This document shows positions 1-64,000 of a stretch of DNA of 64,000 bases, in pieces. The stretch is taken from IMG/VR virus record IMGVR_UViG_3300034062_006900, positions 1 to 64,000 of that record; one strand, given 5' to 3'. The notes beneath the pieces are model-generated. The model was not told the DNA's origin. It made no database searches and saw only the letters and a list, made by a program, of their open reading frames with translations. Source of the stretch: a virus. The position numbers and the translations under genes were made by a program. How positions within the stretch are numbered: position 1 is the stretch's first letter; each line of letters begins with the position of its first letter.

Positions 1-121
1 CATACACCAACCAAAATATTGCACCTATGGTATTAACTAATCGTAGTTTAAAAACATTCTCTATTAGAAAAGAAACCAATATAAGAACAGTCCCGATATA
101 CCCAAAAATTTCCCAATTCAT
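1..121 (-). CDS. Small membrane protein, 5' part only (YgjV-like)
   Basis: The first 40 codons of a minus-strand gene whose 3' end lies outside the window. The start is the ATG at 121-119, and the frame stays open to the edge. The visible part begins MNWEIFGYIGTVLILVSFL, then a charged stretch (ENVFKLR), then a second hydrophobic segment (NTIGAIFWLVY). This helix, basic turn, helix layout is typical of YgjV-like small inner-membrane proteins, whose function is poorly known. The gene sits downstream of the terminator of the next minus-strand gene. The family call is by pattern only. Confidence 0.5.
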   Translation of the reverse strand, partial: MNWEIFGYIGTVLILVSFLIENVFKLRLVNTIGAIFWLVY

Positions 122-141
122 ATTATATTATTTAAAAAGTT

Positions 142-166
142 AAAACCCCTTACGGGGTTTTTTTAA
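142..166. terminator. Rho-independent terminator
   Basis: Perfect 8-bp stem AAAACCCC / GGGGTTTT with loop TTAC, just after the minus-strand gene ending at 163. T-rich tracts on both sides allow it to work in either direction. Confidence 0.75.
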
Positions 167-633
167 TTTTGAACGAATGCTTTGTCGGCCCACGTTTTTG
201 TGTTTACCAACTCCCACAACTTCATGTCACACATATCAGGGAAAGATGTTCTCATATTTCCAACCGTTATTACCTCAAGGAATCCACGGTCAATTGAATA
301 CCATTTACCACCTTTGGTTGTCAATACATTGAACCAAATCACTTTACCGTCATCCCAAGTGTGTTTGACCTGAATGTTAAGAAGAGAATTTTTAGACCAA
401 CCGCTCATCATATCGGAAGCGGTCCCTTTACTATCGTGAATATTAATGAAACCCGCTTGACATTTGTTTGCAATACGAAATTCATATTCCTTATTCACAT
501 CTTTGATATGGTTGGAAACCATAACAGAGATTCTCTTATTCTTTACTGTGGTGTCAAAAGAGCCGTAGAATACGTCTCCGGCTAATGTTCCTGTTGTTAA
601 CTTTACTGCTGGGATTGTAGGTGTGTTGGTCAT
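163..633 (-). CDS. Hypothetical protein, 156 aa
   Basis: A mixed alpha/beta soluble protein that I do not recognise. The longer reading frame starts at 684, but that codon lies inside a consensus Bacteroidota promoter (655-684), so translation should begin at the ATG at 633-631 (MTNTPTIPAVKL). There is no signal peptide or membrane segment. Two features could place it later: a WxxxxLLNIQVKHTW stretch near the middle and a C-terminal DMCDMKLWELVN segment. It is a single-gene transcription unit with its own promoter and terminator. Its promoter and leader closely resemble those of the gene at 51056-51388, which also begins MTN. Confidence 0.7.
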   Translation of the reverse strand: MTNTPTIPAVKLTTGTLAGDVFYGSFDTTVKNKRISVMVSNHIKDVNKEYEFRIANKCQAGFINIHDSKGTASDMMSGWSKNSLLNIQVKHTWDDGKVIWFNVLTTKGGKWYSIDRGFLEVITVGNMRTSFPDMCDMKLWELVNTKTWADKAFVQN

Positions 634-654
634 ATATTTTGTGTTTTGTGAATA

Positions 655-684
655 CAAAGATAGGACTTTATAACTTACTGGCAA
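655..684 (-). promoter_or_regulatory. Bacteroidota-type promoter
   Basis: On the minus strand TATCTTTG (662-655) matches the -7 consensus TAnnTTTG. A TTTTTTG -33 box ends at 682, with a 19-nt spacer. It decides the start of the downstream gene (ATG at 633). Confidence 0.8.
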
Positions 685-697
685 AAAATATTTTTAA

Positions 698-1210
698 TTA
701 ATTTGAAACCGCAAATCCATAGGATAAAATAATTCTCGGGATTTGACCCTCAACTCGGGTTGTAGAATGAGGAATTACCCCTGATTCCACTTTTAAGAGG
801 GTTCTTTCAGTTATATTTATGACTTTACCGTCATAAATTGGTAATCCTCCTTTTTCGGGTAATGATATAAAAACATTGTATCTTCTTGAATGTAATTCTT
901 TGTTACTTGGGTTGGCATCAACATGTTCTGGCACTTTAGCTCCGTTTCTTTGGACACTTACAAAATCTCCTCTGTATGGTTCAAATTTATTATTTTCTAA
1001 ATTTTCAATTTCAATTATCCTTTTTTTTATTTCGAAATTTAAATCCAACTTTTCAGGTATTTTTTTGAATAATTCTCGACTTCTGTAAGGTCCGGTTGGA
1101 TTTGGAATTAGATATTTTTCATTCCTCAGAGCCCACTCTCGAATAATTCTCTGTTCCTCTTCAGATATGAAATTATCATAGAAATATGTTGAACCAATTT
1201 CATGTTTCAT
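698..1210 (-). CDS. 2OG-Fe(II) dioxygenase (prolyl-hydroxylase-like)
   Basis: A 170-aa protein with the double-stranded beta-helix signature of 2-oxoglutarate/Fe(II) oxygenases. The iron ligands H96-x-D98 (EHVDAN) and H148 (VIPHST) are present, and R159 (QIPRIIL) is placed to bind the 2OG carboxylate. Such enzymes hydroxylate protein side chains, lipids or nucleobases; the substrate is not evident. I chose the ATG at 1210-1208 because it lies 3 nt after a late-motif copy (1214-1221); the longer frame from 1240 runs through that motif. It diverges from the gene at 1239, and both start codons directly follow opposed motif copies. Confidence 0.75.
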   Translation of the reverse strand: MKHEIGSTYFYDNFISEEEQRIIREWALRNEKYLIPNPTGPYRSRELFKKIPEKLDLNFEIKKRIIEIENLENNKFEPYRGDFVSVQRNGAKVPEHVDANPSNKELHSRRYNVFISLPEKGGLPIYDGKVINITERTLLKVESGVIPHSTTRVEGQIPRIILSYGFAVSN

Positions 1211-1213
1211 ATT

Positions 1214-1221
1214 CATAAATA
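1214..1221 (-). promoter_or_regulatory. Candidate phage late-promoter motif
   Basis: TATTTATG in the direction of the 698-1210 gene, 3 nt before its ATG. It forms a divergent pair with the copy at 1228-1235. Confidence 0.5.
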
Positions 1222-1227
1222 TTATTA

Positions 1228-1235
1228 TATTTATT
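1228..1235 (+). promoter_or_regulatory. Candidate phage late-promoter motif
   Basis: TATTTATT, 3 nt before the ATG at 1239, so the transcript would have almost no leader. Confidence 0.55.
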
Positions 1236-1238
1236 AAC

Positions 1239-1616
1239 ATGTTTAAAGAGGAGCTCTTACAGGAGAAATTAAAATATTTGATAATGTCCGAACTTCAGGG
1301 GAAGTTCGAAATTTTGGACTTTCGTGTTGAATTCAGTTATTCTGAACCTCAAATTTTAGAAGCATATGACGTTGACGTTAAATTTGATTATTTATCGACA
1401 ATCGATAGTCAGGCAAGTGATTTCGGATATGATATCAATAAAATGTCTGATACGTTCAGAAAAGCAGTTCAAAAATATCAAATAAATAAGGAAGGCAAAA
1501 TTGTTACCAATTCAGAATATCTCGTAAGCGATGGCATGATTTGGGGCATCGAATTTCAAGCCGACACAAAACATGTTTTCGAAATGTCCTTTAATGTTAA
1601 TCTATGGTTAGATTAA
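1239..1616 (+). CDS. Hypothetical protein, 125 aa
   Basis: Not recognised. The N-terminal half looks helical (MFKEELLQEKLKYLIMSEL) and the rest beta-rich, with acidic stretches. There is no cysteine cluster, signal peptide or membrane helix. It sits directly behind a TATTTATT motif, and its 3' end overlaps the convergent gene at 1613 by 4 nt, as in compact phage genomes. Confidence 0.65.
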   Translation: MFKEELLQEKLKYLIMSELQGKFEILDFRVEFSYSEPQILEAYDVDVKFDYLSTIDSQASDFGYDINKMSDTFRKAVQKYQINKEGKIVTNSEYLVSDGMIWGIEFQADTKHVFEMSFNVNLWLD

Positions 1617-2038
1617 ACCTTATCACAATCATTAGGCTGGAAACAACCCTGTCCACCACCTTCAACATATCCCACTCTCATATCAATATGAGTTGATTTC
1701 AAATAGGGACTTTCTTTACCACAGATGACACACTTGTCAAAAGCATCAGAATTATCCTCCTCAGTTTTGAGAACACAACCCAAGTGGTCATACCCAACTA
1801 GATAGTCATAATCGATTTCAGAAGTGTCTCCACCACAGATAGAACAGGTATATGGATGAATAATCTTTTTGACAAGACCATCTTCACCAATAACAATTCC
1901 GAAATCTTCGTCATCGTATCGAGGACCTTCTTGGTCTCTTCTAGCTTGCCAGTATTTATTTCTTGTGAGTTCTCCCAACATAGAATCATTTGGAGTTTCT
2001 AATATTTCTTTTTCTGTTACTGTAACTTTGATTGACAT
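1613..2038 (-). CDS. Putative zinc-ribbon protein, 141 aa
   Basis: Contains two CxxC knuckles, CSICGG near residue 80 and CVICGK near residue 105, plus further C/H residues (HLGC, CFQPNDC) able to complete one or two zinc sites. The N-terminal part has a TRNKYWQARRDQEG segment. Small phage proteins of this type often bind nucleic acid or RNA polymerase, but nothing here shows the target. It converges with the 1239-1616 gene, overlapping by 4 nt. Confidence 0.65.
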   Translation of the reverse strand: MSIKVTVTEKEILETPNDSMLGELTRNKYWQARRDQEGPRYDDEDFGIVIGEDGLVKKIIHPYTCSICGGDTSEIDYDYLVGYDHLGCVLKTEEDNSDAFDKCVICGKESPYLKSTHIDMRVGYVEGGGQGCFQPNDCDKV

Positions 2039-2085
2039 AGTAAAGTTTTTTTAAAAGATATAAACTCACTAATATAAAATAAAGG

Positions 2086-2093
2086 TATTTATT
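2086..2093 (+). promoter_or_regulatory. Candidate phage late-promoter motif
   Basis: TATTTATT, 3 nt before the ATG at 2097, with an AT-rich region upstream. Confidence 0.55.
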
Positions 2094-2096
2094 AAT

Positions 2097-2939
2097 ATGG
2101 AGGACAAAATAAAAAGATTAGCATCGAACTTATCAGAAATATTACCTGAACCAAAGGAACCTCAACAAGTTTGGGACAATTTAAGAGTTCTGATGAATGA
2201 ACAAAAAACCTACTTCGAAAAAATATCACCACAAAATATTATCAAAGTAATATTTTACATTTGGTCTTTAAAGGAAACAGGTAATTTCAAGTTAGCTGAG
2301 AAGATGCTAAATGAAATTTCTTTTGCACTCGTGTTCCATCATGAGGGTAATCATCATAAAGAATATTGTGGTTCTTGTAGAGGTGAAGGTGATTTTGATT
2401 GTGATGATTGTCGTTCGGGTATGGCTACGTGTGAAAATTGTGATGGTAGTGGATTAGAAGAATGTGCTGAGTGTGGTGGTAATGGTGCAGTAACCGAGGA
2501 TGGTGAGACCTTTACTTGTCCTGATTGTGGTGGTGAGGGTCAGGTTGAGTGTGGTGAATGTAGTGGACAGGGAGAGGTTGAGTGTAGTCAATGTAGTTAT
2601 GGAAGATTAACCTGTAATGAATGTGAGGGGTCTGGTGAGGTAGATACTGATGAATTTGAATATTTTGAACATTTCATAGTAACATGGAATAATTTCATTA
2701 AAAATAGATGCGAAATAACTGAAGAAGATACTGATGTCACAATGAGTGAATACGAATTTGACAGAATAAGTGATAAGTTCATAACTCTTGGTCATACGGA
2801 AAGTCACATGAAATTCGAAGATTGGGTCATAGAAAATGAAATGTATTGTGCATACTACAATGATAACCCAAGATTAATTTATGATAGTTATATGGAAATA
2901 TACACACCTGACTTCAGTTTAAAATATGCAGAAGCTTAA
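2097..2939 (+). CDS. DnaJ-type zinc-finger (CxxCxGxG) protein without a J domain
   Basis: A 280-aa protein with an N-terminal helical region of about 85 residues, then a dense cysteine region (about residues 90-185) of repeated CxxC units such as CENCDGSGLEEC, CPDCGGEGQVEC and CNECEGSG. This is the pattern of the DnaJ zinc-binding domain but with about nine CxxC units, more than the four of DnaJ. It has no HPD J domain, so it should not stimulate Hsp70 by itself. A role as a holdase or disulfide-linked partner is inference. A complete DnaJ is encoded at 34465-35391. The next gene starts 2 nt after this one stops. Confidence 0.75.
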   Translation: MEDKIKRLASNLSEILPEPKEPQQVWDNLRVLMNEQKTYFEKISPQNIIKVIFYIWSLKETGNFKLAEKMLNEISFALVFHHEGNHHKEYCGSCRGEGDFDCDDCRSGMATCENCDGSGLEECAECGGNGAVTEDGETFTCPDCGGEGQVECGECSGQGEVECSQCSYGRLTCNECEGSGEVDTDEFEYFEHFIVTWNNFIKNRCEITEEDTDVTMSEYEFDRISDKFITLGHTESHMKFEDWVIENEMYCAYYNDNPRLIYDSYMEIYTPDFSLKYAEA

Positions 2940-2941
2940 TT

Positions 2942-3457
2942 ATGAGTAATTTAAAAACTTTCCTTAATATATTGTCCAAATCGGGTGGCTATCCAAACCC
3001 CGATATTCAATCTGTTGCCAAAATGATTGGTTATGATTTAGATAAATTACTTGAAGACTTAGTCAAAGAAATAGGAGAAGAGAAAGCCAATGACTTTGTT
3101 CAGAAAGCAGTTCAAAAGATGTCAAAAGGTGATGGAGTTAGAATTCAAGACCAAGATGACCCTGAACAATTCGCTAACATACACCTTATTAACCCACACA
3201 TTGACTTAGAAAATGATGAAACTACTGTATTATCTGATTGGGGTTGGGGTGATACCAATATTTTTTACAAAGATGATGATGGTAATGAAAGTTACAAAAC
3301 AATCTCTGAAATTGCTGACGAGGTTGGTATGGGAGAATGGGCAGATTTCGACGAAATGGTAGATGAAATCAGAGAAGAATGTAATCAATTATTTTACAAA
3401 AATTGTGGTTTTGGTATTTGGTGGGACGACCGAAAGGATATAGTAAATAACATATAA
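2942..3457 (+). CDS. Hypothetical acidic protein, 171 aa
   Basis: Not recognised. It is strongly acidic and aromatic-rich in the middle (DWGWGDTNIFYKDDDG). The N-terminal 30 residues look like a helix-turn-helix-sized bundle, but no DNA-binding motif is clear. It is the second gene of a two-gene operon with the CxxCxGxG protein, separated by 2 nt. Confidence 0.65.
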   Translation: MSNLKTFLNILSKSGGYPNPDIQSVAKMIGYDLDKLLEDLVKEIGEEKANDFVQKAVQKMSKGDGVRIQDQDDPEQFANIHLINPHIDLENDETTVLSDWGWGDTNIFYKDDDGNESYKTISEIADEVGMGEWADFDEMVDEIREECNQLFYKNCGFGIWWDDRKDIVNNI

Positions 3458-3482
3458 AAAAAGAGAGACCGAAGTCTCTCCT
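3458..3482 (-). terminator. Terminator with UUCG tetraloop, minus strand
   Basis: On the minus strand GAGAGAC-TTCG-GTCTCTC is followed by seven T. The C(UUCG)G loop forms only on this strand, so it ends the 3521-4074 operon. A further short hairpin lies at 3486-3507. Confidence 0.8.
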
Positions 3483-3520
3483 TTAGGGCCGTCTGGTTTA
3501 GACAGCCTCCACCACCAAAT

Positions 3521-3814
3521 TTAACGAACTTGGAAACCTTTTTGCATTACTTGACTAACTAACTCAGCCATCTCTTCTCCTTTCATATAACCAATAACAT
3601 CATCACCCAATTCAGGTTTGAAGAACTTTGTTATAAAATCACCACTATCTCTGTCTATGATAGCAACCTCAAAGTCACTAACAAAGTCTCCGTAAAGACC
3701 ACTTCTACCACCAACGATTGAGAATTCAACATCCTCGTTATATATTCGAGTCATCTTACCACCTTCAAGTGGATGTGGTTTAGCCCACTCAATAATATTT
3801 TCTACTGTTATCAT
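3521..3814 (-). CDS. Hypothetical protein, 97 aa
   Basis: Not recognised. A small, probably beta-rich soluble protein (VEFSIVGGRSGLYGDFVSDF) with a C-terminal helix. Its ATG overlaps the stop of the upstream gene (ATGA at 3811-3814), so the two are translationally coupled. Confidence 0.65.
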   Translation of the reverse strand: MITVENIIEWAKPHPLEGGKMTRIYNEDVEFSIVGGRSGLYGDFVSDFEVAIIDRDSGDFITKFFKPELGDDVIGYMKGEEMAELVSQVMQKGFQVR

Positions 3815-4074
3815 TGTTCAATTTTACTTTTATTTATTAAATGTTCAGTCAAGGTATATTCATTATTCGAAGTAAGAATAATTGAGTCAACCAAGTGTTT
3901 GTATGGAACGTGAACCAAAAAATCTATTCCATTGAAGAAATCCAAGTTTGACTTGGTTTCCAAACAAGCATTAACCATTTTAAGAAATAATTTGAACTGA
4001 ACTCCATTACTGAATGATTCGTTGACAATTACTCCAAAGGTCTCGTGTTGAATTTTAATAGTGTGTGATGTCAT
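3811..4074 (-). CDS. Hypothetical protein, 87 aa
   Basis: Not recognised. A small soluble protein beginning MTSHTIKIQHETFGVIV. It is the first gene of a two-gene minus-strand operon ending in the UUCG terminator near 3460. A TATCTTTG box (4105-4098) lies about 24 nt upstream of the start. The -33 element is poorly spaced, so promoter strength is uncertain. Confidence 0.65.
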   Translation of the reverse strand: MTSHTIKIQHETFGVIVNESFSNGVQFKLFLKMVNACLETKSNLDFFNGIDFLVHVPYKHLVDSIILTSNNEYTLTEHLINKSKIEQ

Positions 4075-4097
4075 GTATTAGGTTTATTTGTGAGACA

Positions 4098-4105
4098 CAA
4101 AGATA
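4098..4105 (-). promoter_or_regulatory. -7 promoter box
   Basis: TATCTTTG on the minus strand, upstream of the 3811-4074 gene. I see no TTG at the usual distance, so this is a partial match. Confidence 0.5.
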
Positions 4106-4180
4106 TATTTTTAATTTCAAATAAAAAAGTCAATTCCCTTTTTATTCGGGTATAATACGTCTTTTTTTAAAAACACAAAA

Positions 4181-4188
4181 TATTTATA
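4181..4188 (+). promoter_or_regulatory. Candidate phage late-promoter motif
   Basis: TATTTATA, 6 nt before the ATG at 4195. Confidence 0.55.
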
Positions 4189-4194
4189 GATTAC

Positions 4195-4479
4195 ATGGAA
4201 AAAGATTTGGACATATTAGAAACAATCCTCAGGGACCAAAATTACGCAACAGAATACATTGCAATGATTTTACAACACTTGGTTAAGGAATTAGGACAAT
4301 CCTCACTTGAGAGATTTACCCCGAATTTTATTTACTCAGCATTAGCATTTGAACTTGGAAGAGCTAAATCAAAGGAGATTGCAGAATATTTCGAGGAGTT
4401 CAAAGAAAAAGGTAGTTACAGAACAACTCTTCAAAAAGCAATGGAAGATTCTCCATCATTTTCGAAATACACAAAATAA
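4195..4479 (+). CDS. Hypothetical helical protein, 94 aa
   Basis: Not recognised. It is predicted all-helical. Its N-terminus (MEKDLDILETILRDQ) partly resembles the short helix found at the start of several other proteins here, but lacks a clean (I/L)-x-E-Q end. Transcription is probably from the late motif at 4181. Its 3' end converges on the terminator of the large RNA. Confidence 0.65.
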   Translation: MEKDLDILETILRDQNYATEYIAMILQHLVKELGQSSLERFTPNFIYSALAFELGRAKSKEIAEYFEEFKEKGSYRTTLQKAMEDSPSFSKYTK

Positions 4480-4510
4480 AAAACCCCATCCGTAGAAACG
4501 AACAGGGTTT
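4474..4510 (-). terminator. Terminator of the large structured RNA
   Basis: On the minus strand AAACCC (4510-4505) pairs with GGGTTT (4486-4481), followed by a T-rich tract down to about 4474. The direction shows that the ORF-free region is transcribed on the minus strand. Confidence 0.65.
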
Positions 4511-5640
4511 GGCAAAATAGGTTGAGAATACACCATCTTGTGAGAGTCTTTACAGGAGATTATTTGTTTCCTCCGATTTCCACTTCCTTTTGAGAAGTAA
4601 CTCCCAGTCACGGTCAATTAGATTAACCAATCCTTAAGTCGTAATATACTCTATTTTTACTCATCACTCTTCTAGGTTGCCACCCAAACTCATCCTTGCG
4701 GGATTAGAGAACTTCCAAAACAATCGTATCGGGCTTGGGACCCTTTACGGCCATGAACAACTCATGACTAAGTAGTGACCTGTCTACCACGACTGACGAA
4801 CACTTTTCCTTTTAGTTTTAATGATTTGTTAGAATCCTTATTTTAACAAAGGGTTTGATTTGTGGATGTTAGATGTAGCGGTTCGTCAACGCAGCCATCC
4901 CATCTTTTGAACGAGACGATACTGAACTACACCTTGAAGTCTCCCGACCTCCATACTTTGAGTTTACTTCATAACTGACCACTTGGTAGAGGTCTGATAA
5001 GGAGAACAACAGCACCATCTGTTTGAACTCTTACCTTTCGGTTTTAAGTCTACTCTAATATTGAACTCCGCAATTGTATAGTTGGATGACCATACTTCTC
5101 ACAACAGCTCTACGAGTTATTCTTATTGGTGTTCCCACCTCAACCAAACGACCCACATCGCTCGGTCACCCAACCACTTTCTCTACAGTGTCACCCTCAA
5201 TACTCAAGGTTAGATGATATCCCGCTTGTCTACTCGAGCTCCGTTACCGAAGCCGCAACCGTTCCAATCAAGAACAAGTCACTTTATACTACTTTCATAG
5301 TTTATTTATGGACTATAGACCGCCCAATATCTTTATCAGTCATTTCAAACTCAACCCGAAGGTCTCATCTTCAACTCCTGAACGGATAATATTTTTATTC
5401 AAAGAACTTTAAAATTAATGAAGAAAAGAGGAAACTTTACGACCCACCGAAGTAGGAACCTTTACTACCCCTTTTCTTCATTTGTCTTACAAAATTAAGA
5501 ATGTTTTGGGAAACAGTCAAATTTTTGTAGAACTTTTTTTTTGAAGAACAATACAACAAATAATTCTACGGACCCCCTACTCTTAATAGGACAGGTTTAT
5601 TTGGTTATTCATTCAAAGAACTAAACGACTCTCGTCATTT
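4476..5640 (-). ncRNA. Large structured non-coding RNA, about 1.16 kb (GOLLD/ROOL-like size class)
   Basis: No credible protein gene lies between 4480 and 5735. On the minus strand the region has a consensus promoter (5647-5677), many local helices and a terminator. The clearest helix is a perfect 12-bp stem (5482-5471 with 5428-5417) capped by CCTAC-TTCG-GTGGG. Others are GACC-TTCG-GGTT (5364-5353), ACC-GAAA-GGT (5042-5033), AACAG/CTGTT (5023-5008), a CCCAA/TTGGG pair enclosing ATCC/GGAT (4739-4683) and GGTTAA/TTGACC (4628-4612). The UUCG and GNRA loops are correct only on this strand. Known giant phage RNAs (GOLLD, ROOL) also lie beside tRNA genes. I could not match a specific family, so the class is inference. 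Confidence 0.72.
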
Positions 5641-5646
5641 GTTTTT

Positions 5647-5677
5647 CAAAGATAGGATGAATTTTTCAATTCGTCAA
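5647..5677 (-). promoter_or_regulatory. Bacteroidota promoter of the large RNA
   Basis: TATCTTTG (5654-5647) with TTTGAC upstream (TTG at 5677-5675, 20-nt spacer). Predicted transcription start is about 5640. It closely resembles the promoter at 5972-6002, even between the boxes. Confidence 0.8.
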
Positions 5678-5736
5678 ATCTTTTTTAAAAAAAATAGGGA
5701 ACCTCGATTTTACGACCGCAGTCAACCTATTCTTAG

Positions 5737-5808
5737 TTGCGAAGGATGGATTCGAACCACCGACCTAAAGGTTATGAGCCTTCCGAGCTACCACTGCTCT
5801 ACCTCGCG
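5737..5808 (-). tRNA. tRNA-Met (CAT), initiator-like
   Basis: A full cloverleaf folds on the minus strand. It has a 7-bp acceptor stem, D stem GAGC/GCTC, anticodon stem GAAGG/CCTTT with loop CTCATAA (anticodon CAT), a 5-nt variable loop, and T stem GGTGG/CCATC with loop TTCGAAT. The first acceptor pair is C1-A72, a mismatch that marks bacterial initiator tRNAs and blocks elongation use. The three G:C pairs usual at the base of the initiator anticodon stem are incomplete (A-T, G-C, G-C). The 3' end reads ACTA after A72, so CCA is not encoded. It shares a transcript with the structured element at 5821-5888. Confidence 0.88.
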
Positions 5809-5820
5809 ATATATCTTTAT

Positions 5821-5888
5821 GATTACAAACCCACTTCCCCACGGTCACCTATCCACGTCATGCGCTGGTTGAACCAGCGGGTGTAATC
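5821..5888 (-). ncRNA. Structured RNA element upstream of the tRNA
   Basis: A 68-nt element closed by a perfect GATTACA/TGTAATC stem (5888-5882 with 5827-5821), continued by CCC/GGG. It contains a strong CGCTGG/CCAGCG hairpin (5879-5863) and a G-rich distal part. It ends 12 nt before the tRNA. It could be a processing signal, a small regulatory RNA or part of a larger fold; I do not recognise the family. Confidence 0.55.
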
Positions 5889-5918
5889 AATATTTTTAAG
5901 AACTTATTTAGAAAATAA

Positions 5919-5961
5919 GTCCCACAAGCTTATGAATCTCTCGATAAAACACTTGTGGGAC
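5919..5961 (-). repeat. Perfect 10-bp inverted repeat at the tRNA transcript start
   Basis: GTCCCACAAG and CTTGTGGGAC form a 10-bp stem, followed on the minus strand by a second stem ACTTATTT/AAATAAGT. It begins within a few nt of the predicted start of the tRNA transcript, so it probably forms a stabilising 5' hairpin. Confidence 0.65.
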
Positions 5962-5971
5962 ATTTGTTTCA

Positions 5972-6002
5972 CAAAGATAAGTAGAATTTTTGGTTCAGTC
6001 AA
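5972..6002 (-). promoter_or_regulatory. Bacteroidota promoter of the tRNA transcript
   Basis: TATCTTTG (5979-5972) and TTTGAC with TTG at 6002-6000, 20-nt spacer. Predicted start is about 5965. Confidence 0.8.
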
Positions 6003-6083
6003 ATCTTTTTTGAAACTTTTGGGTTTGGGGATATTCTGTCTTCTCAGACAGAGACATATAAATATCTACATATTTACCAAAAG

Positions 6084-6179
6084 TCATTCATCATCCAAAT
6101 TATCTATTTGTCTGTTCATATCAAGAACAGCCAAAACAACAAAGAGGAATAATATTACTACTACAAAACCTAAAATCAT
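6084..6179 (-). CDS. Small single-pass membrane protein, 31 aa
   Basis: A short frame beginning MILGFVVVILFLFVVLAVLD: one strong transmembrane helix followed by a polar, acidic tail (NRQIDNLDDE). Its ATG overlaps the TGA of the NUDIX gene (ATGA, 6176-6179), which supports real, coupled translation. Function is unknown. Confidence 0.55.
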   Translation of the reverse strand: MILGFVVVILFLFVVLAVLDMNRQIDNLDDE

Positions 6180-6595
6180 TTTAATATAATTTCTGCAAGT
6201 TTAAAAAGATATTCACCCGAAGTTTCTTCCTTAATCTCTTCGATTGGAAAATATTTGGCGTCGGTATGTTCTTCACCATCAATCGCGTTAACCAAGTCAG
6301 GCATAATCTCATCATCAACATTTAGAAGATAAACATACATTAAACCTTTAACCTTTTTACCATCTCTTGTATGACGAGGAATTAACCCAACAAATTGGAG
6401 TTCTTGGTCATCGATGTTAATTGCGGTTTCTTCAAAGAATTCTCTTCGAGCACCCTCTTGAGTAGTTTCTCCATCCTCAAGTTTACCGCCAGGTATGGAC
6501 CACATTCCAGGGAATGAACCCAAGTTATTTCTCTTACATAGAAGAAGTTTGTTTTTACATTTTACGGCTACGCCAACGTATCTTTTTTTATCCAT
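6176..6595 (-). CDS. NUDIX hydrolase
   Basis: A 139-aa NUDIX protein. The Nudix box is visible as GGKLEDGETTQEGARREFFE followed by ET and a downstream E, matching GX5EX7REUXEEXGU. Such enzymes hydrolyse nucleoside diphosphates linked to a second group (8-oxo-dGTP, ADP-ribose, NADH and similar); the substrate cannot be read here. The start is set at the ATG at 6595 (MDKKRYVGVAVKCKNK), where MutT-like folds begin; the longer frame from 6631 overlaps the divergent DUF192 gene. It is coupled to the 31-aa membrane protein downstream. Confidence 0.85.
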   Translation of the reverse strand: MDKKRYVGVAVKCKNKLLLCKRNNLGSFPGMWSIPGGKLEDGETTQEGARREFFEETAINIDDQELQFVGLIPRHTRDGKKVKGLMYVYLLNVDDEIMPDLVNAIDGEEHTDAKYFPIEEIKEETSGEYLFKLAEIILK

Positions 6596-6597
6596 AG

Positions 6598-6605
6598 TAT
6601 TTATA
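6598..6605 (+). promoter_or_regulatory. Candidate phage late-promoter motif
   Basis: TATTTATA, 5 nt before the ATG at 6611. It lies between divergent genes; the reverse strand reads TATAAATA just before the NUDIX start. Confidence 0.5.
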
Positions 6606-6610
6606 TGTAT

Positions 6611-6958
6611 ATGAAGGTTAAAATTAATCAAAATATTTTTAATATCAAAACTTTAATCGATAAAAAATCCCAATCTATTGGAATGATGGGTAAGACTTTC
6701 GATTCTACGTTTGATGGTCTTCTTTTTCTTATGGGTGGAAAGAAACAATGTTTTTGGATGAAGAACTGTGTCATTCCTTTAGATATAATCATAATCAAAA
6801 ACAACGTCATCGTTAATATCCACCACAGTTGTCCCCCTTGTAATGAAGACCCTTGTCCTTCTTATTGTGGTAGAGGTAACATTGTATTAGAATTGGAGGG
6901 TGGAAGTTGTGAAGATTTGAATATCCAACCAGGTGATACAGTTGAATATCTATTCTAA
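6611..6958 (+). CDS. DUF192 family protein
   Basis: A 115-aa protein matching DUF192 (COG1430): SIGMMGKTF near the start, FWMKNCVIPLDIIII in the middle, and a C-terminal VLELEGGS...IQPGDTVEYLF. Members form a small beta-barrel of unknown biochemical role and are usually exported. This copy lacks a signal peptide and carries an unusual extra cysteine cluster (CPPCNEDPCPSYC). ATG 6611 is preferred over 6605, which overlaps the late motif. It converges with the cobalamin adenosyltransferase gene, overlapping by 4 nt. Confidence 0.8.
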   Translation: MKVKINQNIFNIKTLIDKKSQSIGMMGKTFDSTFDGLLFLMGGKKQCFWMKNCVIPLDIIIIKNNVIVNIHHSCPPCNEDPCPSYCGRGNIVLELEGGSCEDLNIQPGDTVEYLF

Positions 6959-7494
6959 TTCTTCCAAATCGTTTCTTTAACTTCTTCTTTGTGAGCAATA
7001 TATCTCGCCAAAACAAAAAAGTAATCACTCAATCTGTTTAGATACATTGATATCGGGTGAAGTTTTATAAAGTTATCCAAAACCTTACATTCAAGAACTT
7101 CAATTTCAGTTCTTCTTGCAATTGTTCTACAGATGTGTGCTGTGGCAACTGACCTACTACCCTTTGGTAAAATAAAATTTTTAAGTTCTGGTAATTCTTT
7201 ATTCATTGTATCCATAGCTTCTTCAAGTGATTTGATATCTTCTTGAGTTACTTCTGTCAGTTCAATGTTATTATCATTAATAATCATTGAACCAGCATTG
7301 AATAAATTCCATTGAATGATTTCAAATAGTCCATTAATATCTAATATCTCACTTCTAAGTAACCCCACAAATGAGTTCAACTCATCTAATGAACCAACCG
7401 CCTTTATTTCTTGAATTGTTTTGGAAACTCTTCGTCCTGATAACAGACTTGTTGTTCCGTCGTCACCTTTCTTCGTATATACTTTATTTGCCAT
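6955..7494 (-). CDS. pduO: Cob(I)alamin adenosyltransferase, PduO type
   Basis: A 179-aa protein with the PduO-type signature. VYTKKGDDGTTSLLSG at the N-terminus binds ATP; then come AVGSLDELNSFVG, FILPKGS and the helical core with CRTIARRTE and LNRLSDYFFVLARY. It transfers the adenosyl group of ATP to cob(I)alamin, making adenosylcobalamin (coenzyme B12). A phage would need this for a B12-dependent enzyme such as class II ribonucleotide reductase, but none is in this window. The start is the ATG at 7494 (MANKVYTKKG); a TTG at 7500 could add two residues. Confidence 0.88.
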   Translation of the reverse strand: MANKVYTKKGDDGTTSLLSGRRVSKTIQEIKAVGSLDELNSFVGLLRSEILDINGLFEIIQWNLFNAGSMIINDNNIELTEVTQEDIKSLEEAMDTMNKELPELKNFILPKGSRSVATAHICRTIARRTEIEVLECKVLDNFIKLHPISMYLNRLSDYFFVLARYIAHKEEVKETIWKN

Positions 7495-7514
7495 GGACAA
7501 ATAATATAAAATAA

Positions 7515-8930
7515 TTATGAAGTTTCAACTGATTGTTTGGATTGTTCAATCTTTTCTAATAACTTCTTTCTAAATTCTTCAGATAACATTTTCAAGAACT
7601 TAATGTAAGGTGCATCTTCTCTTTCAGGGTCGTATTTGTAAGAACCTGATGGAGGTCTTTTAGCTCTTCCTAAGTAGTTAAGACCTGATATGTTTGTGAT
7701 ACATTTGTGTCCTCCTGATTGAGATTGAATTAAATCCCAAGCATTGATACCGATTTTGTCCAACATTCCTTTTTGTTCTTCAGATAGTTCTGTGAATGGA
7801 GTATCCATCATTTCTTTGATGTCACCCAAAACCTTTTCGCCTCCGTCCATCATCATAAACTTCCCACCATAAAGAGCATCAAAATCTTTGAACGTGAACC
7901 CAACACTTTCGGGACCGACCGAAGTTTCACTAATCCATTTGATAGTCGATAAAGGTATTTTCTTTTCTTTGAGTTGACCTTCCCATTTCCCCAATACTTC
8001 TTGAGCGATTTCCCCAAGATTAACACCTTTAAGTTCCCTTTCCTTTTTGAACGGATTACAAGAAACCTGTAATAACCCAAGCGGCCATGCCATGATGAGA
8101 AAGTCTGCATCAGGATTGTTTCTAAATGGGGTATACCTATCATAGGACCCAGGTTTAAACATACTACCCCCACCGTATTGGAAAATAATATTGTCGCTGA
8201 CTTTCGGAAAGTCCTTCATTGCTTTCGCATAATCTTCTGCATTTTTTTGTAATTCTTTTGGCTTTGGTGCGTTTGTTGTTTTCATCCAACTCTTAATATT
8301 CGTAAGAATTGAAAGTAATGATGGTTCAGAGTCCATCACCAAACCTTCCAAAAATCCTGGTTTGTTTTTGAATGCTAATAATAGTTTGTTAATAACAAAA
8401 CCAAGAAGCATTTTATTCTTTTGTAGTGGAGTTTCTTTGTCAAATCTATATAGATAATTAACAACATCCTCAGCTGATAATCCGTATTTAGCGAAGTCAG
8501 CAGAATCCACCGTGTTAATCAATAAAATATCTGAGCTTGGGAACAAGTCTTTGGGTGATACAACTTGAGATATTGTCTCAACATTCGAACGAGCTTGTCT
8601 GAATGATTTTGACGTTCCTTTTTCAGCACCAACTTGTTTGTCGTGGTGGTCTGTGTGAATCTTGAACATTGGTTTACCATGTGCGAAATCAACTAAAACC
8701 GGCATCACATCACCTTCAGCATCATTCTTCTTAACCGCAAATTCTTTATCACCATATTGGATGATATGTGCTCCCACAACATCAATACCATTGTTTTCAA
8801 GGTATTTCTTCATTGCAATTGCTGTGGTAACACCATCCAAGTCTTGGTGAAAATAGATTTCGGCCTTGGGATATCTCTTCCTCAAAGCCGAAATATCTCT
8901 TATACCCGTCTCCTTAATTAATTTCTTCAT
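7515..8930 (-). CDS. DHH/DHHA1 phosphoesterase (RecJ/NrnA-like)
   Basis: A 471-aa DHH-superfamily phosphoesterase. Motif I is HQDLDG (residues 28-33), motif II VDFAHG, motif III HTDHHDKQ and motif IV NTVDSADF. The DHHA1 substrate-binding part has SGGHKCITNISG near residue 405. Family members are ssDNA exonucleases (RecJ), nanoRNases/pAp phosphatases (NrnA) or pyrophosphatases. The length is between NrnA (about 320) and RecJ (about 570). A pAp-phosphatase role would fit the nearby sulfotransferases, but that is inference. The next gene upstream ends directly before its ATG. Confidence 0.82.
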   Translation of the reverse strand: MKKLIKETGIRDISALRKRYPKAEIYFHQDLDGVTTAIAMKKYLENNGIDVVGAHIIQYGDKEFAVKKNDAEGDVMPVLVDFAHGKPMFKIHTDHHDKQVGAEKGTSKSFRQARSNVETISQVVSPKDLFPSSDILLINTVDSADFAKYGLSAEDVVNYLYRFDKETPLQKNKMLLGFVINKLLLAFKNKPGFLEGLVMDSEPSLLSILTNIKSWMKTTNAPKPKELQKNAEDYAKAMKDFPKVSDNIIFQYGGGSMFKPGSYDRYTPFRNNPDADFLIMAWPLGLLQVSCNPFKKERELKGVNLGEIAQEVLGKWEGQLKEKKIPLSTIKWISETSVGPESVGFTFKDFDALYGGKFMMMDGGEKVLGDIKEMMDTPFTELSEEQKGMLDKIGINAWDLIQSQSGGHKCITNISGLNYLGRAKRPPSGSYKYDPEREDAPYIKFLKMLSEEFRKKLLEKIEQSKQSVETS

Positions 8931-9257
8931 TTAGAATGAGAACCAACCTGGTCTATATGAATCCCAAATTTTATACCACATAGGTTTTTTCTTTTCTAAA
9001 GCTTTTTCTGTTTCTTCACCCCATTTTCCATCTGTTGGATATACTCCCAACATACTCTGAAGTTTCATGATAGCCTTTTCAGTTTGTGAGTTTGGACCTG
9101 TTAGTCCATCAACCTCCAATCCTGCATTCATAACATTTTTATCGTTCAAAAATTTTTGAACAGCCATTGTCAATTTTCTATCCTCACCTTGTTCTTTGAT
9201 TACCATCTTAACAATTTTAGTTAAGTCAGCTTCAGTGAGTCTGATTACTTTTCCCAT
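8931..9257 (-). CDS. Peptidoglycan-binding-domain protein with N-terminal tag
   Basis: A 108-aa protein. Residues 1-23 (VIRLTEADLTKIVKMVIKEQ) form an amphipathic helix ending I-K-E-Q, closely matching an internal segment of the 37733-39424 protein and the N-termini of several others. Residues 30-90 resemble a PG_binding_1 repeat (LEVDGLTGPNSQTEKAIMKL and YPTDGKWGEETEKAL), which binds cell-wall peptidoglycan. There is no catalytic domain. Together this suggests a virion-associated wall-binding protein rather than a free endolysin (inference). It lies 1 nt downstream of the Dps-like gene and shares its late motif. Confidence 0.7.
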   Translation of the reverse strand: MGKVIRLTEADLTKIVKMVIKEQGEDRKLTMAVQKFLNDKNVMNAGLEVDGLTGPNSQTEKAIMKLQSMLGVYPTDGKWGEETEKALEKKKPMWYKIWDSYRPGWFSF

Positions 9258-9258
9258 A

Positions 9259-9630
9259 TTAATATTTTAAAGTTAGTAAGTATTTTGATTTATTGATTAA
9301 TGCTAACATTTCATCTCTGATGTTTAACAAGTCAGTATCATATCTACCATCAAGTTGGTCAGACATTCCTACTAAGAATTCAGTAATACCGTCCATAAAG
9401 TTTTGAACACTCAAAGACGTGATATCTTGAAACATCAAACCAAACTCAGGCTCGAACTCAGGTCTTCCGTATTTACCCATCATAGATTCAGTAAAATCAT
9501 CAATTAAGTCACCAAGTCCATCGTAAATTTTACCATAAGTTTTATGTTTTGCATCACCAAAAGTCTGCCAGTGTAAAAATTTAAATTGAAGTTGTATTTG
9601 AAGTAATTTTTTTATTAATTCCTCTTTCAT
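9259..9630 (-). CDS. Ferritin/Dps-like four-helix protein
   Basis: A 123-aa all-helical protein. KFLHWQTFGDAKHKTYGKIY and LIDDFTESMMGKYG match the Dps/ferritin-like pattern (HW, H, then D and E on the next helix) and the phage DUF5856 group. Dps proteins oxidise iron and protect DNA; this copy is shorter than the usual 160 aa, so iron binding is uncertain. It is the first gene of a two-gene unit with the peptidoglycan-binding protein, behind the late motif at 9644. Confidence 0.6.
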   Translation of the reverse strand: MKEELIKKLLQIQLQFKFLHWQTFGDAKHKTYGKIYDGLGDLIDDFTESMMGKYGRPEFEPEFGLMFQDITSLSVQNFMDGITEFLVGMSDQLDGRYDTDLLNIRDEMLALINKSKYLLTLKY

Positions 9631-9643
9631 AAAAATACTTTTC

Positions 9644-9651
9644 TATAAATA
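9644..9651 (-). promoter_or_regulatory. Candidate phage late-promoter motif
   Basis: TATTTATA on the minus strand, 13 nt before the ATG at 9630. Confidence 0.55.
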
Positions 9652-9659
9652 TACTGACA

Positions 9660-9690
9660 ATAAAAAAAGGGGTTATAAAACCCCTTCTTT
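9660..9690 (-). terminator. Terminator of the methyltransferase transcript
   Basis: GGGGTTTTATAACCCC hairpin then a T tract on the minus strand. The stop codon of the methyltransferase gene lies inside the hairpin. Confidence 0.8.
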
Positions 9691-10539
9691 AAAATCTAAT
9701 TTTGTTTGTTTGTTTTTATCAACGAAATGTTGGACTCTATCTTTGGCAACTTTCGCATAGTTTTCACTAAGTTCAATACCAATCCATCTTCTTCCTCCTA
9801 TCTCTGCGGCACATAAACTTGTTCCACTCCCAGCAAACGGGTCGAGAACCAAATCATTTCTATAAGTAAGAATCTTGATTGCTTTCATTGGGATATCCAA
9901 TGAGAACGTCGCTTTGGTCATTTGTTTTGTATCAGCAAAATAATCCCACTGACCATAAACCAAATCCATAAATTCTTTCTTATGTTCCTCTTGATAAACA
10001 GTTTTCTTTTTGGTTGTTCCGTCCTCTTGTTCTAAGTCCACGATTTCTCCAACCCACTCAGGTTCACCCTTAACTTTCTTGATATGTGTTTTCTTGTAAG
10101 CCAAAATTACACACTCCTTTGGGTTATATATGTATGGTGCTGACGGAGACATCCATGAACCCCAAGCAGTAGTCTTACTTCTATGAGGAGAATCTTCCTC
10201 CAAATCAACAATCCCATAAAACTTGAATCCAATGTTTTTCATAATCTGCCAAACCTCAGAGACCATTAAGATTCTTCCACCTTTATCTTGTCTGTTAATT
10301 TCATAAGGAATGTTAATCGCAATTCTACCATCGTCCTTCAATACTCTATACGCTTCTCTCAACCAATTGGCACTAAACACTTTATATTGGTCAAACTCCA
10401 AATCATCATCAAATGAATCATACGCAATACCAACACCATATGGTGGGGACGTTACAATCAAATCAACACATGATTCCGGCATTTCAGACATAACCTTAAT
10501 ACAATCACCATTGATAACCTTTCCTACGTAATTCTCCAT
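9673..10539 (-). CDS. DNA methyltransferase, beta class (TSPPY)
   Basis: A 288-aa SAM-dependent DNA methyltransferase. The catalytic motif TSPPYGVG lies near residue 31 and the SAM-binding motif DPFAGSGTSLCAAE near residue 240. That order (catalytic then SAM) defines the beta class. SPPY is common in N4-cytosine enzymes but also occurs in N6-adenine ones. It probably modifies phage DNA against host restriction; no cognate nuclease is adjacent. It overlaps the upstream nucleotidyltransferase gene by 1 nt. Confidence 0.85.
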   Translation of the reverse strand: MENYVGKVINGDCIKVMSEMPESCVDLIVTSPPYGVGIAYDSFDDDLEFDQYKVFSANWLREAYRVLKDDGRIAINIPYEINRQDKGGRILMVSEVWQIMKNIGFKFYGIVDLEEDSPHRSKTTAWGSWMSPSAPYIYNPKECVILAYKKTHIKKVKGEPEWVGEIVDLEQEDGTTKKKTVYQEEHKKEFMDLVYGQWDYFADTKQMTKATFSLDIPMKAIKILTYRNDLVLDPFAGSGTSLCAAEIGGRRWIGIELSENYAKVAKDRVQHFVDKNKQTKLDFKEGVL

Positions 10540-10940
10540 TATAACTTTCCTTCTTGTTTTAATTGTTCTCTAATTTTTGTCGCAGATATTTCACTGACTT
10601 CTTGGGGTGGAATGTGTTCGATGATGTCATATCCAACACCTCTCCCGAAGTTTACAGATTCAATATCAGGTATAACCACAACTTTAACCCTTTCTTCAGC
10701 AATCAATTCCCAAAGCTCTTTCAGAATATTCGTGTGAACTTCGTGAGCGGCGAATGGATTTTTTTCATCAGGTTTCACATCTCTAATACAAATTAAAACG
10801 TTTTTACCCTCATTTAATCTTTGGTCAATTAACCACCTATGACCTGAATGCCATGGTTGCCATCTACCAATAAACATTGAATACTGTTTTGCCCCTGTGT
10901 TTTTGAGTTTGGGGTCACCCTCAACGTGAATTTTTTGCAT
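10539..10940 (-). CDS. HxGH-family nucleotidyltransferase (NMNAT/NadM-like)
   Basis: A 133-aa protein of the HxGH cytidylyltransferase-like fold: MFIGRWQPWHSGHRWLI near the N-terminus and ISATKIREQL at the C-terminus, as in NadM-type adenylyltransferases. It should transfer an adenylyl or cytidylyl group from an NTP to a phosphate acceptor. It is too short for classic ATP sulfurylase (about 400 aa), although that enzyme has the same fold. It overlaps the APS kinase gene by 20 nt, so the two probably act together. NMN and sulfate are both possible acceptors. Confidence 0.7.
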   Translation of the reverse strand: MQKIHVEGDPKLKNTGAKQYSMFIGRWQPWHSGHRWLIDQRLNEGKNVLICIRDVKPDEKNPFAAHEVHTNILKELWELIAEERVKVVVIPDIESVNFGRGVGYDIIEHIPPQEVSEISATKIREQLKQEGKL

Positions 10941-11361
10941 AATCTAATACTTTTTTTGTTGATTCCTCAACACTTTCATTTGTTGTGTCAATGCTGAGAT
11001 ATTTTTCTGTCGGTGCTTCATATTCTTTAACGAAGAAGTCTTCTCTACCTCTTACGTCAGTTGTATGAATATAAACCTCAACAAGATTATCCCCCATCTT
11101 TTGTTTGAACTTATCTCTTTGGTCTTTGTAGGGGGAGACCAAGGAAACCACAACATCACTCCCTTTTTTATGAAGATATTGTGCAATTTGTTGTGCGAGT
11201 TCGATGTTTTTTCTTCTTCCTGTTTCAGAATAATCTTTATTCTCGAATAAATCTCTGAGGTCATCACCATCAATGTGGAATACACCTGGTTTATCCCAAA
11301 GGATTCTTTTACAAATAGTTGTCTTACCTGAGCCAGGTTGTCCTGTTAACCAAATTATCAT
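10921..11361 (-). CDS. cysC: Adenylylsulfate (APS) kinase
   Basis: A 146-aa P-loop kinase. Walker A is GQPGSGKTT (residues 7-15), followed by HIDGDDLRDLF, GRRKNIELAQ, SLVSPYKDQRD, VEVYIHT and YEAPTEKYLSIDT, in the order and wording of APS kinase. It phosphorylates APS to PAPS, the sulfate donor of sulfotransferases. The lid segment, normally RDVKGLYKKAR, is shortened to VRGREDFFVKE, so substrate range may differ. It lies between the nucleotidyltransferase (20-nt overlap) and the GAMT-like gene (4-nt overlap). Confidence 0.78.
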   Translation of the reverse strand: MIIWLTGQPGSGKTTICKRILWDKPGVFHIDGDDLRDLFENKDYSETGRRKNIELAQQIAQYLHKKGSDVVVSLVSPYKDQRDKFKQKMGDNLVEVYIHTTDVRGREDFFVKEYEAPTEKYLSIDTTNESVEESTKKVLDYAKNSR

Positions 11362-12314
11362 TTTTCTAAGTTTTTAATTTTTCTATCGAGGTAAAATGCT
11401 GCCTTTTTCAAATCCTCCAATTCTTTGGTATCATCTTTCTTACCCGCCCTTGCAACATATTTAACCACATTGAAAAGATAAGCATCATATTCCAACCCCC
11501 ACGCTTCACATACTTTAATTACTTCGTAGGGGTTATCCACTCCACCATAGTGAGCAGGTCCATTTACCATTTCTTTTATATTAGAATTTTCGACTATATC
11601 TTTTGTAGTTTCAACAGTGTGTCGAAATAGTTCTTTACCTTCTAATTTTTTCATAACATCTGTAATTTCCATTTTAAAACTATTCTTCTTTTTTATAATT
11701 GGGCAGTAATATGTTTTCCAACTAGGATGCCAATAGAACCAACCATTCGTTGTTTGTTTATCTATATCATCAATTTTTTCCAATTCAAGCGTTTCGAATG
11801 TTATTTCACCCCATTCACTAAGAATTTCAAAATCTCGTTTAGCCATGTGTATTCCTTCTTCATCACCTCTCGGGTTGTTAAAAAAAGAAAAAATACCGTC
11901 GTCTTTCAAAATATTGGGGACGTGTTCTTCAAATCCATATATTTCCTCGTCCCATGTGTCTATATAAATCCCATCAAACTTTGGCATGTATTTAACATAC
12001 CATTGCCAATCTCCATACATTATCCTAACCCTCGGATTCAAGTGCCAACCATCCTCAAGTATTTTAGTATAAACATCAAGATGAGGTTCAATAATCCAAT
12101 GTTCTTGAATATCATATTTTTCGATAAACGAATCAACCAAACCCATTCCAAAACCTACATTAAGAATCTTACCACCTTTCTTACATATTATTTCCGCGGA
12201 TTTTTCCATAATTGGAGTTTCCCAATCCATCATTACAGCATTACCATTTTCATCTAAAAGTCTACCATCCTCAGTATAAGTAAGTTTTTGATTAATGTAG
12301 GCTTTGTTATTCAT
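11358..12314 (-). CDS. GAMT-like methyltransferase fused to DUF3310
   Basis: A 318-aa two-domain protein. The N-terminal 210 residues resemble guanidinoacetate/arginine N-methyltransferases: GKILNVGFGMGLVDSFIE (SAM site), EHWIIEPH and FDGIYIDTWDEE. The last 75 residues (EMVNGPAHYGG, NVVKYVARAG, DLKKAAFYLDR) match DUF3310, a small phage domain of unknown role usually found alone. The fusion is unusual. I start at the ATG at 12314 (MNNKAYINQ) because the seven codons before it are a copied remnant of a sulfotransferase 3' end, also found at 13762-13790. Confidence 0.75.
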   Translation of the reverse strand: MNNKAYINQKLTYTEDGRLLDENGNAVMMDWETPIMEKSAEIICKKGGKILNVGFGMGLVDSFIEKYDIQEHWIIEPHLDVYTKILEDGWHLNPRVRIMYGDWQWYVKYMPKFDGIYIDTWDEEIYGFEEHVPNILKDDGIFSFFNNPRGDEEGIHMAKRDFEILSEWGEITFETLELEKIDDIDKQTTNGWFYWHPSWKTYYCPIIKKKNSFKMEITDVMKKLEGKELFRHTVETTKDIVENSNIKEMVNGPAHYGGVDNPYEVIKVCEAWGLEYDAYLFNVVKYVARAGKKDDTKELEDLKKAAFYLDRKIKNLEK

Positions 12315-12342
12315 ATTTCCACGAATTTTTATCAATTTTAGT
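12312..12342 (-). pseudogene. Remnant of a sulfotransferase 3' end
   Basis: A stretch of about 29 nt here is identical to the end of the sulfotransferase gene at 13762 (coding DKNSWKYE and stop). It lies between the phosphatase and the GAMT-like gene and is a scar of rearrangement in this cluster. Confidence 0.65.
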
Positions 12343-12958
12343 CATTATCTATCATAATATCAATTGGTTTGTTAACAATATTTCCAAGGTGTGCAATAAA
12401 AACAATACTGTTGTTTATAAAAATTGTTTGTCCATTCGAATATATTCCAGTTGAATGGTGTGCGTGGCCGAATAAATGATATTTTGGTTTTTTTATTTCG
12501 ACATATTTTTTCAAAGCTAAAGAACCAACACTTTGTCCATTTTTAATATCAAAAATTCCTTTAGGTGGTCCGTGTGTTACTAATATATCAACTTCATCAT
12601 CTTTAGTCATTTTTTCAATATCCACATCCTTGAAAACGTTATGGGTATTTTTCACAATTACTTCTTTCAAACACACACTCAATCCGTATATTTTTAGACT
12701 CAAAATTTCACAAACGTCGTTATTTAATATGAAAAAATTTTCATCACCTTTCATATTCTGAGTTTTTTGGTCATGATTACCAGGGACTAATATTTTATAT
12801 GTGTATGGTAAACTTTTGAACCATTGTGAAACATCTTGTTCAGTTAATTTTCCTTTCAAATCGAAAACATCTCCACTATGTATAAGGATATCTCCCCCGT
12901 TGAATTTTAGTTCTGAGTGTGAGCCATGTGTGTCCGAGATATGTGTTATTTTGACCAT
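12338..12958 (-). CDS. Calcineurin-like metallophosphoesterase
   Basis: A 206-aa metallophosphatase with all dimetal motifs: ISDTHG (D-x-H), GGDILIHSGDVFD (GD), VPGNHD (GNHD), VTHGPP (H) and LFGHAHHSTG (GHxH). This domain order matches small YfcE-like or Icc-like phosphodiesterases. The substrate (nucleotide, phosphodiester or protein phosphate) is not evident. The start is ATG 12958 (MVKITHISDTHG), where the fold begins; it lies 4 nt after the stop of the upstream sulfotransferase. Confidence 0.85.
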   Translation of the reverse strand: MVKITHISDTHGSHSELKFNGGDILIHSGDVFDLKGKLTEQDVSQWFKSLPYTYKILVPGNHDQKTQNMKGDENFFILNNDVCEILSLKIYGLSVCLKEVIVKNTHNVFKDVDIEKMTKDDEVDILVTHGPPKGIFDIKNGQSVGSLALKKYVEIKKPKYHLFGHAHHSTGIYSNGQTIFINNSIVFIAHLGNIVNKPIDIMIDND

Positions 12959-12962
12959 TCTG

Positions 12963-13670
12963 TTATTGCTTCCATGAATTTTTTTCATATCCAAATATTT
13001 CAAAATACCTCGGCATTCTATAATATATTATGTCGGCAATCTCTTGAGTGTAAAATTTTCTCCAAAGATTTTCGTCCTCGTTTGAAACATTTATTTTTTT
13101 GTTAACCTCATTTTTCAATTCTCCACTTTTGAAATAATCACTTTCAACAATGAAAGGTATTTTACTATAATCCTCATATAAATTTTCTAATCTGACAGGA
13201 TAATCTGGAACCCTCTCAGTAAAGTCCATACAACTATCATGAAATAATTCTGAATTTAGAATTATTCTATAAATGTGTGTCCGAAAATTTTCCTTATTTT
13301 TTTCGGTATAAATGAATTCTTGGGGTATTCTATTAAATGTATAATCAGAAAAAAATCTTGTATATGGATTTCTAACGGCAGATACAATTTTAAAGTTTTC
13401 GTGTCCAACGAACAAGTTACAACTGTGATTTTTTCCAATCCCATTTTCGATTAAAGTTAAGTTATCATCTTCAACTTTATAGTATTTGAAATCATACTTG
13501 CTCATGATTTTAGTCATGTGGGTAGAACCACACTTTTTCCAAAGCCACAGAATAATTTTATGTTTCTGAGATAAATTGACAACAGTTTTCATACGCTCAA
13601 TGACCTCTGGGGCTAAAATATTGGCTTTAAAACAATTGTTATTTTCTCTAATTAGCTTATCTAGTGCCAT
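12963..13670 (-). CDS. Sulfotransferase-family protein, copy 1
   Basis: A 235-aa protein. ILWLWKKCGSTHM resembles the 5'-phosphosulfate-binding loop and VSAVRNPYTRFFSDYTFNR the 3'-phosphate-binding segment of PAPS-dependent sulfotransferases (Sulfotransfer_2-like). It should transfer sulfate from PAPS to a hydroxyl or amine on a glycan, lipid or protein. It is a paralogue of the 13762-14466 protein; the C-terminal thirds are nearly identical (VRLENLYEDYSKIPFIVES). The start MALDKLIREN aligns with copy 2. Confidence 0.72.
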   Translation of the reverse strand: MALDKLIRENNNCFKANILAPEVIERMKTVVNLSQKHKIILWLWKKCGSTHMTKIMSKYDFKYYKVEDDNLTLIENGIGKNHSCNLFVGHENFKIVSAVRNPYTRFFSDYTFNRIPQEFIYTEKNKENFRTHIYRIILNSELFHDSCMDFTERVPDYPVRLENLYEDYSKIPFIVESDYFKSGELKNEVNKKINVSNEDENLWRKFYTQEIADIIYYRMPRYFEIFGYEKNSWKQ

Positions 13671-13706
13671 TTACCCACTTTTTTTTCATATAATCAATGA
13701 ATCTCT
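13657..13706 (-). pseudogene. Remnant of the small ORF that precedes sulfotransferases
   Basis: Codes for RFIDYMKKKWVNGTR then stop, overlapping the copy-1 start codon. It matches the end of the 42-aa ORF before copy 2 (RYIEYMEKKWGNGDR), but the N-terminal part has been replaced. Confidence 0.6.
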
Positions 13707-13769
13707 GAGGTCATCACCATAGTGGGTTGACCTATTTACCATTTCTTTTTTATTTTCTATGTTATTCAT
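13686..13769 (-). pseudogene. Chimeric gene fragment (MNN...KEMVNRSTHYG)
   Basis: A 27-codon frame joining the start of the GAMT-like gene (MNN and its upstream DNA) to a DUF3310-like piece (KEMVNRSTHYGDD, compare KEMVNGPAHYGG). It is followed by a 21-nt stretch identical to part of the APS kinase gene (near 11252-11272). It looks like recombination debris rather than a working gene. Confidence 0.6.
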
Positions 13770-14466
13770 ATTTCCACGAATTTTTATCATATCCAAATAA
13801 TTCAAAATATCTTGGCATTCTATAATATATCATATCTGCCACTTCTTGAGTATAAAATTTCCTCCAAAGATTTTCATCCTCATTTGAAACATTTACTTTC
13901 TTGTTGACATCCTTCTCCAATTCGCCACTTCTGAAATATTCACTTTCAACAATGAAAGGTATTTTACTATAATCCTCATATAAATTTTCTAATCTGACGG
14001 GATAGTCGGGAACCCTTTGAGAAAAATCTACACACTCGTTTGAAAGAATATCAGAGTATACCGTTGACTGATAAATTGAGAGTCTAAATTTTTCTTTGTT
14101 TGTCTCGTTATAAATAAATTCTTCAGGTGCTCTGTTGAATGTAAAGTCAGAAAAAAATCTTGAGTATGGATTTCTAACCGCAGCTAAAATTTTATATTTT
14201 TCATGACCATGAAACAAATTACAGTAGTGCTTCTGAACTACGTGATTATTAAGTAAATTTAAACTACTTCCCTCAATTCTGTAATACTTAAAACCATATT
14301 TGTTCATGATTTTTGACATGTGAGATGTTCCACATTTTTTCCAAAGCCACAAAATAACTTTATGTTCTTGGGATAAATTTATTGTAGAATTAAGTTCTTC
14401 GAAATCCTTTGGGTCAATTGGTTTATCTACCCAAGAGTCGTTATCTCGAATCAATTTATCTATCAC
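13762..14466 (-). CDS. Sulfotransferase-family protein, copy 2
   Basis: A 234-aa paralogue of the 12963-13670 protein with the same elements: ILWLWKKCGTSHM, then AAVRNPYSRFFSDFTFNR, then the shared VRLENLYEDYSKIPFIVES and C-terminal WRKFYTQEVADMIYYRMPRY. The start is the GTG at 14466, which aligns with the copy-1 ATG (VIDKLIRDN versus MALDKLIREN). An ATG frame from 14562 would add an unrelated hydrophobic segment that is really the upstream small ORF read in another frame. Sequence differs most in the middle, where acceptor specificity may lie. Confidence 0.72.
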   Translation of the reverse strand: MIDKLIRDNDSWVDKPIDPKDFEELNSTINLSQEHKVILWLWKKCGTSHMSKIMNKYGFKYYRIEGSSLNLLNNHVVQKHYCNLFHGHEKYKILAAVRNPYSRFFSDFTFNRAPEEFIYNETNKEKFRLSIYQSTVYSDILSNECVDFSQRVPDYPVRLENLYEDYSKIPFIVESEYFRSGELEKDVNKKVNVSNEDENLWRKFYTQEVADMIYYRMPRYFELFGYDKNSWKYE

Positions 14467-14584
14467 CGTTTCCCCATTTTTTTTCCATATACTCAATATA
14501 TCGATGAGATTTATTACCATTATATAACATCCACACAAAATAGTAATCAATCCACCAATCAAGTTTTTTGAGAATTTTTTTCAT
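14456..14584 (-). CDS. Small ORF, 42 aa, overlapping sulfotransferase 2
   Basis: Begins MKKILKKLDWWIDYYFVWML and ends RYIEYMEKKWGNGDR. It is very rich in aromatic and basic residues, and its stop overlaps the GTG start of the sulfotransferase. A truncated relative precedes copy 1, so this small gene and the sulfotransferase are an old pair. Function is unknown. Confidence 0.55.
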   Translation of the reverse strand: MKKILKKLDWWIDYYFVWMLYNGNKSHRYIEYMEKKWGNGDR

Positions 14585-14593
14585 GGTATCTTA

Positions 14594-14809
14594 TTATGAA
14601 AAGTATTTTGTTAATGCTTCTATCTTGTCATCAGCGTCAACCAACATCTGAAGAGCCTCTTCAGCATTTTTGTAGAAGTCTCCTGTTGTGTGGTCTCCAA
14701 TTCCAACCGCATGATTTGTTAATAATTCTAAAGATAACAACGCTTTAGATTTTTGTGCTTGTGCCTCTAACAAAAGCATTTCCACCAAATTTTTCTTTAC
14801 GTTTCCCAT
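14594..14809 (-). CDS. Hypothetical helical protein, 71 aa
   Basis: Not recognised. It is predicted as two or three helices (VKKNLVEMLLLEAQAQKSKA...EALQMLVDADDKIEALTKY). It is the last gene of a three-gene set of small proteins that abut or overlap (14594-15256). Confidence 0.6.
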   Translation of the reverse strand: MGNVKKNLVEMLLLEAQAQKSKALLSLELLTNHAVGIGDHTTGDFYKNAEEALQMLVDADDKIEALTKYFS

Positions 14810-15054
14810 TACTTAGATTTTTTTCTTGTTTTTACAAATGGTTCTTCACTTTGAACACCATCCATTTGTTTTGGATTTGATTTCTTTTCCTGTTTTGGTT
14901 CATCGGCAGTTTTAGCAAACTGAGCTTTATATTCCGACTTAGGAATGTATGCCCACATACTTCCTACCATGTTGTAAGCGGTTTTGTCATCAACTCTTTT
15001 GATGTCACCTACTTCCACCCCTTTGGATGGTTTGATTGCTTTAATACACTTCAT
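14809..15054 (-). CDS. Hypothetical protein, 81 aa
   Basis: Not recognised. The first 45 residues could form a small beta fold (MKCIKAIKPSKGVEVGDIKRV), followed by a charged, probably disordered C-terminal tail rich in K and Q. Its stop and the next start share one base, and it overlaps the upstream gene by 14 nt. Confidence 0.6.
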   Translation of the reverse strand: MKCIKAIKPSKGVEVGDIKRVDDKTAYNMVGSMWAYIPKSEYKAQFAKTADEPKQEKKSNPKQMDGVQSEEPFVKTRKKSK

Positions 15055-15256
15055 TGGTTTTTTCCTCCATGTTTTGATTTATAATTAATAAAATTTGTGA
15101 CTCATTTTTTCCCTCTTGGTATAGTTCATATATTCTTGACGACACCTCGTCATCAAACAATAACATATCACTTTTACCATAATATCCTTTAAGGTCATTG
15201 TTCTCCAATGCCTTGATACTATCATCTAAACTAACAAATCTTTTGTTAAAACCCAT
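15041..15256 (-). CDS. Hypothetical protein, 71 aa
   Basis: Not recognised. Acidic and helical (EVSSRIYELYQEGKNESQILL). First gene of the small three-gene set. Confidence 0.6.
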   Translation of the reverse strand: MGFNKRFVSLDDSIKALENNDLKGYYGKSDMLLFDDEVSSRIYELYQEGKNESQILLIINQNMEEKTNEVY

Positions 15257-15273
15257 ACTAAAATATAAGTAAA

Positions 15274-16053
15274 TTATATTTCAGAGTCAAAATTTTTTAT
15301 CTTTTCAAAGTTAACAACTTGATAGACATATGCCATTATTTTCCTCTTCGCAATTGGAATAAGGGTTGGTTCCATGGGAAATTCTTGAGAGGTTTTCATT
15401 TCGAAAACAGGCAATTCTTGATAAAATGATTTACTATTCCAAGAAGAAAAGTTATCCAAGATTGTTGGAAGTGTCATGTCGACAGGTGAGTCTTCAAAAA
15501 TTAAGGATAGATAAGTCTTACTATTAATATCATCTCCTTTAATTTTTTTAATATCATATTCCCAAACTAAAATCTTATCTTCACTTTTTCTATAATAAAA
15601 AAGATAACCCTTACCATACCCCAAGTTTGATTTGTTTTTTCTTAGACTGATGGTAACGTTATCGTAGGCTAAGTTCCAAATTGATTTTGCTTGATTGAAC
15701 GCATCAAACAATTTGTTTCCTGAATATCTTATAGTCTTATCCAACTCTTCTTCCTCTTGAATTGTAAGTTCTCTCGGTTTCTTTGGATATAATTCTTTTA
15801 ATAAAATCTCATCATCACAAGATTCAAATTTCTTTTTGGTTAAAAGAAGAGTATTTTCTTTAATTAAGGATTGGAGATTTGCTAAGTGTAATGACAATTC
15901 AACAAAGTCAGGATAAATTTCAAAATTATCAAACCTTTGTTCACACTTCTGTAAATAATCAAGCAGAGTATATTTGTTGAACTCAAAATCAAGTGGTTCT
16001 TTTAATAACCATTCCGGGTCCAACTTGAATGTCATTTTTTTCTTTCTTGCCAT
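15274..16053 (-). CDS. Hypothetical protein, 259 aa
   Basis: Not recognised. It begins with a basic MARKKKMTFKLDPEWLLKEP segment, then a mixed alpha/beta body with a YFYYRKSEDKILVWEYDI-like beta section (residues 150-170). There is no catalytic motif, signal peptide or membrane helix. It lies 27 nt downstream of the KWCT protein gene and may share its transcript. Confidence 0.65.
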   Translation of the reverse strand: MARKKKMTFKLDPEWLLKEPLDFEFNKYTLLDYLQKCEQRFDNFEIYPDFVELSLHLANLQSLIKENTLLLTKKKFESCDDEILLKELYPKKPRELTIQEEEELDKTIRYSGNKLFDAFNQAKSIWNLAYDNVTISLRKNKSNLGYGKGYLFYYRKSEDKILVWEYDIKKIKGDDINSKTYLSLIFEDSPVDMTLPTILDNFSSWNSKSFYQELPVFEMKTSQEFPMEPTLIPIAKRKIMAYVYQVVNFEKIKNFDSEI

Positions 16054-16080
16054 AAGTGAATTATAACTTGAATTTTGGTG

Positions 16081-17832
16081 TTAATCAATTCTCATAACAT
16101 AAAATAATGTATCATTAACTCTTATCTCATCAACGTTACCATCGTAACCATTTACAACCCCATAACCATCAGCATCAATAACTCCTTGAACGAATTCATC
16201 TTTATCGATGTAATTCTCCCACTCTAGTCCGAACTCACTCATAAAATATTCAGGGTCTCTTCTTACATCACTTAATAAGTCTTCAACTTTTTCATCGATT
16301 AAATCTTGAGGAAATTCACCCTCGGGATTCGATTCTATTTCTTCAATTTCATCTTGTAATTCGGAAATAATATCATTCAACTCATCTATCTTTTCTTCGA
16401 TATCCTCACTATCTTCATCTCCGAAGTCATCCTCCAATTGGGAGATTAATCTTTCTGTTTGTGAAATTCTTTCTTTGTTAATCCCAATTTTTTCTTCCTG
16501 TTCATTGGATAATTCTCTCTCGCTTTCATCAAAATAAACATCAGGATTATTCTGAACATCTTCATTATAAACATCTTCAGCATAATCTAACACGGCTTGT
16601 TCATCAATATACCCTCTTGCGAAAGATGCACTAAAACCTGCATATCCTACATCATCAATCAAGTTTTCAACGTATTCTTCAGCACTTCTTTGCATATCAT
16701 CAGAATCACCAACAGCATACCTCTGACCATTTAAGCCTGCATTTATAACCTCGAATTCTGTCATGTTATAATATCGACCACTTGGAATTAAATTATAAAC
16801 ATCTATTTTTTCATCGAACTCCTCTAACTCATCTTCCAAATCACTTATCTCATCTAAAAGGTCTGTTCTTACGTCCTCACTGTTATCATATTCTGTCTGT
16901 AGCCTTTCAATTTCATCTCTGAGTCTTTGAATTTCAATTCTATCCTGAGTTGTTAGAGGTTCAATATCATTATTATCCGATAACCATTCGAAAAGAGCGT
17001 GTGCTTTCAAAGCAATATCGTCTGGGTCATCACTTAAACTCCATTCTCCATTCGCTCTTCTTTCATCAGCCTCCTCACTTAGTGCTCTCACTCTTTGTTG
17101 TTCTCTCACTCTCGCCAATCTATCTTTTTCTTTTCTGGCAGCATCTTTGTCCCTGTATACTTTCAATTGTTCAGCAAATTGACTTTCCATGTATTGGTCG
17201 ATTGCCGACATCAATGTCTTATAGTCCTCATCAGCAAAAATCCATCCTTTGTTGAAAGAATTGTCTTTTGCATCCCACCAAGATTTATCTCCTTCAAACT
17301 TATTTAATAAAGCAACTTTATAATATGGGTCATCTGCTTTAAGTCTCTTGTCGATAATATAAAATAGTTTACCATCCTCATTGTAACGATTGAATTGATT
17401 ATTCTCTTCTGCGGCGGTGCACCATTTTGTTCCTTTACCATAATAACAAGACGTTTTATGGTTAAGTGGGTTTACAATAAAAAATTTATCATTCTCGAAA
17501 ACAACATTACCACCCTCAACTTGTCTTACAACTCTTCTTTGTTTGGTTTGATAATCCTCTAATGCAGAGATTAATTGGTCGGGTGACTTATATTGATAAA
17601 GGTCGGTGATTGGTAAGTTCGAAGAAATTGTGTGGAACTTATTCACCGCGTTATATAGTTTTGAGAGTTTCTCGTCAAATTGTATCGCATCAAGATTTTT
17701 CCCAATCCAGTTCAAATATTTTGGAAGAAACATTTTAACAATCCTATCAATCTGCTCCTTACTAAATTTCTTTGAGTAACTGTTTTGGAAATCTTCAACC
17801 CTACCCTCATTTAAAATTTTCAAAAAATCCAT
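16081..17832 (-). CDS. KWCT-motif protein with N-terminal tag, 583 aa
   Basis: The N-terminus MDFLKILNEGRV is a short helix ending L-N-E, the tag seen in several proteins here. Residues 122-165 hold the KWCT signature: NPLNHKTSCYYGKGTKWCTA followed by FNRY and GKLFYIIDK. The same block at the same position occurs in the 56374-57255 protein and, more diverged, in 31864-33216. Residues 215-480 are acidic coiled coil (DEIERLQTEYDN; EIEEIESNPEGEF). The biochemical role of KWCT proteins is unknown to me; the conserved W-C-T and G residues suggest an active or binding site. Transcription is probably from the late motif at 17845. Confidence 0.7.
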   Translation of the reverse strand: MDFLKILNEGRVEDFQNSYSKKFSKEQIDRIVKMFLPKYLNWIGKNLDAIQFDEKLSKLYNAVNKFHTISSNLPITDLYQYKSPDQLISALEDYQTKQRRVVRQVEGGNVVFENDKFFIVNPLNHKTSCYYGKGTKWCTAAEENNQFNRYNEDGKLFYIIDKRLKADDPYYKVALLNKFEGDKSWWDAKDNSFNKGWIFADEDYKTLMSAIDQYMESQFAEQLKVYRDKDAARKEKDRLARVREQQRVRALSEEADERRANGEWSLSDDPDDIALKAHALFEWLSDNNDIEPLTTQDRIEIQRLRDEIERLQTEYDNSEDVRTDLLDEISDLEDELEEFDEKIDVYNLIPSGRYYNMTEFEVINAGLNGQRYAVGDSDDMQRSAEEYVENLIDDVGYAGFSASFARGYIDEQAVLDYAEDVYNEDVQNNPDVYFDESERELSNEQEEKIGINKERISQTERLISQLEDDFGDEDSEDIEEKIDELNDIISELQDEIEEIESNPEGEFPQDLIDEKVEDLLSDVRRDPEYFMSEFGLEWENYIDKDEFVQGVIDADGYGVVNGYDGNVDEIRVNDTLFYVMRID

Positions 17833-17844
17833 GCACTTTTATTT

Positions 17845-17852
17845 GATAAATA
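17845..17852 (-). promoter_or_regulatory. Candidate phage late-promoter motif
   Basis: TATTTATC on the minus strand, 12 nt before the ATG at 17832. Confidence 0.5.
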
Positions 17853-17884
17853 TTCTTTTTAATTTATATTTCCAATAAAGATAA

Positions 17885-17892
17885 TATTTATT
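17885..17892 (+). promoter_or_regulatory. Candidate phage late-promoter motif
   Basis: TATTTATT, 27 nt before the ATG at 17920. It forms a divergent pair with the copy at 17845. Confidence 0.45.
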
Positions 17893-17919
17893 CTTATAAA
17901 CTAATCAAATTATTTCATT

Positions 17920-18102
17920 ATGGGATGCGGATGTAAAAATAAAGGGAATCAAACCCCAGCACCAGCCACTCAAACTACGGCTCAACAAACAGAACAGACA
18001 AATGTAACTCAAGAATCAGTTAAAAGTTCTATCAAAAAAACAATCGAAAAGTATTACAACGTAAATAAAACTTCTTCGACAAACGGATGGATTAAAGGGT
18101 AA
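17920..18102 (+). CDS. Small Cys-start protein (MGCGCKNKG), 60 aa
   Basis: Begins MGCGCKNKG, then a T/Q-rich linker and a basic helix (SVKSSIKKTIEKYYN). Many tailed phages carry short GCGC-start proteins of unknown role. It forms a unit of its own, ended by the terminator at 18131. Confidence 0.65.
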   Translation: MGCGCKNKGNQTPAPATQTTAQQTEQTNVTQESVKSSIKKTIEKYYNVNKTSSTNGWIKG

Positions 18103-18130
18103 TAATTCAATTTAAAACATTTATAGACTA

Positions 18131-18157
18131 AGGGACAAAAATTTGTCCCTTTTTTTG
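18131..18157 (+). terminator. Terminator
   Basis: AGGGACAAA / TTTGTCCCT stem with a 2-nt centre, followed by a T tract. It lies directly before the late motif of the next gene. Confidence 0.8.
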
Positions 18158-18165
18158 TATTTATA
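18158..18165 (+). promoter_or_regulatory. Candidate phage late-promoter motif
   Basis: TATTTATA, 4 nt before the ATG at 18170. It begins in the T tract of the preceding terminator, so it must serve the new operon. Confidence 0.6.
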
Positions 18166-18169
18166 ATCA

Positions 18170-19171
18170 ATGGAGATTGAAGAATTTATAGAGATGTTTA
18201 ATAACAATGACTTAGATGTTAAAAAATATTTTAACAACTACGCCACTTGGTTTTCCATTCTCAAAAAAAGAGGTCTTATGGGGGAAATTGACCCCAAAAA
18301 TGCTTCTGATGGTGAAGAATGGCAAAATGAATATCTTCTTTGGTTATATGATAACGATAGGGAAAATTATTACAAATGGATTCCGAGTTTGTTGGACGAT
18401 GTAATTTTCGAAAACGGTCAGGCATATTTAGAAGTTTCTGATAGAGGTGATTTAGCCAAGTTATTTTGTGATGGTCATAGATATGACTTATCAAGAGACA
18501 CAATTGAAAATATTTTATCAGGTGATAGTGATGTATGGGAACATTATTGGGACACAACAGATAATGTATACAGAGATGTTATTGAAGAACTAACACCTGA
18601 TAATGATAAAAGGTTAGGTAAATACATAGTTGACACTTTGAACGGTCAACAAATTTCAGCAGAAACGGATGAACTTCAACTTATAGCCACTGAACAGGGT
18701 CATCCAGAATACGCAGTAATAACTATGGAAAACGTCAAAAGAATTATCGATAATGAGGAAACTATGAAAGAATTACTTGATAACCAATTGAGTGATTTAA
18801 AAAATGAATTATATTCCATTCATAATTCTGCATATAATTCTGCATATGAATCTCAGGTTTGGGATGAGATATGGAGTGAATTAGAAACTTATTTCGAAGG
18901 TCATGGTGAATGGGTTACAAGACCCCACCCTTACAAGAAAAACACTGAAATTCAATATTTCAAAATACCGATAACAAACTTTGAAAAAGATGTAAATGAC
19001 TACCTATTTAATGCTAAGGGATGGGGTAATTCAGGCACTTTGGAATATCATGGAAGTTACTTAGAAATTATGCGAGAAGATAGAGATTGTTTAAGTGCTC
19101 AAGCACCCGATTACCCTGACAGTCGCAGGGTAGATAAAAACATAAATGAGTTTTTCAAGGAATATATTTAA
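18170..19171 (+). CDS. Hypothetical protein, 333 aa
   Basis: Not recognised. Acidic, aromatic-rich soluble protein starting MEIEEFIEMFNNNDLDVKKY. The N-terminal part is helical; the C-terminal part has a YHGSYLEIMREDRDCLSAQ segment. It heads a three-gene plus-strand operon with two metallopeptidase-like proteins, whose start codons overlap the preceding stops (TAATG at 19171, ATGA at 19959), so the three products are probably made in fixed proportion. Confidence 0.65.
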   Translation: MEIEEFIEMFNNNDLDVKKYFNNYATWFSILKKRGLMGEIDPKNASDGEEWQNEYLLWLYDNDRENYYKWIPSLLDDVIFENGQAYLEVSDRGDLAKLFCDGHRYDLSRDTIENILSGDSDVWEHYWDTTDNVYRDVIEELTPDNDKRLGKYIVDTLNGQQISAETDELQLIATEQGHPEYAVITMENVKRIIDNEETMKELLDNQLSDLKNELYSIHNSAYNSAYESQVWDEIWSELETYFEGHGEWVTRPHPYKKNTEIQYFKIPITNFEKDVNDYLFNAKGWGNSGTLEYHGSYLEIMREDRDCLSAQAPDYPDSRRVDKNINEFFKEYI

Positions 19172-19962
19172 TGAACATCGATAATATCATATCTAAAGTT
19201 TTGGGAGAGGAGAGAGGTTTTACCCCACCCAAGAATCCTCCAAAGAATATCAAAAACATATTGAGCCAAGTTCAGTTGTTCGAAGTATACCCAAGCATAT
19301 TTGCCGTTGTTATTAAAGATGACAGATTAAGAGCCAGAGTTTTTATGCGTTACCAAGAATTCTATGAATCAGACTCAGACACATTCAGAGGTAAAGGATT
19401 CAAATGGAAAGATTATACAAAGTATTACAAAGAAAAAACTAAGAACAATATACTCACTTACCATGAAGATTGGGCTGGTTACAACATCCCTTGTAATTCA
19501 ATTGAGTCTTGTATCGCATTAATCCCCGACATTAACTATTACGATTTAATTATGTTTAGCATCGTTGATACCGTAAGAGCTGTAGTTGGTGATGATGATT
19601 ATTATTTAATTGGTATCGACCAAAGTAATGGTGAAGACCCATCTTTAATATATCATGAGGTTGCTCACGGTCTTTGGTTCTCATCACCTGAATACAAAAG
19701 CCAACAGTCCTACAACATCGAAAACATGGACCAAGTCACAAGAAATCAAGTTGCAAAAAAGATTTCAGGTATGGGTTATGGAGAAAATGTTATAGATGAT
19801 GAGATTCAAGCATATTTATCTACAGGTATTGGTGATGATATGAAAAGAATCAAAGGTATCAAAGAAGCTCAAATCCCTTTTAAAGATACTTTTGATGAAT
19901 ACTCAACTCAAATCAAACCTAAACAAATACCAATCGATTGGAGAACTGACTTAGACAAATGA
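19171..19962 (+). CDS. Zinc metallopeptidase-like protein (HEVAH) with N-terminal tag
   Basis: A 263-aa protein. Residues 1-15 (MNIDNIISKVLGEERGF) match the recurrent tag, ending L-G-E-E. Residues near 162 read YHEVAHGLWF, an HExxH zinc site, and a later DDEIQAYLS supplies a possible third ligand (E), as in gluzincin proteases. It should cleave peptide bonds if active. No secretion signal is present, so the target is either inside the host or reached with the virion. The neighbouring gene encodes a second HExxH protein of a different sequence. Confidence 0.65.
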   Translation: MNIDNIISKVLGEERGFTPPKNPPKNIKNILSQVQLFEVYPSIFAVVIKDDRLRARVFMRYQEFYESDSDTFRGKGFKWKDYTKYYKEKTKNNILTYHEDWAGYNIPCNSIESCIALIPDINYYDLIMFSIVDTVRAVVGDDDYYLIGIDQSNGEDPSLIYHEVAHGLWFSSPEYKSQQSYNIENMDQVTRNQVAKKISGMGYGENVIDDEIQAYLSTGIGDDMKRIKGIKEAQIPFKDTFDEYSTQIKPKQIPIDWRTDLDK

Positions 19963-20807
19963 TGAAATTTATACCCATATTAGAAACTGTTATTTTAGAA
20001 CAAAAGAGATTTAAGTTTGACCCCGAGACATATGCAAATATGGTAAGAATCACTGAGAAGTTATGGGGATTAAGAAATAAAGAATTGACAAGAAAGACAC
20101 AAGTTGATGGGTTTAAATTCAAAACTTCTGATGGAACTGACGGTTATGTCAAAATAATTATTAACCCAAGATTAAAATATATTGGATATATGGATACAAG
20201 ACCTAAGGATTCTCGTGACCCAATGGATTTTGTAATGGAAGTTCAACCAAAAGAATATGTTTCGAAGAAGAATTTATTCTTAACGATATACCATGAAATG
20301 CTTCACGCTACTGACCCATCACAATCAACAAAACTTAACCAAAAGTATCAGACAACATACAACGAAAAAAGTGACAAACAGTATTGGGGCCATCCTATCG
20401 AGTTCAGAGCAATTACAAATGAATTCTTGGAAGGTTTGGTTTTAGAATATAAGAGAAGATTCGGTAGACTTAGAAATCAAGAAAACAGAAAGTTTCTTTC
20501 TAAATCCCTTAAGAATATTCTAAACTACTTTGCTAAAGGTGAACCCTTATCTAAATTATCTCTTGATGTTATTAGCAGAATAAATGATGAAAATGTTTTA
20601 GATAATAAAATATCTCAACTTGTTTCTGATATGCCAACAGATTTCCCTGGTGTCTCTGAATTTATGGGCACAAAGGAGGAACCTTATTACATCACATACA
20701 TTGAATTAATTAAGAAACATAATCCTGAAATATGGAAAAGATTCTTAACCATGTTATACAATACATCTTATGAGATTGAAGATATTCTAAAAGAAAAAGG
20801 GGTTTAA
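19959..20807 (+). CDS. Zinc metallopeptidase-like protein (HEMLH) with N-terminal tag
   Basis: A 282-aa protein. It begins [18 protein letters not shown], an excellent copy of the tag (I-L-E-Q). Residues near 109 read [10 protein letters not shown], an HExxH site with a following D, and [13 protein letters not shown] may supply the third ligand. The fold would be a small metzincin- or SprT-like protease. It overlaps the upstream gene by ATGA and ends in a terminator that also serves the convergent fibre genes. Confidence 0.65.
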
Positions 20808-20824
20808 ATTAACCCCTTTTCTTT
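20795..20824. terminator. Bidirectional terminator between convergent operons
   Basis: GGGGTT...AACCCC stem with A tract before and T tract after. The stop codons of both convergent genes (20804-20807) lie in its loop. Confidence 0.85.
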
Positions 20825-22843
20825 TGCTATAATTTCTAATGTTTCTAATTTAGACTCGCTATCATCAAGAATAGCTGATTGTTCTTTAATTGCTTCTAAA
20901 CATAACGCAATCATATCATAATACTTTATCTGATAATATGAATTTTCACTATCTGATTTGAAGACTAATTCAGGAACTACGTGTTGAACTTCTTGTGCAA
21001 TAAAACCTATTTCACGTTCAGTCTCTCTATTTTCTGCTTGATAATCAAAATTCTTCCAATCGTAGTATACACCTCTAAGTTTGAGAACTTTATCTAATGC
21101 TCCTTCGATGGTTTTAATTTCTTTCTTAAATCTTTTATCTGACGGTCCTGGTGCACCTGTTGCTCCTTGAGCACCTTGTGGTCCTCCTGGTCCTGGTCCT
21201 CCTGCAGGTCCTTGTCCTCCTGGAACTCCCTGGAAACCTGTTGGTCCTCCAGCTCCTCCCGGTCCTATAAATCCTGTAGGTCCAGTTGCACCTTGAGCCC
21301 CTTGTGGACCACCACCTCCACCAGGTCCCCCAGCACCTTGAGCACCTGTTGCTCCACCACCTCCTTGAGCTCCTTGGAATCCTACAGGGCCTTGAGGACC
21401 TTGGGCTCCTTGTGGACCTTGTCCTCCTTGAGAACCTTGCGAACCTTGTGGCCCAACAGAGCCTTGTCCTCCTTGCGGACCACGTCCACCTTGTGAACCT
21501 TGTGGTCCTACGGCACCTTGTGAACCTTGTGGACCTGTCGGTCCTTGAGCTCCTTGAGCACCCTGTCCACCAGCAGGACCTTGTCCACCTTGAGGACCTC
21601 GTCCTCCTTGTGAACCTTGTGGTCCTACGGCACCTTGTGAACCTTGTGGACCTGTCGGTCCTTGAGCTCCTTGAGCACCCTGTCCACCAGCAGGACCTTG
21701 TCCTCCTTGGGGACCTCGTCCTCCTTGCGAACCTTGTGGTCCAACAGCACCTTGAGCACCTTGAGGACCCGTTGGTCCTTGAGAACCTTGGGCTCCTTGA
21801 CCTCCTCCAGGTCCTTGAGCTCCTTGCGAACCTTGACCTCCTTGAGAACCTTGTGGTCCTACAGGACCTTGAGCTCCTTGTGGACCTTGTCCCCCTTGAG
21901 AACCTTGGGCTCCTTGACCTCCTGTTGGTCCCTGAGCACCTTGCGAACCTTGACCTCCTTGAGCACCTTGAGCTCCAACAGCTCCTTGGGCACCTTGCCC
22001 ACCTTGTGAACCTTGACCTCCTTGAGCACCTTGTCCACCTGCAGCCCCACCAGCACCTTGAGCACCTTGACCACCTTGTGAACCTTGTGGTCCTACTGGT
22101 CCTTGGGCTCCTTGTGGTCCTTGACCACCTTGAGCACCTTGAGCACCTTGACCTCCCGCGGTTCCTTGAGCACCTTGTGAACCTTGACCTCCTTGAGCTC
22201 CTTGAGGTCCAGTATCACCTTGTGAACCCTGTAATCCTTGACCTCCTTGAGCACCTTGTGCTCCTTGACCTCCTGTCGGACCTTGGAACCCTTGAGCACC
22301 CTGTGCACCAGCGGCTCCCTGAGCACCCTGACCACCTGTTGTTCCCTGAGCACCTTGACTTCCTTGTGCACCGGCAGTTCCTTGAGCACCTGTTCCTCCT
22401 GAGTTTCCTTGAGCACCTTGGAAACCTTGAGCACCTGCTAGTCCTTGAGCTCCTTGAGCACCTGTGGGACCTTGGAAACCTTGAGCTCCTGTTGCACCTT
22501 CAGTTCCTTGTGCACCTTGTCCTCCAACAACTCCTTGCGACCCAGTAAAACCTGAAGCACCTTGAAAACCTTGAGGACCTTTCGGTTGTTGGTTTCCACG
22601 CCATCCTGTAGAGTTTATGATAGGGTTAACCGCAAAATTTGTGATACTAGCAAATCTGAGGTCAGCACTAGTAATCCTAAAGTTTGGATAAGAATTATCA
22701 ATGTTCAGATTCCATGATTTTGCACCTTCGAAAAATCTTAAGGTTCCAGATTGTATTCTCCACCCAATAATTGTATCATCAAAACTTTGAAAGTTTATTA
22801 TAGGGACAACGGGAATTATATTAATATTTTCATTTCCGGGCAT
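20804..22843 (-). CDS. Collagen-like tail fibre with S74 chaperone domain, fibre 3
   Basis: A 679-aa virion protein. The first 95 residues are a beta-rich head. Residues 96-580 are Gly-x-y triplets, mostly GAQGxQG, which form a collagen triple helix. From about 581 ([20 protein letters not shown]) a Peptidase_S74 domain follows, with [16 protein letters not shown] and a C-terminal coiled coil. S74 domains trimerise fibres and cut themselves off. It is the last of three tandem fibre genes joined by TAATG. A 117-bp internal repeat (21491-21841) shows growth by unequal crossing-over. Confidence 0.85.
21491..21841 (-). repeat. 117-bp tandem repeat in fibre 3
   Basis: Three units start at 21491, 21608 and 21725, each 117 bp, or 39 residues (13 Gly-x-y triplets). 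The first two are nearly identical and the third has diverged. Confidence 0.75.
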
Positions 22844-24948
22844 TATATTAATTCTTTTAACACATTTATTCTTTCGAGTATTGACTCAATTTTTTTCTGA
22901 TTCTCTTGAACACTACCAACACCTATACTTACCATATAATTATATTGAACTGACTTATATCCATCATAATCTGTAAAAACAACTTCAGGTAAAACCTCTT
23001 CCAAATCTTGAGCAATAAATCCTATCGAAGAACCTGTAAAAGCAAACTTATTTAAATTTAGTTTATTGTTCTTTATTTTATCATGTTCTTCATCCCATGT
23101 AAAAGAAACTCCTTCAATTTGTTTTGCAATTGATAACGGATTCTCAATTTTCTTGATATTATCTTTTAACCTTCTGTCCGATGGTGGTCCTGTTGGCCCT
23201 TGAGCACCTTCAGGCCCTGTTCCTCCTGGAGGACCTGGATTACCTGTAGGTCCTGGAGGACCTGCAGCTCCTGGACCTCCTGGCCCACCTGCTGGTCCTG
23301 GAGGTCCTTGTAGTCCTTTAGGACCTGGTGCACCTGTTGGTCCTGTTCCACCTCCTGGTCCTGGAGGACCTTGAGCACCTTGACCTCCTGTTCCACCTGT
23401 TGCACCAGCAGCTCCTCCTGTTCCTGTAAATCCTTGAGCCCCTATAAAACCTGGCGGTCCTACAGCTCCTTGAGCACCTTGAGTTGAACTTTGAGAACCT
23501 TGAGCTCCTTGGAATCCTGTAACGCCTTGAGCTCCTTGAACACCACTTTGAGAACCTTGGGCACCTGTTGGTCCTGTTGGACCAGGAGCTCCTTGAGCAC
23601 CTGTATTTCCTCCTTGCGAACCTTGAGCTCCTTGGAATCCTGTAACACCTTGAGCTCCTTGAACTCCACTTTGAGCACCTTGGGCTCCTGTTGGTCCTGT
23701 TGGACCTGGAGCTCCTTGAGCACCTGTATTTCCTCCCTGTGAACCTTGAGCTCCTTGGAATCCTGTAACTCCCTGAGCACCTTGAGTTGAACTTTGAGAG
23801 CCTTGTGCTCCTGTTGGTCCTGTTGGCCCTATATTACCTTGAGCTCCTTGACTAGGTCCTTGTGAACCTTGAGCACCTTGAGCACCTGTGTTTCCTGTTG
23901 CACCTGGTGTTGTGCTTTGAGAACCTTGGGCTCCTGTGAAACCTGCAGGTCCTGTCGCTCCTTGAGCTCCTTGCGTCACTCCTGTAGGACCCGGATTACC
24001 TGTAAATCCTTTTGGTCCTGTTGCACCCGCAACTGCACTTTGAGCACCTTGTGCTCCTGTGCTACCAGGTGCACCTATATTACCTTGAGCACCTGTATTG
24101 GCTCCTTGAGGACCTTGTGCTCCTTGTGCTCCTGTATTACCAGTCGCACCCGCATTTCCACTTTGAGCTCCTTGAGCACCTGTGAAACCTGTCGGACCTG
24201 TTGCTCCTTGTGCTCCTGTATTGGCACCTTGTGTTCCTTGTGCACCTGTATTACCTGTTGGACCTGTAGCACCTGCCGTTGTGCTTTGGGCACCCTGAGC
24301 ACCTTGGAAACCTGTCGGTCCTGTTGCACCTTGAGCACCCTGTGTAACTCCTTGGGGGCCAGGAAAACCTGCAAATCCTTTCGGACCTTGAGAACCCTGA
24401 GCACCTGTATTTGCACCTTGTGTTCCTTGAGCACCTGTATTACCTGTAGCTCCCTGAGAACCTTGTGCTCCCTGAAACACTCCCTGTGCACCTTGAGCCC
24501 CTGTAAATCCTGTGTCTCCCTGAGCACCTGATGCACCTGAAACATTACTTGTTGGTCCCTTAGGACCTGTTGCACCTTTCGGACCCTGAGCACCTTGTGC
24601 TCCACCAGCACCTCCCTGTGCACCTTGAGCACCTTGAGCACCTGTGATACCTTGAGCTCCCGTGTCTCCTGTTAAACCCTTAATACCATCCAATGGACCA
24701 ATCCATACACCTACGGTGTTTATCATGGCAACACCACCAACGTAAGTAATACCATTTGTAATTGAAGCTCCTGATGATGTTATGTTGGTATTACTTATTT
24801 CGAAACCTGCAGATACGGTTGCTGAAGATAAAGACAAAGCACCCGTAGACTTAACGTTGAATTGTAATTTAGACGTGTCATCATCAAAAACAATATGAGG
24901 GTCTGAATTTCCAGTTGTTCCTGTAGGATATATAATAACATTAGGCAT
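22843..24948 (-). CDS. Collagen-like tail fibre with S74 chaperone domain, fibre 2
   Basis: A 701-aa protein built like its neighbours: a beta-rich head of about 90 residues, a Gly-x-y shaft (residues 92-590), then [20 protein letters not shown] opening a Peptidase_S74 domain with [15 protein letters not shown] and a coiled-coil tail. Its shaft alternates with short polar interruptions (NTGAQG, STTAGA). It shares one base (TAATG) with each neighbour. A different head from the other two suggests a different attachment or receptor role. A 123-bp repeat lies at 23495-23863. Confidence 0.85.
23495..23863 (-). repeat. 123-bp tandem repeat in fibre 2
   Basis: Units begin at 23495, 23618 and 23741, spaced 123 bp (41 residues). 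The period differs from the 117 bp of the other fibres. Confidence 0.7.
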
Positions 24949-27242
24949 TATGATAATTTGTTTTCAAGTTCGTTAATTTGTTCTTTGATATCTTCTATAA
25001 ATACTTGTTGTGATTTTATAGCCTCAACCAACACACTATTCAATTTATTGTAATCAATATAATAATATCCTTCTCCATTTATTGATACCACTTCAGGAAA
25101 ATATAATCTCACATTCTGAGCAATTAGTCCGATAGCGTGAAGTCTTTGATGTTTTTCGAAATATGCATATTCAGATTTATTTAAATTAGTATTCCAATCA
25201 TACTCTACCGCCTCCAACATCATTACCTTTTCTAATGCGTCATATATTGTTTCAATTTTTGTTTTTAAATTGACATCAGAAAAGTAACTACCGCAATCAG
25301 AATTATAATTTCCAAACCCACAAGTATTAGCAACATCATAACACACGCTTGATTCTACGGCTCTAGTCCAATAACTGTTCCAATCACAAGTTCCATTGAC
25401 ACAGTTTGTAACATTAAGATATTTGGCTTCAAGCATACCTGTTGCAGCATTATTTTGGCGAACAGATTGAGTGGACGGCATATTACACGCCGCTGTACAG
25501 CTACCACCCACAAAAAAAGCATATATTCCACAGGTTACTGCTGCAGGTCCCGTAGCACCCTGTGCTCCTTGAGCACCTGTTGGGCCTGTTGGACCTGAAG
25601 GTCCTGGTCCTCCCGTTGGGCCACCACCACCCTGAGGACCTCTTGGTCCTGGCGGACCATCAACACCTTGGAATCCTTGTCCTCCTTGAGCACCTTGAGC
25701 ACCCTGTCCACCTCCACCACCTGGAGGTCCTTGAGCACCTTGGCTTCCTTGGCCTCCACCACCTCCGGGACCGCCTTGTGGTCCTCTTGGTCCTACAAAA
25801 CCTACAGGACCACCTGGTCCTCCCGGACCTGTCGCACCTGTGGGTCCTAATAATCCTGTGTCTCCTCCTGCTCCTGTCGGACCAGCAGCACCTGTAGGCC
25901 CTAATAGACCTTGAGCTCCTGTTGGTCCTGTAGGTCCTAATGGTCCTGTTGCACCTTGTGCTCCAGGATGTCCTGTTCCTCCACCCGCTCCTGTCGGACC
26001 AGCAGCACCTGTTGGTCCTAATAGACCTTGAGCTCCTGTTGGTCCTGTAGGTCCTAATGGTCCTGTTGCACCTTGTGCTCCAGGATGTCCTGTTCCTCCA
26101 CCCGCTCCTGTCGGACCAGCAGCACCTGTTGGTCCTAATAGACCTTGAGCTCCTGTTGGTCCTGTAGGTCCTAATGGTCCTGTTGCACCTTGTGCTCCAG
26201 GATGTCCTGTTCCACCTTGTGAACCCGTGGCTCCCTTTGGTCCTGTCGGTCCTAATAAACCTGTTGCACCCGTCGGTCCTGTTGGGCCTCCTGGTCCTGT
26301 AGCACCCGTCGGTCCTGGAGGACCGTCTACTCCTTGAAATCCTGTGGCTCCTTTTGGTCCTGTGGGTCCTAAAGCACCTTGAGCTCCCACAGCTCCACCT
26401 GGACCTGTTCCTCCTGTCGCACCTTGTGCTCCAGCAAATCCTGTAGCACCTTGAGCTCCAACAGCTCCACCTGGACCTGTTGCACCTATGGCTCCTTGAG
26501 CTCCCGCAGAACCTCCTGGCCCTGTTGGTCCTGTAGCACCTTGAGCACCTGGATTTCCCGTTCCTCCTTGAGACCCCGTTGCACCCTTTGGTCCTGTTGG
26601 TCCTAATAAACCTTGAGCACCTGTTGGTCCTGTTGCACCTGTTGCACCAGCAGCTCCTGTTGGTCCTGGTGGACCATCAACTCCTTGAAATCCTTGAGCA
26701 CCTGTGTTACCCGTGGCACCTTGAGCACCTGGATGTCCTGTTGCACCTTGAGCACCCACATTACCCTGTGCACCTATTGAACCTTGAGGTCCTAAGTTAC
26801 CCTGTGCTCCTATTGGACCTTGAGGTCCTGTATTTCCTTGTGAACCCGTTGGTCCAGGAGAACCATCAACTCCTTGAAAACCTTGAGCCCCTTGAGCTCC
26901 CACAGCACCTTGAGCTCCATTATGCCCTGTCGAGCCCTGAGCTCCTTGAGGACCTTGAGCTCCTTGAAGACCTTGGGCACCTGTAAGTCCACTCAGTGAA
27001 CCTACCCAATCAGCTGTTCCATTAATTACCTGAACTCCACCTACCGTATAGTTGTCTATAACATTAATAGTATTTCCTGACACAATTCCACTCGCTAATG
27101 CAAGACTCGGTGTAGAACCGAAAGTAAGTGTTCCTGTCGTTAACATTCTAACACGAATACTAGCACTATTAATGAAATCAATATATGGGACCCTATCAGG
27201 AGTTCTAAAAATCGCGTTACTTGGGACAATTGTTATTGGCAT
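24948..27242 (-). CDS. Collagen-like tail fibre with S74 chaperone domain, fibre 1
   Basis: A 764-aa protein, first of the three fibre genes and directly behind a late motif (27260). The head (residues 1-85) is followed by a Gly-x-y shaft to about residue 560. It then has an unusual Cys-rich insert ([20 protein letters not shown] and more, eight or more Cys) before the S74 domain ([38 protein letters not shown]). The insert is absent from the other two fibres and may form a disulfide-bonded tip or receptor-binding module (inference). A 117-bp triple repeat lies at 25864-26215. Confidence 0.85.
25864..26215 (-). repeat. 117-bp tandem repeat in fibre 1
   Basis: Three almost identical 117-bp units start near 25864, 25981 and 26098. 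Their near-identity implies recent duplication. Confidence 0.8.
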
Positions 27243-27259
27243 GAAAATAATTTCTTAAC

Positions 27260-27267
27260 TATAAATA
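27260..27267 (-). promoter_or_regulatory. Candidate phage late-promoter motif for the fibre operon
   Basis: TATTTATA on the minus strand, 17 nt before the ATG at 27242. A weaker copy, TATTTAGA, precedes the divergent gene at 27369. Confidence 0.6.
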
Positions 27268-27368
27268 CCATATAGAACAAATATCTCACATAAAATTTTA
27301 AGATATTATTCAATTGGTATTTTAAATTTATTATACTTTGATTTGTAATAAATATTTAGAAAAAAATA

Positions 27369-28121
27369 ATGATACTAAAAAACACAAAAAACAAATTGTC
27401 CGAGATTAATTTGTTCTCAGATTATATTTTGAATCAAATACCTAACTCTGAAAGAAGTATAATCAAAATTGCTGATTGTGGTAATTTTCTAATCATCAAG
27501 GGTAAAACGACCCACAATGAATTATTAGATTTATCTAAAATAAAAACAGAATTTTGTGAGAAGTTTAATATAAATTCTGACCCCAAATCTATTTTCAGTC
27601 ATATGATAGATTTGATTGAATATGGTGTAAATCTACAACCAACAGAATCTATCACTCACAACTACTTCAACAGCGAAAACTGTTCTTACAGTTATAAACA
27701 AGTTGAATCCTTTAAAAATAATCCTGAGTCTTCTTATGATTATTGTTTAAAGGTAAAGGAAGTCGATGAGAACGATTTGATTCTTGTTTCTGAGTTCCCT
27801 CACGGTCATTCATTAGAAATGGGAAGATTACTTTATTACTATGGTAAGAAAATAACTTACTCAATTCCACCCACTTACCCATACACTTCTGTCGTGATGA
27901 CCATCCCATCAAAAGACCCTGAAGAAAATTTCTCTGTTTATGATAATTTCTTGGAGTCTGAAGATGATAGTCTTAGGTCAGCTGTCTTAGATGTGTTTGA
28001 TTTTGACATGACTGAATTAAATAAAAAACTCAAAGAAGTTGATTTCTACGATGAGATAACCAACCCTTTGAGTGATTATGATTTCCTTAAAGAAAGGAAT
28101 AAAGATTTCTTTGTTATCTAA
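27369..28121 (+). CDS. Hypothetical protein, 250 aa
   Basis: Not recognised. A soluble mixed protein with a PHGHSLEMGRLLYYYGKKI segment near residue 145 that could hold a ligand, but no family pattern is certain. The acidic C-terminus (DFDMTELNKKLKEVD) ends at a 4-nt overlap with the convergent glutaredoxin gene. It starts behind a weak late-type motif. Confidence 0.65.
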   Translation: MILKNTKNKLSEINLFSDYILNQIPNSERSIIKIADCGNFLIIKGKTTHNELLDLSKIKTEFCEKFNINSDPKSIFSHMIDLIEYGVNLQPTESITHNYFNSENCSYSYKQVESFKNNPESSYDYCLKVKEVDENDLILVSEFPHGHSLEMGRLLYYYGKKITYSIPPTYPYTSVVMTIPSKDPEENFSVYDNFLESEDDSLRSAVLDVFDFDMTELNKKLKEVDFYDEITNPLSDYDFLKERNKDFFVI

Positions 28122-28417
28122 ACGATACCAACTTTCTTACGATGTTTCTTTACAATATCTAACGCTTCAGTTAGTTCCATATAGTCTCTATCAGGTGCAT
28201 ATAAGAAAGATTTAGGATTTGTATTTGAATCTTCAATGATTAAAAGTGCTGGTATCATATCATTTTTTGTTACCTCACTGAAAATATCATACTCTTCTTT
28301 ATATTCATCAATATCTCTATCGATGTATTCTATTTTATTTTCCTCCAACATTTTTTTGAAGTCCGTGCAATGAGGACAACCTTTCATTGTATAAACAACC
28401 ACGTTTAAATCTTTCAT
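28118..28417 (-). CDS. Glutaredoxin-like protein
   Basis: A 99-aa thioredoxin-fold protein with the dithiol site GCPHC near residue 15 and VYTMKGCPHCTDFKKMLEE at the N-terminus. A standard glutaredoxin would have CPYC and a cis-Pro (TVP); here MIPALLI supplies the cis-Pro. It probably reduces phage ribonucleotide reductase or protein disulfides in the host cytoplasm. It follows the thioredoxin gene by 6 nt. Confidence 0.82.
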   Translation of the reverse strand: MKDLNVVVYTMKGCPHCTDFKKMLEENKIEYIDRDIDEYKEEYDIFSEVTKNDMIPALLIIEDSNTNPKSFLYAPDRDYMELTEALDIVKKHRKKVGIV

Positions 28418-28423
28418 AATAAA

Positions 28424-28747
28424 TTAATTTAATAAGGTCATTACCTCATTAGGAGACATTACGCCAGCCTTTGAGAATACCTCTTTGCCTTCTTTGAAGA
28501 TTTTTATTGTTGGAACACTTCTGATTCCGAGTTCAGTCATCACATATTCTTTGTCTGTGTCGATATCATATTTGTAAATGTTATAAGATGGTGAACCATT
28601 TGATTCTTTGATTAAAGATTCATTCACCTTTGATAGGTTGTTGAGCATGATTTTGCAAGGTCCACACCATGTGGCGAAAAGGTCCAACACAAAGTTTTCA
28701 CCTTCACTAATTTTTTGTTTAAGTTCTGCTGTTGTTAGTTGTTTCAT
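28424..28747 (-). CDS. trxA: Thioredoxin
   Basis: A 107-aa thioredoxin with the classic FATWCGPCKIM active site (residues 24-34) and the cis-Pro motif SVPTIKIF near residue 77. It supplies electrons to ribonucleotide reductase and other targets, and in some phages also serves as a polymerase processivity factor. It overlaps the upstream gene by 29 nt and lies 6 nt from the glutaredoxin gene. Confidence 0.9.
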   Translation of the reverse strand: MKQLTTAELKQKISEGENFVLDLFATWCGPCKIMLNNLSKVNESLIKESNGSPSYNIYKYDIDTDKEYVMTELGIRSVPTIKIFKEGKEVFSKAGVMSPNEVMTLLN

Positions 28748-29072
28748 TTTTATATTGTTTTAATAATTGTGACAAGAACAGATATAATTCATTATACTGT
28801 TCAACGTTATAATAAATAGTTAATTTCGAAATTGTATCTGATTGAGGAATCACTCGGATTTTAACATGTAAATAAAAGTTTTGTTGACTCTTGAAAATTA
28901 CTTCTTCGAATTTTGTAAAGCCCATCTCAGTCATCGAGGATTTTTCATAAACTCTTGTCAATTTTCTTTCGTGGAGAAACTTTAAAAATTCTCCTTTGAG
29001 TTCGTAACAAACCATAACTGAAAAGAAATTATCTTTCGATTCTAAATTTTGTATGTATTCTGGTTTTTCCAT
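28719..29072 (-). CDS. Hypothetical protein, 117 aa
   Basis: Not recognised. It has alternating beta strands (FYLHVKIRVIPQSDTISKLT) and a C-terminal helix. It overlaps thioredoxin by 29 nt and shares one base with the PcfJ-like gene upstream, so it belongs to the same transcript. Confidence 0.6.
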   Translation of the reverse strand: MEKPEYIQNLESKDNFFSVMVCYELKGEFLKFLHERKLTRVYEKSSMTEMGFTKFEEVIFKSQQNFYLHVKIRVIPQSDTISKLTIYYNVEQYNELYLFLSQLLKQYKNETTNNSRT

Positions 29073-30715
29073 TAGATTGGTAAATAAAAATTTGAATAAT
29101 TGTTTTCGATGTTAGTAAAAGTCCACCTTAATAGTCCACTATCATTCCAATGCGTATCAGAATTTAACGTCATTCCATTGTTACACTTCTTAATCAATTT
29201 AACGGTCTCAAATCTTTTATCTCTAACACAAGATAATACTACTTGGTCTAATTTCAAGAGAACAGTTGTCCAATCTTCCTCCAACTTTTGGTTGAACTTC
29301 CCCAAACTTTGGACTCTATCCGCATAAATGACATCATCTTTTTTTGTCAGTCTATATTCTATCGTTGCTCTTTCGTTTAGAGATTCACCAGTCCTCACAG
29401 AAATAATCAAACAACTTGGTTTTCCGATATACCCTTTCACGCAGTTTGATTGGTGATTACTTTCCTCGTTATATCCATCACTTGTATCAAGAAGGACAGG
29501 GTGAAAATCATCATAAATTGGTTGAGCAATCATTTCATACATATACTCTGGGTATATCCTTGTGTAAATCCCCTTTCTGTAGTGTTGAAGTTTATCTGTC
29601 CAATCCAAATGTTCTCTGTTAAAATCGTATTTGTTTTCAAATGAATACCATTTCAAATCATGTTCTCCAAACATTTTTAATTCTGTATACATTCTGATGT
29701 GGTCAACGAAAGTATATGTGTCTAAGTTCTGATGAACGTATGTTTCTTTGAATAAAGAATAAACTCTTTTTAATTCATCTGTTGTAACTAATTCGAGGAA
29801 TAATTCAGGAACCGCAAATGACCCGATGATTGAGTTCAATAAATCCAATATTACATTTCCATCTTGATTCAACCAATCATCACCAAATAGTTTTCTTGCT
29901 GTAATATAAAGACTTATATTCAGGTTGGTGCATTCATGCAATGCTTTTTTGATTTTCTTTCCATGAAGTCCATGCTTCGCCATTACAGCGTCAACAAGTC
30001 TACCATTCTTTTTCTTTATCAACTTTTTGATTTCGGGACCAAACAGGGCTTCAGTGTATATGTTGAAATTGTTCGGATATTTGATTCCTCTTTTATTAAG
30101 ATAAAATCTCAATAGTCTATCACTATAATTCAATTGTTCAAAATTGGTTCTCTCGTCAATAGCGAACATGAACTCAGAAACTGCTTGGGTTACTTCATCA
30201 TATGCATTATCTGTATAGTGAGTAAAAAGATTCTTCATTTGGGATTTTAGTCCATTCAACGGGTCATTGATAAAACAATTTCTTCTTATACTTTTAACAC
30301 ACTTTTTTTTTCTTTGATACCCATGAATGTGTCCGTGATAGACATCACCAGTCTTAGTATTAACTGAAATGTAATTAACATTCTTGCTAACCTTGAACCA
30401 TGGTCTTCCTTCTCTTCTATTTTTATACCCTTGAAACATTTTGATAGCAACCTTATCCCCATTTCTTTCAACCACAACCATTACGTATTCGACCATTACA
30501 GAATATAGTTGGTTTGCAAAGTTTTCAACAAAACATTCTTCTGTTGTATTTGAAGATTCCCTAACGAATAATGGGTGTTTTTGTGTAGGTGTTTCCTCTA
30601 TAACCAATCCGAACAATTCGGACATGTGAGTATTTTTTGATTTAATAACATTACAGTCTCTGAACTTAATACTATTATACTTCTTAAAACTTATCTTATA
30701 GATTTCTTCTTTCAT
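29072..30715 (-). CDS. PcfJ-like protein, 547 aa
   Basis: A 547-aa protein whose C-terminal part holds a PcfJ-like block: NHQSNCVKGYIGKPSCLIIS, then R and an ATIEYRL strand. PcfJ proteins are found on mobile elements and phages, and their function is not established. The N-terminal two-thirds is basic and helical. The start is ATG 30715 (MKEEIYKISF), because the longer frame from 30763 crosses a consensus promoter (30721-30751). With the -7 box ending only 5 nt before the ATG, the mRNA would be leaderless or nearly so. Confidence 0.7.
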   Translation of the reverse strand: MKEEIYKISFKKYNSIKFRDCNVIKSKNTHMSELFGLVIEETPTQKHPLFVRESSNTTEECFVENFANQLYSVMVEYVMVVVERNGDKVAIKMFQGYKNRREGRPWFKVSKNVNYISVNTKTGDVYHGHIHGYQRKKKCVKSIRRNCFINDPLNGLKSQMKNLFTHYTDNAYDEVTQAVSEFMFAIDERTNFEQLNYSDRLLRFYLNKRGIKYPNNFNIYTEALFGPEIKKLIKKKNGRLVDAVMAKHGLHGKKIKKALHECTNLNISLYITARKLFGDDWLNQDGNVILDLLNSIIGSFAVPELFLELVTTDELKRVYSLFKETYVHQNLDTYTFVDHIRMYTELKMFGEHDLKWYSFENKYDFNREHLDWTDKLQHYRKGIYTRIYPEYMYEMIAQPIYDDFHPVLLDTSDGYNEESNHQSNCVKGYIGKPSCLIISVRTGESLNERATIEYRLTKKDDVIYADRVQSLGKFNQKLEEDWTTVLLKLDQVVLSCVRDKRFETVKLIKKCNNGMTLNSDTHWNDSGLLRWTFTNIENNYSNFYLPI

Positions 30716-30720
30716 CCTTG

Positions 30721-30751
30721 CAAATATAGGGAAAATAAAAATGGGAGACAA
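30721..30751 (-). promoter_or_regulatory. Bacteroidota-type promoter
   Basis: TATATTTG (30728-30721) with TTG at 30751-30749, 20-nt spacer. It decides the start of the PcfJ-like gene. Confidence 0.75.
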
Positions 30752-30769
30752 TTTGTCCCCCATTTATTT

Positions 30770-31519
30770 TTAACAATAAGATTCGGCTAACTCCCACAAC
30801 CCTGTGTTAACCTTGTTGATGTTATAAAAGTTTTTCAACTCTCTCATAGAAACGACTCTTCCTTTTTTTGAATTATACTTCATTCCACCACGAACGAACT
30901 TCTCTTGAATTACATTGAAGGTCTTCCATACACTGTTACCAACATCCCCATCTCTTTCAGGACGTAAGAACTCTTCCACGTTGAACTTAGGTATTGAACC
31001 TTTTTCCCAACGAATCATTGCAGATTTGTTTACGAAGTCTACTAATTGTCCTTCACCTAAGAATGTTGTTTCCATCTTACCAACAGACCTCTGAATAACT
31101 GGTAGTCTTTCAGCGAATTGGTCTGTGATTTCTCTCACCATACCCAAGTCAAAGTTCATGTGTCTAACTGAAATTGCGTCAGCAACTGAGGTAGGGACAG
31201 TGAGTCCGTTAGAACATACCAATCTGTATAATCCTGAACTCACAGAGAAGGAACTAATTCCATTGTGAGAGTTTCTGATTACAGCCTCAATTAATGAGTC
31301 ACCAACTTGTGGCATTTGACCATTACGAAGACGAAGCTCATGTTGAGCATAATTTCCTTTACCGACTTGTTTGGCTGAATAAACCTTCCAACCCTCTCTA
31401 TCAAAGTTTTCAACGACTTCAATAGTTGGAACGAAGGTATACTTGTCAGACATCTTGGGTGATGGACTCGTTGCGAATACTGAAGGGGCAACTTCCTGTA
31501 GGGTTTCTATTGATAACAT
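30770..31519 (-). CDS. DUF932 family protein
   Basis: A 249-aa protein matching DUF932 (phage/plasmid-related). Recognisable parts are YTFVPTIEVVENFDREGW, the HELRLRN segment, LYRLVCSNGLTVP and MRWEK-like C-terminal helices. The family occurs widely on mobile elements; its biochemical role is unknown. It has its own promoter at 31539. Confidence 0.8.
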   Translation of the reverse strand: MLSIETLQEVAPSVFATSPSPKMSDKYTFVPTIEVVENFDREGWKVYSAKQVGKGNYAQHELRLRNGQMPQVGDSLIEAVIRNSHNGISSFSVSSGLYRLVCSNGLTVPTSVADAISVRHMNFDLGMVREITDQFAERLPVIQRSVGKMETTFLGEGQLVDFVNKSAMIRWEKGSIPKFNVEEFLRPERDGDVGNSVWKTFNVIQEKFVRGGMKYNSKKGRVVSMRELKNFYNINKVNTGLWELAESYC

Positions 31520-31538
31520 ATCTTATTGTTTTAGAACA

Positions 31539-31569
31539 CAAAGATAAGCCCAACAATTTAATCTGCCAA
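31539..31569 (-). promoter_or_regulatory. Bacteroidota-type promoter
   Basis: TATCTTTG (31546-31539) with TTG at 31569-31567, 20-nt spacer, upstream of the DUF932 gene. Confidence 0.78.
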
Positions 31570-31571
31570 AA

Positions 31572-31853
31572 TTAATTTAAGCAAATATCCCCAAATTTCG
31601 TTTTTTGAAAAATTTTTGAGTTTGTAACATTCTCTTCTATAACCTGACCGTTAAGTTCACGACAGATATCAATCATCTGTTTTTGAGTTAAGGGAACCTC
31701 TTTACCTCCATCATAGTTTGACAATGCTGTCTCTTTGACTTTAACATAAAATTTTTCTTCCATGTTTTTTGGAACAAGATTTAATAAATCTTTCGGGTTT
31801 TCCCTGAAAAACTTCATGATGTTTGACATATATATTTCAACATCAACACTCAT
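31572..31853 (-). CDS. Hypothetical protein, 93 aa
   Basis: Not recognised. A helical protein beginning MSVDVEIYMSNIMKFFRENP. I prefer this ATG to the one at 31919, because the extra residues overlap the upstream KWCT-LRR gene and look unstructured. It ends just before the promoter of the DUF932 gene. Confidence 0.6.
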   Translation of the reverse strand: MSVDVEIYMSNIMKFFRENPKDLLNLVPKNMEEKFYVKVKETALSNYDGGKEVPLTQKQMIDICRELNGQVIEENVTNSKIFQKTKFGDICLN

Positions 31854-31863
31854 GGTAATAAAT

Positions 31864-33216
31864 TTAAGATACGTTTTGTAAATCGAACATGTTGTCACCG
31901 TAACTAGTTGACCTGTCAAGAATCGATTGAGGCACTTTCACGTTTGGACTTCCCTTTAAATTCAAGAACAATAAACTCGGTAAATCATTCACACATTCAG
32001 GGATTGAGGTCAACTTAGGGTTGTTAATTAACGCCAAAAATCTCAATTTAGGTAACGTGCAAACAGAATCAGGAATACTATCGATACAATTATCAAGTAA
32101 AATCATCTTAAGATTTTTGAATCTTCCGATTGATTCAGGAATAGGAATTAAAATGTCAGTCTTATCTCTGTTGTTGATAATTTGGAATTCAGTAATACTT
32201 TCAGGTAAAGAATCAATTAACTCATCTAAACCATAAAGAGCAATGAACTTACCAATCGCACCATGTTGGAAACTATCAACAACAAATTTCTCACCACCAA
32301 CTGTTAATCCTCTTGCAAACTCAGGTTTGAAATATTGTTTAAGTTCTTCCATCGGACCATTAAGGAATTGAACCAAGTCAATACTATGGTCATGAACATC
32401 CATAAATTGATTAGAAGGGAAATGGAATTGATATCTATCAGCAGGTAATCCAGACTTTTGTCCTAATTTACCTTCCTTAGCTTCATTAGGGATAACAACA
32501 TACAATGGACCATCTTTGATATATCTATCAAAATAAGTTAATCCAGGTCCTGATGTGCACCATCTTGTTTCTCCTTTACTAGGTTCAAGATAATAACCAC
32601 CATAGAAACATGCGGCATCTTTACCTAATTGGGTCTTGTCTGTAATTCTAACAACAGTCCACTTGTCACCTCTATACACTACTTCACCACCAGGGTGAGC
32701 ATATGTTTTTGAAGCCTCTTCTTTTTCCTGAGCACTTGCCTTAGTTTTTTCTAATGAGAAATCTTTTACAGCGTCGTAAAGTTGTGATGGAGTTAATTTG
32801 TTTAAATCTCTTTCACCTTCGATACGAGATTTAAATCTATCAAACTTCATTAAGTCATTAGTAATCTTAGCCAAATCTTCGATGTATACGTCCTTAAATC
32901 TCTTAACTTCTTCTTCATATCCTCTATCACCAGGTTGTCTTTCAGTTATAGGTAATAAGTAATTCTTGATAATCCAATTCACATACTTACCAGCTTTAAC
33001 TTTTTGTAAGTCATCACTTTGAGCAGTTTCCAAATCAACATTGTTCAATTTGGTAGTAGGGTCAGCCTGAAGCAAAGTGTAGAACTCCTCCTTACTTAAT
33101 TTTGGTTTAACCGATTTACCCTCTTTGTTTTTTGTTGGTTTTGTTAAAGCATCAAACAAAACCTCAAACTTGGTTTGTTCCAAAATGACAGACTTCAATA
33201 ATGACGTAAATTTCAT
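31864..33216 (-). CDS. KWCT-LRR fusion protein with N-terminal tag, 450 aa
   Basis: Starts MKFTSLLKSVILEQTKF, a clear copy of the tag (I-L-E-Q). Residues 185-250 hold a diverged KWCT block (GETRWCTSGPGLTYFDRY, then GPLYVVIP). Residues 330-445 are leucine-rich repeats (ESIGRFKNLKMILLDN; VCTLPKLRFLALINNPKL; ECVNDLPSLLFLNLK), closely related to the LRR protein at 46769-47299. LRR domains bind other proteins, so this may bring the KWCT domain to a host target (inference). It lies behind the late motif at 33232. Confidence 0.72.
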   Translation of the reverse strand: MKFTSLLKSVILEQTKFEVLFDALTKPTKNKEGKSVKPKLSKEEFYTLLQADPTTKLNNVDLETAQSDDLQKVKAGKYVNWIIKNYLLPITERQPGDRGYEEEVKRFKDVYIEDLAKITNDLMKFDRFKSRIEGERDLNKLTPSQLYDAVKDFSLEKTKASAQEKEEASKTYAHPGGEVVYRGDKWTVVRITDKTQLGKDAACFYGGYYLEPSKGETRWCTSGPGLTYFDRYIKDGPLYVVIPNEAKEGKLGQKSGLPADRYQFHFPSNQFMDVHDHSIDLVQFLNGPMEELKQYFKPEFARGLTVGGEKFVVDSFQHGAIGKFIALYGLDELIDSLPESITEFQIINNRDKTDILIPIPESIGRFKNLKMILLDNCIDSIPDSVCTLPKLRFLALINNPKLTSIPECVNDLPSLLFLNLKGSPNVKVPQSILDRSTSYGDNMFDLQNVS

Positions 33217-33231
33217 CTAAAAGAATTTAAT

Positions 33232-33239
33232 AATAAATA
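33232..33239 (-). promoter_or_regulatory. Candidate phage late-promoter motif
   Basis: TATTTATT on the minus strand, 15 nt before the ATG at 33216. Confidence 0.5.
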
Positions 33240-33259
33240 TATTGTTTCAGCAAAAATAA

Positions 33260-34099
33260 CTAATAATTCAATATCAACAGCTCTTCCCCCATATTTTGTT
33301 TTGTATTTTTTTTCGCCGCAGCCGCTTTCGCAAATTCTTTTTTCTCCCATCTGTATTGGTTCTCAGGAAACCAATCGTGTAATAAGGGAAAATCATAATA
33401 TGATAAACTGAAATTACCCTCAACCTGTTTCAACACATTTGCTAGTCTTTCGTGGTCTCCACTGTCAAAATCATGGTTATTATAATAGTTCTCAGTTTTC
33501 CAATATGGAGGGTCCAAATAAATATAAGTCGACGGTGAGTCATACTTTTCAATTACTTGTTGGAAGTCCATATTCTCAACATTGGTGATTTTTTCAAAAT
33601 GCGATATCCAATCAGGTTTTGATAACTTGTCCCTAAACGAAAGGTATTTGGACCTGTATTTTCCCTTCAAATCAATAAACGATGAAGTCTCAGGCTTACT
33701 ACCCGAAAAGACCTGTGTGAGGACATATGCGTATTTGGCAGCTACCTCATAGTCAGGATAGTTTATTGTAAAACCACTACCAAATATTTCCTGTTGATAT
33801 GTAACAAATTTTTCCCTGAATTCAGGTGGTGTTGCATCCACACCAACTTGTTGGACTGTTATCGAATCCAACGCTCTTTGTAGTTCACTTGGATTTTGAA
33901 CACATTGGAATAGATTGTAGTTTAATGGGTTGAAGTCGTTATAAACAACTCGTTTAAGATTTGGGTATTTACTCAAATCCATATTAAAGAAACACCAAAA
34001 CATTCCACCGAATGTTTCTACATATGTTTCCATGTCTTCGGAATAAAATGGAACTATCCATTTACCGATTTTTGATTTTCCTCCTATATAACTTAACAT
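33260..34099 (-). CDS. dam: DNA adenine methyltransferase, Dam family
   Basis: A 279-aa D12-class (alpha) N6-adenine methyltransferase. The SAM motif lies in LSYIGGKSKIGKWIVPFY and ETFGGMFWCFFNM, and the catalytic motif YIYLDPPYWKTENYY near residue 195. Dam-type enzymes methylate A in short palindromes; target specificity cannot be read. It has its own start after an AT-rich gap, and no restriction enzyme is adjacent. Confidence 0.85.
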   Translation of the reverse strand: MLSYIGGKSKIGKWIVPFYSEDMETYVETFGGMFWCFFNMDLSKYPNLKRVVYNDFNPLNYNLFQCVQNPSELQRALDSITVQQVGVDATPPEFREKFVTYQQEIFGSGFTINYPDYEVAAKYAYVLTQVFSGSKPETSSFIDLKGKYRSKYLSFRDKLSKPDWISHFEKITNVENMDFQQVIEKYDSPSTYIYLDPPYWKTENYYNNHDFDSGDHERLANVLKQVEGNFSLSYYDFPLLHDWFPENQYRWEKKEFAKAAAAKKNTKQNMGEELLILNY

Positions 34100-34135
34100 A
34101 TAAGAATTATAATAAAAAAAATATAAAAGGCAAAT

Positions 34136-34309
34136 TTACTTGTAACAATTTTTATAAGGTCTGCAAGATGCTTTCTGTGTGAATCCCATTTCTTTACATG
34201 AGGTTGACTCACAATAGGATTTACTATATTTTCTAGGTTTCTTAAATTTCTTTTGTCCCTTCTCCTCTAAGTAGGTGTAGAGGACTCTCCTAATTTGTTC
34301 ACTTAACAT
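34136..34309 (-). CDS. Small Cys/Lys-rich protein with N-terminal tag, 57 aa
   Basis: Begins MLSEQIRRVLYTYLEEKGQ, similar to the recurrent tag (L-E-E), followed by a basic segment (KKFKKPRKYSK) and four cysteines (YCESTSC, SCRPYKNC) that could bind zinc. It starts 3 nt behind a TATTTATA motif. Function is unknown. Confidence 0.6.
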   Translation of the reverse strand: MLSEQIRRVLYTYLEEKGQKKFKKPRKYSKSYCESTSCKEMGFTQKASCRPYKNCYK

Positions 34310-34312
34310 AAT

Positions 34313-34320
34313 TATAAATA
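34313..34320 (-). promoter_or_regulatory. Candidate phage late-promoter motif
   Basis: TATTTATA on the minus strand, 3 nt before the ATG at 34309. The divergent gene at 34320 begins at its edge. Confidence 0.55.
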
Positions 34321-34472
34321 TGCAGGAAACTACTACTGGTTGTAAAAAATGTAGACAACGTGATAGACGTGGTTATCAATGGTTGATGGTTGTCTTTGGA
34401 TTCTACGTAATCTTTTCTTCGATTTACGGGTCAATTACTCTATTCAAAGAATTTCTAAAACTTATTAAATAG
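34320..34472 (+). CDS. Small membrane protein with CxxC, 50 aa
   Basis: Starts MQETTTGCKKCRQRDRRGYQ, giving a CxxC pair and a basic patch, then a transmembrane helix (WLMVVFGFYVIFSSIYGSI) and a short tail. The C-terminal codons overlap the convergent DnaJ gene by 8 nt. Function is unknown. Confidence 0.55.
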   Translation: MQETTTGCKKCRQRDRRGYQWLMVVFGFYVIFSSIYGSITLFKEFLKLIK

Positions 34473-35391
34473 GTCTGTCGTATTTGAGAATTAATTTCAA
34501 ATACATATCTCCATTGAAATATCCTTTCCCTCTTAACCTTAGTGGTTTAGATGTGTCGATTGTTTTCGGTGCTTGGACAATTAATTCCCCATCTGGGTGA
34601 GGTATTGAAAACTTATCCTGTTGAATACCATTCAAGTCTAATACCAAATTGTATATCAAATCATTATTTAATTTTTCAAATCCATCGTGTGGAACTGTCT
34701 CAATCTGAATCAACAAGTCACCATATTCTCCGTTCCTGAAATCTCCAACATCACCAACCTTTAGAAACTGTCCACTGTCTGCACCCACAGGTATGTTAAT
34801 CTTCAATTCACTTGTTGATTGTTTTGTTCCTCTACCATCACAGTAATAACATTTATGGACTAAGGTATATCCTTTACCACCACAGGTATTACAAACAGTT
34901 CTGATTTGTTGAACCATAAATCCTGTTCCAAATTGTTTTACTTGGAATCCTGCACCTCCACATGTTTGACAAGCCTGTTGGTCTCCACCACCTCCACCAC
35001 AATTATTACAATGAATATCCCTGAAGTAACTCACATTCTTTTCCGTTCCCAAGTAAGATTCTTGAGGAGTTATTTGAACTCTTATGATTTTATCTGGTGC
35101 ACTTTTTCTTCTTGATTGTTGTTGTCTGAATCCATTAGCCCCTCCAAACATTTGACTGAACATGTTTTCAAAGTCACTACCAGCATACGGATTAGTCTTT
35201 CTTTGATTGTATTGTTGTCTTTTCTCAGTATTACCTAACGTTTCATACGCCTCATTAATCTCTTTGAATTTTTCAGCTCCATCGGGATTAACATCAGGAT
35301 GAAACTTTTTGGATAGACTTCTATAACTTTTTTTTATGTCCTCATCTGAAGCATTCTCTTCAACTTCTAAAATTTTGTAGTAATCTTTCAT
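34465..35391 (-). CDS. dnaJ: DnaJ co-chaperone
   Basis: A 308-aa DnaJ. The J domain is residues 1-65, with DYYKILEVEENASDEDIKKS and the essential HPD in KKFHPDVN. A zinc-binding domain holds four CxxCxGxG-type units (CNNCGGGG, CQTCGGAG, CNTCGGKG, CYYCDGRG), followed by the substrate-binding beta domains. It is shorter than bacterial DnaJ (about 375) and has a short G/F-type linker. It would direct host DnaK, for example to capsid folding or replication. Its start lies only 2 nt from that of the divergent gene at 35394. Confidence 0.9.
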   Translation of the reverse strand: MKDYYKILEVEENASDEDIKKSYRSLSKKFHPDVNPDGAEKFKEINEAYETLGNTEKRQQYNQRKTNPYAGSDFENMFSQMFGGANGFRQQQSRRKSAPDKIIRVQITPQESYLGTEKNVSYFRDIHCNNCGGGGGDQQACQTCGGAGFQVKQFGTGFMVQQIRTVCNTCGGKGYTLVHKCYYCDGRGTKQSTSELKINIPVGADSGQFLKVGDVGDFRNGEYGDLLIQIETVPHDGFEKLNNDLIYNLVLDLNGIQQDKFSIPHPDGELIVQAPKTIDTSKPLRLRGKGYFNGDMYLKLILKYDRPI

Positions 35392-35393
35392 AT

Positions 35394-36038
35394 ATGCATA
35401 GATATTCTGTTATCTTATTCAAGGATAAAGTAAGGAGAAAAATAATAAAGAAATTTATTTCTCTCAAGAAGGCTGATGAGTTTTTTATTAAGGAAAAATC
35501 AAAGTCTGATGAGGTATCATTTGATGTCATCTATGAGAATGGTATGGAATGCAAATATGAAATTGCTCTTGTGGATTCTCAACCAAATCACTCCGCACCT
35601 GTTTATCTCACAGATGAATTTGGTAGAAACATAAGAGTTAAGTTGGATGATACGAACAATTCTATTCTGAAGATATCTAACTATAGGAAGGAAGAATTGA
35701 TATTTGATTTGACTAAAAAGAAAAAGATATCTTTCGGAGAATTTGTAAAAACATATTTGGGAACTCAATCCTTAAAAATGGTTTCATCACTGAACAATAA
35801 GGTTGTTGTTCAAAACGACGAAAAAACAAATCTATTCTCCTTGAAGACTGAATCTGAAGCCGATAGATTCATTGATAGTCTATCGAGTTACTTCTTTAAA
35901 AATAAAAGAGCCGATTGTATCTTCATAAAAGATAACTCATCAGCTCAAAGAAAGTATATGTTGAAATTATTGGAGGAACAAGGATTTGATAAAAAGATTT
36001 TATATAGAAAATCTACGACTCATCCTCGTCTAAAATAA
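35394..36038 (+). CDS. Hypothetical protein, 214 aa
   Basis: Not recognised. Basic, beta-rich N-terminal half (VILFKDKVRRKIIKKFISLK) and a helical C-terminal half ending in KIL YRKS-type basic residues. No catalytic motif is visible. It diverges from DnaJ with a 2-nt gap, so the promoters of both genes must lie inside the opposite reading frames. It overlaps the convergent gene at 36013 by 26 nt. Confidence 0.65.
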   Translation: MHRYSVILFKDKVRRKIIKKFISLKKADEFFIKEKSKSDEVSFDVIYENGMECKYEIALVDSQPNHSAPVYLTDEFGRNIRVKLDDTNNSILKISNYRKEELIFDLTKKKKISFGEFVKTYLGTQSLKMVSSLNNKVVVQNDEKTNLFSLKTESEADRFIDSLSSYFFKNKRADCIFIKDNSSAQRKYMLKLLEEQGFDKKILYRKSTTHPRLK

Positions 36039-36243
36039 AGTGGAACTCTGTTCCTGAAATATCAATTGAAAATTGTTTGTGATGTCTATCAATTTCTCTG
36101 AAATGAGAAATCACCTTTTCGTATTCGTCTTTCTTAAGTTCGAATACTATAGTTCCTTTTCCAATGAAAGTGCTTTGTATTGATTCGGCAATAAGTGCCA
36201 GTTTTTCTAAGTCCCCAATAGGAGTATCTTGATTTTCTGCCAT
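36013..36243 (-). CDS. Hypothetical protein, 76 aa
   Basis: Not recognised. Acidic alpha/beta protein (MAENQDTPIGDLEKLALIAE; GKGTIVFELKKDEYEKVI). Last gene of a minus-strand operon of overlapping small genes (36013-37146). Confidence 0.6.
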   Translation of the reverse strand: MAENQDTPIGDLEKLALIAESIQSTFIGKGTIVFELKKDEYEKVISHFREIDRHHKQFSIDISGTEFHFILDEDES

Positions 36244-36389
36244 AAGGTTATTTTTTTTGGTTTTGGAACTAAGTCTTCTCTTTTCAAAGACTTAAGGTCC
36301 TTTAATATTTTCCGTTTGTAAGCTTCAATCTCTTTAGAGTCTTTCTGTTGCTCACTCTTCAGCCAATCCAAGAGTTGTTGGTTCTTCAT
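36207..36389 (-). CDS. Hypothetical basic helical protein, 60 aa
   Basis: A Lys-rich helical protein (MKNQQLLDWLKSEQQKDSKE) with a hydrophobic C-terminal end (LWQKIKILLLG). It overlaps both neighbours by more than 30 nt. An ATG at 36404 would add five residues (MTKKK). Possibly membrane-associated; function is unknown. Confidence 0.5.
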   Translation of the reverse strand: MKNQQLLDWLKSEQQKDSKEIEAYKRKILKDLKSLKREDLVPKPKKITLWQKIKILLLGT

Positions 36390-36786
36390 CTTCTTCTTCG
36401 TCAATTAAATCATTATCAGGTAGTTCAAAGTCAAAATACAAATTCTGTAGTTTATCCAAATCATTCTTCTCAAATGTTTGTTTCAACTGTTCTATTGTTT
36501 GTTTGAATAACTTCTCTTTAAGTTCCTTCTCTTTGTTTAATTTAATTATCTTGGCAACTTTATTCAAAGTTGTTCCCATGGCGGCTTCATTAATTTCGGT
36601 TACAAATGAAATGCCTTTGAAGTTTGAATCATCTGATTCGAACCCAACCACTTGACCTTCCTCAACGATACTCTTAGGTAGAGACCATTTGGTTGGTAAC
36701 TTTAAATCTATACTCAAATAGTTCTTTAACTTTCTTATTGAATGAATGTATTCAATGAAAGGTTCTAATTCTCTATAAAAACTCAT
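36352..36786 (-). CDS. Hypothetical protein, 144 aa
   Basis: Not recognised. A helical protein (MSFYRELEPFIEYIHSIRKL), with a central FESDDSNFKGISFVTEIN strand pair and an acidic C-terminal tail (DLIDEEEDEEPTT). It overlaps the membrane protein gene upstream by 4 nt. Confidence 0.6.
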   Translation of the reverse strand: MSFYRELEPFIEYIHSIRKLKNYLSIDLKLPTKWSLPKSIVEEGQVVGFESDDSNFKGISFVTEINEAAMGTTLNKVAKIIKLNKEKELKEKLFKQTIEQLKQTFEKNDLDKLQNLYFDFELPDNDLIDEEEDEEPTTLGLAEE

Positions 36787-36971
36787 CTAAAAAAAATATA
36801 TGTTATTATGTAGCTTACTGATAAGCCAAGGAATATGAGTTCCCTGTTACTGTAATCCAATGGTTTTGGTTCTCTCTGTAACAGGGCACTCATAAATTTT
36901 AGGACATTTTTCAATGACACTAATATTGTGAATACTAATATAAAAAAATATATAGATTCAATATTATGCAT
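36783..36971 (-). CDS. Small membrane protein, 62 aa
   Basis: Two predicted transmembrane segments (IYFFILVFTILVSLKNVL and ELIFLGLSVSYIITYIFF) with a basic loop between. The start is the ATG at 36971, inside the end of the Hc1 gene. Function is unknown; a holin-type size is not evidence enough for a holin call. Confidence 0.55.
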   Translation of the reverse strand: MHNIESIYFFILVFTILVSLKNVLKFMSALLQREPKPLDYSNRELIFLGLSVSYIITYIFFR

Positions 36972-37146
36972 TAGGTTCAGTCTTTTTGTGGTCAAGAATT
37001 TCTCCTCTTAATTTTTGAAGAAGAGCTTTGATTTCCTGAGCTGTCTTTCTTGCTCTTGTGCCAGCGCTTTTGTTTCCTTTGAAAAACTTAGTGCTATCTA
37101 CAGAAAGAAGTTCAGTCATTTCTTTGATTTGTTCTAAAGTGTCCAT
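36964..37146 (-). CDS. Histone H1-like protein (Hc1 family)
   Basis: A 60-aa protein with GNKSAGTRARKTAQEIKALL, the core of the Hc1-type histone H1-like proteins common in Bacteroidota and Chlamydia, followed by LRGEILDHKK. Such proteins bind DNA without strict sequence preference and compact it. This copy lacks the long Lys/Ala-rich tail of chlamydial Hc1. It could act on the host nucleoid or on packaged DNA. It heads the 36013-37146 operon of small genes. Confidence 0.72.
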   Translation of the reverse strand: MDTLEQIKEMTELLSVDSTKFFKGNKSAGTRARKTAQEIKALLQKLRGEILDHKKTEPNA

Positions 37147-37214
37147 TTTAAAAATGAATTTAAAAGTTTATTAATAAGGGAAATATAATTTTTTCTCCAC
37201 TGGTGTAAATAGAA

Positions 37215-37685
37215 TCAAGCTTTTTCTAATTCTATATTTTTTTCGAGTAACTTATACATCTCAGTTAAGATATCCAAATCCGACTTACTAAAAGGTTTAT
37301 CGACATCAAACACATCATCCAAAAATCTTGGAATAGCATCTTTAAGATTTTTTTCTTTCTGATTATAAAAACTATCAAAGAAAAAACTTTTAAAATAATC
37401 CTTGTGTTGACCTCCGTGTTTTATTATAATATTCTCTTTGGAAAAATTATCAAGAACTTTATCCCAACACCATTCGAAGTGAAGGTTGTTGTCATCTTCA
37501 GATATACTGATTCGTGTTTCTGAATCCTCACTACCCAAATAGGTATCCAAAATAGTATGATTAAGTGATTTAAATATATCACCATAAAGTTCAATCTTTT
37601 CATAATTCATATTATGAACATTGAACCAAATTAATACTTCATCTTTTGGGACAGGCTTAGACATCCAATTAAAAAAATTCTCCAT
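37215..37685 (-). CDS. Hypothetical protein, 156 aa
   Basis: Not recognised. It begins MENFFNWMSKPVPKDEVLIW, then a mixed region with DNNLHFEWCWDKVLDN, and ends in helices. Its start codon is inside a perfect 11-bp inverted repeat (37678-37704), which may control translation or transcription. It stands alone between the Hc1 gene and the large Glu/Lys-rich gene. Confidence 0.65.
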   Translation of the reverse strand: MENFFNWMSKPVPKDEVLIWFNVHNMNYEKIELYGDIFKSLNHTILDTYLGSEDSETRISISEDDNNLHFEWCWDKVLDNFSKENIIIKHGGQHKDYFKSFFFDSFYNQKEKNLKDAIPRFLDDVFDVDKPFSKSDLDILTEMYKLLEKNIELEKA

Positions 37686-37704
37686 AGAAATTATCTATGG
37701 AGAA
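37678..37704. promoter_or_regulatory. Perfect inverted repeat covering a start codon
   Basis: TTCTCCATAGA and TCTATGGAGAA (11 bp, 5-nt loop) with the ATG of the 37215 gene (37685-37683) in one arm. It may be an operator for a dimeric repressor or an RNA hairpin hiding the start. Confidence 0.65.
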
Positions 37705-37732
37705 TATAATAAAGTTGATTTAAATGTGAATT

Positions 37733-39424
37733 TTATTGGGTCTTTCTATTATATGTTATAAGATTTTTAATCTTTTCCATATCTTCGTTAACCTTAACTT
37801 TTTTCTTTTCTTCTTGCTTAGACTCTAATTGATTCATAATTTTTTGAGCCTTGTTCGTTGAACCCTTTCTGATACTTTTTAATGAACCATCCATTTTGTC
37901 ACTTCCTCCAACATCAACTGGTTGTGGTTGTCTTTTGTATGAAACATTCATTTGTTCAGCACCATATAAGTTTTCATCGTAGTTCTTTTTGAATCTATCT
38001 CCTAAGTCACTTGGAGCAACATTACCTAATGGTTTACCATCTTTATCTCTAACAGCATTTCCTGTTGTAGAATCACCTTTAAGGTATTTGTCAATCTTTT
38101 TATCGTCAGGTTTGATTTCATCATAAACTAAATTTGTCATACCAGGATGTGAGAAAGCTTCAATGTATTCATCAACTGCTTGTGATGGATGATACTTCAT
38201 AGTTTTTTCTTTCATCTTATCCATAGTATAGTTACTTTGAGGGAAAGTTTCAGGTGATTCATTATATTCATCCTTCGAACCTGCTTTAACATACTTCTTC
38301 ATTTTTTCAACAACTTGTTTTGCGTAGTCTTCATTCTCTTTCTTACTAGCCGCTTGAACTTTTTCAGTCTTCTTAAGACCTGTTGCTTCTTTCTTTGAGA
38401 TGTTATTTTTTTCTGCTTTGTCTTTAACTTTTTGTTCTAAAACTATTTTTTCAATCATATCCACTAATTCATCTTCAGTTAATGTTAATTTGTTTACACT
38501 TTCTTTGATGTCTTTCAGAGTCAATGCCAAGTTTACTTGTTTTAATAATTTAGAATCCGCAGCTGTAAGTTTTTTATCTCCCTCACCTTTCTTCGTTAAT
38601 TCTTTCTTTATTGCCTTTAACTTTGCTTGTGGAATCTTATCTCCTTCAGTAACACCTAATTTCTTATGTAAAGCACCTTTCTTCATATCGGTCTTCTGAA
38701 TCCATTTTTCTTTAGCCTCCTTAACAGGATAAGTTTTACCATCAACTTCAAAGGATTTTTTACCTTCTTTCTTTGCATCCGCTAACGCACCTGTAAATTC
38801 ATTCCCTTCTTCTGTTTCTTGTTCTCCCATATCTCTACGAGTTCTAATTTTCATAGGTCCATATTTTTTCTTATACATATCAAACAATCTTTGACCTCTC
38901 TCACCTGGTGAGAACCATCTTGTTTTATCACCAAATTTGTCATACATAGATGAGAAATCGTCGAACTCTTCTTCATCGTAGTCAAAATCAAATTCACCTT
39001 CGAAGTCTTCGTCATCTTGGTTATACCATCCATGATTATCAGAAAATGAGCCAAAGATTTTTCCTGGTTTGTTATCTGATAATCCTCTACCTACATACGT
39101 AGGTTCTTGAGCTGATAATTCTTCAGCTTCATCTTCTGCCTCTTCATCACCTTCGTAATCTCCAGGTGTTGATTCATCTTCATCTTTATCAAAATAGAAC
39201 CATTCATCCATTTCTTCAGATTCTTTAGTTTCCTTTTTCTGACTTCTGAGTTTCTTGAAATCAGCGGCTGTTATTTTACCTTTCGGTGCGGCAACATCAA
39301 TTTTACTTTGTTTACCTTTTAAGTCCTCTTCGAGTTCGTCTGCCATTTTCATCGATTTACTGTCGATTTCTTCAGAAAGAATTCTTGAGATAAGACTATC
39401 AATACTATTGTTAGAATTTTTCAT
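37733..39424 (-). CDS. Large Glu/Lys-rich protein with two tag sequences; candidate virion core protein
   Basis: A 563-aa, highly charged, mostly disordered or helical protein. Its N-terminus (NSIDSLISRILSEEIDSKS) carries the tag, and an internal segment near residue 320 (LTEDELVDMIEKIVLEQ) closely matches the N-terminus of the 8931 protein (LTEADLTKIVKMVIKEQ). Several other (I/L)-x-E sites occur. Low complexity, charge and such sites resemble T4 prohead core proteins cut by the gp21 protease. That role is inference; no protease is in the window. It lies behind the late motif at 39438. Confidence 0.65.
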   Translation of the reverse strand: MKNSNNSIDSLISRILSEEIDSKSMKMADELEEDLKGKQSKIDVAAPKGKITAADFKKLRSQKKETKESEEMDEWFYFDKDEDESTPGDYEGDEEAEDEAEELSAQEPTYVGRGLSDNKPGKIFGSFSDNHGWYNQDDEDFEGEFDFDYDEEEFDDFSSMYDKFGDKTRWFSPGERGQRLFDMYKKKYGPMKIRTRRDMGEQETEEGNEFTGALADAKKEGKKSFEVDGKTYPVKEAKEKWIQKTDMKKGALHKKLGVTEGDKIPQAKLKAIKKELTKKGEGDKKLTAADSKLLKQVNLALTLKDIKESVNKLTLTEDELVDMIEKIVLEQKVKDKAEKNNISKKEATGLKKTEKVQAASKKENEDYAKQVVEKMKKYVKAGSKDEYNESPETFPQSNYTMDKMKEKTMKYHPSQAVDEYIEAFSHPGMTNLVYDEIKPDDKKIDKYLKGDSTTGNAVRDKDGKPLGNVAPSDLGDRFKKNYDENLYGAEQMNVSYKRQPQPVDVGGSDKMDGSLKSIRKGSTNKAQKIMNQLESKQEEKKKVKVNEDMEKIKNLITYNRKTQ

Positions 39425-39437
39425 TTGTATTTTTTTA

Positions 39438-39445
39438 TATAAATA
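39438..39445 (-). promoter_or_regulatory. Candidate phage late-promoter motif
   Basis: TATTTATA on the minus strand, 13 nt before the ATG at 39424. Confidence 0.55.
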
Positions 39446-39448
39446 TCT

Positions 39449-40261
39449 TTATTTGTTTCTTTTTTGGTTTTTTTCATACTCGTGTTCCAAAATAGTCTTA
39501 ATCACATTTTCGCTAATTCCCATGTTTTTTGCAACATTTTTAATTGCTTCTTTAACTGATTCGTTCTTAGTTATTTTCAATGCATTGATATCACCTTGAT
39601 TACAATAAGGGAATTTAGTGCACTTCTTTTTTACTTTAACAAAACCTCCACCAGGTATTTGAGTCTTTCTACTTGGTCCCCAATCTTTCTTCTTAGTTGA
39701 TTTAGCCCACATTGCTGGACTTGAATATCCACCAACAGAACCTGAACCTGTGGCTTCTTTAGCCTCAACTTTATCTAATCCCATTGCACCTACTGCAATT
39801 CCTTCGTCTAATTTCGGGGTTTCAGAATCGCTTTTTTTAGCAAACTCAGTTTCTCCACCAAAGAGTGGACCTTCAAACGCACCAGATGAACCAGAACTTG
39901 TCGCTTCGTCAGTTTCCTGTCTTTCAATTTTTTTAAGTTTAGTATAATAATTTGGGTCTTCTACTAAATGGTCCATAGTAATTTCCTTAGCCTTTTGTTT
40001 GTCCTTGGTATGTTCCATTTCAACTTTCATTCCTTTATGGAATTGTTTAGTTAATTTTGCAATATCAACTTTGTGTTTCTTTGCAATTTCTTCTAAACTC
40101 ATGTTATCAGATTTCCCTCCTTTAAGTTTATTTGTTTCTTTCATTTCCGAAGAGTATTTTACCATATCCCTCATCATACCGCTAGGAGATGCACTCTTAC
40201 CGATTTTAGTCGAATATGCGTTAGCTAACCCTTGTTTGAATTGTTGTGATGCACTTTCCAT
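39449..40261 (-). CDS. DUF5661-containing protein, 270 aa
   Basis: Residues 55-110 match DUF5661 (LTKQFHKGMKVEMEHTKDKQ, then AKEITMDHLVEDPNYYTKLK), a short domain common in phages and of unknown function. The second half is Gly/Ser-rich and disordered, with a basic VKKKCTKFPYCNQG stretch. The end (ISENVIKTILEHEYEKNQ) again resembles the tag. Charged, low-complexity composition is shared with the next gene, and the two may both be internal virion proteins (inference). Confidence 0.65.
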   Translation of the reverse strand: MESASQQFKQGLANAYSTKIGKSASPSGMMRDMVKYSSEMKETNKLKGGKSDNMSLEEIAKKHKVDIAKLTKQFHKGMKVEMEHTKDKQKAKEITMDHLVEDPNYYTKLKKIERQETDEATSSGSSGAFEGPLFGGETEFAKKSDSETPKLDEGIAVGAMGLDKVEAKEATGSGSVGGYSSPAMWAKSTKKKDWGPSRKTQIPGGGFVKVKKKCTKFPYCNQGDINALKITKNESVKEAIKNVAKNMGISENVIKTILEHEYEKNQKRNK

Positions 40262-40262
40262 A

Positions 40263-40508
40263 TTAAGCGTTCTTTAGTTTTGGTTCCCAGAATCCTCTGT
40301 TGGACCACATAAACGAATAAAACTCACGGAACATTCTGACCGTAAGTTCTTTAATCTCACCTTCGAGTTTACCCTTCTTGATTTCTTTTTGAATTCTATC
40401 CATAAGTTTGTCTTCAAACTGTTTTATGGTATTGTTATTCATAAAACTTTTGATTTCCTTACGGACAATAACTTCAATCTCTTTTACTTCTGAACTAGTG
40501 AGTGCCAT
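40263..40508 (-). CDS. Hypothetical helical protein, 81 aa
   Basis: Not recognised. Mainly helical with charged faces (EVKEIEVIVRKEIKSFMNNN) and an aromatic C-terminus (FYSFMWSNRGFWEPK). It directly follows the spanin-like gene and precedes the DUF5661 gene by 1 nt. Confidence 0.6.
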   Translation of the reverse strand: MALTSSEVKEIEVIVRKEIKSFMNNNTIKQFEDKLMDRIQKEIKKGKLEGEIKELTVRMFREFYSFMWSNRGFWEPKLKNA

Positions 40509-40919
40509 TTATTTTGCGATTAAGAAAATTGTTAATACTGCAATTAAGCCAGTTCCTAAAATAGATTTGAATTTACCTTTAGCCTTTTCTTTTTTCAAAT
40601 CCCATTCAAGTTTCTTTGAATAATCTTCAACGATTCCAAACTTTTGTTTTTCAGCATCAATGATTGTAAGATAGTTCACCTCTTTAAGTCTTAAAGTTGT
40701 GATGATACTATCTTTTAATACCACCTTCTTTTCAGTTTCAACTAACTGAGCCTCAGTAAGTTTTAACTCAGCTTTAGCTGCATCACCTGATATTAAGTCT
40801 TTCATTATTTGTCTCACAACCGGAATCGGGAAACATTTTGTATTATTACTTGTATCTGTCTGTGAAAAAGCTATCGAGCTCACGAACAGTAAGCTTATCA
40901 ACACTACTAATTTTTTCAT
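40509..40919 (-). CDS. Secreted coiled-coil protein, candidate outer lysis (spanin-like) subunit
   Basis: A 136-aa protein with a signal peptide (MKKLVVLISLLFVSSIAFSQ), a periplasmic coiled coil (AKAELKLTEAQLVETEKKVV) and a C-terminal hydrophobic helix (GTGLIAVLTIFLIA). It overlaps the upstream membrane coiled-coil gene by 74 nt in another frame, as Rz/Rz1 spanin genes do. It has no lipobox, so it is not a standard o-spanin; two membrane anchors might make it a u-spanin-like protein. Function is inferred from position beside the amidase. Confidence 0.55.
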   Translation of the reverse strand: MKKLVVLISLLFVSSIAFSQTDTSNNTKCFPIPVVRQIMKDLISGDAAKAELKLTEAQLVETEKKVVLKDSIITTLRLKEVNYLTIIDAEKQKFGIVEDYSKKLEWDLKKEKAKGKFKSILGTGLIAVLTIFLIAK

Positions 40920-41214
40920 GATATATTTCTTTTACTACGGTCTTTTGACCTTTAATTTTATCGATGTGGTTGTCTAACTCATCAATTTTTTTATCATATT
41001 CGTTAATTTCTTTCTCTAACTCAACATTATCTTCATGTAATTGTTTTACTAATACATTCAAAGAATCAAGTTGTTTTTTTTGGTCAACAGACATGTTAAC
41101 CTTTGGAGTTAAGAAATAAATTAAATAATAAAGAACGAATAATCCGAACAATACTTTAAGTATTGTCATAAAGTTTTCCTTTAAAAAATTAATTATCTTT
41201 TGCATTTGTTTCAC
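40846..41214 (-). CDS. Membrane-anchored coiled-coil protein, candidate i-spanin
   Basis: A 122-aa protein with an N-terminal transmembrane helix (MTILKVLFGLFVLYYLIYFL) and a long periplasmic coiled coil (DQKKQLDSLNVLVKQLHEDN). This is the layout of Rz-type inner-membrane spanins, which fuse inner and outer membranes at lysis. It overlaps the next gene by 74 nt and the upstream gene by 26 nt. Confidence 0.6.
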   Translation of the reverse strand: MKQMQKIINFLKENFMTILKVLFGLFVLYYLIYFLTPKVNMSVDQKKQLDSLNVLVKQLHEDNVELEKEINEYDKKIDELDNHIDKIKGQKTVVKEIYHEKISSVDKLTVRELDSFFTDRYK

Positions 41215-41797
41215 TGGTTTTCTTTCTACTTGCGATTATCTTGGACCATTTCGATTTGAATTTCTGATAATACTGTTGAAGTTTATGAACTAACTCATCA
41301 AAGTTTTCATCAATCTTAATCATAGTTCCGTCTATATATATTCCACTATCTTCACCAATTGTGAATGTGAAGTTTAAGTCTTCGTCGATTAGGTGTCCTG
41401 ACCACTCAACGTTGTTTGGATAAACATTAAGTGTGTTGAAGTCAACCAAGTCCGACACCTCCTCAATAAACTCATCCATTGTTTCTTGGAATGCAAGTTT
41501 ATCGTCGGTTGTGATATCCAAATCCATTCTGTTCTTACCATGTAAGGCTAAGATACCACCTGAGATTCTATACTTCTGAGTCTTGTCATCAGGAGATGAT
41601 TTTTTATCATCAGCCTGTGCAGTTTCATACTCTTTGTTATCTTGAGACGCTCTTGCCTCAATATCTTTAGCAATATTTATTTGTGTGTCAGGTTCTGATT
41701 CTGTATCAGAAGTCATTGCCGATTGTTCAAATATAAATCTCGACTTCTTTAAAAGAGATTTTATTTCATCGTATCTTTCGTTATGCAAATTGCTCAT
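41189..41797 (-). CDS. Hypothetical acidic protein with N-terminal tag-like helix, 202 aa
   Basis: Begins with a helix (YDEIKSLLKKSRFIFEQSAM) ending I-F-E-Q, like the tag. It then has an acidic Asp/Lys-rich linker and a C-terminal alpha/beta part (GILALHGKNRMDLDITTDDK). Not recognised. It lies between the amidase and spanin-like genes, overlapping both, so it is part of the lysis transcript. Confidence 0.55.
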   Translation of the reverse strand: MSNLHNERYDEIKSLLKKSRFIFEQSAMTSDTESEPDTQINIAKDIEARASQDNKEYETAQADDKKSSPDDKTQKYRISGGILALHGKNRMDLDITTDDKLAFQETMDEFIEEVSDLVDFNTLNVYPNNVEWSGHLIDEDLNFTFTIGEDSGIYIDGTMIKIDENFDELVHKLQQYYQKFKSKWSKIIASRKKTSETNAKDN

Positions 41798-42386
41798 TTT
41801 CTATAAATTTTGTGAAGGTTTCAAAGTTGAATGAAGGACTTAGGTCAGTGTATCTACTACTTAAATTACTTCGGGAAATGATACCTTCGAAGGCCTCCAC
41901 TCCATCAATTTTAGTATTGTGACCCAAACATCTTTTTTCGATGGATAACTCTTCTGACAACTTAACACATAATTTCGCAGCTGATTCAATCTGGGAATTT
42001 GTGTATGGTTGCCAAAAAAAGAAATCTCTCCATTTCTTCTCGAAAACCTGTCCTTTATAAATACTCCCTTTCCAGTTAATGTAATCGTTGGTCAATGGTT
42101 TCTTTTCCAACCATCCCATGTTCTCAAGAACAATGATTACAGAGTTCCTATTGATGTTATCTTCATCAAAGAAATTAGTATAGGAGGTGTCTCCCATAAG
42201 TTGAATAATCTTACCTCTTTGGGTTACCAAATAATTAGGAACTCGGTCAAACTTACCGTTGTATCTAAACTCAAGGGAGGCTAAGTATTCGTTAGCCTCC
42301 CTTGATGTATGACACAAAATAATTTGTCTCTTCTTTTTTTGTTTTCCTAATTGCTTAAAGTTTCCATATTTTTCAATGTTAAGCAT
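41781..42386 (-). CDS. N-acetylmuramoyl-L-alanine amidase (endolysin)
   Basis: A 201-aa Amidase_2-type protein. Zinc ligands are visible as RQIILCHTS (H), CLGHNTKID (H) and YTDLSPSF (D replaces the usual Cys/His-D site). The fold elements VTQRGKIIQL and SVIIVLENMGWL match the family. It cuts the amide bond between muramic acid and the stem peptide at lysis. The start is the ATG at 42386 (MLNIEKYG); a longer frame from 42449 would overlap the upstream gene by 71 nt. There is no signal peptide, so a holin is needed. Confidence 0.8.
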   Translation of the reverse strand: MLNIEKYGNFKQLGKQKKKRQIILCHTSREANEYLASLEFRYNGKFDRVPNYLVTQRGKIIQLMGDTSYTNFFDEDNINRNSVIIVLENMGWLEKKPLTNDYINWKGSIYKGQVFEKKWRDFFFWQPYTNSQIESAAKLCVKLSEELSIEKRCLGHNTKIDGVEAFEGIISRSNLSSRYTDLSPSFNFETFTKFIENEQFA

Positions 42387-43053
42387 CTCTTTTTGAATAA
42401 ACGAGTCTTTTAATCTTATCTTCTCGAGGTTCCTCATCTGTTGATTCAAACTTTTGAAGTTGTCTTTTCAACTCTTCCAAATCCTCTTCTGTTGGTTTAT
42501 ATCTTTGTTCCTCAACTTGAGCCTCTTCTTTACCAATTATGGTAGCAAGTTGTTCGAGTGGGATATCTAAATTAGGTGAAGCCTTCTTCTTTTCTTCCTC
42601 TTCAAATTTTACTAACATATGTAGGAAAGATAAAGATATAATTGGAAGCATTCCACCAGAAAATAATGCCAAGAATCTTTTGTGACCAACAAGGTCTCCT
42701 GATTCAACGCCCAGGAATGAAACGATAGGGTCAACCATATCAACCCAATCTTTAAATGATTGACTATTCACATCAATGTATTGATATGCGAAGAATATGT
42801 TTCCTATAAATTGAATAAGGGTTACAATAGCAAAGGGAAAATAAACTTTCTTTCCCATCTGAGCTGATATCGCAGCCAAAGCAGATAATGCAGCAATTTC
42901 GATACCAACAGAGAGATATATCGCCCAACTTGTTGGGTTAGATAAACCATACCATTTAGTTACGTGTGATATTGATACCACTGCAACAGTTATAATTGGA
43001 ACTAAAAAAGCAACATAAATTATTGTTTTAAAGTTTTTTTGAAACCAATTCAT
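42379..43053 (-). CDS. Four-helix membrane protein, candidate holin
   Basis: A 224-aa protein with four predicted transmembrane segments in the first 145 residues (KTIIYVAFLVPIITVAVVSI; SVGIEIAALSALAAISAQMG; YFPFAIVTLIQFIGNIFFAY; LALFSGGMLPIISLSFLHML) and a charged cytoplasmic tail. Lying directly before the endolysin gene makes a holin role plausible, but the length and tail are larger than usual for holins. Confidence 0.55.
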   Translation of the reverse strand: MNWFQKNFKTIIYVAFLVPIITVAVVSISHVTKWYGLSNPTSWAIYLSVGIEIAALSALAAISAQMGKKVYFPFAIVTLIQFIGNIFFAYQYIDVNSQSFKDWVDMVDPIVSFLGVESGDLVGHKRFLALFSGGMLPIISLSFLHMLVKFEEEEKKKASPNLDIPLEQLATIIGKEEAQVEEQRYKPTEEDLEELKRQLQKFESTDEEPREDKIKRLVYSKRDA

Positions 43054-43335
43054 TTATTTTTGTTTTAATTTATTTATCTCCTCTTCGATTTCAGTTTGTC
43101 TTCTAACATCCAATAACTTTCTGTCAGTAGCTTGAATCATTCTTTTTTCCGCTTCAAGACCAGAAATCTTAAGTTCTCTTTTCAACTCGTCTTTTGTATA
43201 AGTTGAATCTTTAATCGCCTGAATTTCTTTTTTTATTTTACCCAAATCTCTTGAGTCACCGCAGGACTTAAAAAAACTCAAAAGTGCAATCACTAATACG
43301 ATTACGGTAAAATTTGTTTGTATAAATTTTTTCAT
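43054..43335 (-). CDS. Membrane-anchored coiled-coil protein, 93 aa
   Basis: Starts with a transmembrane or signal segment (FIQTNFTVIVLVIALLSFFK) followed by SCGD, a possible lipobox-like Cys, and then a coiled coil (KIKKEIQAIKDSTYTKDELK). It sits 1 nt before the holin-like gene. It could be a second spanin-type or lysis-regulating protein. Confidence 0.55.
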   Translation of the reverse strand: MKKFIQTNFTVIVLVIALLSFFKSCGDSRDLGKIKKEIQAIKDSTYTKDELKRELKISGLEAEKRMIQATDRKLLDVRRQTEIEEEINKLKQK

Positions 43336-43340
43336 ATAAT

Positions 43341-43520
43341 TTATTTTTTAGGTATGATTATCATTGCCAGTAAATAGAAAAGGATTGTAGGGAACGGAGC
43401 AAAAATTAATGCAACAAATATTAACCTCCAAATCGCTGGGTCACTATCTGTATATTCTGCAATTCCTCCACACACTCCACCTATTTGTTTATCAGTTGAA
43501 CTTCTATACAATTTTCTCAT
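43341..43520 (-). CDS. PspC domain protein, 59 aa
   Basis: A short frame beginning MRKLYRSSTDKQIGGVCGGI, then AEYTDSDPAIWRLIF and a hydrophobic segment (APFPTILFYLLAMIIIP). This is a complete PspC domain, which in bacteria senses envelope stress at the inner membrane. In a lysis block it may modulate membrane stress or the host Psp response (inference). It begins the lysis transcript, 62 nt after the sigma factor stop and terminator. Confidence 0.78.
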   Translation of the reverse strand: MRKLYRSSTDKQIGGVCGGIAEYTDSDPAIWRLIFVALIFAPFPTILFYLLAMIIIPKK

Positions 43521-43547
43521 AACTTTTATTTTATCACCTAAAAATAA

Positions 43548-43573
43548 AAAAGGTGTATTATAAATACACCCTT
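43548..43573 (-). terminator. Terminator of the sigma factor transcript
   Basis: GGTGTATT / AATACACC stem followed on the minus strand by TTTTTTATTTTT. It separates the sigma gene from the lysis block. Confidence 0.82.
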
Positions 43574-43582
43574 TTAATTGTT

Positions 43583-44380
43583 TTATAGATAATCGAACAG
43601 ACTACCCGTCTCATTTCTCAATTTTCGGAGAGCCTTTTCTTTAATCTGTCTCACCCTTTCTTTTGTTAAATCGAAGTCATTACCAATATCTTCCAATGTT
43701 CTTGTTGAACCTGATAGACCAAAATAATCCTCAACAATAACCCTTTCTCTCTCATCCAACACGTCCAACATATTCATAAGTTTATCTTTCAATGTTTGGT
43801 CGGTAGATAATCCTGAGTCAGCACTATCGGCATTTGGGTTATTCAATATATCCATCAACGTATCTCCTTCTTCATTCAAAGGACTATCCAAATTAACGGT
43901 ATACGGCAAGTTATCGAACTTCTCAGGTAAATCAGCACCTGTCTTATCCAACTCCTTCTTAGCTCTTTGTAACTCTTGAACCACATTCACTGGTAGTCGG
44001 ATAGTTCTTGCATTCTCATTCAAAGATTGCAAGATAGATTGACGAACCCACCACACAGCATATGAGATGAATCTCAATCTCTTGGACCAGTCAAAGTTTT
44101 CAATTGCCTTGAGGAGACCATAGTTTCCTTCAGCAACCAAATCTGCAAAGTCCAATCCCTGATTCTGATACTGTTTACTCACAGTGATTACGAACCTGAG
44201 GTTTCCCTCCAATAATTCTTTTTTGATTTCTTCTTTCTCTCTAAGAGTAGTCTTAGAAGATAACATCTTTTCCGCCAAAACTCTCTCCCTCTCAGGAGTC
44301 ATAACGGTCAACTTTCTAATGTCTTTTAAATAACAGGCAATTTCGTCTTGATTAATTGGTATTACTGCTTTCTCTTTCAT
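43583..44380 (-). CDS. RNA polymerase sigma factor, RpoD-like
   Basis: A 265-aa sigma-70 family factor. Region 1.2 has IACYLKDIRKL; region 2 has NLRFVITVSKQYQNQGLDFA and FISYAVWWVRQSILQ (promoter melting and -10 reading). Region 3 has RTIRLPVNVVQEL, and region 4 ends LEDIGNDFDLTKERVRQIKE (helix-turn-helix for the -35). It is close in length and wording to Bacteroidota RpoD (about 287 aa), so it was probably taken from a host. It could turn host polymerase to phage promoters such as the TATTTATA motif (inference). Confidence 0.92.
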   Translation of the reverse strand: MKEKAVIPINQDEIACYLKDIRKLTVMTPERERVLAEKMLSSKTTLREKEEIKKELLEGNLRFVITVSKQYQNQGLDFADLVAEGNYGLLKAIENFDWSKRLRFISYAVWWVRQSILQSLNENARTIRLPVNVVQELQRAKKELDKTGADLPEKFDNLPYTVNLDSPLNEEGDTLMDILNNPNADSADSGLSTDQTLKDKLMNMLDVLDERERVIVEDYFGLSGSTRTLEDIGNDFDLTKERVRQIKEKALRKLRNETGSLFDYL

Positions 44381-44392
44381 ATGTATTTTTTT

Positions 44393-44899
44393 CTATTTAC
44401 TATAAGATTCTAAAGTGTCTTTTTCAAACTGTGATAAGGACTCGAACCCGTTCGACAACGCTTTGTCTAAAATAAAGTCCAATGAAGGTTTTTTTACTTC
44501 CTTCTTCAGGTTCTCCAATAATAGTGCCACAAAATCGTCATCGTCTTCTTCTCCATCGTTCATAGAACGATTTGAAGGCGTTATATTAATATGTATTTCA
44601 TCATTCGAATTTTCTAAGTCCAAAAGATGTTCTTTTAATCCATCAGGTAAGAAAAGTGACACCTTGTCAGTATACTCCGTCAAGATAAACGAACTACAGA
44701 TATCAAACAAACTACCAATGATATAATCATTAATCTCATCCTGAGAAATCTCACTGGCAAAATGGAAAACCAAACTACCATCAGACTTTTGGAACTTAAG
44801 ATGTGGTGAATCGACGAGGGGTGTTATAGTTAAAGCAATCTCCTGACTAACATCATCAGACTCAAACTTTCCAAACAAAACTAACAGGTATTTCTTCAT
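44393..44899 (-). CDS. Hypothetical acidic protein, 168 aa
   Basis: Not recognised. Beta-rich N-terminal part (MKKYLLVLFGKFESDDVSQE) and an acidic helical C-terminal part. It is 12 nt upstream of the sigma factor gene, so the two are co-transcribed, and a regulatory partner of sigma is possible. A TACATTTG box lies at 44926-44919, but I see no good -33 element. Confidence 0.6.
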   Translation of the reverse strand: MKKYLLVLFGKFESDDVSQEIALTITPLVDSPHLKFQKSDGSLVFHFASEISQDEINDYIIGSLFDICSSFILTEYTDKVSLFLPDGLKEHLLDLENSNDEIHINITPSNRSMNDGEEDDDDFVALLLENLKKEVKKPSLDFILDKALSNGFESLSQFEKDTLESYSK

Positions 44900-44954
44900 A
44901 TTATATTTTATATTTTGACAAATGTAGTTAAATAATTAATAAAAAAATTTTTAA

Positions 44955-45428
44955 TTAAAAATAAACTCTTCCGTTTTTTCCTGAATGTTGTTCATACCAT
45001 TTACCTTCTTTATCCATCCAAACATATGGGTCTGATGGGTCTTCAGTCCACTCGTATTGATTATAGAAATCAGGTTCTTTTTTTAATAGGTTGGCTCTGT
45101 GTGAAGAATGAAACTTCTCATTACCAAACCATTTAGGATATACGATATCTTCCTCAAACGCTTCAAAGCTCATTGTGTTTTTAAATCCACGAGCAACCCA
45201 CTCGTCAATTGAAAGATTAAGATATAACTTAAGTGCAGGAACATAGTCTTTCCACATAATAGTGCAAGGATGATTTAACCAACCCTTATAAGGTGTTCCA
45301 TCTAATTTTGGTCTACAAGTGATTGCAGATATAATCTGATATGTTTCAACTCGTTGTTTACCCAATCTCTTATTATCCAATACTCGAAGAGATTTTCTAA
45401 AGTCGTCGTATGGTAGGAATATTTGCAT
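44955..45428 (-). CDS. Pyrimidine-dimer DNA glycosylase-like protein (MSMEG_6728 type)
   Basis: A 157-aa protein starting MQIFLPYDDFRKSLRVLDNK then RLGKQRVETYQII, the hallmark of the MSMEG_6728 family that is related to T4 endonuclease V (Pyr_excise). A later HPCTIMWKDY segment and the KFHSSHRANLL stretch also fit. Endonuclease V cuts UV-damaged DNA at cyclobutane dimers; activity of this branch is less studied. It lies upstream of, but separate from, the sigma factor operon. Confidence 0.72.
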   Translation of the reverse strand: MQIFLPYDDFRKSLRVLDNKRLGKQRVETYQIISAITCRPKLDGTPYKGWLNHPCTIMWKDYVPALKLYLNLSIDEWVARGFKNTMSFEAFEEDIVYPKWFGNEKFHSSHRANLLKKEPDFYNQYEWTEDPSDPYVWMDKEGKWYEQHSGKNGRVYF

Positions 45429-45445
45429 GTTGTAAAGATATGAAA

Positions 45446-46687
45446 TTATATTTTATCTGACTTTTGAAGATTATCTTCTTTCAATAATAATTGACCATTT
45501 TCCAAAGTTGTTTCACCTCCAAAGGTATAAGGGTCAATATGGTCAGCATGAACTAAATTACCATTTAAAGCTTGTAGAACTGTTAGTTGAACTTCACTAC
45601 CATCCAATCTCTTAACAACACCACCGGATTGTTTATACATCTTGATTTTATCATCAATGTTGAACAATCTCTTAGCATCCAACTTAATGAAAAAAGTATC
45701 AATATAAGGGATAAAATCTGATAGGATTTTATCTGATTTCTCTTTTAACTTCTTGGGCGCATATCTAAGATTATCTTTCCACAAATCAATCTCCAATAAT
45801 CTTCTACCCTCCAATTCGAGATACACATTTAAGAACTCTGTAATCAACTTATCATTAATCTTTCTTCCTGAGTTATGATAAATCTCATAAAGGAAAAGAA
45901 ATAAATTCATAACCAACGATTTATCAATCTTAATTTTCCTCTCGCCCATCTTCTTAACAATCATAGACCAAGCCGAGATTATTATTTTGAATTCTTTTTC
46001 ATTATCAATATTTCGTCTGTCATATAGGGATTTCAAAAGTGCCGCAGAAATATTTGCACATGGGTGTTGATGATATGTAAGCATCATTGCAAACAACTCA
46101 TCATCTTGCATCCTATCGGAGTTGAGCCCTGAAATTAATTGAGTTGTTTGAGTGTTCGACATATCGAAGGAAATGTCTCTTATGAAGTCAGAGACATACC
46201 CAAAGATAGCGTTTCTATCTTCCTGTTTGTTCCAAGCAATTCCCTTGTTTGTTCTAATTGCAATTAAGTGCATATCTTCCCTTGAACAACTTCTGAAGAT
46301 TGTAATCGGAATTTGTCTTTCTCTGAAGAATGTTTCTTCATCGGTGGTCATATTTTCTTTATCAATTTTGTTCCATTCGTTAAGACAATAGTTAGTTCTA
46401 TTGTTACCATCAATTGAAACAAATTTGAATCCTTTTTCTTTAACACTTTTGAAGTAGTTCAGGTCACTTTGATTTCCGTTAATCTCAGCTCTTTCGATAC
46501 AACTTTCAACTGACACTAAAATTATCGGATTGGCAATCGTATTCTCAATTACAGAAGTTCTAAATCCTTTTTTACTGGATATCTTCCATACTTTTTTTCT
46601 TTGAAATCGTGGGTCTACATAGGTCTTGAGTGCATAACTCTTTACGAAGTTTTCGATGGTGGTTTCTGTGGTTTGTCTGTATAACAT
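45446..46687 (-). CDS. DUF262-HNH nuclease (GmrSD/type IV restriction-like)
   Basis: A 413-aa protein with a DUF262 domain (RFQRKKVWKISSKKGFRTSV; VSIDGNNRTNYCLNEW, the DGxxR motif of ParB/Srx-like NTP-binding folds) and a C-terminal HNH nuclease motif (HADHIDPYTFGGETTLENGQ, with LLLKEDNLQKS). This is the domain order of GmrSD-type enzymes that cut modified DNA. In a phage it may attack competing phages (inference). The start is the ATG at 46687 (MLYRQTTETT), because the longer frame from 46744 crosses the promoter at 46702. Confidence 0.75.
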   Translation of the reverse strand: MLYRQTTETTIENFVKSYALKTYVDPRFQRKKVWKISSKKGFRTSVIENTIANPIILVSVESCIERAEINGNQSDLNYFKSVKEKGFKFVSIDGNNRTNYCLNEWNKIDKENMTTDEETFFRERQIPITIFRSCSREDMHLIAIRTNKGIAWNKQEDRNAIFGYVSDFIRDISFDMSNTQTTQLISGLNSDRMQDDELFAMMLTYHQHPCANISAALLKSLYDRRNIDNEKEFKIIISAWSMIVKKMGERKIKIDKSLVMNLFLFLYEIYHNSGRKINDKLITEFLNVYLELEGRRLLEIDLWKDNLRYAPKKLKEKSDKILSDFIPYIDTFFIKLDAKRLFNIDDKIKMYKQSGGVVKRLDGSEVQLTVLQALNGNLVHADHIDPYTFGGETTLENGQLLLKEDNLQKSDKI

Positions 46688-46701
46688 AGGTTGATTTTTT
46701 A

Positions 46702-46731
46702 CAAAGGTATGTAAAGAAATCTTAACGGCAA
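46702..46731 (-). promoter_or_regulatory. Bacteroidota-type promoter
   Basis: TACCTTTG (46709-46702) with TTG at 46731-46729, 19-nt spacer. It decides the start of the DUF262-HNH gene. Confidence 0.75.
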
Positions 46732-46732
46732 A

Positions 46733-46762
46733 ATAAAACCCCACCTTCGAGGGGTGGGGTTA
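46733..46762 (-). terminator. Terminator of the LRR gene
   Basis: AACCCCACC / GGTGGGGTT stem followed on the minus strand by TTATTTT, immediately before the next promoter. Confidence 0.8.
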
Positions 46763-46768
46763 CTATTT

Positions 46769-47299
46769 TTAAGAATTTTCTAATTTTGCAATCATTCTTT
46801 GTATTTTTTCTAATTCAGTTCTCAATTCTTCTAATTCTTCCTCTTTTGATTTTTGAACAGGTCTCGAATCTATAGACATGTCCCATTGTCCCCCACCAAA
46901 ATCAAACCCCATAATTGGTGTCTCTACATTACTATCTTTTAAATTTAGAAAATACAAACTTTCCATATTATTGACACATTCAGGTATGTTTCTCAATTCT
47001 TTGTTACCCGTCAGTGCAAGAAATCGTAATTTAGGTATTTGACATACTGAGTTTGGAATACTATTCACACAGTTGTGAAATGTTATGTGACCTAAATTCG
47101 ATAAAGAGCCGATTGACTCAGGAACTTTCAATTTAAAATCACTTTTCGAATAATTACGTATTTGAATTTGAACTAAATCTGAAGGTAAATCTGAAAAAAC
47201 GTTTTTAATACTTCCGACATTCTCATCAGTAATATCTAAATCTAAGTGTCTCCCTTGTATATAAGGATTACGTTGCTCTATCTTTTGTGGTTTAGCCAT
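46769..47299 (-). CDS. Leucine-rich repeat protein, 176 aa
   Basis: Residues 35-125 are leucine-rich repeats (SIGSLSNLGHITFHNC; VCQIPKLRFLALTGNKEL; ECVNNMESLYFLNLK) and the C-terminal 40 residues are coiled coil (EELEELRTELEKIQRMIAKL). It is a clear paralogue of the LRR half of the KWCT-LRR protein at 31864 but lacks the KWCT and tag parts. It should bind other proteins. It has its own late motif (47312) and terminator. Confidence 0.78.
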   Translation of the reverse strand: MAKPQKIEQRNPYIQGRHLDLDITDENVGSIKNVFSDLPSDLVQIQIRNYSKSDFKLKVPESIGSLSNLGHITFHNCVNSIPNSVCQIPKLRFLALTGNKELRNIPECVNNMESLYFLNLKDSNVETPIMGFDFGGGQWDMSIDSRPVQKSKEEELEELRTELEKIQRMIAKLENS

Positions 47300-47311
47300 A
47301 CACCTTTTTAG

Positions 47312-47319
47312 AATAAATA
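47312..47319 (-). promoter_or_regulatory. Candidate phage late-promoter motif
   Basis: TATTTATT on the minus strand, 12 nt before the ATG at 47299. Confidence 0.5.
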
Positions 47320-47358
47320 CAAATTAAAATAAAAAACCCAACTCATTAGTGGAGTCAT

Positions 47359-48132
47359 TTATAAAATCTCATCTAATTTGATAATCAATTCATTCTTTGG
47401 AATACTTCGAGGTCCTGTGGTATCTCCTGAACTGAAGGTCAACTGTGAAATCAACTCGTAAGCCCGATTCGGATTTTCCACCCTCAAAAAATAGTGTGAT
47501 GGTTCTGAAACATTCACATCAGTAAAGACGTTTCCAGCATTGATTCCAACTCTACGAATCGCCAAATTAGAATTTTCTTTGTTTGTGAATGTAAACTTGG
47601 TCGGTCTTAACTTAATCTCCTTTTCTCTCAACACATCTGATTTTCTGATAACTACCCAAACACAAGGGACCATAAAGTCCTTACCTTCGAATGTGAATAA
47701 ATCATCTTCCAAATCTTCAATCATAACGATTTCAAAGTTCAGAGGAATTTTATCAATCATAGACCTTTTCTTAAATCCTTTAGGTAGGATAAATGCAACA
47801 GTATCACCATACTCACAACACTTTCTCACGAACTTTAATGCCAGACTTGAGTTCCTACCAAAAGGAGGATTTCCAAAAAATAACACCTTCTTACCATTTA
47901 GGAAACTTAAGTCTTTCTCTAAGAAATCTGCTCTCTCAATATCATCTGATTTAGGTTCCACATCATAACCAAACTTATTTTCATGTTGAGCCATGTGGAG
48001 GAAAACTCCTTCACCTGCAGATGGTTCAATAATGGTATAGTAGTCACCCAAATTTAATGTCTCCAAACATTTTCTTGCAACCGCTGGTTTGGTGTAAAAT
48101 TGGTCCAAACCATACTTATTTTTTTTGGGCAT
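47359..48132 (-). CDS. DNA methyltransferase (NPPF), candidate restriction-modification partner
   Basis: A 257-aa N6-adenine-type methyltransferase: LDQFYTKPAVARKCLETL at the N-terminus, EPSAGEGVFLHMAQ (SAM binding) and GNPPFGRNSS (catalytic) in gamma-class order. Its gene overlaps the upstream 48116-48637 gene by 17 nt, and the two probably form a restriction-modification pair. The specificity is not visible. Confidence 0.8.
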   Translation of the reverse strand: MPKKNKYGLDQFYTKPAVARKCLETLNLGDYYTIIEPSAGEGVFLHMAQHENKFGYDVEPKSDDIERADFLEKDLSFLNGKKVLFFGNPPFGRNSSLALKFVRKCCEYGDTVAFILPKGFKKRSMIDKIPLNFEIVMIEDLEDDLFTFEGKDFMVPCVWVVIRKSDVLREKEIKLRPTKFTFTNKENSNLAIRRVGINAGNVFTDVNVSEPSHYFLRVENPNRAYELISQLTFSSGDTTGPRSIPKNELIIKLDEIL

Positions 48133-48637
48133 ATTCTAAAAACAAATCTATATTTTTATAAGCCACCGCAGATTGAATTCTACGTTGCGTCTTGTGGTCT
48201 CTTTTGAATCTGGGTTGAACTATTCTATCTTTACCCCACCTTTCCTTCCATTCTTTTACCTCAGATTTCCAAGTCATATCATAAGAATAACTGTTCGAAA
48301 CTAAATTCTTAATCCAATTATTGAGTCCATCATAGTGAGTCCAATCGAATAACTCTCTCCACTTTGTGATATCAATAAATACAACTCTTTCCTCTATAAT
48401 ATTGGACTTCTTTCCCTTCCAAACACCATATATCAAATAGAAATCCCTATCCCTTGAAAAGTTATTGAAGATATCCGCTAGTGGTAGTTCGGACCCATGT
48501 TTGAATGTCTTTATCACACAAGGAATCCCATCAGGTCTGTAAGCATCCCACATACCAGTATAGTTTTCATCGGACAGTAAATTGTGTCTCTCACACATCA
48601 ACTGTTGATATTCAAAACCATGACCTTGTCTTTCCAT
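48116..48637 (-). CDS. Candidate type II restriction endonuclease
   Basis: A 173-aa protein: HGFEYQQLMCERHNLL near the start, then YTGMWDAYRPDGIPCVIKTF, arranged like a PD-(D/E)XK nuclease (Asp, then hydrophobic-x-Lys). The position usually held by E/D before x-K appears to be V, so the acidic residue may come from elsewhere. It overlaps the methyltransferase gene by 17 nt, as many restriction-modification genes do. The endonuclease call rests mainly on this pairing. Confidence 0.5.
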   Translation of the reverse strand: MERQGHGFEYQQLMCERHNLLSDENYTGMWDAYRPDGIPCVIKTFKHGSELPLADIFNNFSRDRDFYLIYGVWKGKKSNIIEERVVFIDITKWRELFDWTHYDGLNNWIKNLVSNSYSYDMTWKSEVKEWKERWGKDRIVQPRFKRDHKTQRRIQSAVAYKNIDLFLEYAQKK

Positions 48638-48670
48638 ACCACAATATTAGTAAAAGTATTTCATATAATC

Positions 48671-48695
48671 AAAAACCCCACTTTGAGGGTGGGGT
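48671..48695 (-). terminator. Terminator of the DUF723-nuclease gene
   Basis: ACCCCAC / GTGGGGT stem with T tract on the minus strand. Confidence 0.8.
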
Positions 48696-50342
48696 CTATT
48701 TAATTCCTAATTTTTTTAGTATGTATGATTCTATATCTTCCTTCTTCATCGTGTAAGGTATACGGATAAGTTTGATTCCGTTTTTCTTACAGTATTGGTT
48801 TTTTATTTCATCTCTGATTTTTTGTCTCTCAAAAGCTTCTTCACCACCAAAAGTATCAATCGCCATAAAATGTTGCCTTCCATCATATTCCACGCACACA
48901 TTCTTTATTGGTATGTAAAAATCGAATGGTAGTTTTCTACAAAATCTTCCTTCTTTTTTATTCGTACAATCCACAAATTTATATTGTTTTATAAAATCTA
49001 TTTTTTGTTTTTCTAATATGGCTGCAATTAATTTTTCTCCAGTTGATTCGTTACAAATTGGACATCCTTGTCCGCTTAAGTGGGCACCAGGTCTTTGTTT
49101 AAAAGTTCCATGAACCGGACAAACAATATCAACATATTTGTTTCTATTTTTATAGTCGACTAAAGAATAATTGTATTTTTTGCCGTGAACAATTTTAGCC
49201 GACTTAATAAAATCTTCTGTGTTACTAACATTACTCTTAGATATTGATTCAAAACCACATTTTTGACATCCACTTCCACTCATATGAGCGTGAGGTGTTT
49301 GTAAAAACTCCCCATGAATTGGGCAAATAATTTTTACACGATTATTAATACCATCGTATTCAACTTTCGAATAATCATATTTATCATCATGAACAAGATT
49401 AGATTTGTTAATAAATTCATCTTGAGTTAAACTATTTGCTTTACCAGTATTTTCTCGGGCACATTTTGGACATCCAGCACCGTCAAGTAAGTGATGTGCC
49501 GTAACTTTAAAGTCTCCGTGTTTTGGGCAGGTAACTATAACTTTTTCTGATGCCCCTTTGTATTGGGTTTTGGAAAAATCATATTTATCTCCATGAACAA
49601 TTTTTATTTGTTTGAGAAATTCTTCAGGTGATTTTCTTTGTTTTTCTGCCGAGCTTTCTATTCCACATTTTGAACAACCACTACCCCTTAAATGACTTGT
49701 AGATGTTTGGAAAAATTTTCCATGTTCTGAACAAATAATTTCAATTGGTGTATAATTGTTTTTATAAACAGATTTTGAATAATCATATTTATCTCCGTGA
49801 ATTTCTTTAGCATTTTCTATGAATTTTTGGGTATTTGTTGATGTTAAAGATTCTCTCTTTGACTTCCTATTTTGAAGGTCTTTTTCTTTGGCACAGGATG
49901 GACATCCGTAACCCATTAAATGATTTCCTGGTGTTTGTCCAAAATCTCCATGAATGGGACAGGTAATGACTACTTTTTTTCCTCCTCCTTGATAATCCAC
50001 TTTTTTATATCCGTATTTGTCTCCGTGCTTTTCAATCGCTTTGTTCACAAAACTATCCTTATTACTTGTTAACTTTTCTTTAGCACTTTCACGACCACAT
50101 TTTGGACAACCTTGTGGATTAACATTTGATATAAATTTATTTGGTGTTTTGGTAAATTCCCCATGTATTGGACAAACAATGGTGACAGGTTCTCCGCTAT
50201 TTTTATACTTTACCTTTGAATAATCATATTTGTCTCCGTGAATTGTTTTAGCCTTTTCAATAAATTCAGGAGTAGTTGTTTTTTTTATCTCACCAATCTC
50301 CTTCGTATGTTCACGCAATATATGTCTAATCAGTTGTTTCAT
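48696..50342 (-). CDS. Six-repeat DUF723 zinc-ribbon protein with C-terminal VSR-type nuclease and N-terminal tag
   Basis: A 548-aa protein. It starts MKQLIRHILREHTKE, a tag-type helix (L-R-E). Six repeats of about 68 residues follow (about residues 20-430), each with HGDKYDYSKV, a CPIHGEF-type pair and a GCPKCG knuckle, the DUF723 zinc-ribbon pattern. The last 115 residues (KLPFDFYIPIKNVCVEYDGR, then QHF and a KRIRDEIKN-type helix) form a VSR/DUF559-type PD-(D/E)XK nuclease. Related proteins are found in large phages, perhaps as homing endonucleases. Start ATG 50342 follows a late motif (50348). Confidence 0.75.
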   Translation of the reverse strand: MKQLIRHILREHTKEIGEIKKTTTPEFIEKAKTIHGDKYDYSKVKYKNSGEPVTIVCPIHGEFTKTPNKFISNVNPQGCPKCGRESAKEKLTSNKDSFVNKAIEKHGDKYGYKKVDYQGGGKKVVITCPIHGDFGQTPGNHLMGYGCPSCAKEKDLQNRKSKRESLTSTNTQKFIENAKEIHGDKYDYSKSVYKNNYTPIEIICSEHGKFFQTSTSHLRGSGCSKCGIESSAEKQRKSPEEFLKQIKIVHGDKYDFSKTQYKGASEKVIVTCPKHGDFKVTAHHLLDGAGCPKCARENTGKANSLTQDEFINKSNLVHDDKYDYSKVEYDGINNRVKIICPIHGEFLQTPHAHMSGSGCQKCGFESISKSNVSNTEDFIKSAKIVHGKKYNYSLVDYKNRNKYVDIVCPVHGTFKQRPGAHLSGQGCPICNESTGEKLIAAILEKQKIDFIKQYKFVDCTNKKEGRFCRKLPFDFYIPIKNVCVEYDGRQHFMAIDTFGGEEAFERQKIRDEIKNQYCKKNGIKLIRIPYTMKKEDIESYILKKLGIK

Positions 50343-50347
50343 CTCAC

Positions 50348-50355
50348 AATAAATA
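50348..50355 (-). promoter_or_regulatory. Candidate phage late-promoter motif
   Basis: TATTTATT on the minus strand, 5 nt before the ATG at 50342. It supports that start over the longer frame from 50378. Confidence 0.55.
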
Positions 50356-50365
50356 TCTTTGGAAT

Positions 50366-50395
50366 TAAAAACCCCCACCGTTGAGGGTGAGGGTT
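50366..50395 (-). terminator. Terminator of the 50403 gene
   Basis: AACCCTCACC pairs with GGTGGGGGTT (10 bp with one G-T), then TTTAATT, on the minus strand. Confidence 0.75.
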
Positions 50396-50402
50396 GATAT
50401 TT

Positions 50403-50957
50403 TTACTTCTTAAGTTCTTCGATTTTATTCTTCGCCCCTATGAACACTTGTTCTATATCACTTGATGTGCCGCTCGGGAAAATTGTATTGTCTCTCCCAA
50501 ATTTCTCTAATTGTAAATACCAACTAATTTTTCCACCACTACTGAAGTATCCAAGTTCAAATCCATCTGAAGTTCTAAATTTATTTTCAGTATAATTTGG
50601 ATTAGTTGCGTCAGAAATCTCACTTTGTTTCAATACTGTAATTGCTTTAAGAATTTCAAGGACATCTGTATACTCAATCATCGCTGTTGATGTTGAGTAT
50701 TGACTTTCATTTGTAACTTTGAAATAATAACGTGATTCATTGTTACCATTAGTTACTTTTCTGATAACCGCAGAACCTGACTGATATTTACGTTTCAAAT
50801 TATCAACAGTGTAATCAGTAAATCTAACGATTGTTCCGTATTTAGAACTGAATTGTTCGAATTTCGTTTCCACTTTAACAGAAGTTTCTGTTTTTTGTTG
50901 ACCGTAAGATACTACCGATGCAATTAGGATGATTGCGACCATCATGATTTTTTTCAT
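50403..50957 (-). CDS. Secreted protein, 184 aa
   Basis: A signal peptide (MKKIMMVAIILIASVVSYGQ) precedes a mixed alpha/beta body (ESRYYFKVTNESQYSTSTAM; FELGYFSSGGKISWYLQLEK) of unknown family. It should be exported by Sec to the periplasm or surface. It is a single-gene unit with a consensus promoter (50984) and terminator. It resembles a host-derived exported protein and could alter the cell surface during infection (inference). Confidence 0.7.
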   Translation of the reverse strand: MKKIMMVAIILIASVVSYGQQKTETSVKVETKFEQFSSKYGTIVRFTDYTVDNLKRKYQSGSAVIRKVTNGNNESRYYFKVTNESQYSTSTAMIEYTDVLEILKAITVLKQSEISDATNPNYTENKFRTSDGFELGYFSSGGKISWYLQLEKFGRDNTIFPSGTSSDIEQVFIGAKNKIEELKK

Positions 50958-50983
50958 ATTGTATTTGTTTATTTGTTTGTGAA

Positions 50984-51014
50984 TACAAAGATATGGAACC
51001 CATTTTAATCCACC
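50984..51014 (-). promoter_or_regulatory. Bacteroidota-type promoter
   Basis: TATCTTTG (50991-50984) with TTTGG (TTG at 51014-51012), 20-nt spacer. The sequence downstream of the -7 box (TATTCACAAA) is shared with the promoters at 655 and 51410. Confidence 0.8.
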
Positions 51015-51055
51015 AAATAAAAGTTATCCACATTCTAAGATTAGTTTATAGTTTT

Positions 51056-51388
51056 CTATGTATTGAATAGATGATTATTTTGTTCTTTGATTCCTCTTTC
51101 CATTTCTACCGCTAACTCTCTTGTCTCTGTTTCTATTGTTCTGTATTCAAGATTTTCCCAATTATCTAAAATGTAATTTTGTTTTTTATAGTTACTTCTT
51201 CCTGCAGTTCCATATGGTTGAGGGTATAACGATTTCATTCTTGTCTTACATTTTTTTCCAATACCAAACAAAATTAGTTCATTTGAGTTTTTATTTCTAA
51301 TTTGATAAACTCCAGCCTCTTTGGGTCCTTCAATAGTTCTACAGGTTTCAGGTGTTGGCATCGATTTCCAATTGGTCCAATTTGTCAT
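51056..51388 (-). CDS. GIY-YIG nuclease-like protein, 110 aa
   Basis: The central part (EAGVYQIRNKNSNELILFGI, then GKKCKTRMKSL) resembles a GIY-YIG domain: G-V-Y, about 12 residues, F-G-I-G, and a following Arg; E-x-E near the end could supply the catalytic Glu. Such domains cut DNA. The match is short and diverged. The start is ATG 51388 (MTNWTNWKSM), since the frame from 51412 overlaps the promoter at 51410. Confidence 0.55.
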   Translation of the reverse strand: MTNWTNWKSMPTPETCRTIEGPKEAGVYQIRNKNSNELILFGIGKKCKTRMKSLYPQPYGTAGRSNYKKQNYILDNWENLEYRTIETETRELAVEMERGIKEQNNHLFNT

Positions 51389-51409
51389 ATATCTTGTGTT
51401 TTGTGAATA

Positions 51410-51440
51410 CAAAGATAATTACAACCAACCAATCCACCAA
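51410..51440 (-). promoter_or_regulatory. Bacteroidota-type promoter
   Basis: TATCTTTG (51417-51410) with TTTGG (TTG at 51440-51438), 20-nt spacer. Confidence 0.78.
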
Positions 51441-51470
51441 ATAAAAAAAGTCCCACTATTGTGAGACTTT
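51441..51470 (-). terminator. Terminator of the recombination operon
   Basis: AAAGTCTCAC / GTGGGACTTT stem (one G-T) then seven T on the minus strand. The SbcC-like stop codon lies in the loop. Confidence 0.82.
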
Positions 51471-53834
51471 TGATACATTATCAGTTTTTGTAATATGAAC
51501 TACATTATCCGCCCAATTTGAGATTAATGGGTTGTGGCTAATCACAAATATCTTTTCGAAATAATCCTTTAACTTCATAAAGAAGTCCCCAACCATCTCA
51601 AGGTTATCATTAGAAACCTTACCCCAAGTCTCATCGTAAACTGATATGTTTGGTTTTGGAAGTGAACATACCTTAGCCAATACAGCTCTGATAGCCAACG
51701 CTCCCACAGTCTTCTCATATCCTGAACCTGCGGTCATAGGTTTTTCGATACCTGTTCCGTTATCAATCATGATGAAGTCAACCTCATTCTTGTCATTGAT
51801 ACGAATCTCCAAGTTGAAGAAACAAGAGTCTTGAAGTAATCTTTGAAGTTCAGAGTTAATCAATGGCATCATTGTCTTCATGATAACTTTTGTGATTCCA
51901 TTCTTTCCGAATACCTCAAGATATATTTTGTATATCTTTTCTCTTTCGAATTCTTCGGCAATCTTTAGGATGGTCTCGTTGTTCTTTTCAATTCGAGCTT
52001 GAAGATTTTCAATCTGAGTTGAATTGGTTGTTTGAGTTCTCTCATACCCTCTCTTCTCAGAAATCAATTCATCAATTCTCATTTCGGCTTTAACCAACTG
52101 AGCTTCAATCTCATTATTCTTCTTAATCTTATCTTGAACTTCTTCGTATCTCCTTAACTTGTCTTCAGATTGTTCCAATTTTAAATTATTGGCTTCAAGA
52201 GTCGCCTCATATTTTTCCTTAACAAGTTTCGCTCTTTCATATTCATCAAAGTCTTTCTTAAGTTGAGTAAAAGATTCTTCTTTCTTTTCAAGGCCTTCAA
52301 TTTCTTTTTTGAATTCCTTAACAAGTTTTTTATATCCTTCAAGTTGGTCAATCTTTTTCTTGGTCAACTCAGCTTCCATCAATTTGATTCCACAGTGTTC
52401 ACACTGAATTCCATCACCATATTTTTCAATAAGGTCTTGGATTTCTTCCACCTTATTCTCACAGGTTACTTGTTCAGCAAAACGGGATTTGATAACTTCT
52501 TTAACCGCATCGTGTCTATCTTCATGATAAAACTCTTTTGGTTCAGATATTTTAACATCATCAATCTGACCTTGGATTCTTCTTCCAACTACTTTAAATT
52601 CGTCAATCTGACCCTTAAGTCTTTCAGGATTCAGAATAACCAAATCTTGGTCTAAGTCAGTGAATTTTGATTTCAATAAGTCATCCTTATAAGTTTGACC
52701 CTTTTGTAATCTCTTGTCAACATCCTTGATTTTGGTAACAGCCTCTGCAATTTCATTCTCGAGTCTTTCAATTTCTTCTTTTGACGTGGTGCTATCTTGT
52801 TTTAAGGATTCTGTATTGTATACGTTGGATAACATACCTTTTGAAAACTCAGAATAGATTTCTTTTCCCGTCTCTTCTTTCTTCTTTAAGAATTCAAGAC
52901 CCAAGAATCTACTTAACACCTGACCACGAGCTGTTGGTTTTGCTTCCAACAAATCCTCAAGGTTTGACGCTGTCGTTACAATGGTCATCAAGAAGTCATC
53001 CATCTCACCAATTGATGTTTTGATAAAGTTCTCAGTCTCCCTTCTTTGTTCACCAGTGAAGTTCTGTAATTGACCGTCAGCCAACTTCTTGAAGAAGTCC
53101 AACTCAGTCTTAACATTCCATTCACCAGCCTTAGATTTTTTTCTTTCAATCTTTCGAGCGATGATATATTCCTCGCCATCAATGATGATGTCACCCTTAA
53201 CTGATACCACATTCTTATCTGTGAATCTGTTGAAGATTTCCTCAGCCTTCTGAGTCTTGGTTGTCGTGTTGAAGAATAAGAACAATAACAAGTCCACGGT
53301 CAATACCGTCTTACCTCCGAAGTTCGGTGGGTCTGATTCAACCACTGTGATACCATTACATTTATCAAAATCGATAACCTGGTTCTCACCATACGATAAG
53401 AAGTTACTGAATTCAATCTTCTTGATATACCATCTTTTGAATGGTGTAACCTCAACCTCATTAGCCATCATTCTGTTTTCAACAGCAAGGTCAATGTTCA
53501 TGACTTGGTCATAAAACTGGTCTTGTCCTTTTGACTCAAGAAGAGATTTGATAAGTTCTTTCTGATAGTTCTTATCCATAATGTTAACCGCTACATCGAT
53601 TGTCTGTTGAGTTTCCTCAGTTGTCTTCGCCTTGGTTATAACATTGATATTTGCGGAACTATACTTCTTCATGAAGTATTGTTTCACAGACTTGATTCTT
53701 TCTTGGGTGAAATTCTCTGGAGCATCCTCCCATATTACTTGTATGTTAGGATTCTCCAAAGTAGATATATCTAATTTTGTTGACATATGTTTGTAGTTAT
53801 ACTCTGGATGTGGATTGAATAAATCCCATTTCAT
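51456..53834 (-). CDS. 46: SbcC/Rad50-type recombination ATPase (T4 gp46-like)
   Basis: A 792-aa SMC-family ATPase. Residues 143-185 hold the N-lobe (FSNFLSYGENQVIDF and a P-loop, PPNFGGKTVLTV). Long coiled coils flank a zinc hook (CEHCGIKL, near residue 480). The C-lobe has the signature (TAGSGYEKTVGALAIRAVLA), Walker B (NISVYDETWG) and H-switch (FVISHNPLI). With gp47 it resects DNA ends for recombination-dependent replication. It is longer than T4 gp46 (560 aa), mainly through a 140-residue N-terminal extension with no known domain. Transcribed with the genes up to about 60 kb. Confidence 0.9.
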   Translation of the reverse strand: MKWDLFNPHPEYNYKHMSTKLDISTLENPNIQVIWEDAPENFTQERIKSVKQYFMKKYSSANINVITKAKTTEETQQTIDVAVNIMDKNYQKELIKSLLESKGQDQFYDQVMNIDLAVENRMMANEVEVTPFKRWYIKKIEFSNFLSYGENQVIDFDKCNGITVVESDPPNFGGKTVLTVDLLLFLFFNTTTKTQKAEEIFNRFTDKNVVSVKGDIIIDGEEYIIARKIERKKSKAGEWNVKTELDFFKKLADGQLQNFTGEQRRETENFIKTSIGEMDDFLMTIVTTASNLEDLLEAKPTARGQVLSRFLGLEFLKKKEETGKEIYSEFSKGMLSNVYNTESLKQDSTTSKEEIERLENEIAEAVTKIKDVDKRLQKGQTYKDDLLKSKFTDLDQDLVILNPERLKGQIDEFKVVGRRIQGQIDDVKISEPKEFYHEDRHDAVKEVIKSRFAEQVTCENKVEEIQDLIEKYGDGIQCEHCGIKLMEAELTKKKIDQLEGYKKLVKEFKKEIEGLEKKEESFTQLKKDFDEYERAKLVKEKYEATLEANNLKLEQSEDKLRRYEEVQDKIKKNNEIEAQLVKAEMRIDELISEKRGYERTQTTNSTQIENLQARIEKNNETILKIAEEFEREKIYKIYLEVFGKNGITKVIMKTMMPLINSELQRLLQDSCFFNLEIRINDKNEVDFIMIDNGTGIEKPMTAGSGYEKTVGALAIRAVLAKVCSLPKPNISVYDETWGKVSNDNLEMVGDFFMKLKDYFEKIFVISHNPLISNWADNVVHITKTDNVSKVSQ

Positions 53835-53836
53835 TT

Positions 53837-54022
53837 TTATTGATTTGCTGTAAGACCTGAAACCTGCTCAGCATCTTTTTGTTTTAACGCCTCAATTTGA
53901 GCTTTCATTGATTCGTTGAACAACTTTTGCATTGCAGATTGTTCGGCCTTCAATGTGTTATTTCTTTGCTGAAGTCTTTTTCTGTGGGCTTTCTCACCAC
54001 CTCTTTTTTTAGATTTTGCCAT
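53837..54022 (-). CDS. Small basic helical protein, 61 aa
   Basis: Starts MAKSKKRGGEKAHRKRLQQR, strongly basic, followed by a helix (LFNESMKAQIEALKQKDAEQ). Probably DNA- or RNA-binding; not recognised. The longer frame from 54076 overlaps the next gene and is not needed. It is 2 nt before the gp46-like gene. Confidence 0.6.
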   Translation of the reverse strand: MAKSKKRGGEKAHRKRLQQRNNTLKAEQSAMQKLFNESMKAQIEALKQKDAEQVSGLTANQ

Positions 54023-54032
54023 TTTTATTGTT

Positions 54033-54392
54033 TTAATGTAAATTTTTATTTGGTCTATTTTCTTCGAACCATTCAACGATTGAGTTTATCGCCCATGTTG
54101 CTCCTGATGCTAACATTCCATCAAAGAACCATGAAACCCATAAAGTTACACCTAACATCTCGTGTATTGGTGAATATAAGAAAATTCCGAAGAAAAATCC
54201 AACCCACACTGGTGTGCACATCATACAAGATAACATTCCTTTAAGAAACTTATAAAATTCTGTAAACAAACCATCTCCATAGTCTGCTTCGTTGAAAATG
54301 TAATTTCTCGGTGTATTAAAAATACTTCCGTAAACTAAAATGTTTGAAAGTCCGTAGATGGATATAATCCATGTTAATAGTTGTGTTATCAT
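54033..54392 (-). CDS. DUF1360-like membrane protein, 119 aa
   Basis: Two or three transmembrane segments (TQLLTWIISIYGLSNILVYG; WVGFFFGIFLYSPI; VTLWVSWFFDGMLASGATWA) with a MLSCMMCTPVWVGFF motif, the CxxC-W pattern of DUF1360. Function is unknown. It overlaps the zinc-binding gene upstream by 4 nt. A membrane protein in a recombination operon is unexpected. Confidence 0.6.
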   Translation of the reverse strand: MITQLLTWIISIYGLSNILVYGSIFNTPRNYIFNEADYGDGLFTEFYKFLKGMLSCMMCTPVWVGFFFGIFLYSPIHEMLGVTLWVSWFFDGMLASGATWAINSIVEWFEENRPNKNLH

Positions 54393-54595
54393 AATTTGTG
54401 TTTAAATTCGTTAGTTAATTCTATTTTCCTAATACCTGGGTCTTTGGCTTCACACTTATTACAGTGCCATACAATTTCGAAGTGCTGTTTACCATTACAA
54501 CACTTACAGTCGACATCGTATTCGAAATACGTTCTCCCCAAACCTCCTTCATTTCCACAGAACTCACAGGTTCCCCATTCCATTTCTCCCATCAT
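54389..54595 (-). CDS. Zinc-binding protein, 68 aa
   Basis: Three CxxC pairs (CEFCGNEGG, CKCCNG, CNKCEAKD) in a small acidic protein, enough for one or two zinc sites. Not otherwise recognised. Overlaps both neighbours by 4 nt. Confidence 0.65.
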   Translation of the reverse strand: MMGEMEWGTCEFCGNEGGLGRTYFEYDVDCKCCNGKQHFEIVWHCNKCEAKDPGIRKIELTNEFKHKL

Positions 54596-55392
54596 AATGT
54601 TTTATTTAAATTTGAACCACTCAAATAAACAGCCTTTCTGTCTTCCTGAAATTTTTGAATATCTTGAATAGTTTGTTCGTATTCTCTTATTTTTTTGTCT
54701 TTCTCTAAAGTTTCTTGTCTTAGTTTCATTACTGTAGATTGGAGAGCATCCAATTTAGATTTATCCCCACCTTCACCAACTACCTCTTTAATTACTTCTA
54801 CAATTTTTTCCTGAATGACGATTTTCTCAACAGGAACCTCAATAGTCTTCTCTTGAATAACAACTCTGTCAACAGGAACCTCTTTGATAACCTCAACCAC
54901 TTTTGGTGGCATCTCCTCCAACTGTTGTATTTTTGACAACAATTCGTTTATCTGAGTATCATCACTAACGTATTCTGTTTTGGTGATAACTTTTTCAACA
55001 GGTATTTCTTTGATTACTTCTTGAACCACCACCTTCTCAACAGGAACCTCTTTGATAACCTCGACTATTTTCTCAACCACTCTTTCAACAGGAACCTCTT
55101 TGATAACCTCGACTATTTTCTCAACCACTCTTTCAACAGGAACCTCAACATACTCAACCTGAACAATCTCCTTGATTACTTCAACAGGTATTTCCACTCG
55201 TTTTTCGACAACAACCTCTTTTATCACCTCTTTTTCTTGGTTCCCACCCGGATTTAGCAGACCATACCTTTCAATATTGAAACCAGTTGTAAATGATTTC
55301 TTAGCAACCTCACTTATCAACAAGTCATTAAGATTACAGTAAGACAATAAGTCCTTGTGTTCCGTATTTGAAAGTTTAATCTTTATCTCCAT
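54592..55392 (-). CDS. Repetitive Val/Glu/Lys-rich protein, 266 aa
   Basis: The first 50 residues are a short alpha/beta head. Residues 55-215 are built from PVERVVEKIVEVIKE-type repeats of 16 residues, seen in DNA as a 48-bp repeat (55038-55181), and the end is coiled coil (KLRQETLEKDKKIREYEQTI). The V-E/K alternation with Pro every 16 residues suggests a fibrous beta or stacked structure. It lies between the gp47 and gp46 homologues, overlapping or abutting both neighbours, so it may form part of their complex (inference). Confidence 0.7.
   Translation of the reverse strand: MEIKIKLSNTEHKDLLSYCNLNDLLISEVAKKSFTTGFNIERYGLLNPGGNQEKEVIKEVVVEKRVEIPVEVIKEIVQVEYVEVPVERVVEKIVEVIKEVPVERVVEKIVEVIKEVPVEKVVVQEVIKEIPVEKVITKTEYVSDDTQINELLSKIQQLEEMPPKVVEVIKEVPVDRVVIQEKTIEVPVEKIVIQEKIVEVIKEVVGEGGDKSKLDALQSTVMKLRQETLEKDKKIREYEQTIQDIQKFQEDRKAVYLSGSNLNKTL
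55038..55181 (-). repeat. 48-bp tandem repeat in a coding region
   Basis: Units begin at 55038, 55086 and 55134; the first three are almost identical and code for 16 residues each (EVPVERVVEKIVEVIK). Further diverged units lie on both sides. Confidence 0.8.
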
Positions 55393-55393
55393 C

Positions 55394-56173
55394 TTAGTAG
55401 TTCACCAACTTTTCTGTTCCTTCAGATAAACAATCAATCGAATTGATGTAAAATGATAGGAATGGTTTAGGGTTTGGTAGGTCAACGAATGTGTATTCGT
55501 CCTTCTCTATATCATATACTCCATACCCGTGTTTTCTAACAGTCTCTCCAAAGTTTTGTTGAATGGTTGAACCAACCATGTATGCCTTCTTTCCACCAGG
55601 AATATCGAACACTTGTCTCTTGTGGATATCACCACACAATACAAGGTCACACCCTTTGAACTTACTAGCATCAAACCCATCTTCGAACTTATATCCAATG
55701 TCTGTGTATAAACCTTGAATCGGACCGTGGAATAAACCAATGTTCTTGTTCTTTGATTTTTGGATGTCAGGAGGGATGTTATGGTCCATTAAGGAGTAAA
55801 CACACCAGTTGATATTATCATCCTCATATACCCCTCTATTCTTCAAATAAACGATGTTCTCGTTCTTTAAAGAATCAATGATTGGTGTAAGAGCATCCAA
55901 CCTTGAATTATTATTCTCAAGGAAGTCGTGGTTACCAATGATAACAATCGTTTTGGTTATACTTGCACATTCAGTCAATACCCAAGCAACGAACTCAACG
56001 AGTTCAGGTGTCATTTGATTCTTGCTGTGAACCAAGTCTCCAGTGAATACAATTCTGTCAGGTGCGAGTGTCTTCCACTCTTTCAATGCAGATTCAAGGA
56101 TGCCACGATATACGTCGTGGTCCTTGAATAATCTGATGTGTAAATCTGAGAAATGTATAATTCGATTAATCAT
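55394..56173 (-). CDS. 47: SbcD/Mre11-type nuclease (T4 gp47-like)
   Basis: A 259-aa metallophosphoesterase: FSDLHIRLF (D-x-H), VFTGDLVHS, IIGNHDFLE, LFHGPIQ and CGDIHKRQVF (GDxH). With the gp46-like ATPase it forms the Mre11/Rad50-type complex that processes DNA ends. It is shorter than T4 gp47 (339 aa), lacking much of the C-terminal capping domain. It overlaps the upstream zinc protein gene by 8 nt. Confidence 0.88.
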   Translation of the reverse strand: MINRIIHFSDLHIRLFKDHDVYRGILESALKEWKTLAPDRIVFTGDLVHSKNQMTPELVEFVAWVLTECASITKTIVIIGNHDFLENNNSRLDALTPIIDSLKNENIVYLKNRGVYEDDNINWCVYSLMDHNIPPDIQKSKNKNIGLFHGPIQGLYTDIGYKFEDGFDASKFKGCDLVLCGDIHKRQVFDIPGGKKAYMVGSTIQQNFGETVRKHGYGVYDIEKDEYTFVDLPNPKPFLSFYINSIDCLSEGTEKLVNY

Positions 56174-56405
56174 TAATTAATGTTTTTTCCTCTTCTTCGA
56201 ATGGATTGAATCCTTTATTGACATGGTCACATTTCATACACATGTAAATTGGGAATGGAATTGGTTGGTCTTCAGCAGCACCTTGTAGTTTAGATACCCA
56301 CTTTAGATATAAAGCCTCTTTGAAATAAACGCTTCCGCATTTCTCACATTTGATAGTTGGACAATCACGAACGTTAATTCTTGGCTGTTGTAAATCTTGC
56401 ATCAT
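56166..56405 (-). CDS. Zinc-ribbon protein, 79 aa
   Basis: Has two CxxC pairs spaced for a zinc ribbon (CEKCGSVYFKE near residue 19, and YMCMKCDHVNKG near residue 54). It precedes the gp47-like gene, overlapping it by 8 nt, and may bind DNA or polymerase. Not otherwise recognised. Confidence 0.65.
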   Translation of the reverse strand: MMQDLQQPRINVRDCPTIKCEKCGSVYFKEALYLKWVSKLQGAAEDQPIPFPIYMCMKCDHVNKGFNPFEEEEKTLIND

Positions 56406-57255
56406 TTAAATTTTTAACTAGGTTATTTATTTTTTCTTGTATATCTGAAATATAATCAATTTTTCGGTTTTGTTCAAGTATACCCAAATGTTCTAACAAA
56501 GATTCAAAATTTAACTTTGTTAAAGTATCGGAGAACTGTGTCACAAAATCTTTGGACTTTTTGAGTTTCTTTTCTCTTAAAAAGACTAATCTGAACAATG
56601 TTGTCAATCTCATGATTTCTTCTTCAGACCATCCCCCATCAGTAAGATTATCAGTGTAAACATGTGAATCAGCAGAATTATATATCTGAATACCACTTGC
56701 TATAACATCATTAGTGAATGCCAAATAAAACGCCACCTTATTATAATTTTTAGTCTTTGTTTCTTTTTTATCTATCAAATAAAAAAGTAATCCATTTCTA
56801 TTATATCTTCTGAAAACATCAGGGTCATTTTTTGAAGCCGTGCACCATTTTGTTTGAGCACCATATCTTAAGGAACCTCTGTGTGTTAATGGTTGTAAGA
56901 GTAAAAATTCTTCATTTTCCATGTAAACCGTTGCATGTTCTTCTCTAACGAATGTTTTTTCTTCTTTCACTTCTTCGGCTCGTGCGATTACAAGTTTAAG
57001 ATAAGAAACATCTGTAAATTCTTTTGCATAGATGTCTTTGTTTGGAATATATGATAACAATTGGTCGAACTGCAATACGAGACTAATAAGTCCTTGAGTT
57101 GTGTTCGGACAAGAATTTTGACTTCTCGAAACCCATGATTTTAGGAGATATTCCAAATATTTTTTGGTTGGAGTTTTGTCAGCCTCAACGAACTTATTAA
57201 AAGTTGCTAATGATATCGTTGAATACTTTGACCTTAACTCATCTACTTTTGACAT
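56374..57255 (-). CDS. KWCT-motif protein without tag, 293 aa
   Basis: Residues 119-165 repeat the KWCT block (QPLTHRGSLRYGAQTKWCTA, FRRY, GLLFYLIDKK), with WCTA at residues 137-140, exactly the position in the 16081 paralogue. The N-terminal 110 residues are helical and the C-terminal 90 too. It lacks the N-terminal tag and lies under a host-type promoter (57275), so it is probably made early, unlike the other two copies. Function is unknown. Confidence 0.7.
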   Translation of the reverse strand: MSKVDELRSKYSTISLATFNKFVEADKTPTKKYLEYLLKSWVSRSQNSCPNTTQGLISLVLQFDQLLSYIPNKDIYAKEFTDVSYLKLVIARAEEVKEEKTFVREEHATVYMENEEFLLLQPLTHRGSLRYGAQTKWCTASKNDPDVFRRYNRNGLLFYLIDKKETKTKNYNKVAFYLAFTNDVIASGIQIYNSADSHVYTDNLTDGGWSEEEIMRLTTLFRLVFLREKKLKKSKDFVTQFSDTLTKLNFESLLEHLGILEQNRKIDYISDIQEKINNLVKNLNDARFTTAKN

Positions 57256-57274
57256 ACTAATACATTTTGAAGAC

Positions 57275-57305
57275 CAAAGGTAAGATAAAAAAATCTTTTC
57301 TACAA
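57275..57305 (-). promoter_or_regulatory. Bacteroidota-type promoter
   Basis: TACCTTTG (57282-57275) with TTG at 57305-57303, 20-nt spacer, upstream of the 56374 gene and overlapping the end of the nuclease gene. Confidence 0.7.
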
Positions 57306-58136
57306 ATATTTTTTCATGTCCATTTCTAAAACTGTATCCATAATATCTTTCGGAACTCTATATTCATCATAAGAAGTATCATCTTTTAAATGAGAAATAA
57401 TACATCCATACAATTTGATGTTTTCGTATTTTGTTCCTTGTAGCATTTTGATTAACAATTTTGCATACAATGGAAGTTGAAGATAGTAGTGACCTAATGC
57501 AGTGTTAGGATATTTTTCAAAAGGTTTATACATCCTTTCAGTATACCTTGTCTCTTCAAAGTTTTTTGGTTTGTTGGTTTTCCAATCCGTAACAAGTAAT
57601 CCAAATTCATCTCCTGTTTTATTCAAGGTTAACCAAATTTTATCTGGTTGTCCTGTATATCCCAACTCAGGGTCTCCCAAAACCATCTCCGTATCAAGTA
57701 ATACAACTTTTCTTGATTCCATTAAATCGAGGTATCTTCTACCTGCAGAAATCATGTTATCACTTTTCATAAGTTGGGTTAAGTCACATTCGAAAACAGG
57801 TTGTCTAACTTCTTTGTAACCACCGTATTTGTCAATTAGAACTTTCTCCAAAACATAGTGAACCCTACTACCTAAGTTTGTTGAGTAGTCACCAGCTGCC
57901 GCCCACTCTTCAATTAATTGTTGTTGTTTTTCAGGGTCACCACCTGCTTTATTATATGCCGCTTCCTCAGTTGGGAAGGGTTTATAGAACTTCTTCAATA
58001 CTTTGGATACAGATGGATAGTCTTTCCTTCCATTCATAGTATAAATGTGTTTGTCTTCTTCGAACGTTAGACCGAGAGACTTTTGTTTTTGAGAGATAAT
58101 CTCCCTTATTTCTTGTGAAATCTTTATTAAATCCAT
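57300..58136 (-). CDS. PD-(D/E)XK exonuclease (RecB/Cas4-like)
   Basis: A 278-aa nuclease with NLGSRVHYVLEKVLIDKYGG (His), GYTGQPDKIWLTLN (Asp) and LLVTDWKTNKPKNFEETRY (D-x-K), the RecB-type PD-(D/E)XK order, then a YYLQLPLYAKLL helix (Q-Y type motif). It probably degrades or trims DNA ends in replication or recombination. Its start is 1 nt after the primase stop, so the two are coupled. Confidence 0.82.
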   Translation of the reverse strand: MDLIKISQEIREIISQKQKSLGLTFEEDKHIYTMNGRKDYPSVSKVLKKFYKPFPTEEAAYNKAGGDPEKQQQLIEEWAAAGDYSTNLGSRVHYVLEKVLIDKYGGYKEVRQPVFECDLTQLMKSDNMISAGRRYLDLMESRKVVLLDTEMVLGDPELGYTGQPDKIWLTLNKTGDEFGLLVTDWKTNKPKNFEETRYTERMYKPFEKYPNTALGHYYLQLPLYAKLLIKMLQGTKYENIKLYGCIISHLKDDTSYDEYRVPKDIMDTVLEMDMKKYL

Positions 58137-58137
58137 G

Positions 58138-59052
58138 TTACTTTATTTCGTGGTAATACTCGTCAATTTGACCTTTCAAGTCACAAATATCCTTATCTTT
58201 TGGCAATTTAACAATTTTAATTTTGTTATATAACCTACCCCCATTCAATTCGTTATATATTTTAACCCCATCATCCCATGCATCCCCGTCACAACACACA
58301 ACAATACTAGCGTTTGCTCGTAGGTATAAATTCTCGAATATCAATTTACTCATCTTCTTACCTAACATAACCAATGGATTATCAAGAAAGAATGAATCAA
58401 ATGCCCCTTCCACCAAGTATATATCCTTATCCCAATCAATTAGACCTTCATTGAAGATTATCTCGTCTTTTGGAACTGAGGGGTTTTTATACTTCATTTT
58501 TTTGGGTGTCCACGCTCTTGCAACATAATAGTTTAGTTGACCTTCAGAGTTGAAGGATGGGACGATAATTCTGTAGGCAAAGTCTCCTTTAACAGTGTAA
58601 CCTATCTTATATTTTTTGATTATTTCATCGGTGATACCTCTACTAATAAGGTATTTGTATGCTTCAATGTGAGGAATGAATCTTGGGTTTGAGTCTTCAA
58701 ATGTTGTATAACCTTCAGGTAGACGTAACCAAACCTTTTTCTTTTCCTCTTGTTTGAGTTCTTCAGGTTTAATTAGTTCATAAACCTTCTTTTGCTTTTT
58801 GGTTCCGAACTTGTCGAATAATTTACCAAGTGGTCCGTGAGTTCCGAGTGTTTCTCCACAAGCCCAACACTTGTATACGTGACGTGAATAGTTGATTTCA
58901 AGGTTACCCTTACCATCTCCGTTTTCGAGACCCTTCTCAGCAGCACAAACAGGACAGTCAAAAGATATCTGACCCTTTGATTCATAATGCTGGTGTGGAG
59001 CTCCTAAAACATCCGACAACAATTCTACCAATACCTCAACTTCATCTATCAT
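58138..59052 (-). CDS. 61: DNA primase, DnaG/gp61-like
   Basis: A 304-aa primase. An N-terminal zinc ribbon (FDCPVCAAEKG and HVYKCWACGE), then a Toprim core: IYLVEGAFDSFFLDNPLVML (Glu) and IVVCCDGDAWDDGVKIYNEL (D-x-D). It makes RNA primers for lagging-strand synthesis; in T4 the gp61 primase works with the gp41 helicase, which is not in this window. A helicase-binding C-terminal domain is short or missing. Confidence 0.88.
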   Translation of the reverse strand: MIDEVEVLVELLSDVLGAPHQHYESKGQISFDCPVCAAEKGLENGDGKGNLEINYSRHVYKCWACGETLGTHGPLGKLFDKFGTKKQKKVYELIKPEELKQEEKKKVWLRLPEGYTTFEDSNPRFIPHIEAYKYLISRGITDEIIKKYKIGYTVKGDFAYRIIVPSFNSEGQLNYYVARAWTPKKMKYKNPSVPKDEIIFNEGLIDWDKDIYLVEGAFDSFFLDNPLVMLGKKMSKLIFENLYLRANASIVVCCDGDAWDDGVKIYNELNGGRLYNKIKIVKLPKDKDICDLKGQIDEYYHEIK

Positions 59053-59069
59053 ATTACAAATATAATAAA

Positions 59070-59243
59070 TTATTCTGTATTGTCATCTTTCAAGTCTTCA
59101 GGGTCTGTTGCAATAACATTACGTCTCCACCACTTTTTGATAGGGTGTGATTCATCAAAGTTTTTTTCGATGATACCCGCAACTAAAATGAATAAAGCAG
59201 TGAAACCCAACAAGAAAAAATATATGTAAGCAAATATTTTCAT
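59070..59243 (-). CDS. Small membrane protein, 57 aa
   Basis: Not recognised. One transmembrane helix (FAYIYFFLLGFTALFILVAG) and a charged tail (HPIKKWWRRNVIATDPEDLK). It lies 1 nt after the 59245 gene and 17 nt before the primase, so it is co-transcribed. Confidence 0.6.
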   Translation of the reverse strand: MKIFAYIYFFLLGFTALFILVAGIIEKNFDESHPIKKWWRRNVIATDPEDLKDDNTE

Positions 59244-59244
59244 A

Positions 59245-59610
59245 TTAAATCCATTTTGTCTTTTTTATTTGAGAGTAGTCTTCAAGTTTAACACCAAAGT
59301 AATTTAAATACATTTTAACTTCAGATAGACACATTTTTTTGATAAATCGGTTGATTTTAACTTTGGAAACTCTCTTTCCTTTATCAGATAGAAGTGATGA
59401 ATCGAACCATTCTAATTTTCCCCAACTTACTCTTGCATGTATTTTACCAGTAAACTCGATATCAATTTCTTCACTATGAGTATATTTTCTGTATCCTACA
59501 ACCTTAACAGAGCCTTTTATTTTGTCTGTGTTGAGGGTTATTGAACCATACTTTGGCATCAACTTTTTTAAACCTTTTGTTGTCTCATTTTGAATTACGT
59601 ATCTTCCCAT
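59245..59610 (-). CDS. Hypothetical protein, 121 aa
   Basis: Not recognised. Beta-rich basic protein (GSVKVVGYRKYTHSEEIDIE) with a Lys-rich C-terminal half. It heads a transcript from the promoter at 59618 that continues through the primase and nuclease genes. Confidence 0.6.
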   Translation of the reverse strand: MGRYVIQNETTKGLKKLMPKYGSITLNTDKIKGSVKVVGYRKYTHSEEIDIEFTGKIHARVSWGKLEWFDSSLLSDKGKRVSKVKINRFIKKMCLSEVKMYLNYFGVKLEDYSQIKKTKWI

Positions 59611-59617
59611 ATTGGGA

Positions 59618-59648
59618 CAAAGATACTACGTTAATATTAAACTACCAA
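59618..59648 (-). promoter_or_regulatory. Bacteroidota-type promoter
   Basis: TATCTTTG (59625-59618) with TTTGG (TTG at 59648-59646), 20-nt spacer. Probable early promoter of the primase/nuclease operon. Confidence 0.78.
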
Positions 59649-60247
59649 ATTTCTTTTGACTTCATAAAACCAAGTGCAGCACAATAAGCATCGGTTTGGT
59701 CGTAGTTTTCCTTCTTTAAGGTATTGTTCTTGGTATATTGCCAAGTAATCTGAGGTTCTCGTTTAGCAACCAATTCCCATATTACAACTTTCTTATCTAT
59801 GTCTTTCGGGAATCCACCAAAAAGAACAAACTTATCACTGGTGTTCTTTTGAACTAAATGTGGGAATGCAAATTTTCTTGAATTGTATGTTGAGATAAAC
59901 TCAGGGATAACACCCAAAACTTCATAAACCTCTTTACAGATTAATGTGTTATATCTCATTAAGGTTCCGACTGTGTATACGTTGTTTGAGTTAAGAAGTG
60001 GTTCTTCTATCACAACTGTCTTAATTCCAAGTCCAACATATGCCTCGAGTTTGTTTCTGAAGACATTACTTTTTAACATTAATTCTTCAATCTTACTGTC
60101 AGTAGTTGGTTTAGGTCTTGGTGAGATATGAGTTAATTCTAATAAATTCTTTGATTCAATATCAAATAATGCCCAACCAATAGTTTTGGTGCTAATGTCT
60201 AATCCAAGAACCTTGGGTGAATCTTCGTTTAATTCTTTGTTTGCCAT
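59642..60247 (-). CDS. RuvC-like Holliday-junction resolvase
   Basis: A 201-aa RNase H-fold nuclease. VLGLDISTKTIGWALFD holds the first Asp, VVIEEPLLNSNNVYT the Glu and ENYDQTDAYCAALGF the last Asp, as in RuvC. It should cut branched DNA before packaging, the role played by endonuclease VII in T4. It is longer than RuvC (173) and lies between the primase operon and the virion gene block. Confidence 0.82.
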   Translation of the reverse strand: MANKELNEDSPKVLGLDISTKTIGWALFDIESKNLLELTHISPRPKPTTDSKIEELMLKSNVFRNKLEAYVGLGIKTVVIEEPLLNSNNVYTVGTLMRYNTLICKEVYEVLGVIPEFISTYNSRKFAFPHLVQKNTSDKFVLFGGFPKDIDKKVVIWELVAKREPQITWQYTKNNTLKKENYDQTDAYCAALGFMKSKEIW

Positions 60248-60330
60248 AATTGGAAATACGGTTCGGCAATTTTATGCCACAACACTGCCTGTAATCTTAC
60301 GTCAATAATTGAATTTGTAAAGTTCAGCAA

Positions 60331-62538
60331 TTAAAAATCAAGTTTCACCACATACTGTTGAATACCTTGTCTGAGCTCAGGTGATTGTAATTTAGATACT
60401 ACAATCAAATCTTTGTTCTCATCGAATAAACCAATCTCAGTAACATAAGATGTTGTTCCCGAAGTCCAAGTTGGGTTAGATGTGTTTGTAAATTGGTTTC
60501 TTCCCAAGTTAATAAGGTATTTCATCTCATAGATAGTTGCACTGATATCAGTTTCAATGTTACCATAAAAATAATACTCATCACCGAAGTTTAATACCTC
60601 AGGTTGAGCATTTGTAGGTAAATCTATATAGTCATTCAAATTGTATGGATAGGTTGCAGTATTATACATGTCAGGGTCAATTTGGAATGTTGTTCCTGTT
60701 AAACCACTCAATGTAATAAACCCATTCACTGTTGTAGCACTGATATCTGAGGTTACATCACTAATTCTCCAATTGGATGAAACTGGTCTTGTATCACCTG
60801 TAACAATTTGGTAAATCAACTGTAATGAGTTAGCACAAAATCCACTCAAATTAGTTGAGCTGAAGTTATCATTCAAGAACGGAAACTCGTCACCAAATCT
60901 TACAGATACGTTAACCGTGTTAGCCGATACAGTATTTGGTGCCTGAAGGACTGTATAATAATTACAATGTAATGACTCTGTGAAGGCAGTCGAACCAAAT
61001 CTATAAGAAACCCAAATTCTTTCTTCAGGGTTTGTTAAAAGTCCCGTAGATGTAGTATTTGTGAAACAAGTATTAGGCGTTAACGTTGCAACCTTAGGTG
61101 CTGGCAATGTCCAGTTTCTATTTGACTTATAAGATAAAGCAGCAACTACTTCTTCATCATCAATAATAACAATTTCTTGGTCAGGGAACACTTTACCAAT
61201 TCTATTTAAGTTTCCGTTAGAATCAGGATTTGTATCCCATAAATGATAGTATCTGATACCAGGGTCATTCATGTCAAGATTTCTTGTTGACTTAATATAG
61301 TATGGTGTGCATAAATCATAGTTTGGTGGGTCAATAAAGAATGTTTCACCGATTGTGTTTCCTGTTGATTTGTGCCACATCAATGTTGGAATAGACAATT
61401 TAAAGTGTCTTGCCAATCCTATACTGTTTGTTGGGTTTTGAGGGTCAAAAGGAACTGTTGCAAATTTTTCACCATAAACATGGTCAATGTCTTGATTCGT
61501 GTAGTGAATTATTGCAATTGCCTTTTGGTCTCTTGGATAGACAATAACTTTTTCATCAAAAGAATTATAATAATAAACCTCACTTGTATCTGTTTGACCT
61601 GTCGCCTCTTGATATCCCAAATATTCTTTTGTTCCGATATAGGTTACCGAACCATAATTAGGATATCCTTCATAAGTATTTGGTAATAAACCTGCAGGAT
61701 TTTCACTCCAAGGAATATTCATGTTCCAAATTAAAGTATTTTCTCTGTTCTGAATATCACAAGGTGTTTCAAAGTTCAACGCGTCTGTTTCCCAATAAGG
61801 TGCTGGTGTAATGAAATCATATAACACAGTCATTCCTGACGGATATATTAAAGTCCTACCATATTGTCCACTCAAGGAATATGGTGTATAGTCCGGTATC
61901 TCTCTATCAACAGTAACTATCCAAGGTGTTTGACCTGTTGTTCCTGTTAATGGTGATAATCCCTGAACTTTATATGTGAGTATTGGGTTAGTATTTACTT
62001 GCCCACCAGCTCCAAGTCCATCGACAAATATTGTAATAAAATCACCTACTGAAGGAGTTCCTGATGTTGGGCTAATTGGGTCTAAAATTAAATTAAGTTG
62101 TGTTCCTCCTGTCAGAGTATCTAATTCTACGAAATAATTCGATGTAATTGTGTAAGCTGAAGACGTTTGAGCAGTCCAACTATTATTGGTATTTCCCGTA
62201 AAAAATCCTTTTGGTCCTGCAGAGTTATAAACTTCCTCTACCGAACTATCCATAAAAGGAATTCCATAAGTGCTTCCCTGACCTCCACTAACATAATAAG
62301 GGTATTTTACGTTCTGTTTGTTTGATTCAGGAAATCCTGTATCATTCTGAGCATTAAATGCTGGCATCAAGATATTATTGTTCACTTGATTATAATTCGG
62401 CACCGCTGAATAGTTTACTTCACTATCTCCAATTTGGAAGTAAGAGATATTAAAATTCCCTTGTGAAATGTTTCTCCTTCCAACGTCAGTTAATCTTGTG
62501 TTAACTAAACCCGAAGTATTTTTTATGATATATGCCAT
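60331..62538 (-). CDS. Virion structural protein, 735 aa (baseplate/tail type)
   Basis: A 735-aa beta-rich protein with no signal peptide and few cysteines. It begins MAYIIKNTSGLVNTRLTDVG and RRNISQGNFNISYFQIGDSE, which looks like a phage structural head domain, followed by Thr/Gly/Asn-rich beta repeats. It is separated by 30 nt from another large beta-rich gene and lies behind a late motif (62543). Assignment to baseplate or fibre is inference from composition and place. Confidence 0.6.
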   Translation of the reverse strand: MAYIIKNTSGLVNTRLTDVGRRNISQGNFNISYFQIGDSEVNYSAVPNYNQVNNNILMPAFNAQNDTGFPESNKQNVKYPYYVSGGQGSTYGIPFMDSSVEEVYNSAGPKGFFTGNTNNSWTAQTSSAYTITSNYFVELDTLTGGTQLNLILDPISPTSGTPSVGDFITIFVDGLGAGGQVNTNPILTYKVQGLSPLTGTTGQTPWIVTVDREIPDYTPYSLSGQYGRTLIYPSGMTVLYDFITPAPYWETDALNFETPCDIQNRENTLIWNMNIPWSENPAGLLPNTYEGYPNYGSVTYIGTKEYLGYQEATGQTDTSEVYYYNSFDEKVIVYPRDQKAIAIIHYTNQDIDHVYGEKFATVPFDPQNPTNSIGLARHFKLSIPTLMWHKSTGNTIGETFFIDPPNYDLCTPYYIKSTRNLDMNDPGIRYYHLWDTNPDSNGNLNRIGKVFPDQEIVIIDDEEVVAALSYKSNRNWTLPAPKVATLTPNTCFTNTTSTGLLTNPEERIWVSYRFGSTAFTESLHCNYYTVLQAPNTVSANTVNVSVRFGDEFPFLNDNFSSTNLSGFCANSLQLIYQIVTGDTRPVSSNWRISDVTSDISATTVNGFITLSGLTGTTFQIDPDMYNTATYPYNLNDYIDLPTNAQPEVLNFGDEYYFYGNIETDISATIYEMKYLINLGRNQFTNTSNPTWTSGTTSYVTEIGLFDENKDLIVVSKLQSPELRQGIQQYVVKLDF

Positions 62539-62542
62539 TGGT

Positions 62543-62550
62543 TATAAATA
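62543..62550 (-). promoter_or_regulatory. Candidate phage late-promoter motif
   Basis: TATTTATA on the minus strand, 4 nt before the ATG at 62538. Confidence 0.6.
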
Positions 62551-62568
62551 TTCTTTTTTTTATTTCTC

Positions 62569-64000
62569 TTACGAAGCAAGGGTTGTGTATAAAACTTTAT
62601 AGGTTGCACCTGTCTCATTAAAGTTTTGTGGGGTTGCAAATACCACAGGAACTTCATACACTGAATCAGGGTAGAAAAATGAATTTAACGTTTCAGAACC
62701 TACTTCAATTCCATTTTTATAGATTATTATCGTCACTGATTGATTACCAGAGTTGTTAACAGAGAAGTTAGCAACGTATGTTTTGATAGGAGTAGTGTAG
62801 AAAGTTGGTATTGTAAATATTTTAGTTCTAACAGAACCATTATTCAGCAACGGAGTATCTTCGTCTGACATCCTAATGTTCAAATTACATCCTGTAGGAT
62901 AAACATCAGAGCAAACAATTCCCGCAACATAAACAGGATTGTTAACAAACACCCCAACGGATGGATTTATTTGCCACTCGAATGTCATTGTTTGTTCTTG
63001 TGATTGTGCTATTAGTGTTTGATTTGAAATTCCTTGTGAAGTTTGAATCATATTAACTGAACAACAACTACATCCGTCGATAATAGCAGATACAGGAACT
63101 ATTGATACGGATTGAACTCCAGTTGCTACGCAACCATTAGCTGTCGCATAGTTTAATGGTGTAATCACTGATGTTGTTTGTCCTGAAATTATATCTGTAG
63201 GTGATACTGTGACAGTAATAGTTTCTGTGTAAGTTGTCTGTTGTGTCTGGTTAGGTGAACAATTTGGTCTATCAATCAACCGAACGACAGGAGTTGATGA
63301 AGTTGGCGAAATTAATACTCCATTATCATAAAAATTATTTGTTGCAGATATTATGAATGTAGAAGCTGGTATATTATTGTAGAATGGTCCTTCAATTTTT
63401 TGAACTACATTAGCATTCAAACTTATTGTTGCGGTTGTTCCTTGAGGTAATGGTGGATTAATACCAAGAGTCCATGAGAATATTTGAGTCGTAGCGTTTA
63501 ACTGTTGTATTCCAACTACTTGAATTGATACATCATGGTTAATAGGATTATTATTAACCTGTAATTGAAGTATCTGAGATACTATTTGTCCATTACTATC
63601 TTTAGTGAACACTGTAAATTGTCCTGCACAAAGACCGTTGAAGATATTAGATTGTTGATAGTTTATACCATCAATAGAATATGAATATGGACCAACTCCA
63701 CCTGTAGTTGGTAATATAATTGAACCATTGCATGGTCCTGATGAACATCCTGTATTTGTCACTTGAGCATTTGATATTAAAGGTAATGATGTTGGGCAAT
63801 TTCCTTGACTTGCACTAACGATAAGTTGATTTGAATTAGTTCCAGCAATACTCCAAGAAGATAATGGTATTAAAGCTTGTGAATAGCTCACAGGAATTCC
63901 ACCACCTGTAAATCCGTCAATTTGCCATCTATTGATATTGTTACTGTTGTTCCAATACATTGTAAGTCCGTTCGCAGAACTTGTCCACTTATATCTACCA
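62569..64000 (-). CDS. Large beta-rich virion/adhesin protein, 5' end outside the window
   Basis: A minus-strand frame open to the right edge: the ATG at 63960 is internal, because codons before it (for example KWTSSANGLT) remain in frame. The visible 476 residues are Ser/Thr/Asn-rich with a SprB-like repeat (GGVGPYSYSIDGINYQQSNI, then GLCAGQFTVFTKDSNG), a module of Bacteroidota gliding adhesins, followed by further beta domains. It is probably a tail or surface fibre contacting the host (inference). Confidence 0.6.
   Translation of the reverse strand, partial: GRYKWTSSANGLTMYWNNSNNINRWQIDGFTGGGIPVSYSQALIPLSSWSIAGTNSNQLIVSASQGNCPTSLPLISNAQVTNTGCSSGPCNGSIILPTTGGVGPYSYSIDGINYQQSNIFNGLCAGQFTVFTKDSNGQIVSQILQLQVNNNPINHDVSIQVVGIQQLNATTQIFSWTLGINPPLPQGTTATISLNANVVQKIEGPFYNNIPASTFIISATNNFYDNGVLISPTSSTPVVRLIDRPNCSPNQTQQTTYTETITVTVSPTDIISGQTTSVITPLNYATANGCVATGVQSVSIVPVSAIIDGCSCCSVNMIQTSQGISNQTLIAQSQEQTMTFEWQINPSVGVFVNNPVYVAGIVCSDVYPTGCNLNIRMSDEDTPLLNNGSVRTKIFTIPTFYTTPIKTYVANFSVNNSGNQSVTIIIYKNGIEVGSETLNSFFYPDSVYEVPVVFATPQNFNETGATYKVLYTTLAS

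Follow-up and report, generated by a model that had tools for sequence, protein, structure and literature searches.

GOLLD is one of the few RNAs known to form a cage made of RNA only. A member of the family, env-38, is 833 nt long, 420 nt of which form its 5′ domain and 413 nt its 3′ domain, and was seen by cryo-EM as a 14-mer cage (PMC12286853); ribosome binding of GOLLD has also been reported (PMC12286853), and in a L. brevis prophage GOLLD was reported to be dispensable for phage production (PMC7567579). Among the marks of the family are a 14-mer cage joined through kissing-loop and A-minor bridges, and expression as a single long RNA that is not translated and whose level rises during lysis. 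ROOL is also a giant phage RNA that lies near tRNAs and forms a cage. The other system that bears on the locus described here is the leader of rRNA operons, in which boxB and boxA sequences stand between the promoter and the rRNA, and in which the nascent boxA recruits NusB and S10, whereupon the polymerase becomes Rho-resistant (PMC10250234, PMC5725501). When boxA was placed before a synthetic CRISPR array the amount of precursor RNA rose about 10-fold (PMC7862264).

The DNA analysed here (the window) comprises positions 1 to 64,000 of IMG/VR record IMGVR_UViG_3300034062_006900, a virus contig of 76,752 bases, and its RNA gene therefore has the phage location of GOLLD. The stretch at 4480–5735 encodes a full-length GOLLD RNA, a member of the known family and no new class, because cmscan matched RF02032 over the complete model (1–416) on the minus strand at 4934–4519 with 320.6 bits (E 1e-92), twice the Rfam cut-off of 150 bits for this family. 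A preliminary description, made by reading the sequence, had proposed a giant RNA like GOLLD or ROOL, either a new member or a new class, to be checked against the Rfam covariance models. The models matched GOLLD from end to end whilst ROOL gave no match at the gathering threshold in the window, nor at E up to 1 over 4300–6000, so membership of GOLLD stands and ROOL or a new class is ruled out by the Rfam results. That the 5′ domain falls outside the Rfam model is what could still be said for a giant RNA class other than GOLLD, but with RF02032 matched whole and ROOL absent the probability of such a class is practically nil.

Several other elements had been read correctly in the preliminary description. 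The stretch from 4480 to 5735 holds no plausible protein gene, the sense-strand open reading frames being at most 53 aa long, and across 38 relatives the frames are slightly longer than in shuffled sequences and no more, with none conserved. The consensus Bacteroidota promoter was found on the minus strand (TTGACG, a 17-nt spacer and TATCTTTG), as were the terminator with its 13-pair stem (4510–4481) and the UUCG and GAAA loops. A ‘perfect 12-bp stem’ needed amendment: the stem is real, but it has 15 pairs, G–U included, between 5482–5468 and 5431–5417. A second promoter, P2 (5520–5490), had been overlooked. The coordinates of all features are collected in the table.

Table. Features of the GOLLD locus and the adjoining tRNA gene (positions in the window).
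Feature	Position	Strand	Basis
Degenerate boxA-like GTTCTTAAAAA in tRNA leader (relatives have e.g. GTTCTTTAACA; weak alone)	5893..5903	−	
tRNA-Met(CAT), C1:A72 mismatch, A11:U24, initiator-type	5736..5808	−	
Promoter P1, TTGACG-17-TATCTTTG	5647..5677	−	
Small hairpin AAATGAC-GAGA-GTCGTTT, directly before boxA-like motif 1	5623..5640	−	
boxA-like motif 1, GTTCTTTGAA	5612..5621	−	
Short conserved element ACCTGTCCTATTAAGAGTAGGGGGT between motif 1 and P2, probable hairpin	5572..5596	−	Alignment
Promoter P2, TTGACT...TAATTTTG	5490..5520	−	Read in sequence
Long leader hairpin, 15-pair stem, symmetric 11x11 internal loop, C(UUCG)G cap	5417..5482	−	Fold
boxA-like motif 2, GTTCTTTGAA, immediately 5′ of GOLLD body	5398..5407	−	
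GOLLD 5′ domain, optional UUCG hairpin at its start	~4935..5397	−	Alignment A1, outside Rfam model
GOLLD 3′ domain, including A+U-rich linker (~4860–4800)	4519..4934	−	Rfam RF02032, cmscan
Intrinsic terminator, 13-pair stem and T run	4471..4510	−	Fold, z = −4.7

Compared with GOLLD as far as it is described after Weinberg (2009) in PMC12286853, the window RNA has in common the 3′ model, the layout of a 5′ and a 3′ domain, the size, the variable linker, the phage setting and a Met-tRNA neighbour, and it differs in detail only, namely by its tandem promoters and its leader with a hairpin and a boxA-like motif. Env-38 likewise lies downstream of a Met-tRNA and its domain sizes match those of the window RNA, although the env-38 cage was seen by cryo-EM whereas the window RNA is known from sequence alone. 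Elsewhere in the window, at 20804–27242 on the minus strand, are three adjacent proteins of ~680–760 aa with long collagen-like glycine repeats and C-terminal chaperone-like domains, which are probably tail fibres.

About 120 GOLLD loci were gathered from IMG/VR using a conserved 3′-domain pattern, a longer one that replaced a 14-base anchor pattern which had given mainly chance matches. Five matches in genome contigs (L211–L215) were also due to chance and are not GOLLD. No plasmid with a similar sequence was found, and a search of 399 Pseudomonadota genomes gave no GOLLD match, which is no evidence of absence since that search matched nothing anywhere. The leader motif was the starting point of an alignment of 38 divergent loci that runs through to the end (alignment A1; pairwise identity 0.60–0.95, median 0.70), and the RNAalifold consensus fold of these 38 rows has 202 predicted pairs, 139 of them with two-sided compensatory changes. 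These compensatory pairs lie in the 3′ domain and also in the 5′ domain, which is absent from the Rfam model. Covariation is seen from column 195 of the alignment on, which gives the window RNA the separate, structured and less conserved 5′ domain of ~400 nt that characterises GOLLD. Covariation among homologues had been set beforehand as a test of the RNA reading, which survives with covarying pairs in abundance.

The leader upstream of the GOLLD body is organised as a tandem cassette, with P1, the small hairpin and motif 1 followed by P2, the long hairpin, motif 2 and GOLLD. Because of the second promoter, two nested transcripts of ~1.0 and ~1.17 kb are likely, as judged from the sequence. 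P2 is comparatively conserved and its position is kept among 12 aligned sequences; motif 2 lies ~80 nt past it, against a usual 28 nt. The long leader hairpin is well supported against shuffled sequences (z = −6.1) and carries GUAAAG on both sides of its internal loop, a pattern (11x11 loop with GUAAAG) that recurs in several close relatives and is replaced in others. The ACCTGTCCTATTAAGAGTAGGGGGT element is nearly invariant in relatives whilst its surroundings vary; its exact pattern was found in 12 viral loci, and it has no match in Rfam.

The record of 76,752 bases has just two copies of the 10-base motif GTTCTTTGAA, both on the GOLLD strand and in the GOLLD leader, and away from GOLLD neighbourhoods we counted 5 copies in 781,378 strand-bases. 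Its core GTTCTTTGA was present in 42 of 45 divergent GOLLD clusters at 450–850 nt upstream of the 3′-domain anchor, where it is the commonest 9-mer, and in none of the 45 in the next 400 nt downstream; allowing G or A at position 8, GTTCTTT(G/A)A stands at the start in 43/45 clusters, although the loci are mutually related and such counts overstate independence. As loci were selected by their 3′ domain, the leader motif was not favoured by the selection. All 38 rows of A1, which were trimmed at the motif, have GTTCTTT without a change, and the G and AA that flank the core are conserved. Two loci have only variants at the motif's place, GTTCTTTTAAA in L154 and GTTCTTTGTTT in L178, and in a further locus, L252, the GOLLD leader has GTTCTTTTACA behind a TTGACC..TATACT promoter.

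A strict Bacteroidota promoter (TTG-N16-22-TAnnTTTG) ends 18–39 nt before the motif in 24/44 clusters, at a median of 28 nt, as opposed to 0.07 in shuffled sequences, and a hairpin ends 0–4 nt before it at 19/57 GOLLD sites (shuffles 1.14, maximum 5), with loops that are mostly AANG or GAGA. In a stem test of 15 sequences pairing was 100%, these being 14-mers chosen for folding, two of them from host leaders, so that the comparison with shuffled sequences is the one relied upon. We also searched viral contigs in the reverse direction, using a pattern of promoter start, spacer and motif that contained no GOLLD sequence: among the matches listed, 128 of 134 sites lead into GOLLD, as do 87 of the 90 distinct sites with at least 300 nt downstream, and the remaining distinct sites among these matches are followed by arrays of tRNAs or of other RNAs. 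In some of the GOLLDs found in this way, such as L353 (293 bits), the 5′ domain differs strongly. Loci L349, L363, L366 and L385 are, like L353, GOLLDs of this kind, with the same promoter, hairpin and boxA leader.

Among controls from outside the Bacteroidota, no boxA was found in the GOLLDs of the Acinetobacter phages Herod and YMC13/03/R2096, whose genes lie inside tRNA operons, nor at the giant RNA of the Vibrio phage ICP1, which is not GOLLD by Rfam; the leader is thus a feature of the phages with Bacteroidota-type promoters and no general trait of giant RNAs. The ICP1 RNA (L404:98–1108, minus strand), abundant, non-coding and ~0.8 kb long, is neither GOLLD nor ROOL in Rfam and may represent an undescribed family.

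Sequences resembling the motif are found in the rRNA leaders of Bacteroidota. The published boxA consensus, GYTCTTTAANA (PMC5725501), is gamma-proteobacterial; many Bacteroidota have GTTCTTTGA as their rRNA boxA and others GTTCATTGA or GATCTTTGA. A number of Bacteroidota rRNA leaders contain GTTCTTTGAAA or near variants, mostly 66–180 nt ahead of 16S, and in one order G[TA]TCTTT[GA]A was found upstream of 16S in 23 of 31 leaders. The motif GTTCTTTGAAATATTGAAATTACAG in the GOLLD leader of a huge phage (L122), where hairpin and motif come directly after a tRNA, is close to another type of Bacteroidota rRNA leader, GTTCATTGAAAATATTGAAATTGACAGCG. A hairpin stands just before the motif in 14/31 host rRNA leaders, a partly different set of 31 (shuffles 1.96, maximum 7); AACG and AAAG are among its loops, so that the AANG type is common to GOLLD and host leaders. 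The motif core is thus identical in Bacteroidota rRNA leaders, the hairpin loops are similar, and the order of promoter, hairpin, boxA and long untranslated RNA is that of the rrn leaders with boxB and boxA (PMC10250234, PMC5725501). The site in the window combines what is expected of a boxA: a sequence like the rRNA boxA of many Bacteroidota, a position soon after a promoter and a long untranslated RNA behind it. The difference is that rrn leaders lie upstream of rRNA and the GOLLD leader upstream of a phage RNA, its role being predicted from sequence. In front of CRISPR arrays (Stringer et al., cited in PMC7862264) a boxA, in so far as it is described there, likewise stands in the leader of a long transcript that is non-coding and is not rRNA, but that array belongs to a cell and GOLLD is a structured phage RNA. 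Our search, mostly of literature available without subscription, found no work combining GOLLD and boxA, and the leader, with its tandem promoters, hairpin and boxA-like motif, appears to be the new part of this locus, for which we found no description in GOLLD.

The complete GOLLD gene in the window belongs to a phage whose promoters are of the Bacteroidota type, and we consider it probable that this phage uses the rRNA antitermination of its host (NusB/S10) to make the RNA. In such a scheme host RNA polymerase would initiate at P1 and P2, GTTCTTTGAA would be bound by host NusB and S10 as it emerges from the polymerase, and an rRNA-type antitermination complex would assemble on the enzyme; the untranslated 0.9-kb RNA would then be made fast and shielded from Rho like rRNA, and is predicted to fold and self-assemble into a homo-oligomeric cage resembling that of env-38. 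With somewhat less assurance, we lean towards the general proposition that Bacteroidota phages drive GOLLD through host rRNA antitermination, the leader copying the promoter, hairpin and boxA of an rrn leader, such that GOLLD would be made, and perhaps folded and handled, in the manner of rRNA.

Other roles for the motif were weighed against this proposal. GTTCTTTGAA might be part of the folded RNA, pairing with AAGGA of the 3′ domain or making cage contacts, with its likeness to boxA a coincidence: RNAalifold pairs UCUU with an invariant AAGG (columns 3–6 with 938–941) in nearly all 38 rows, and where the first hairpin is missing, as in L125 and L127, the motif borders directly on the structured domain. 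The UCUU–AAGG pairing is, however, without covariation, the motif does not keep a constant distance from the GOLLD body (the differences amount to tens of nt), and the other copy in the window, 214 nt upstream of this one, has a promoter and a hairpin to itself; moreover, the motif also occurs ahead of host 16S rRNA and of phage tRNA arrays with no GOLLD directly behind, all of which makes a structural role unlikely. The copies could alternatively act as a decoy, GOLLD leaders titrating NusB and S10 and so slowing host rRNA synthesis in infection, for which one may cite the two boxA copies of the longer transcript here and the abundance that giant phage RNAs can reach, above that of all other transcripts (ICP1; PMC7567579); but most relatives have a single copy right behind the promoter, which is how a cis-acting antitermination site is laid out, and we regard a decoy as improbable. 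Hardly credible, finally, is that GTTCTTTG represents the −7 element (TAnnTTTG) of a Bacteroidota promoter and no RNA signal, since it shares the TTTG of that consensus but lacks the TA, a proper promoter lies upstream at the spacing and frequency given above, the G and AA around the core are conserved, and in L122 hairpin and motif follow straight after a tRNA.

A C1:A72 mismatch and an A11:U24 pair are hallmarks of initiator tRNA, and both are present in the tRNA-Met of the window, whose anticodon stem has two G–C pairs rather than three. A tRNA-Met lies upstream of GOLLD in 16/45 clusters, with C1:A72 in 15 of the 16 (3′ end read from the sequences), and downstream in 8/45, where the type is more mixed. 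A promoter of its own and the degenerate boxA belong to the structured 5′ leader of the tRNA transcript (5809–5975, minus strand; z = −3.2). In other phages, a tRNA with anticodon TTA, which would read UAA stops, lies inside the GOLLD linker of the tRNA-rich phage L252 (L252:1065–1139, plus strand), and the L380 phage stretch carries GOLLD, many tRNAs and a tmRNA gene, with a boxA cassette ahead of a tRNA array. The reported ribosome binding and the adjoining initiator-type tRNA are hints that the role of GOLLD is linked to translation.

The boxA leader offers a concrete, testable hypothesis for how a long untranslated phage RNA could be made despite Rho, and it would add structured phage RNAs to the rRNA, CRISPR arrays and few mRNAs in which boxA is known. 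Taken with the initiator-type tRNA and ribosome binding, it steers functional work on GOLLD towards ribosome synthesis and translation initiation. If true, the synthesis of GOLLD, and possibly its function, would be tied to ribosome production during infection.
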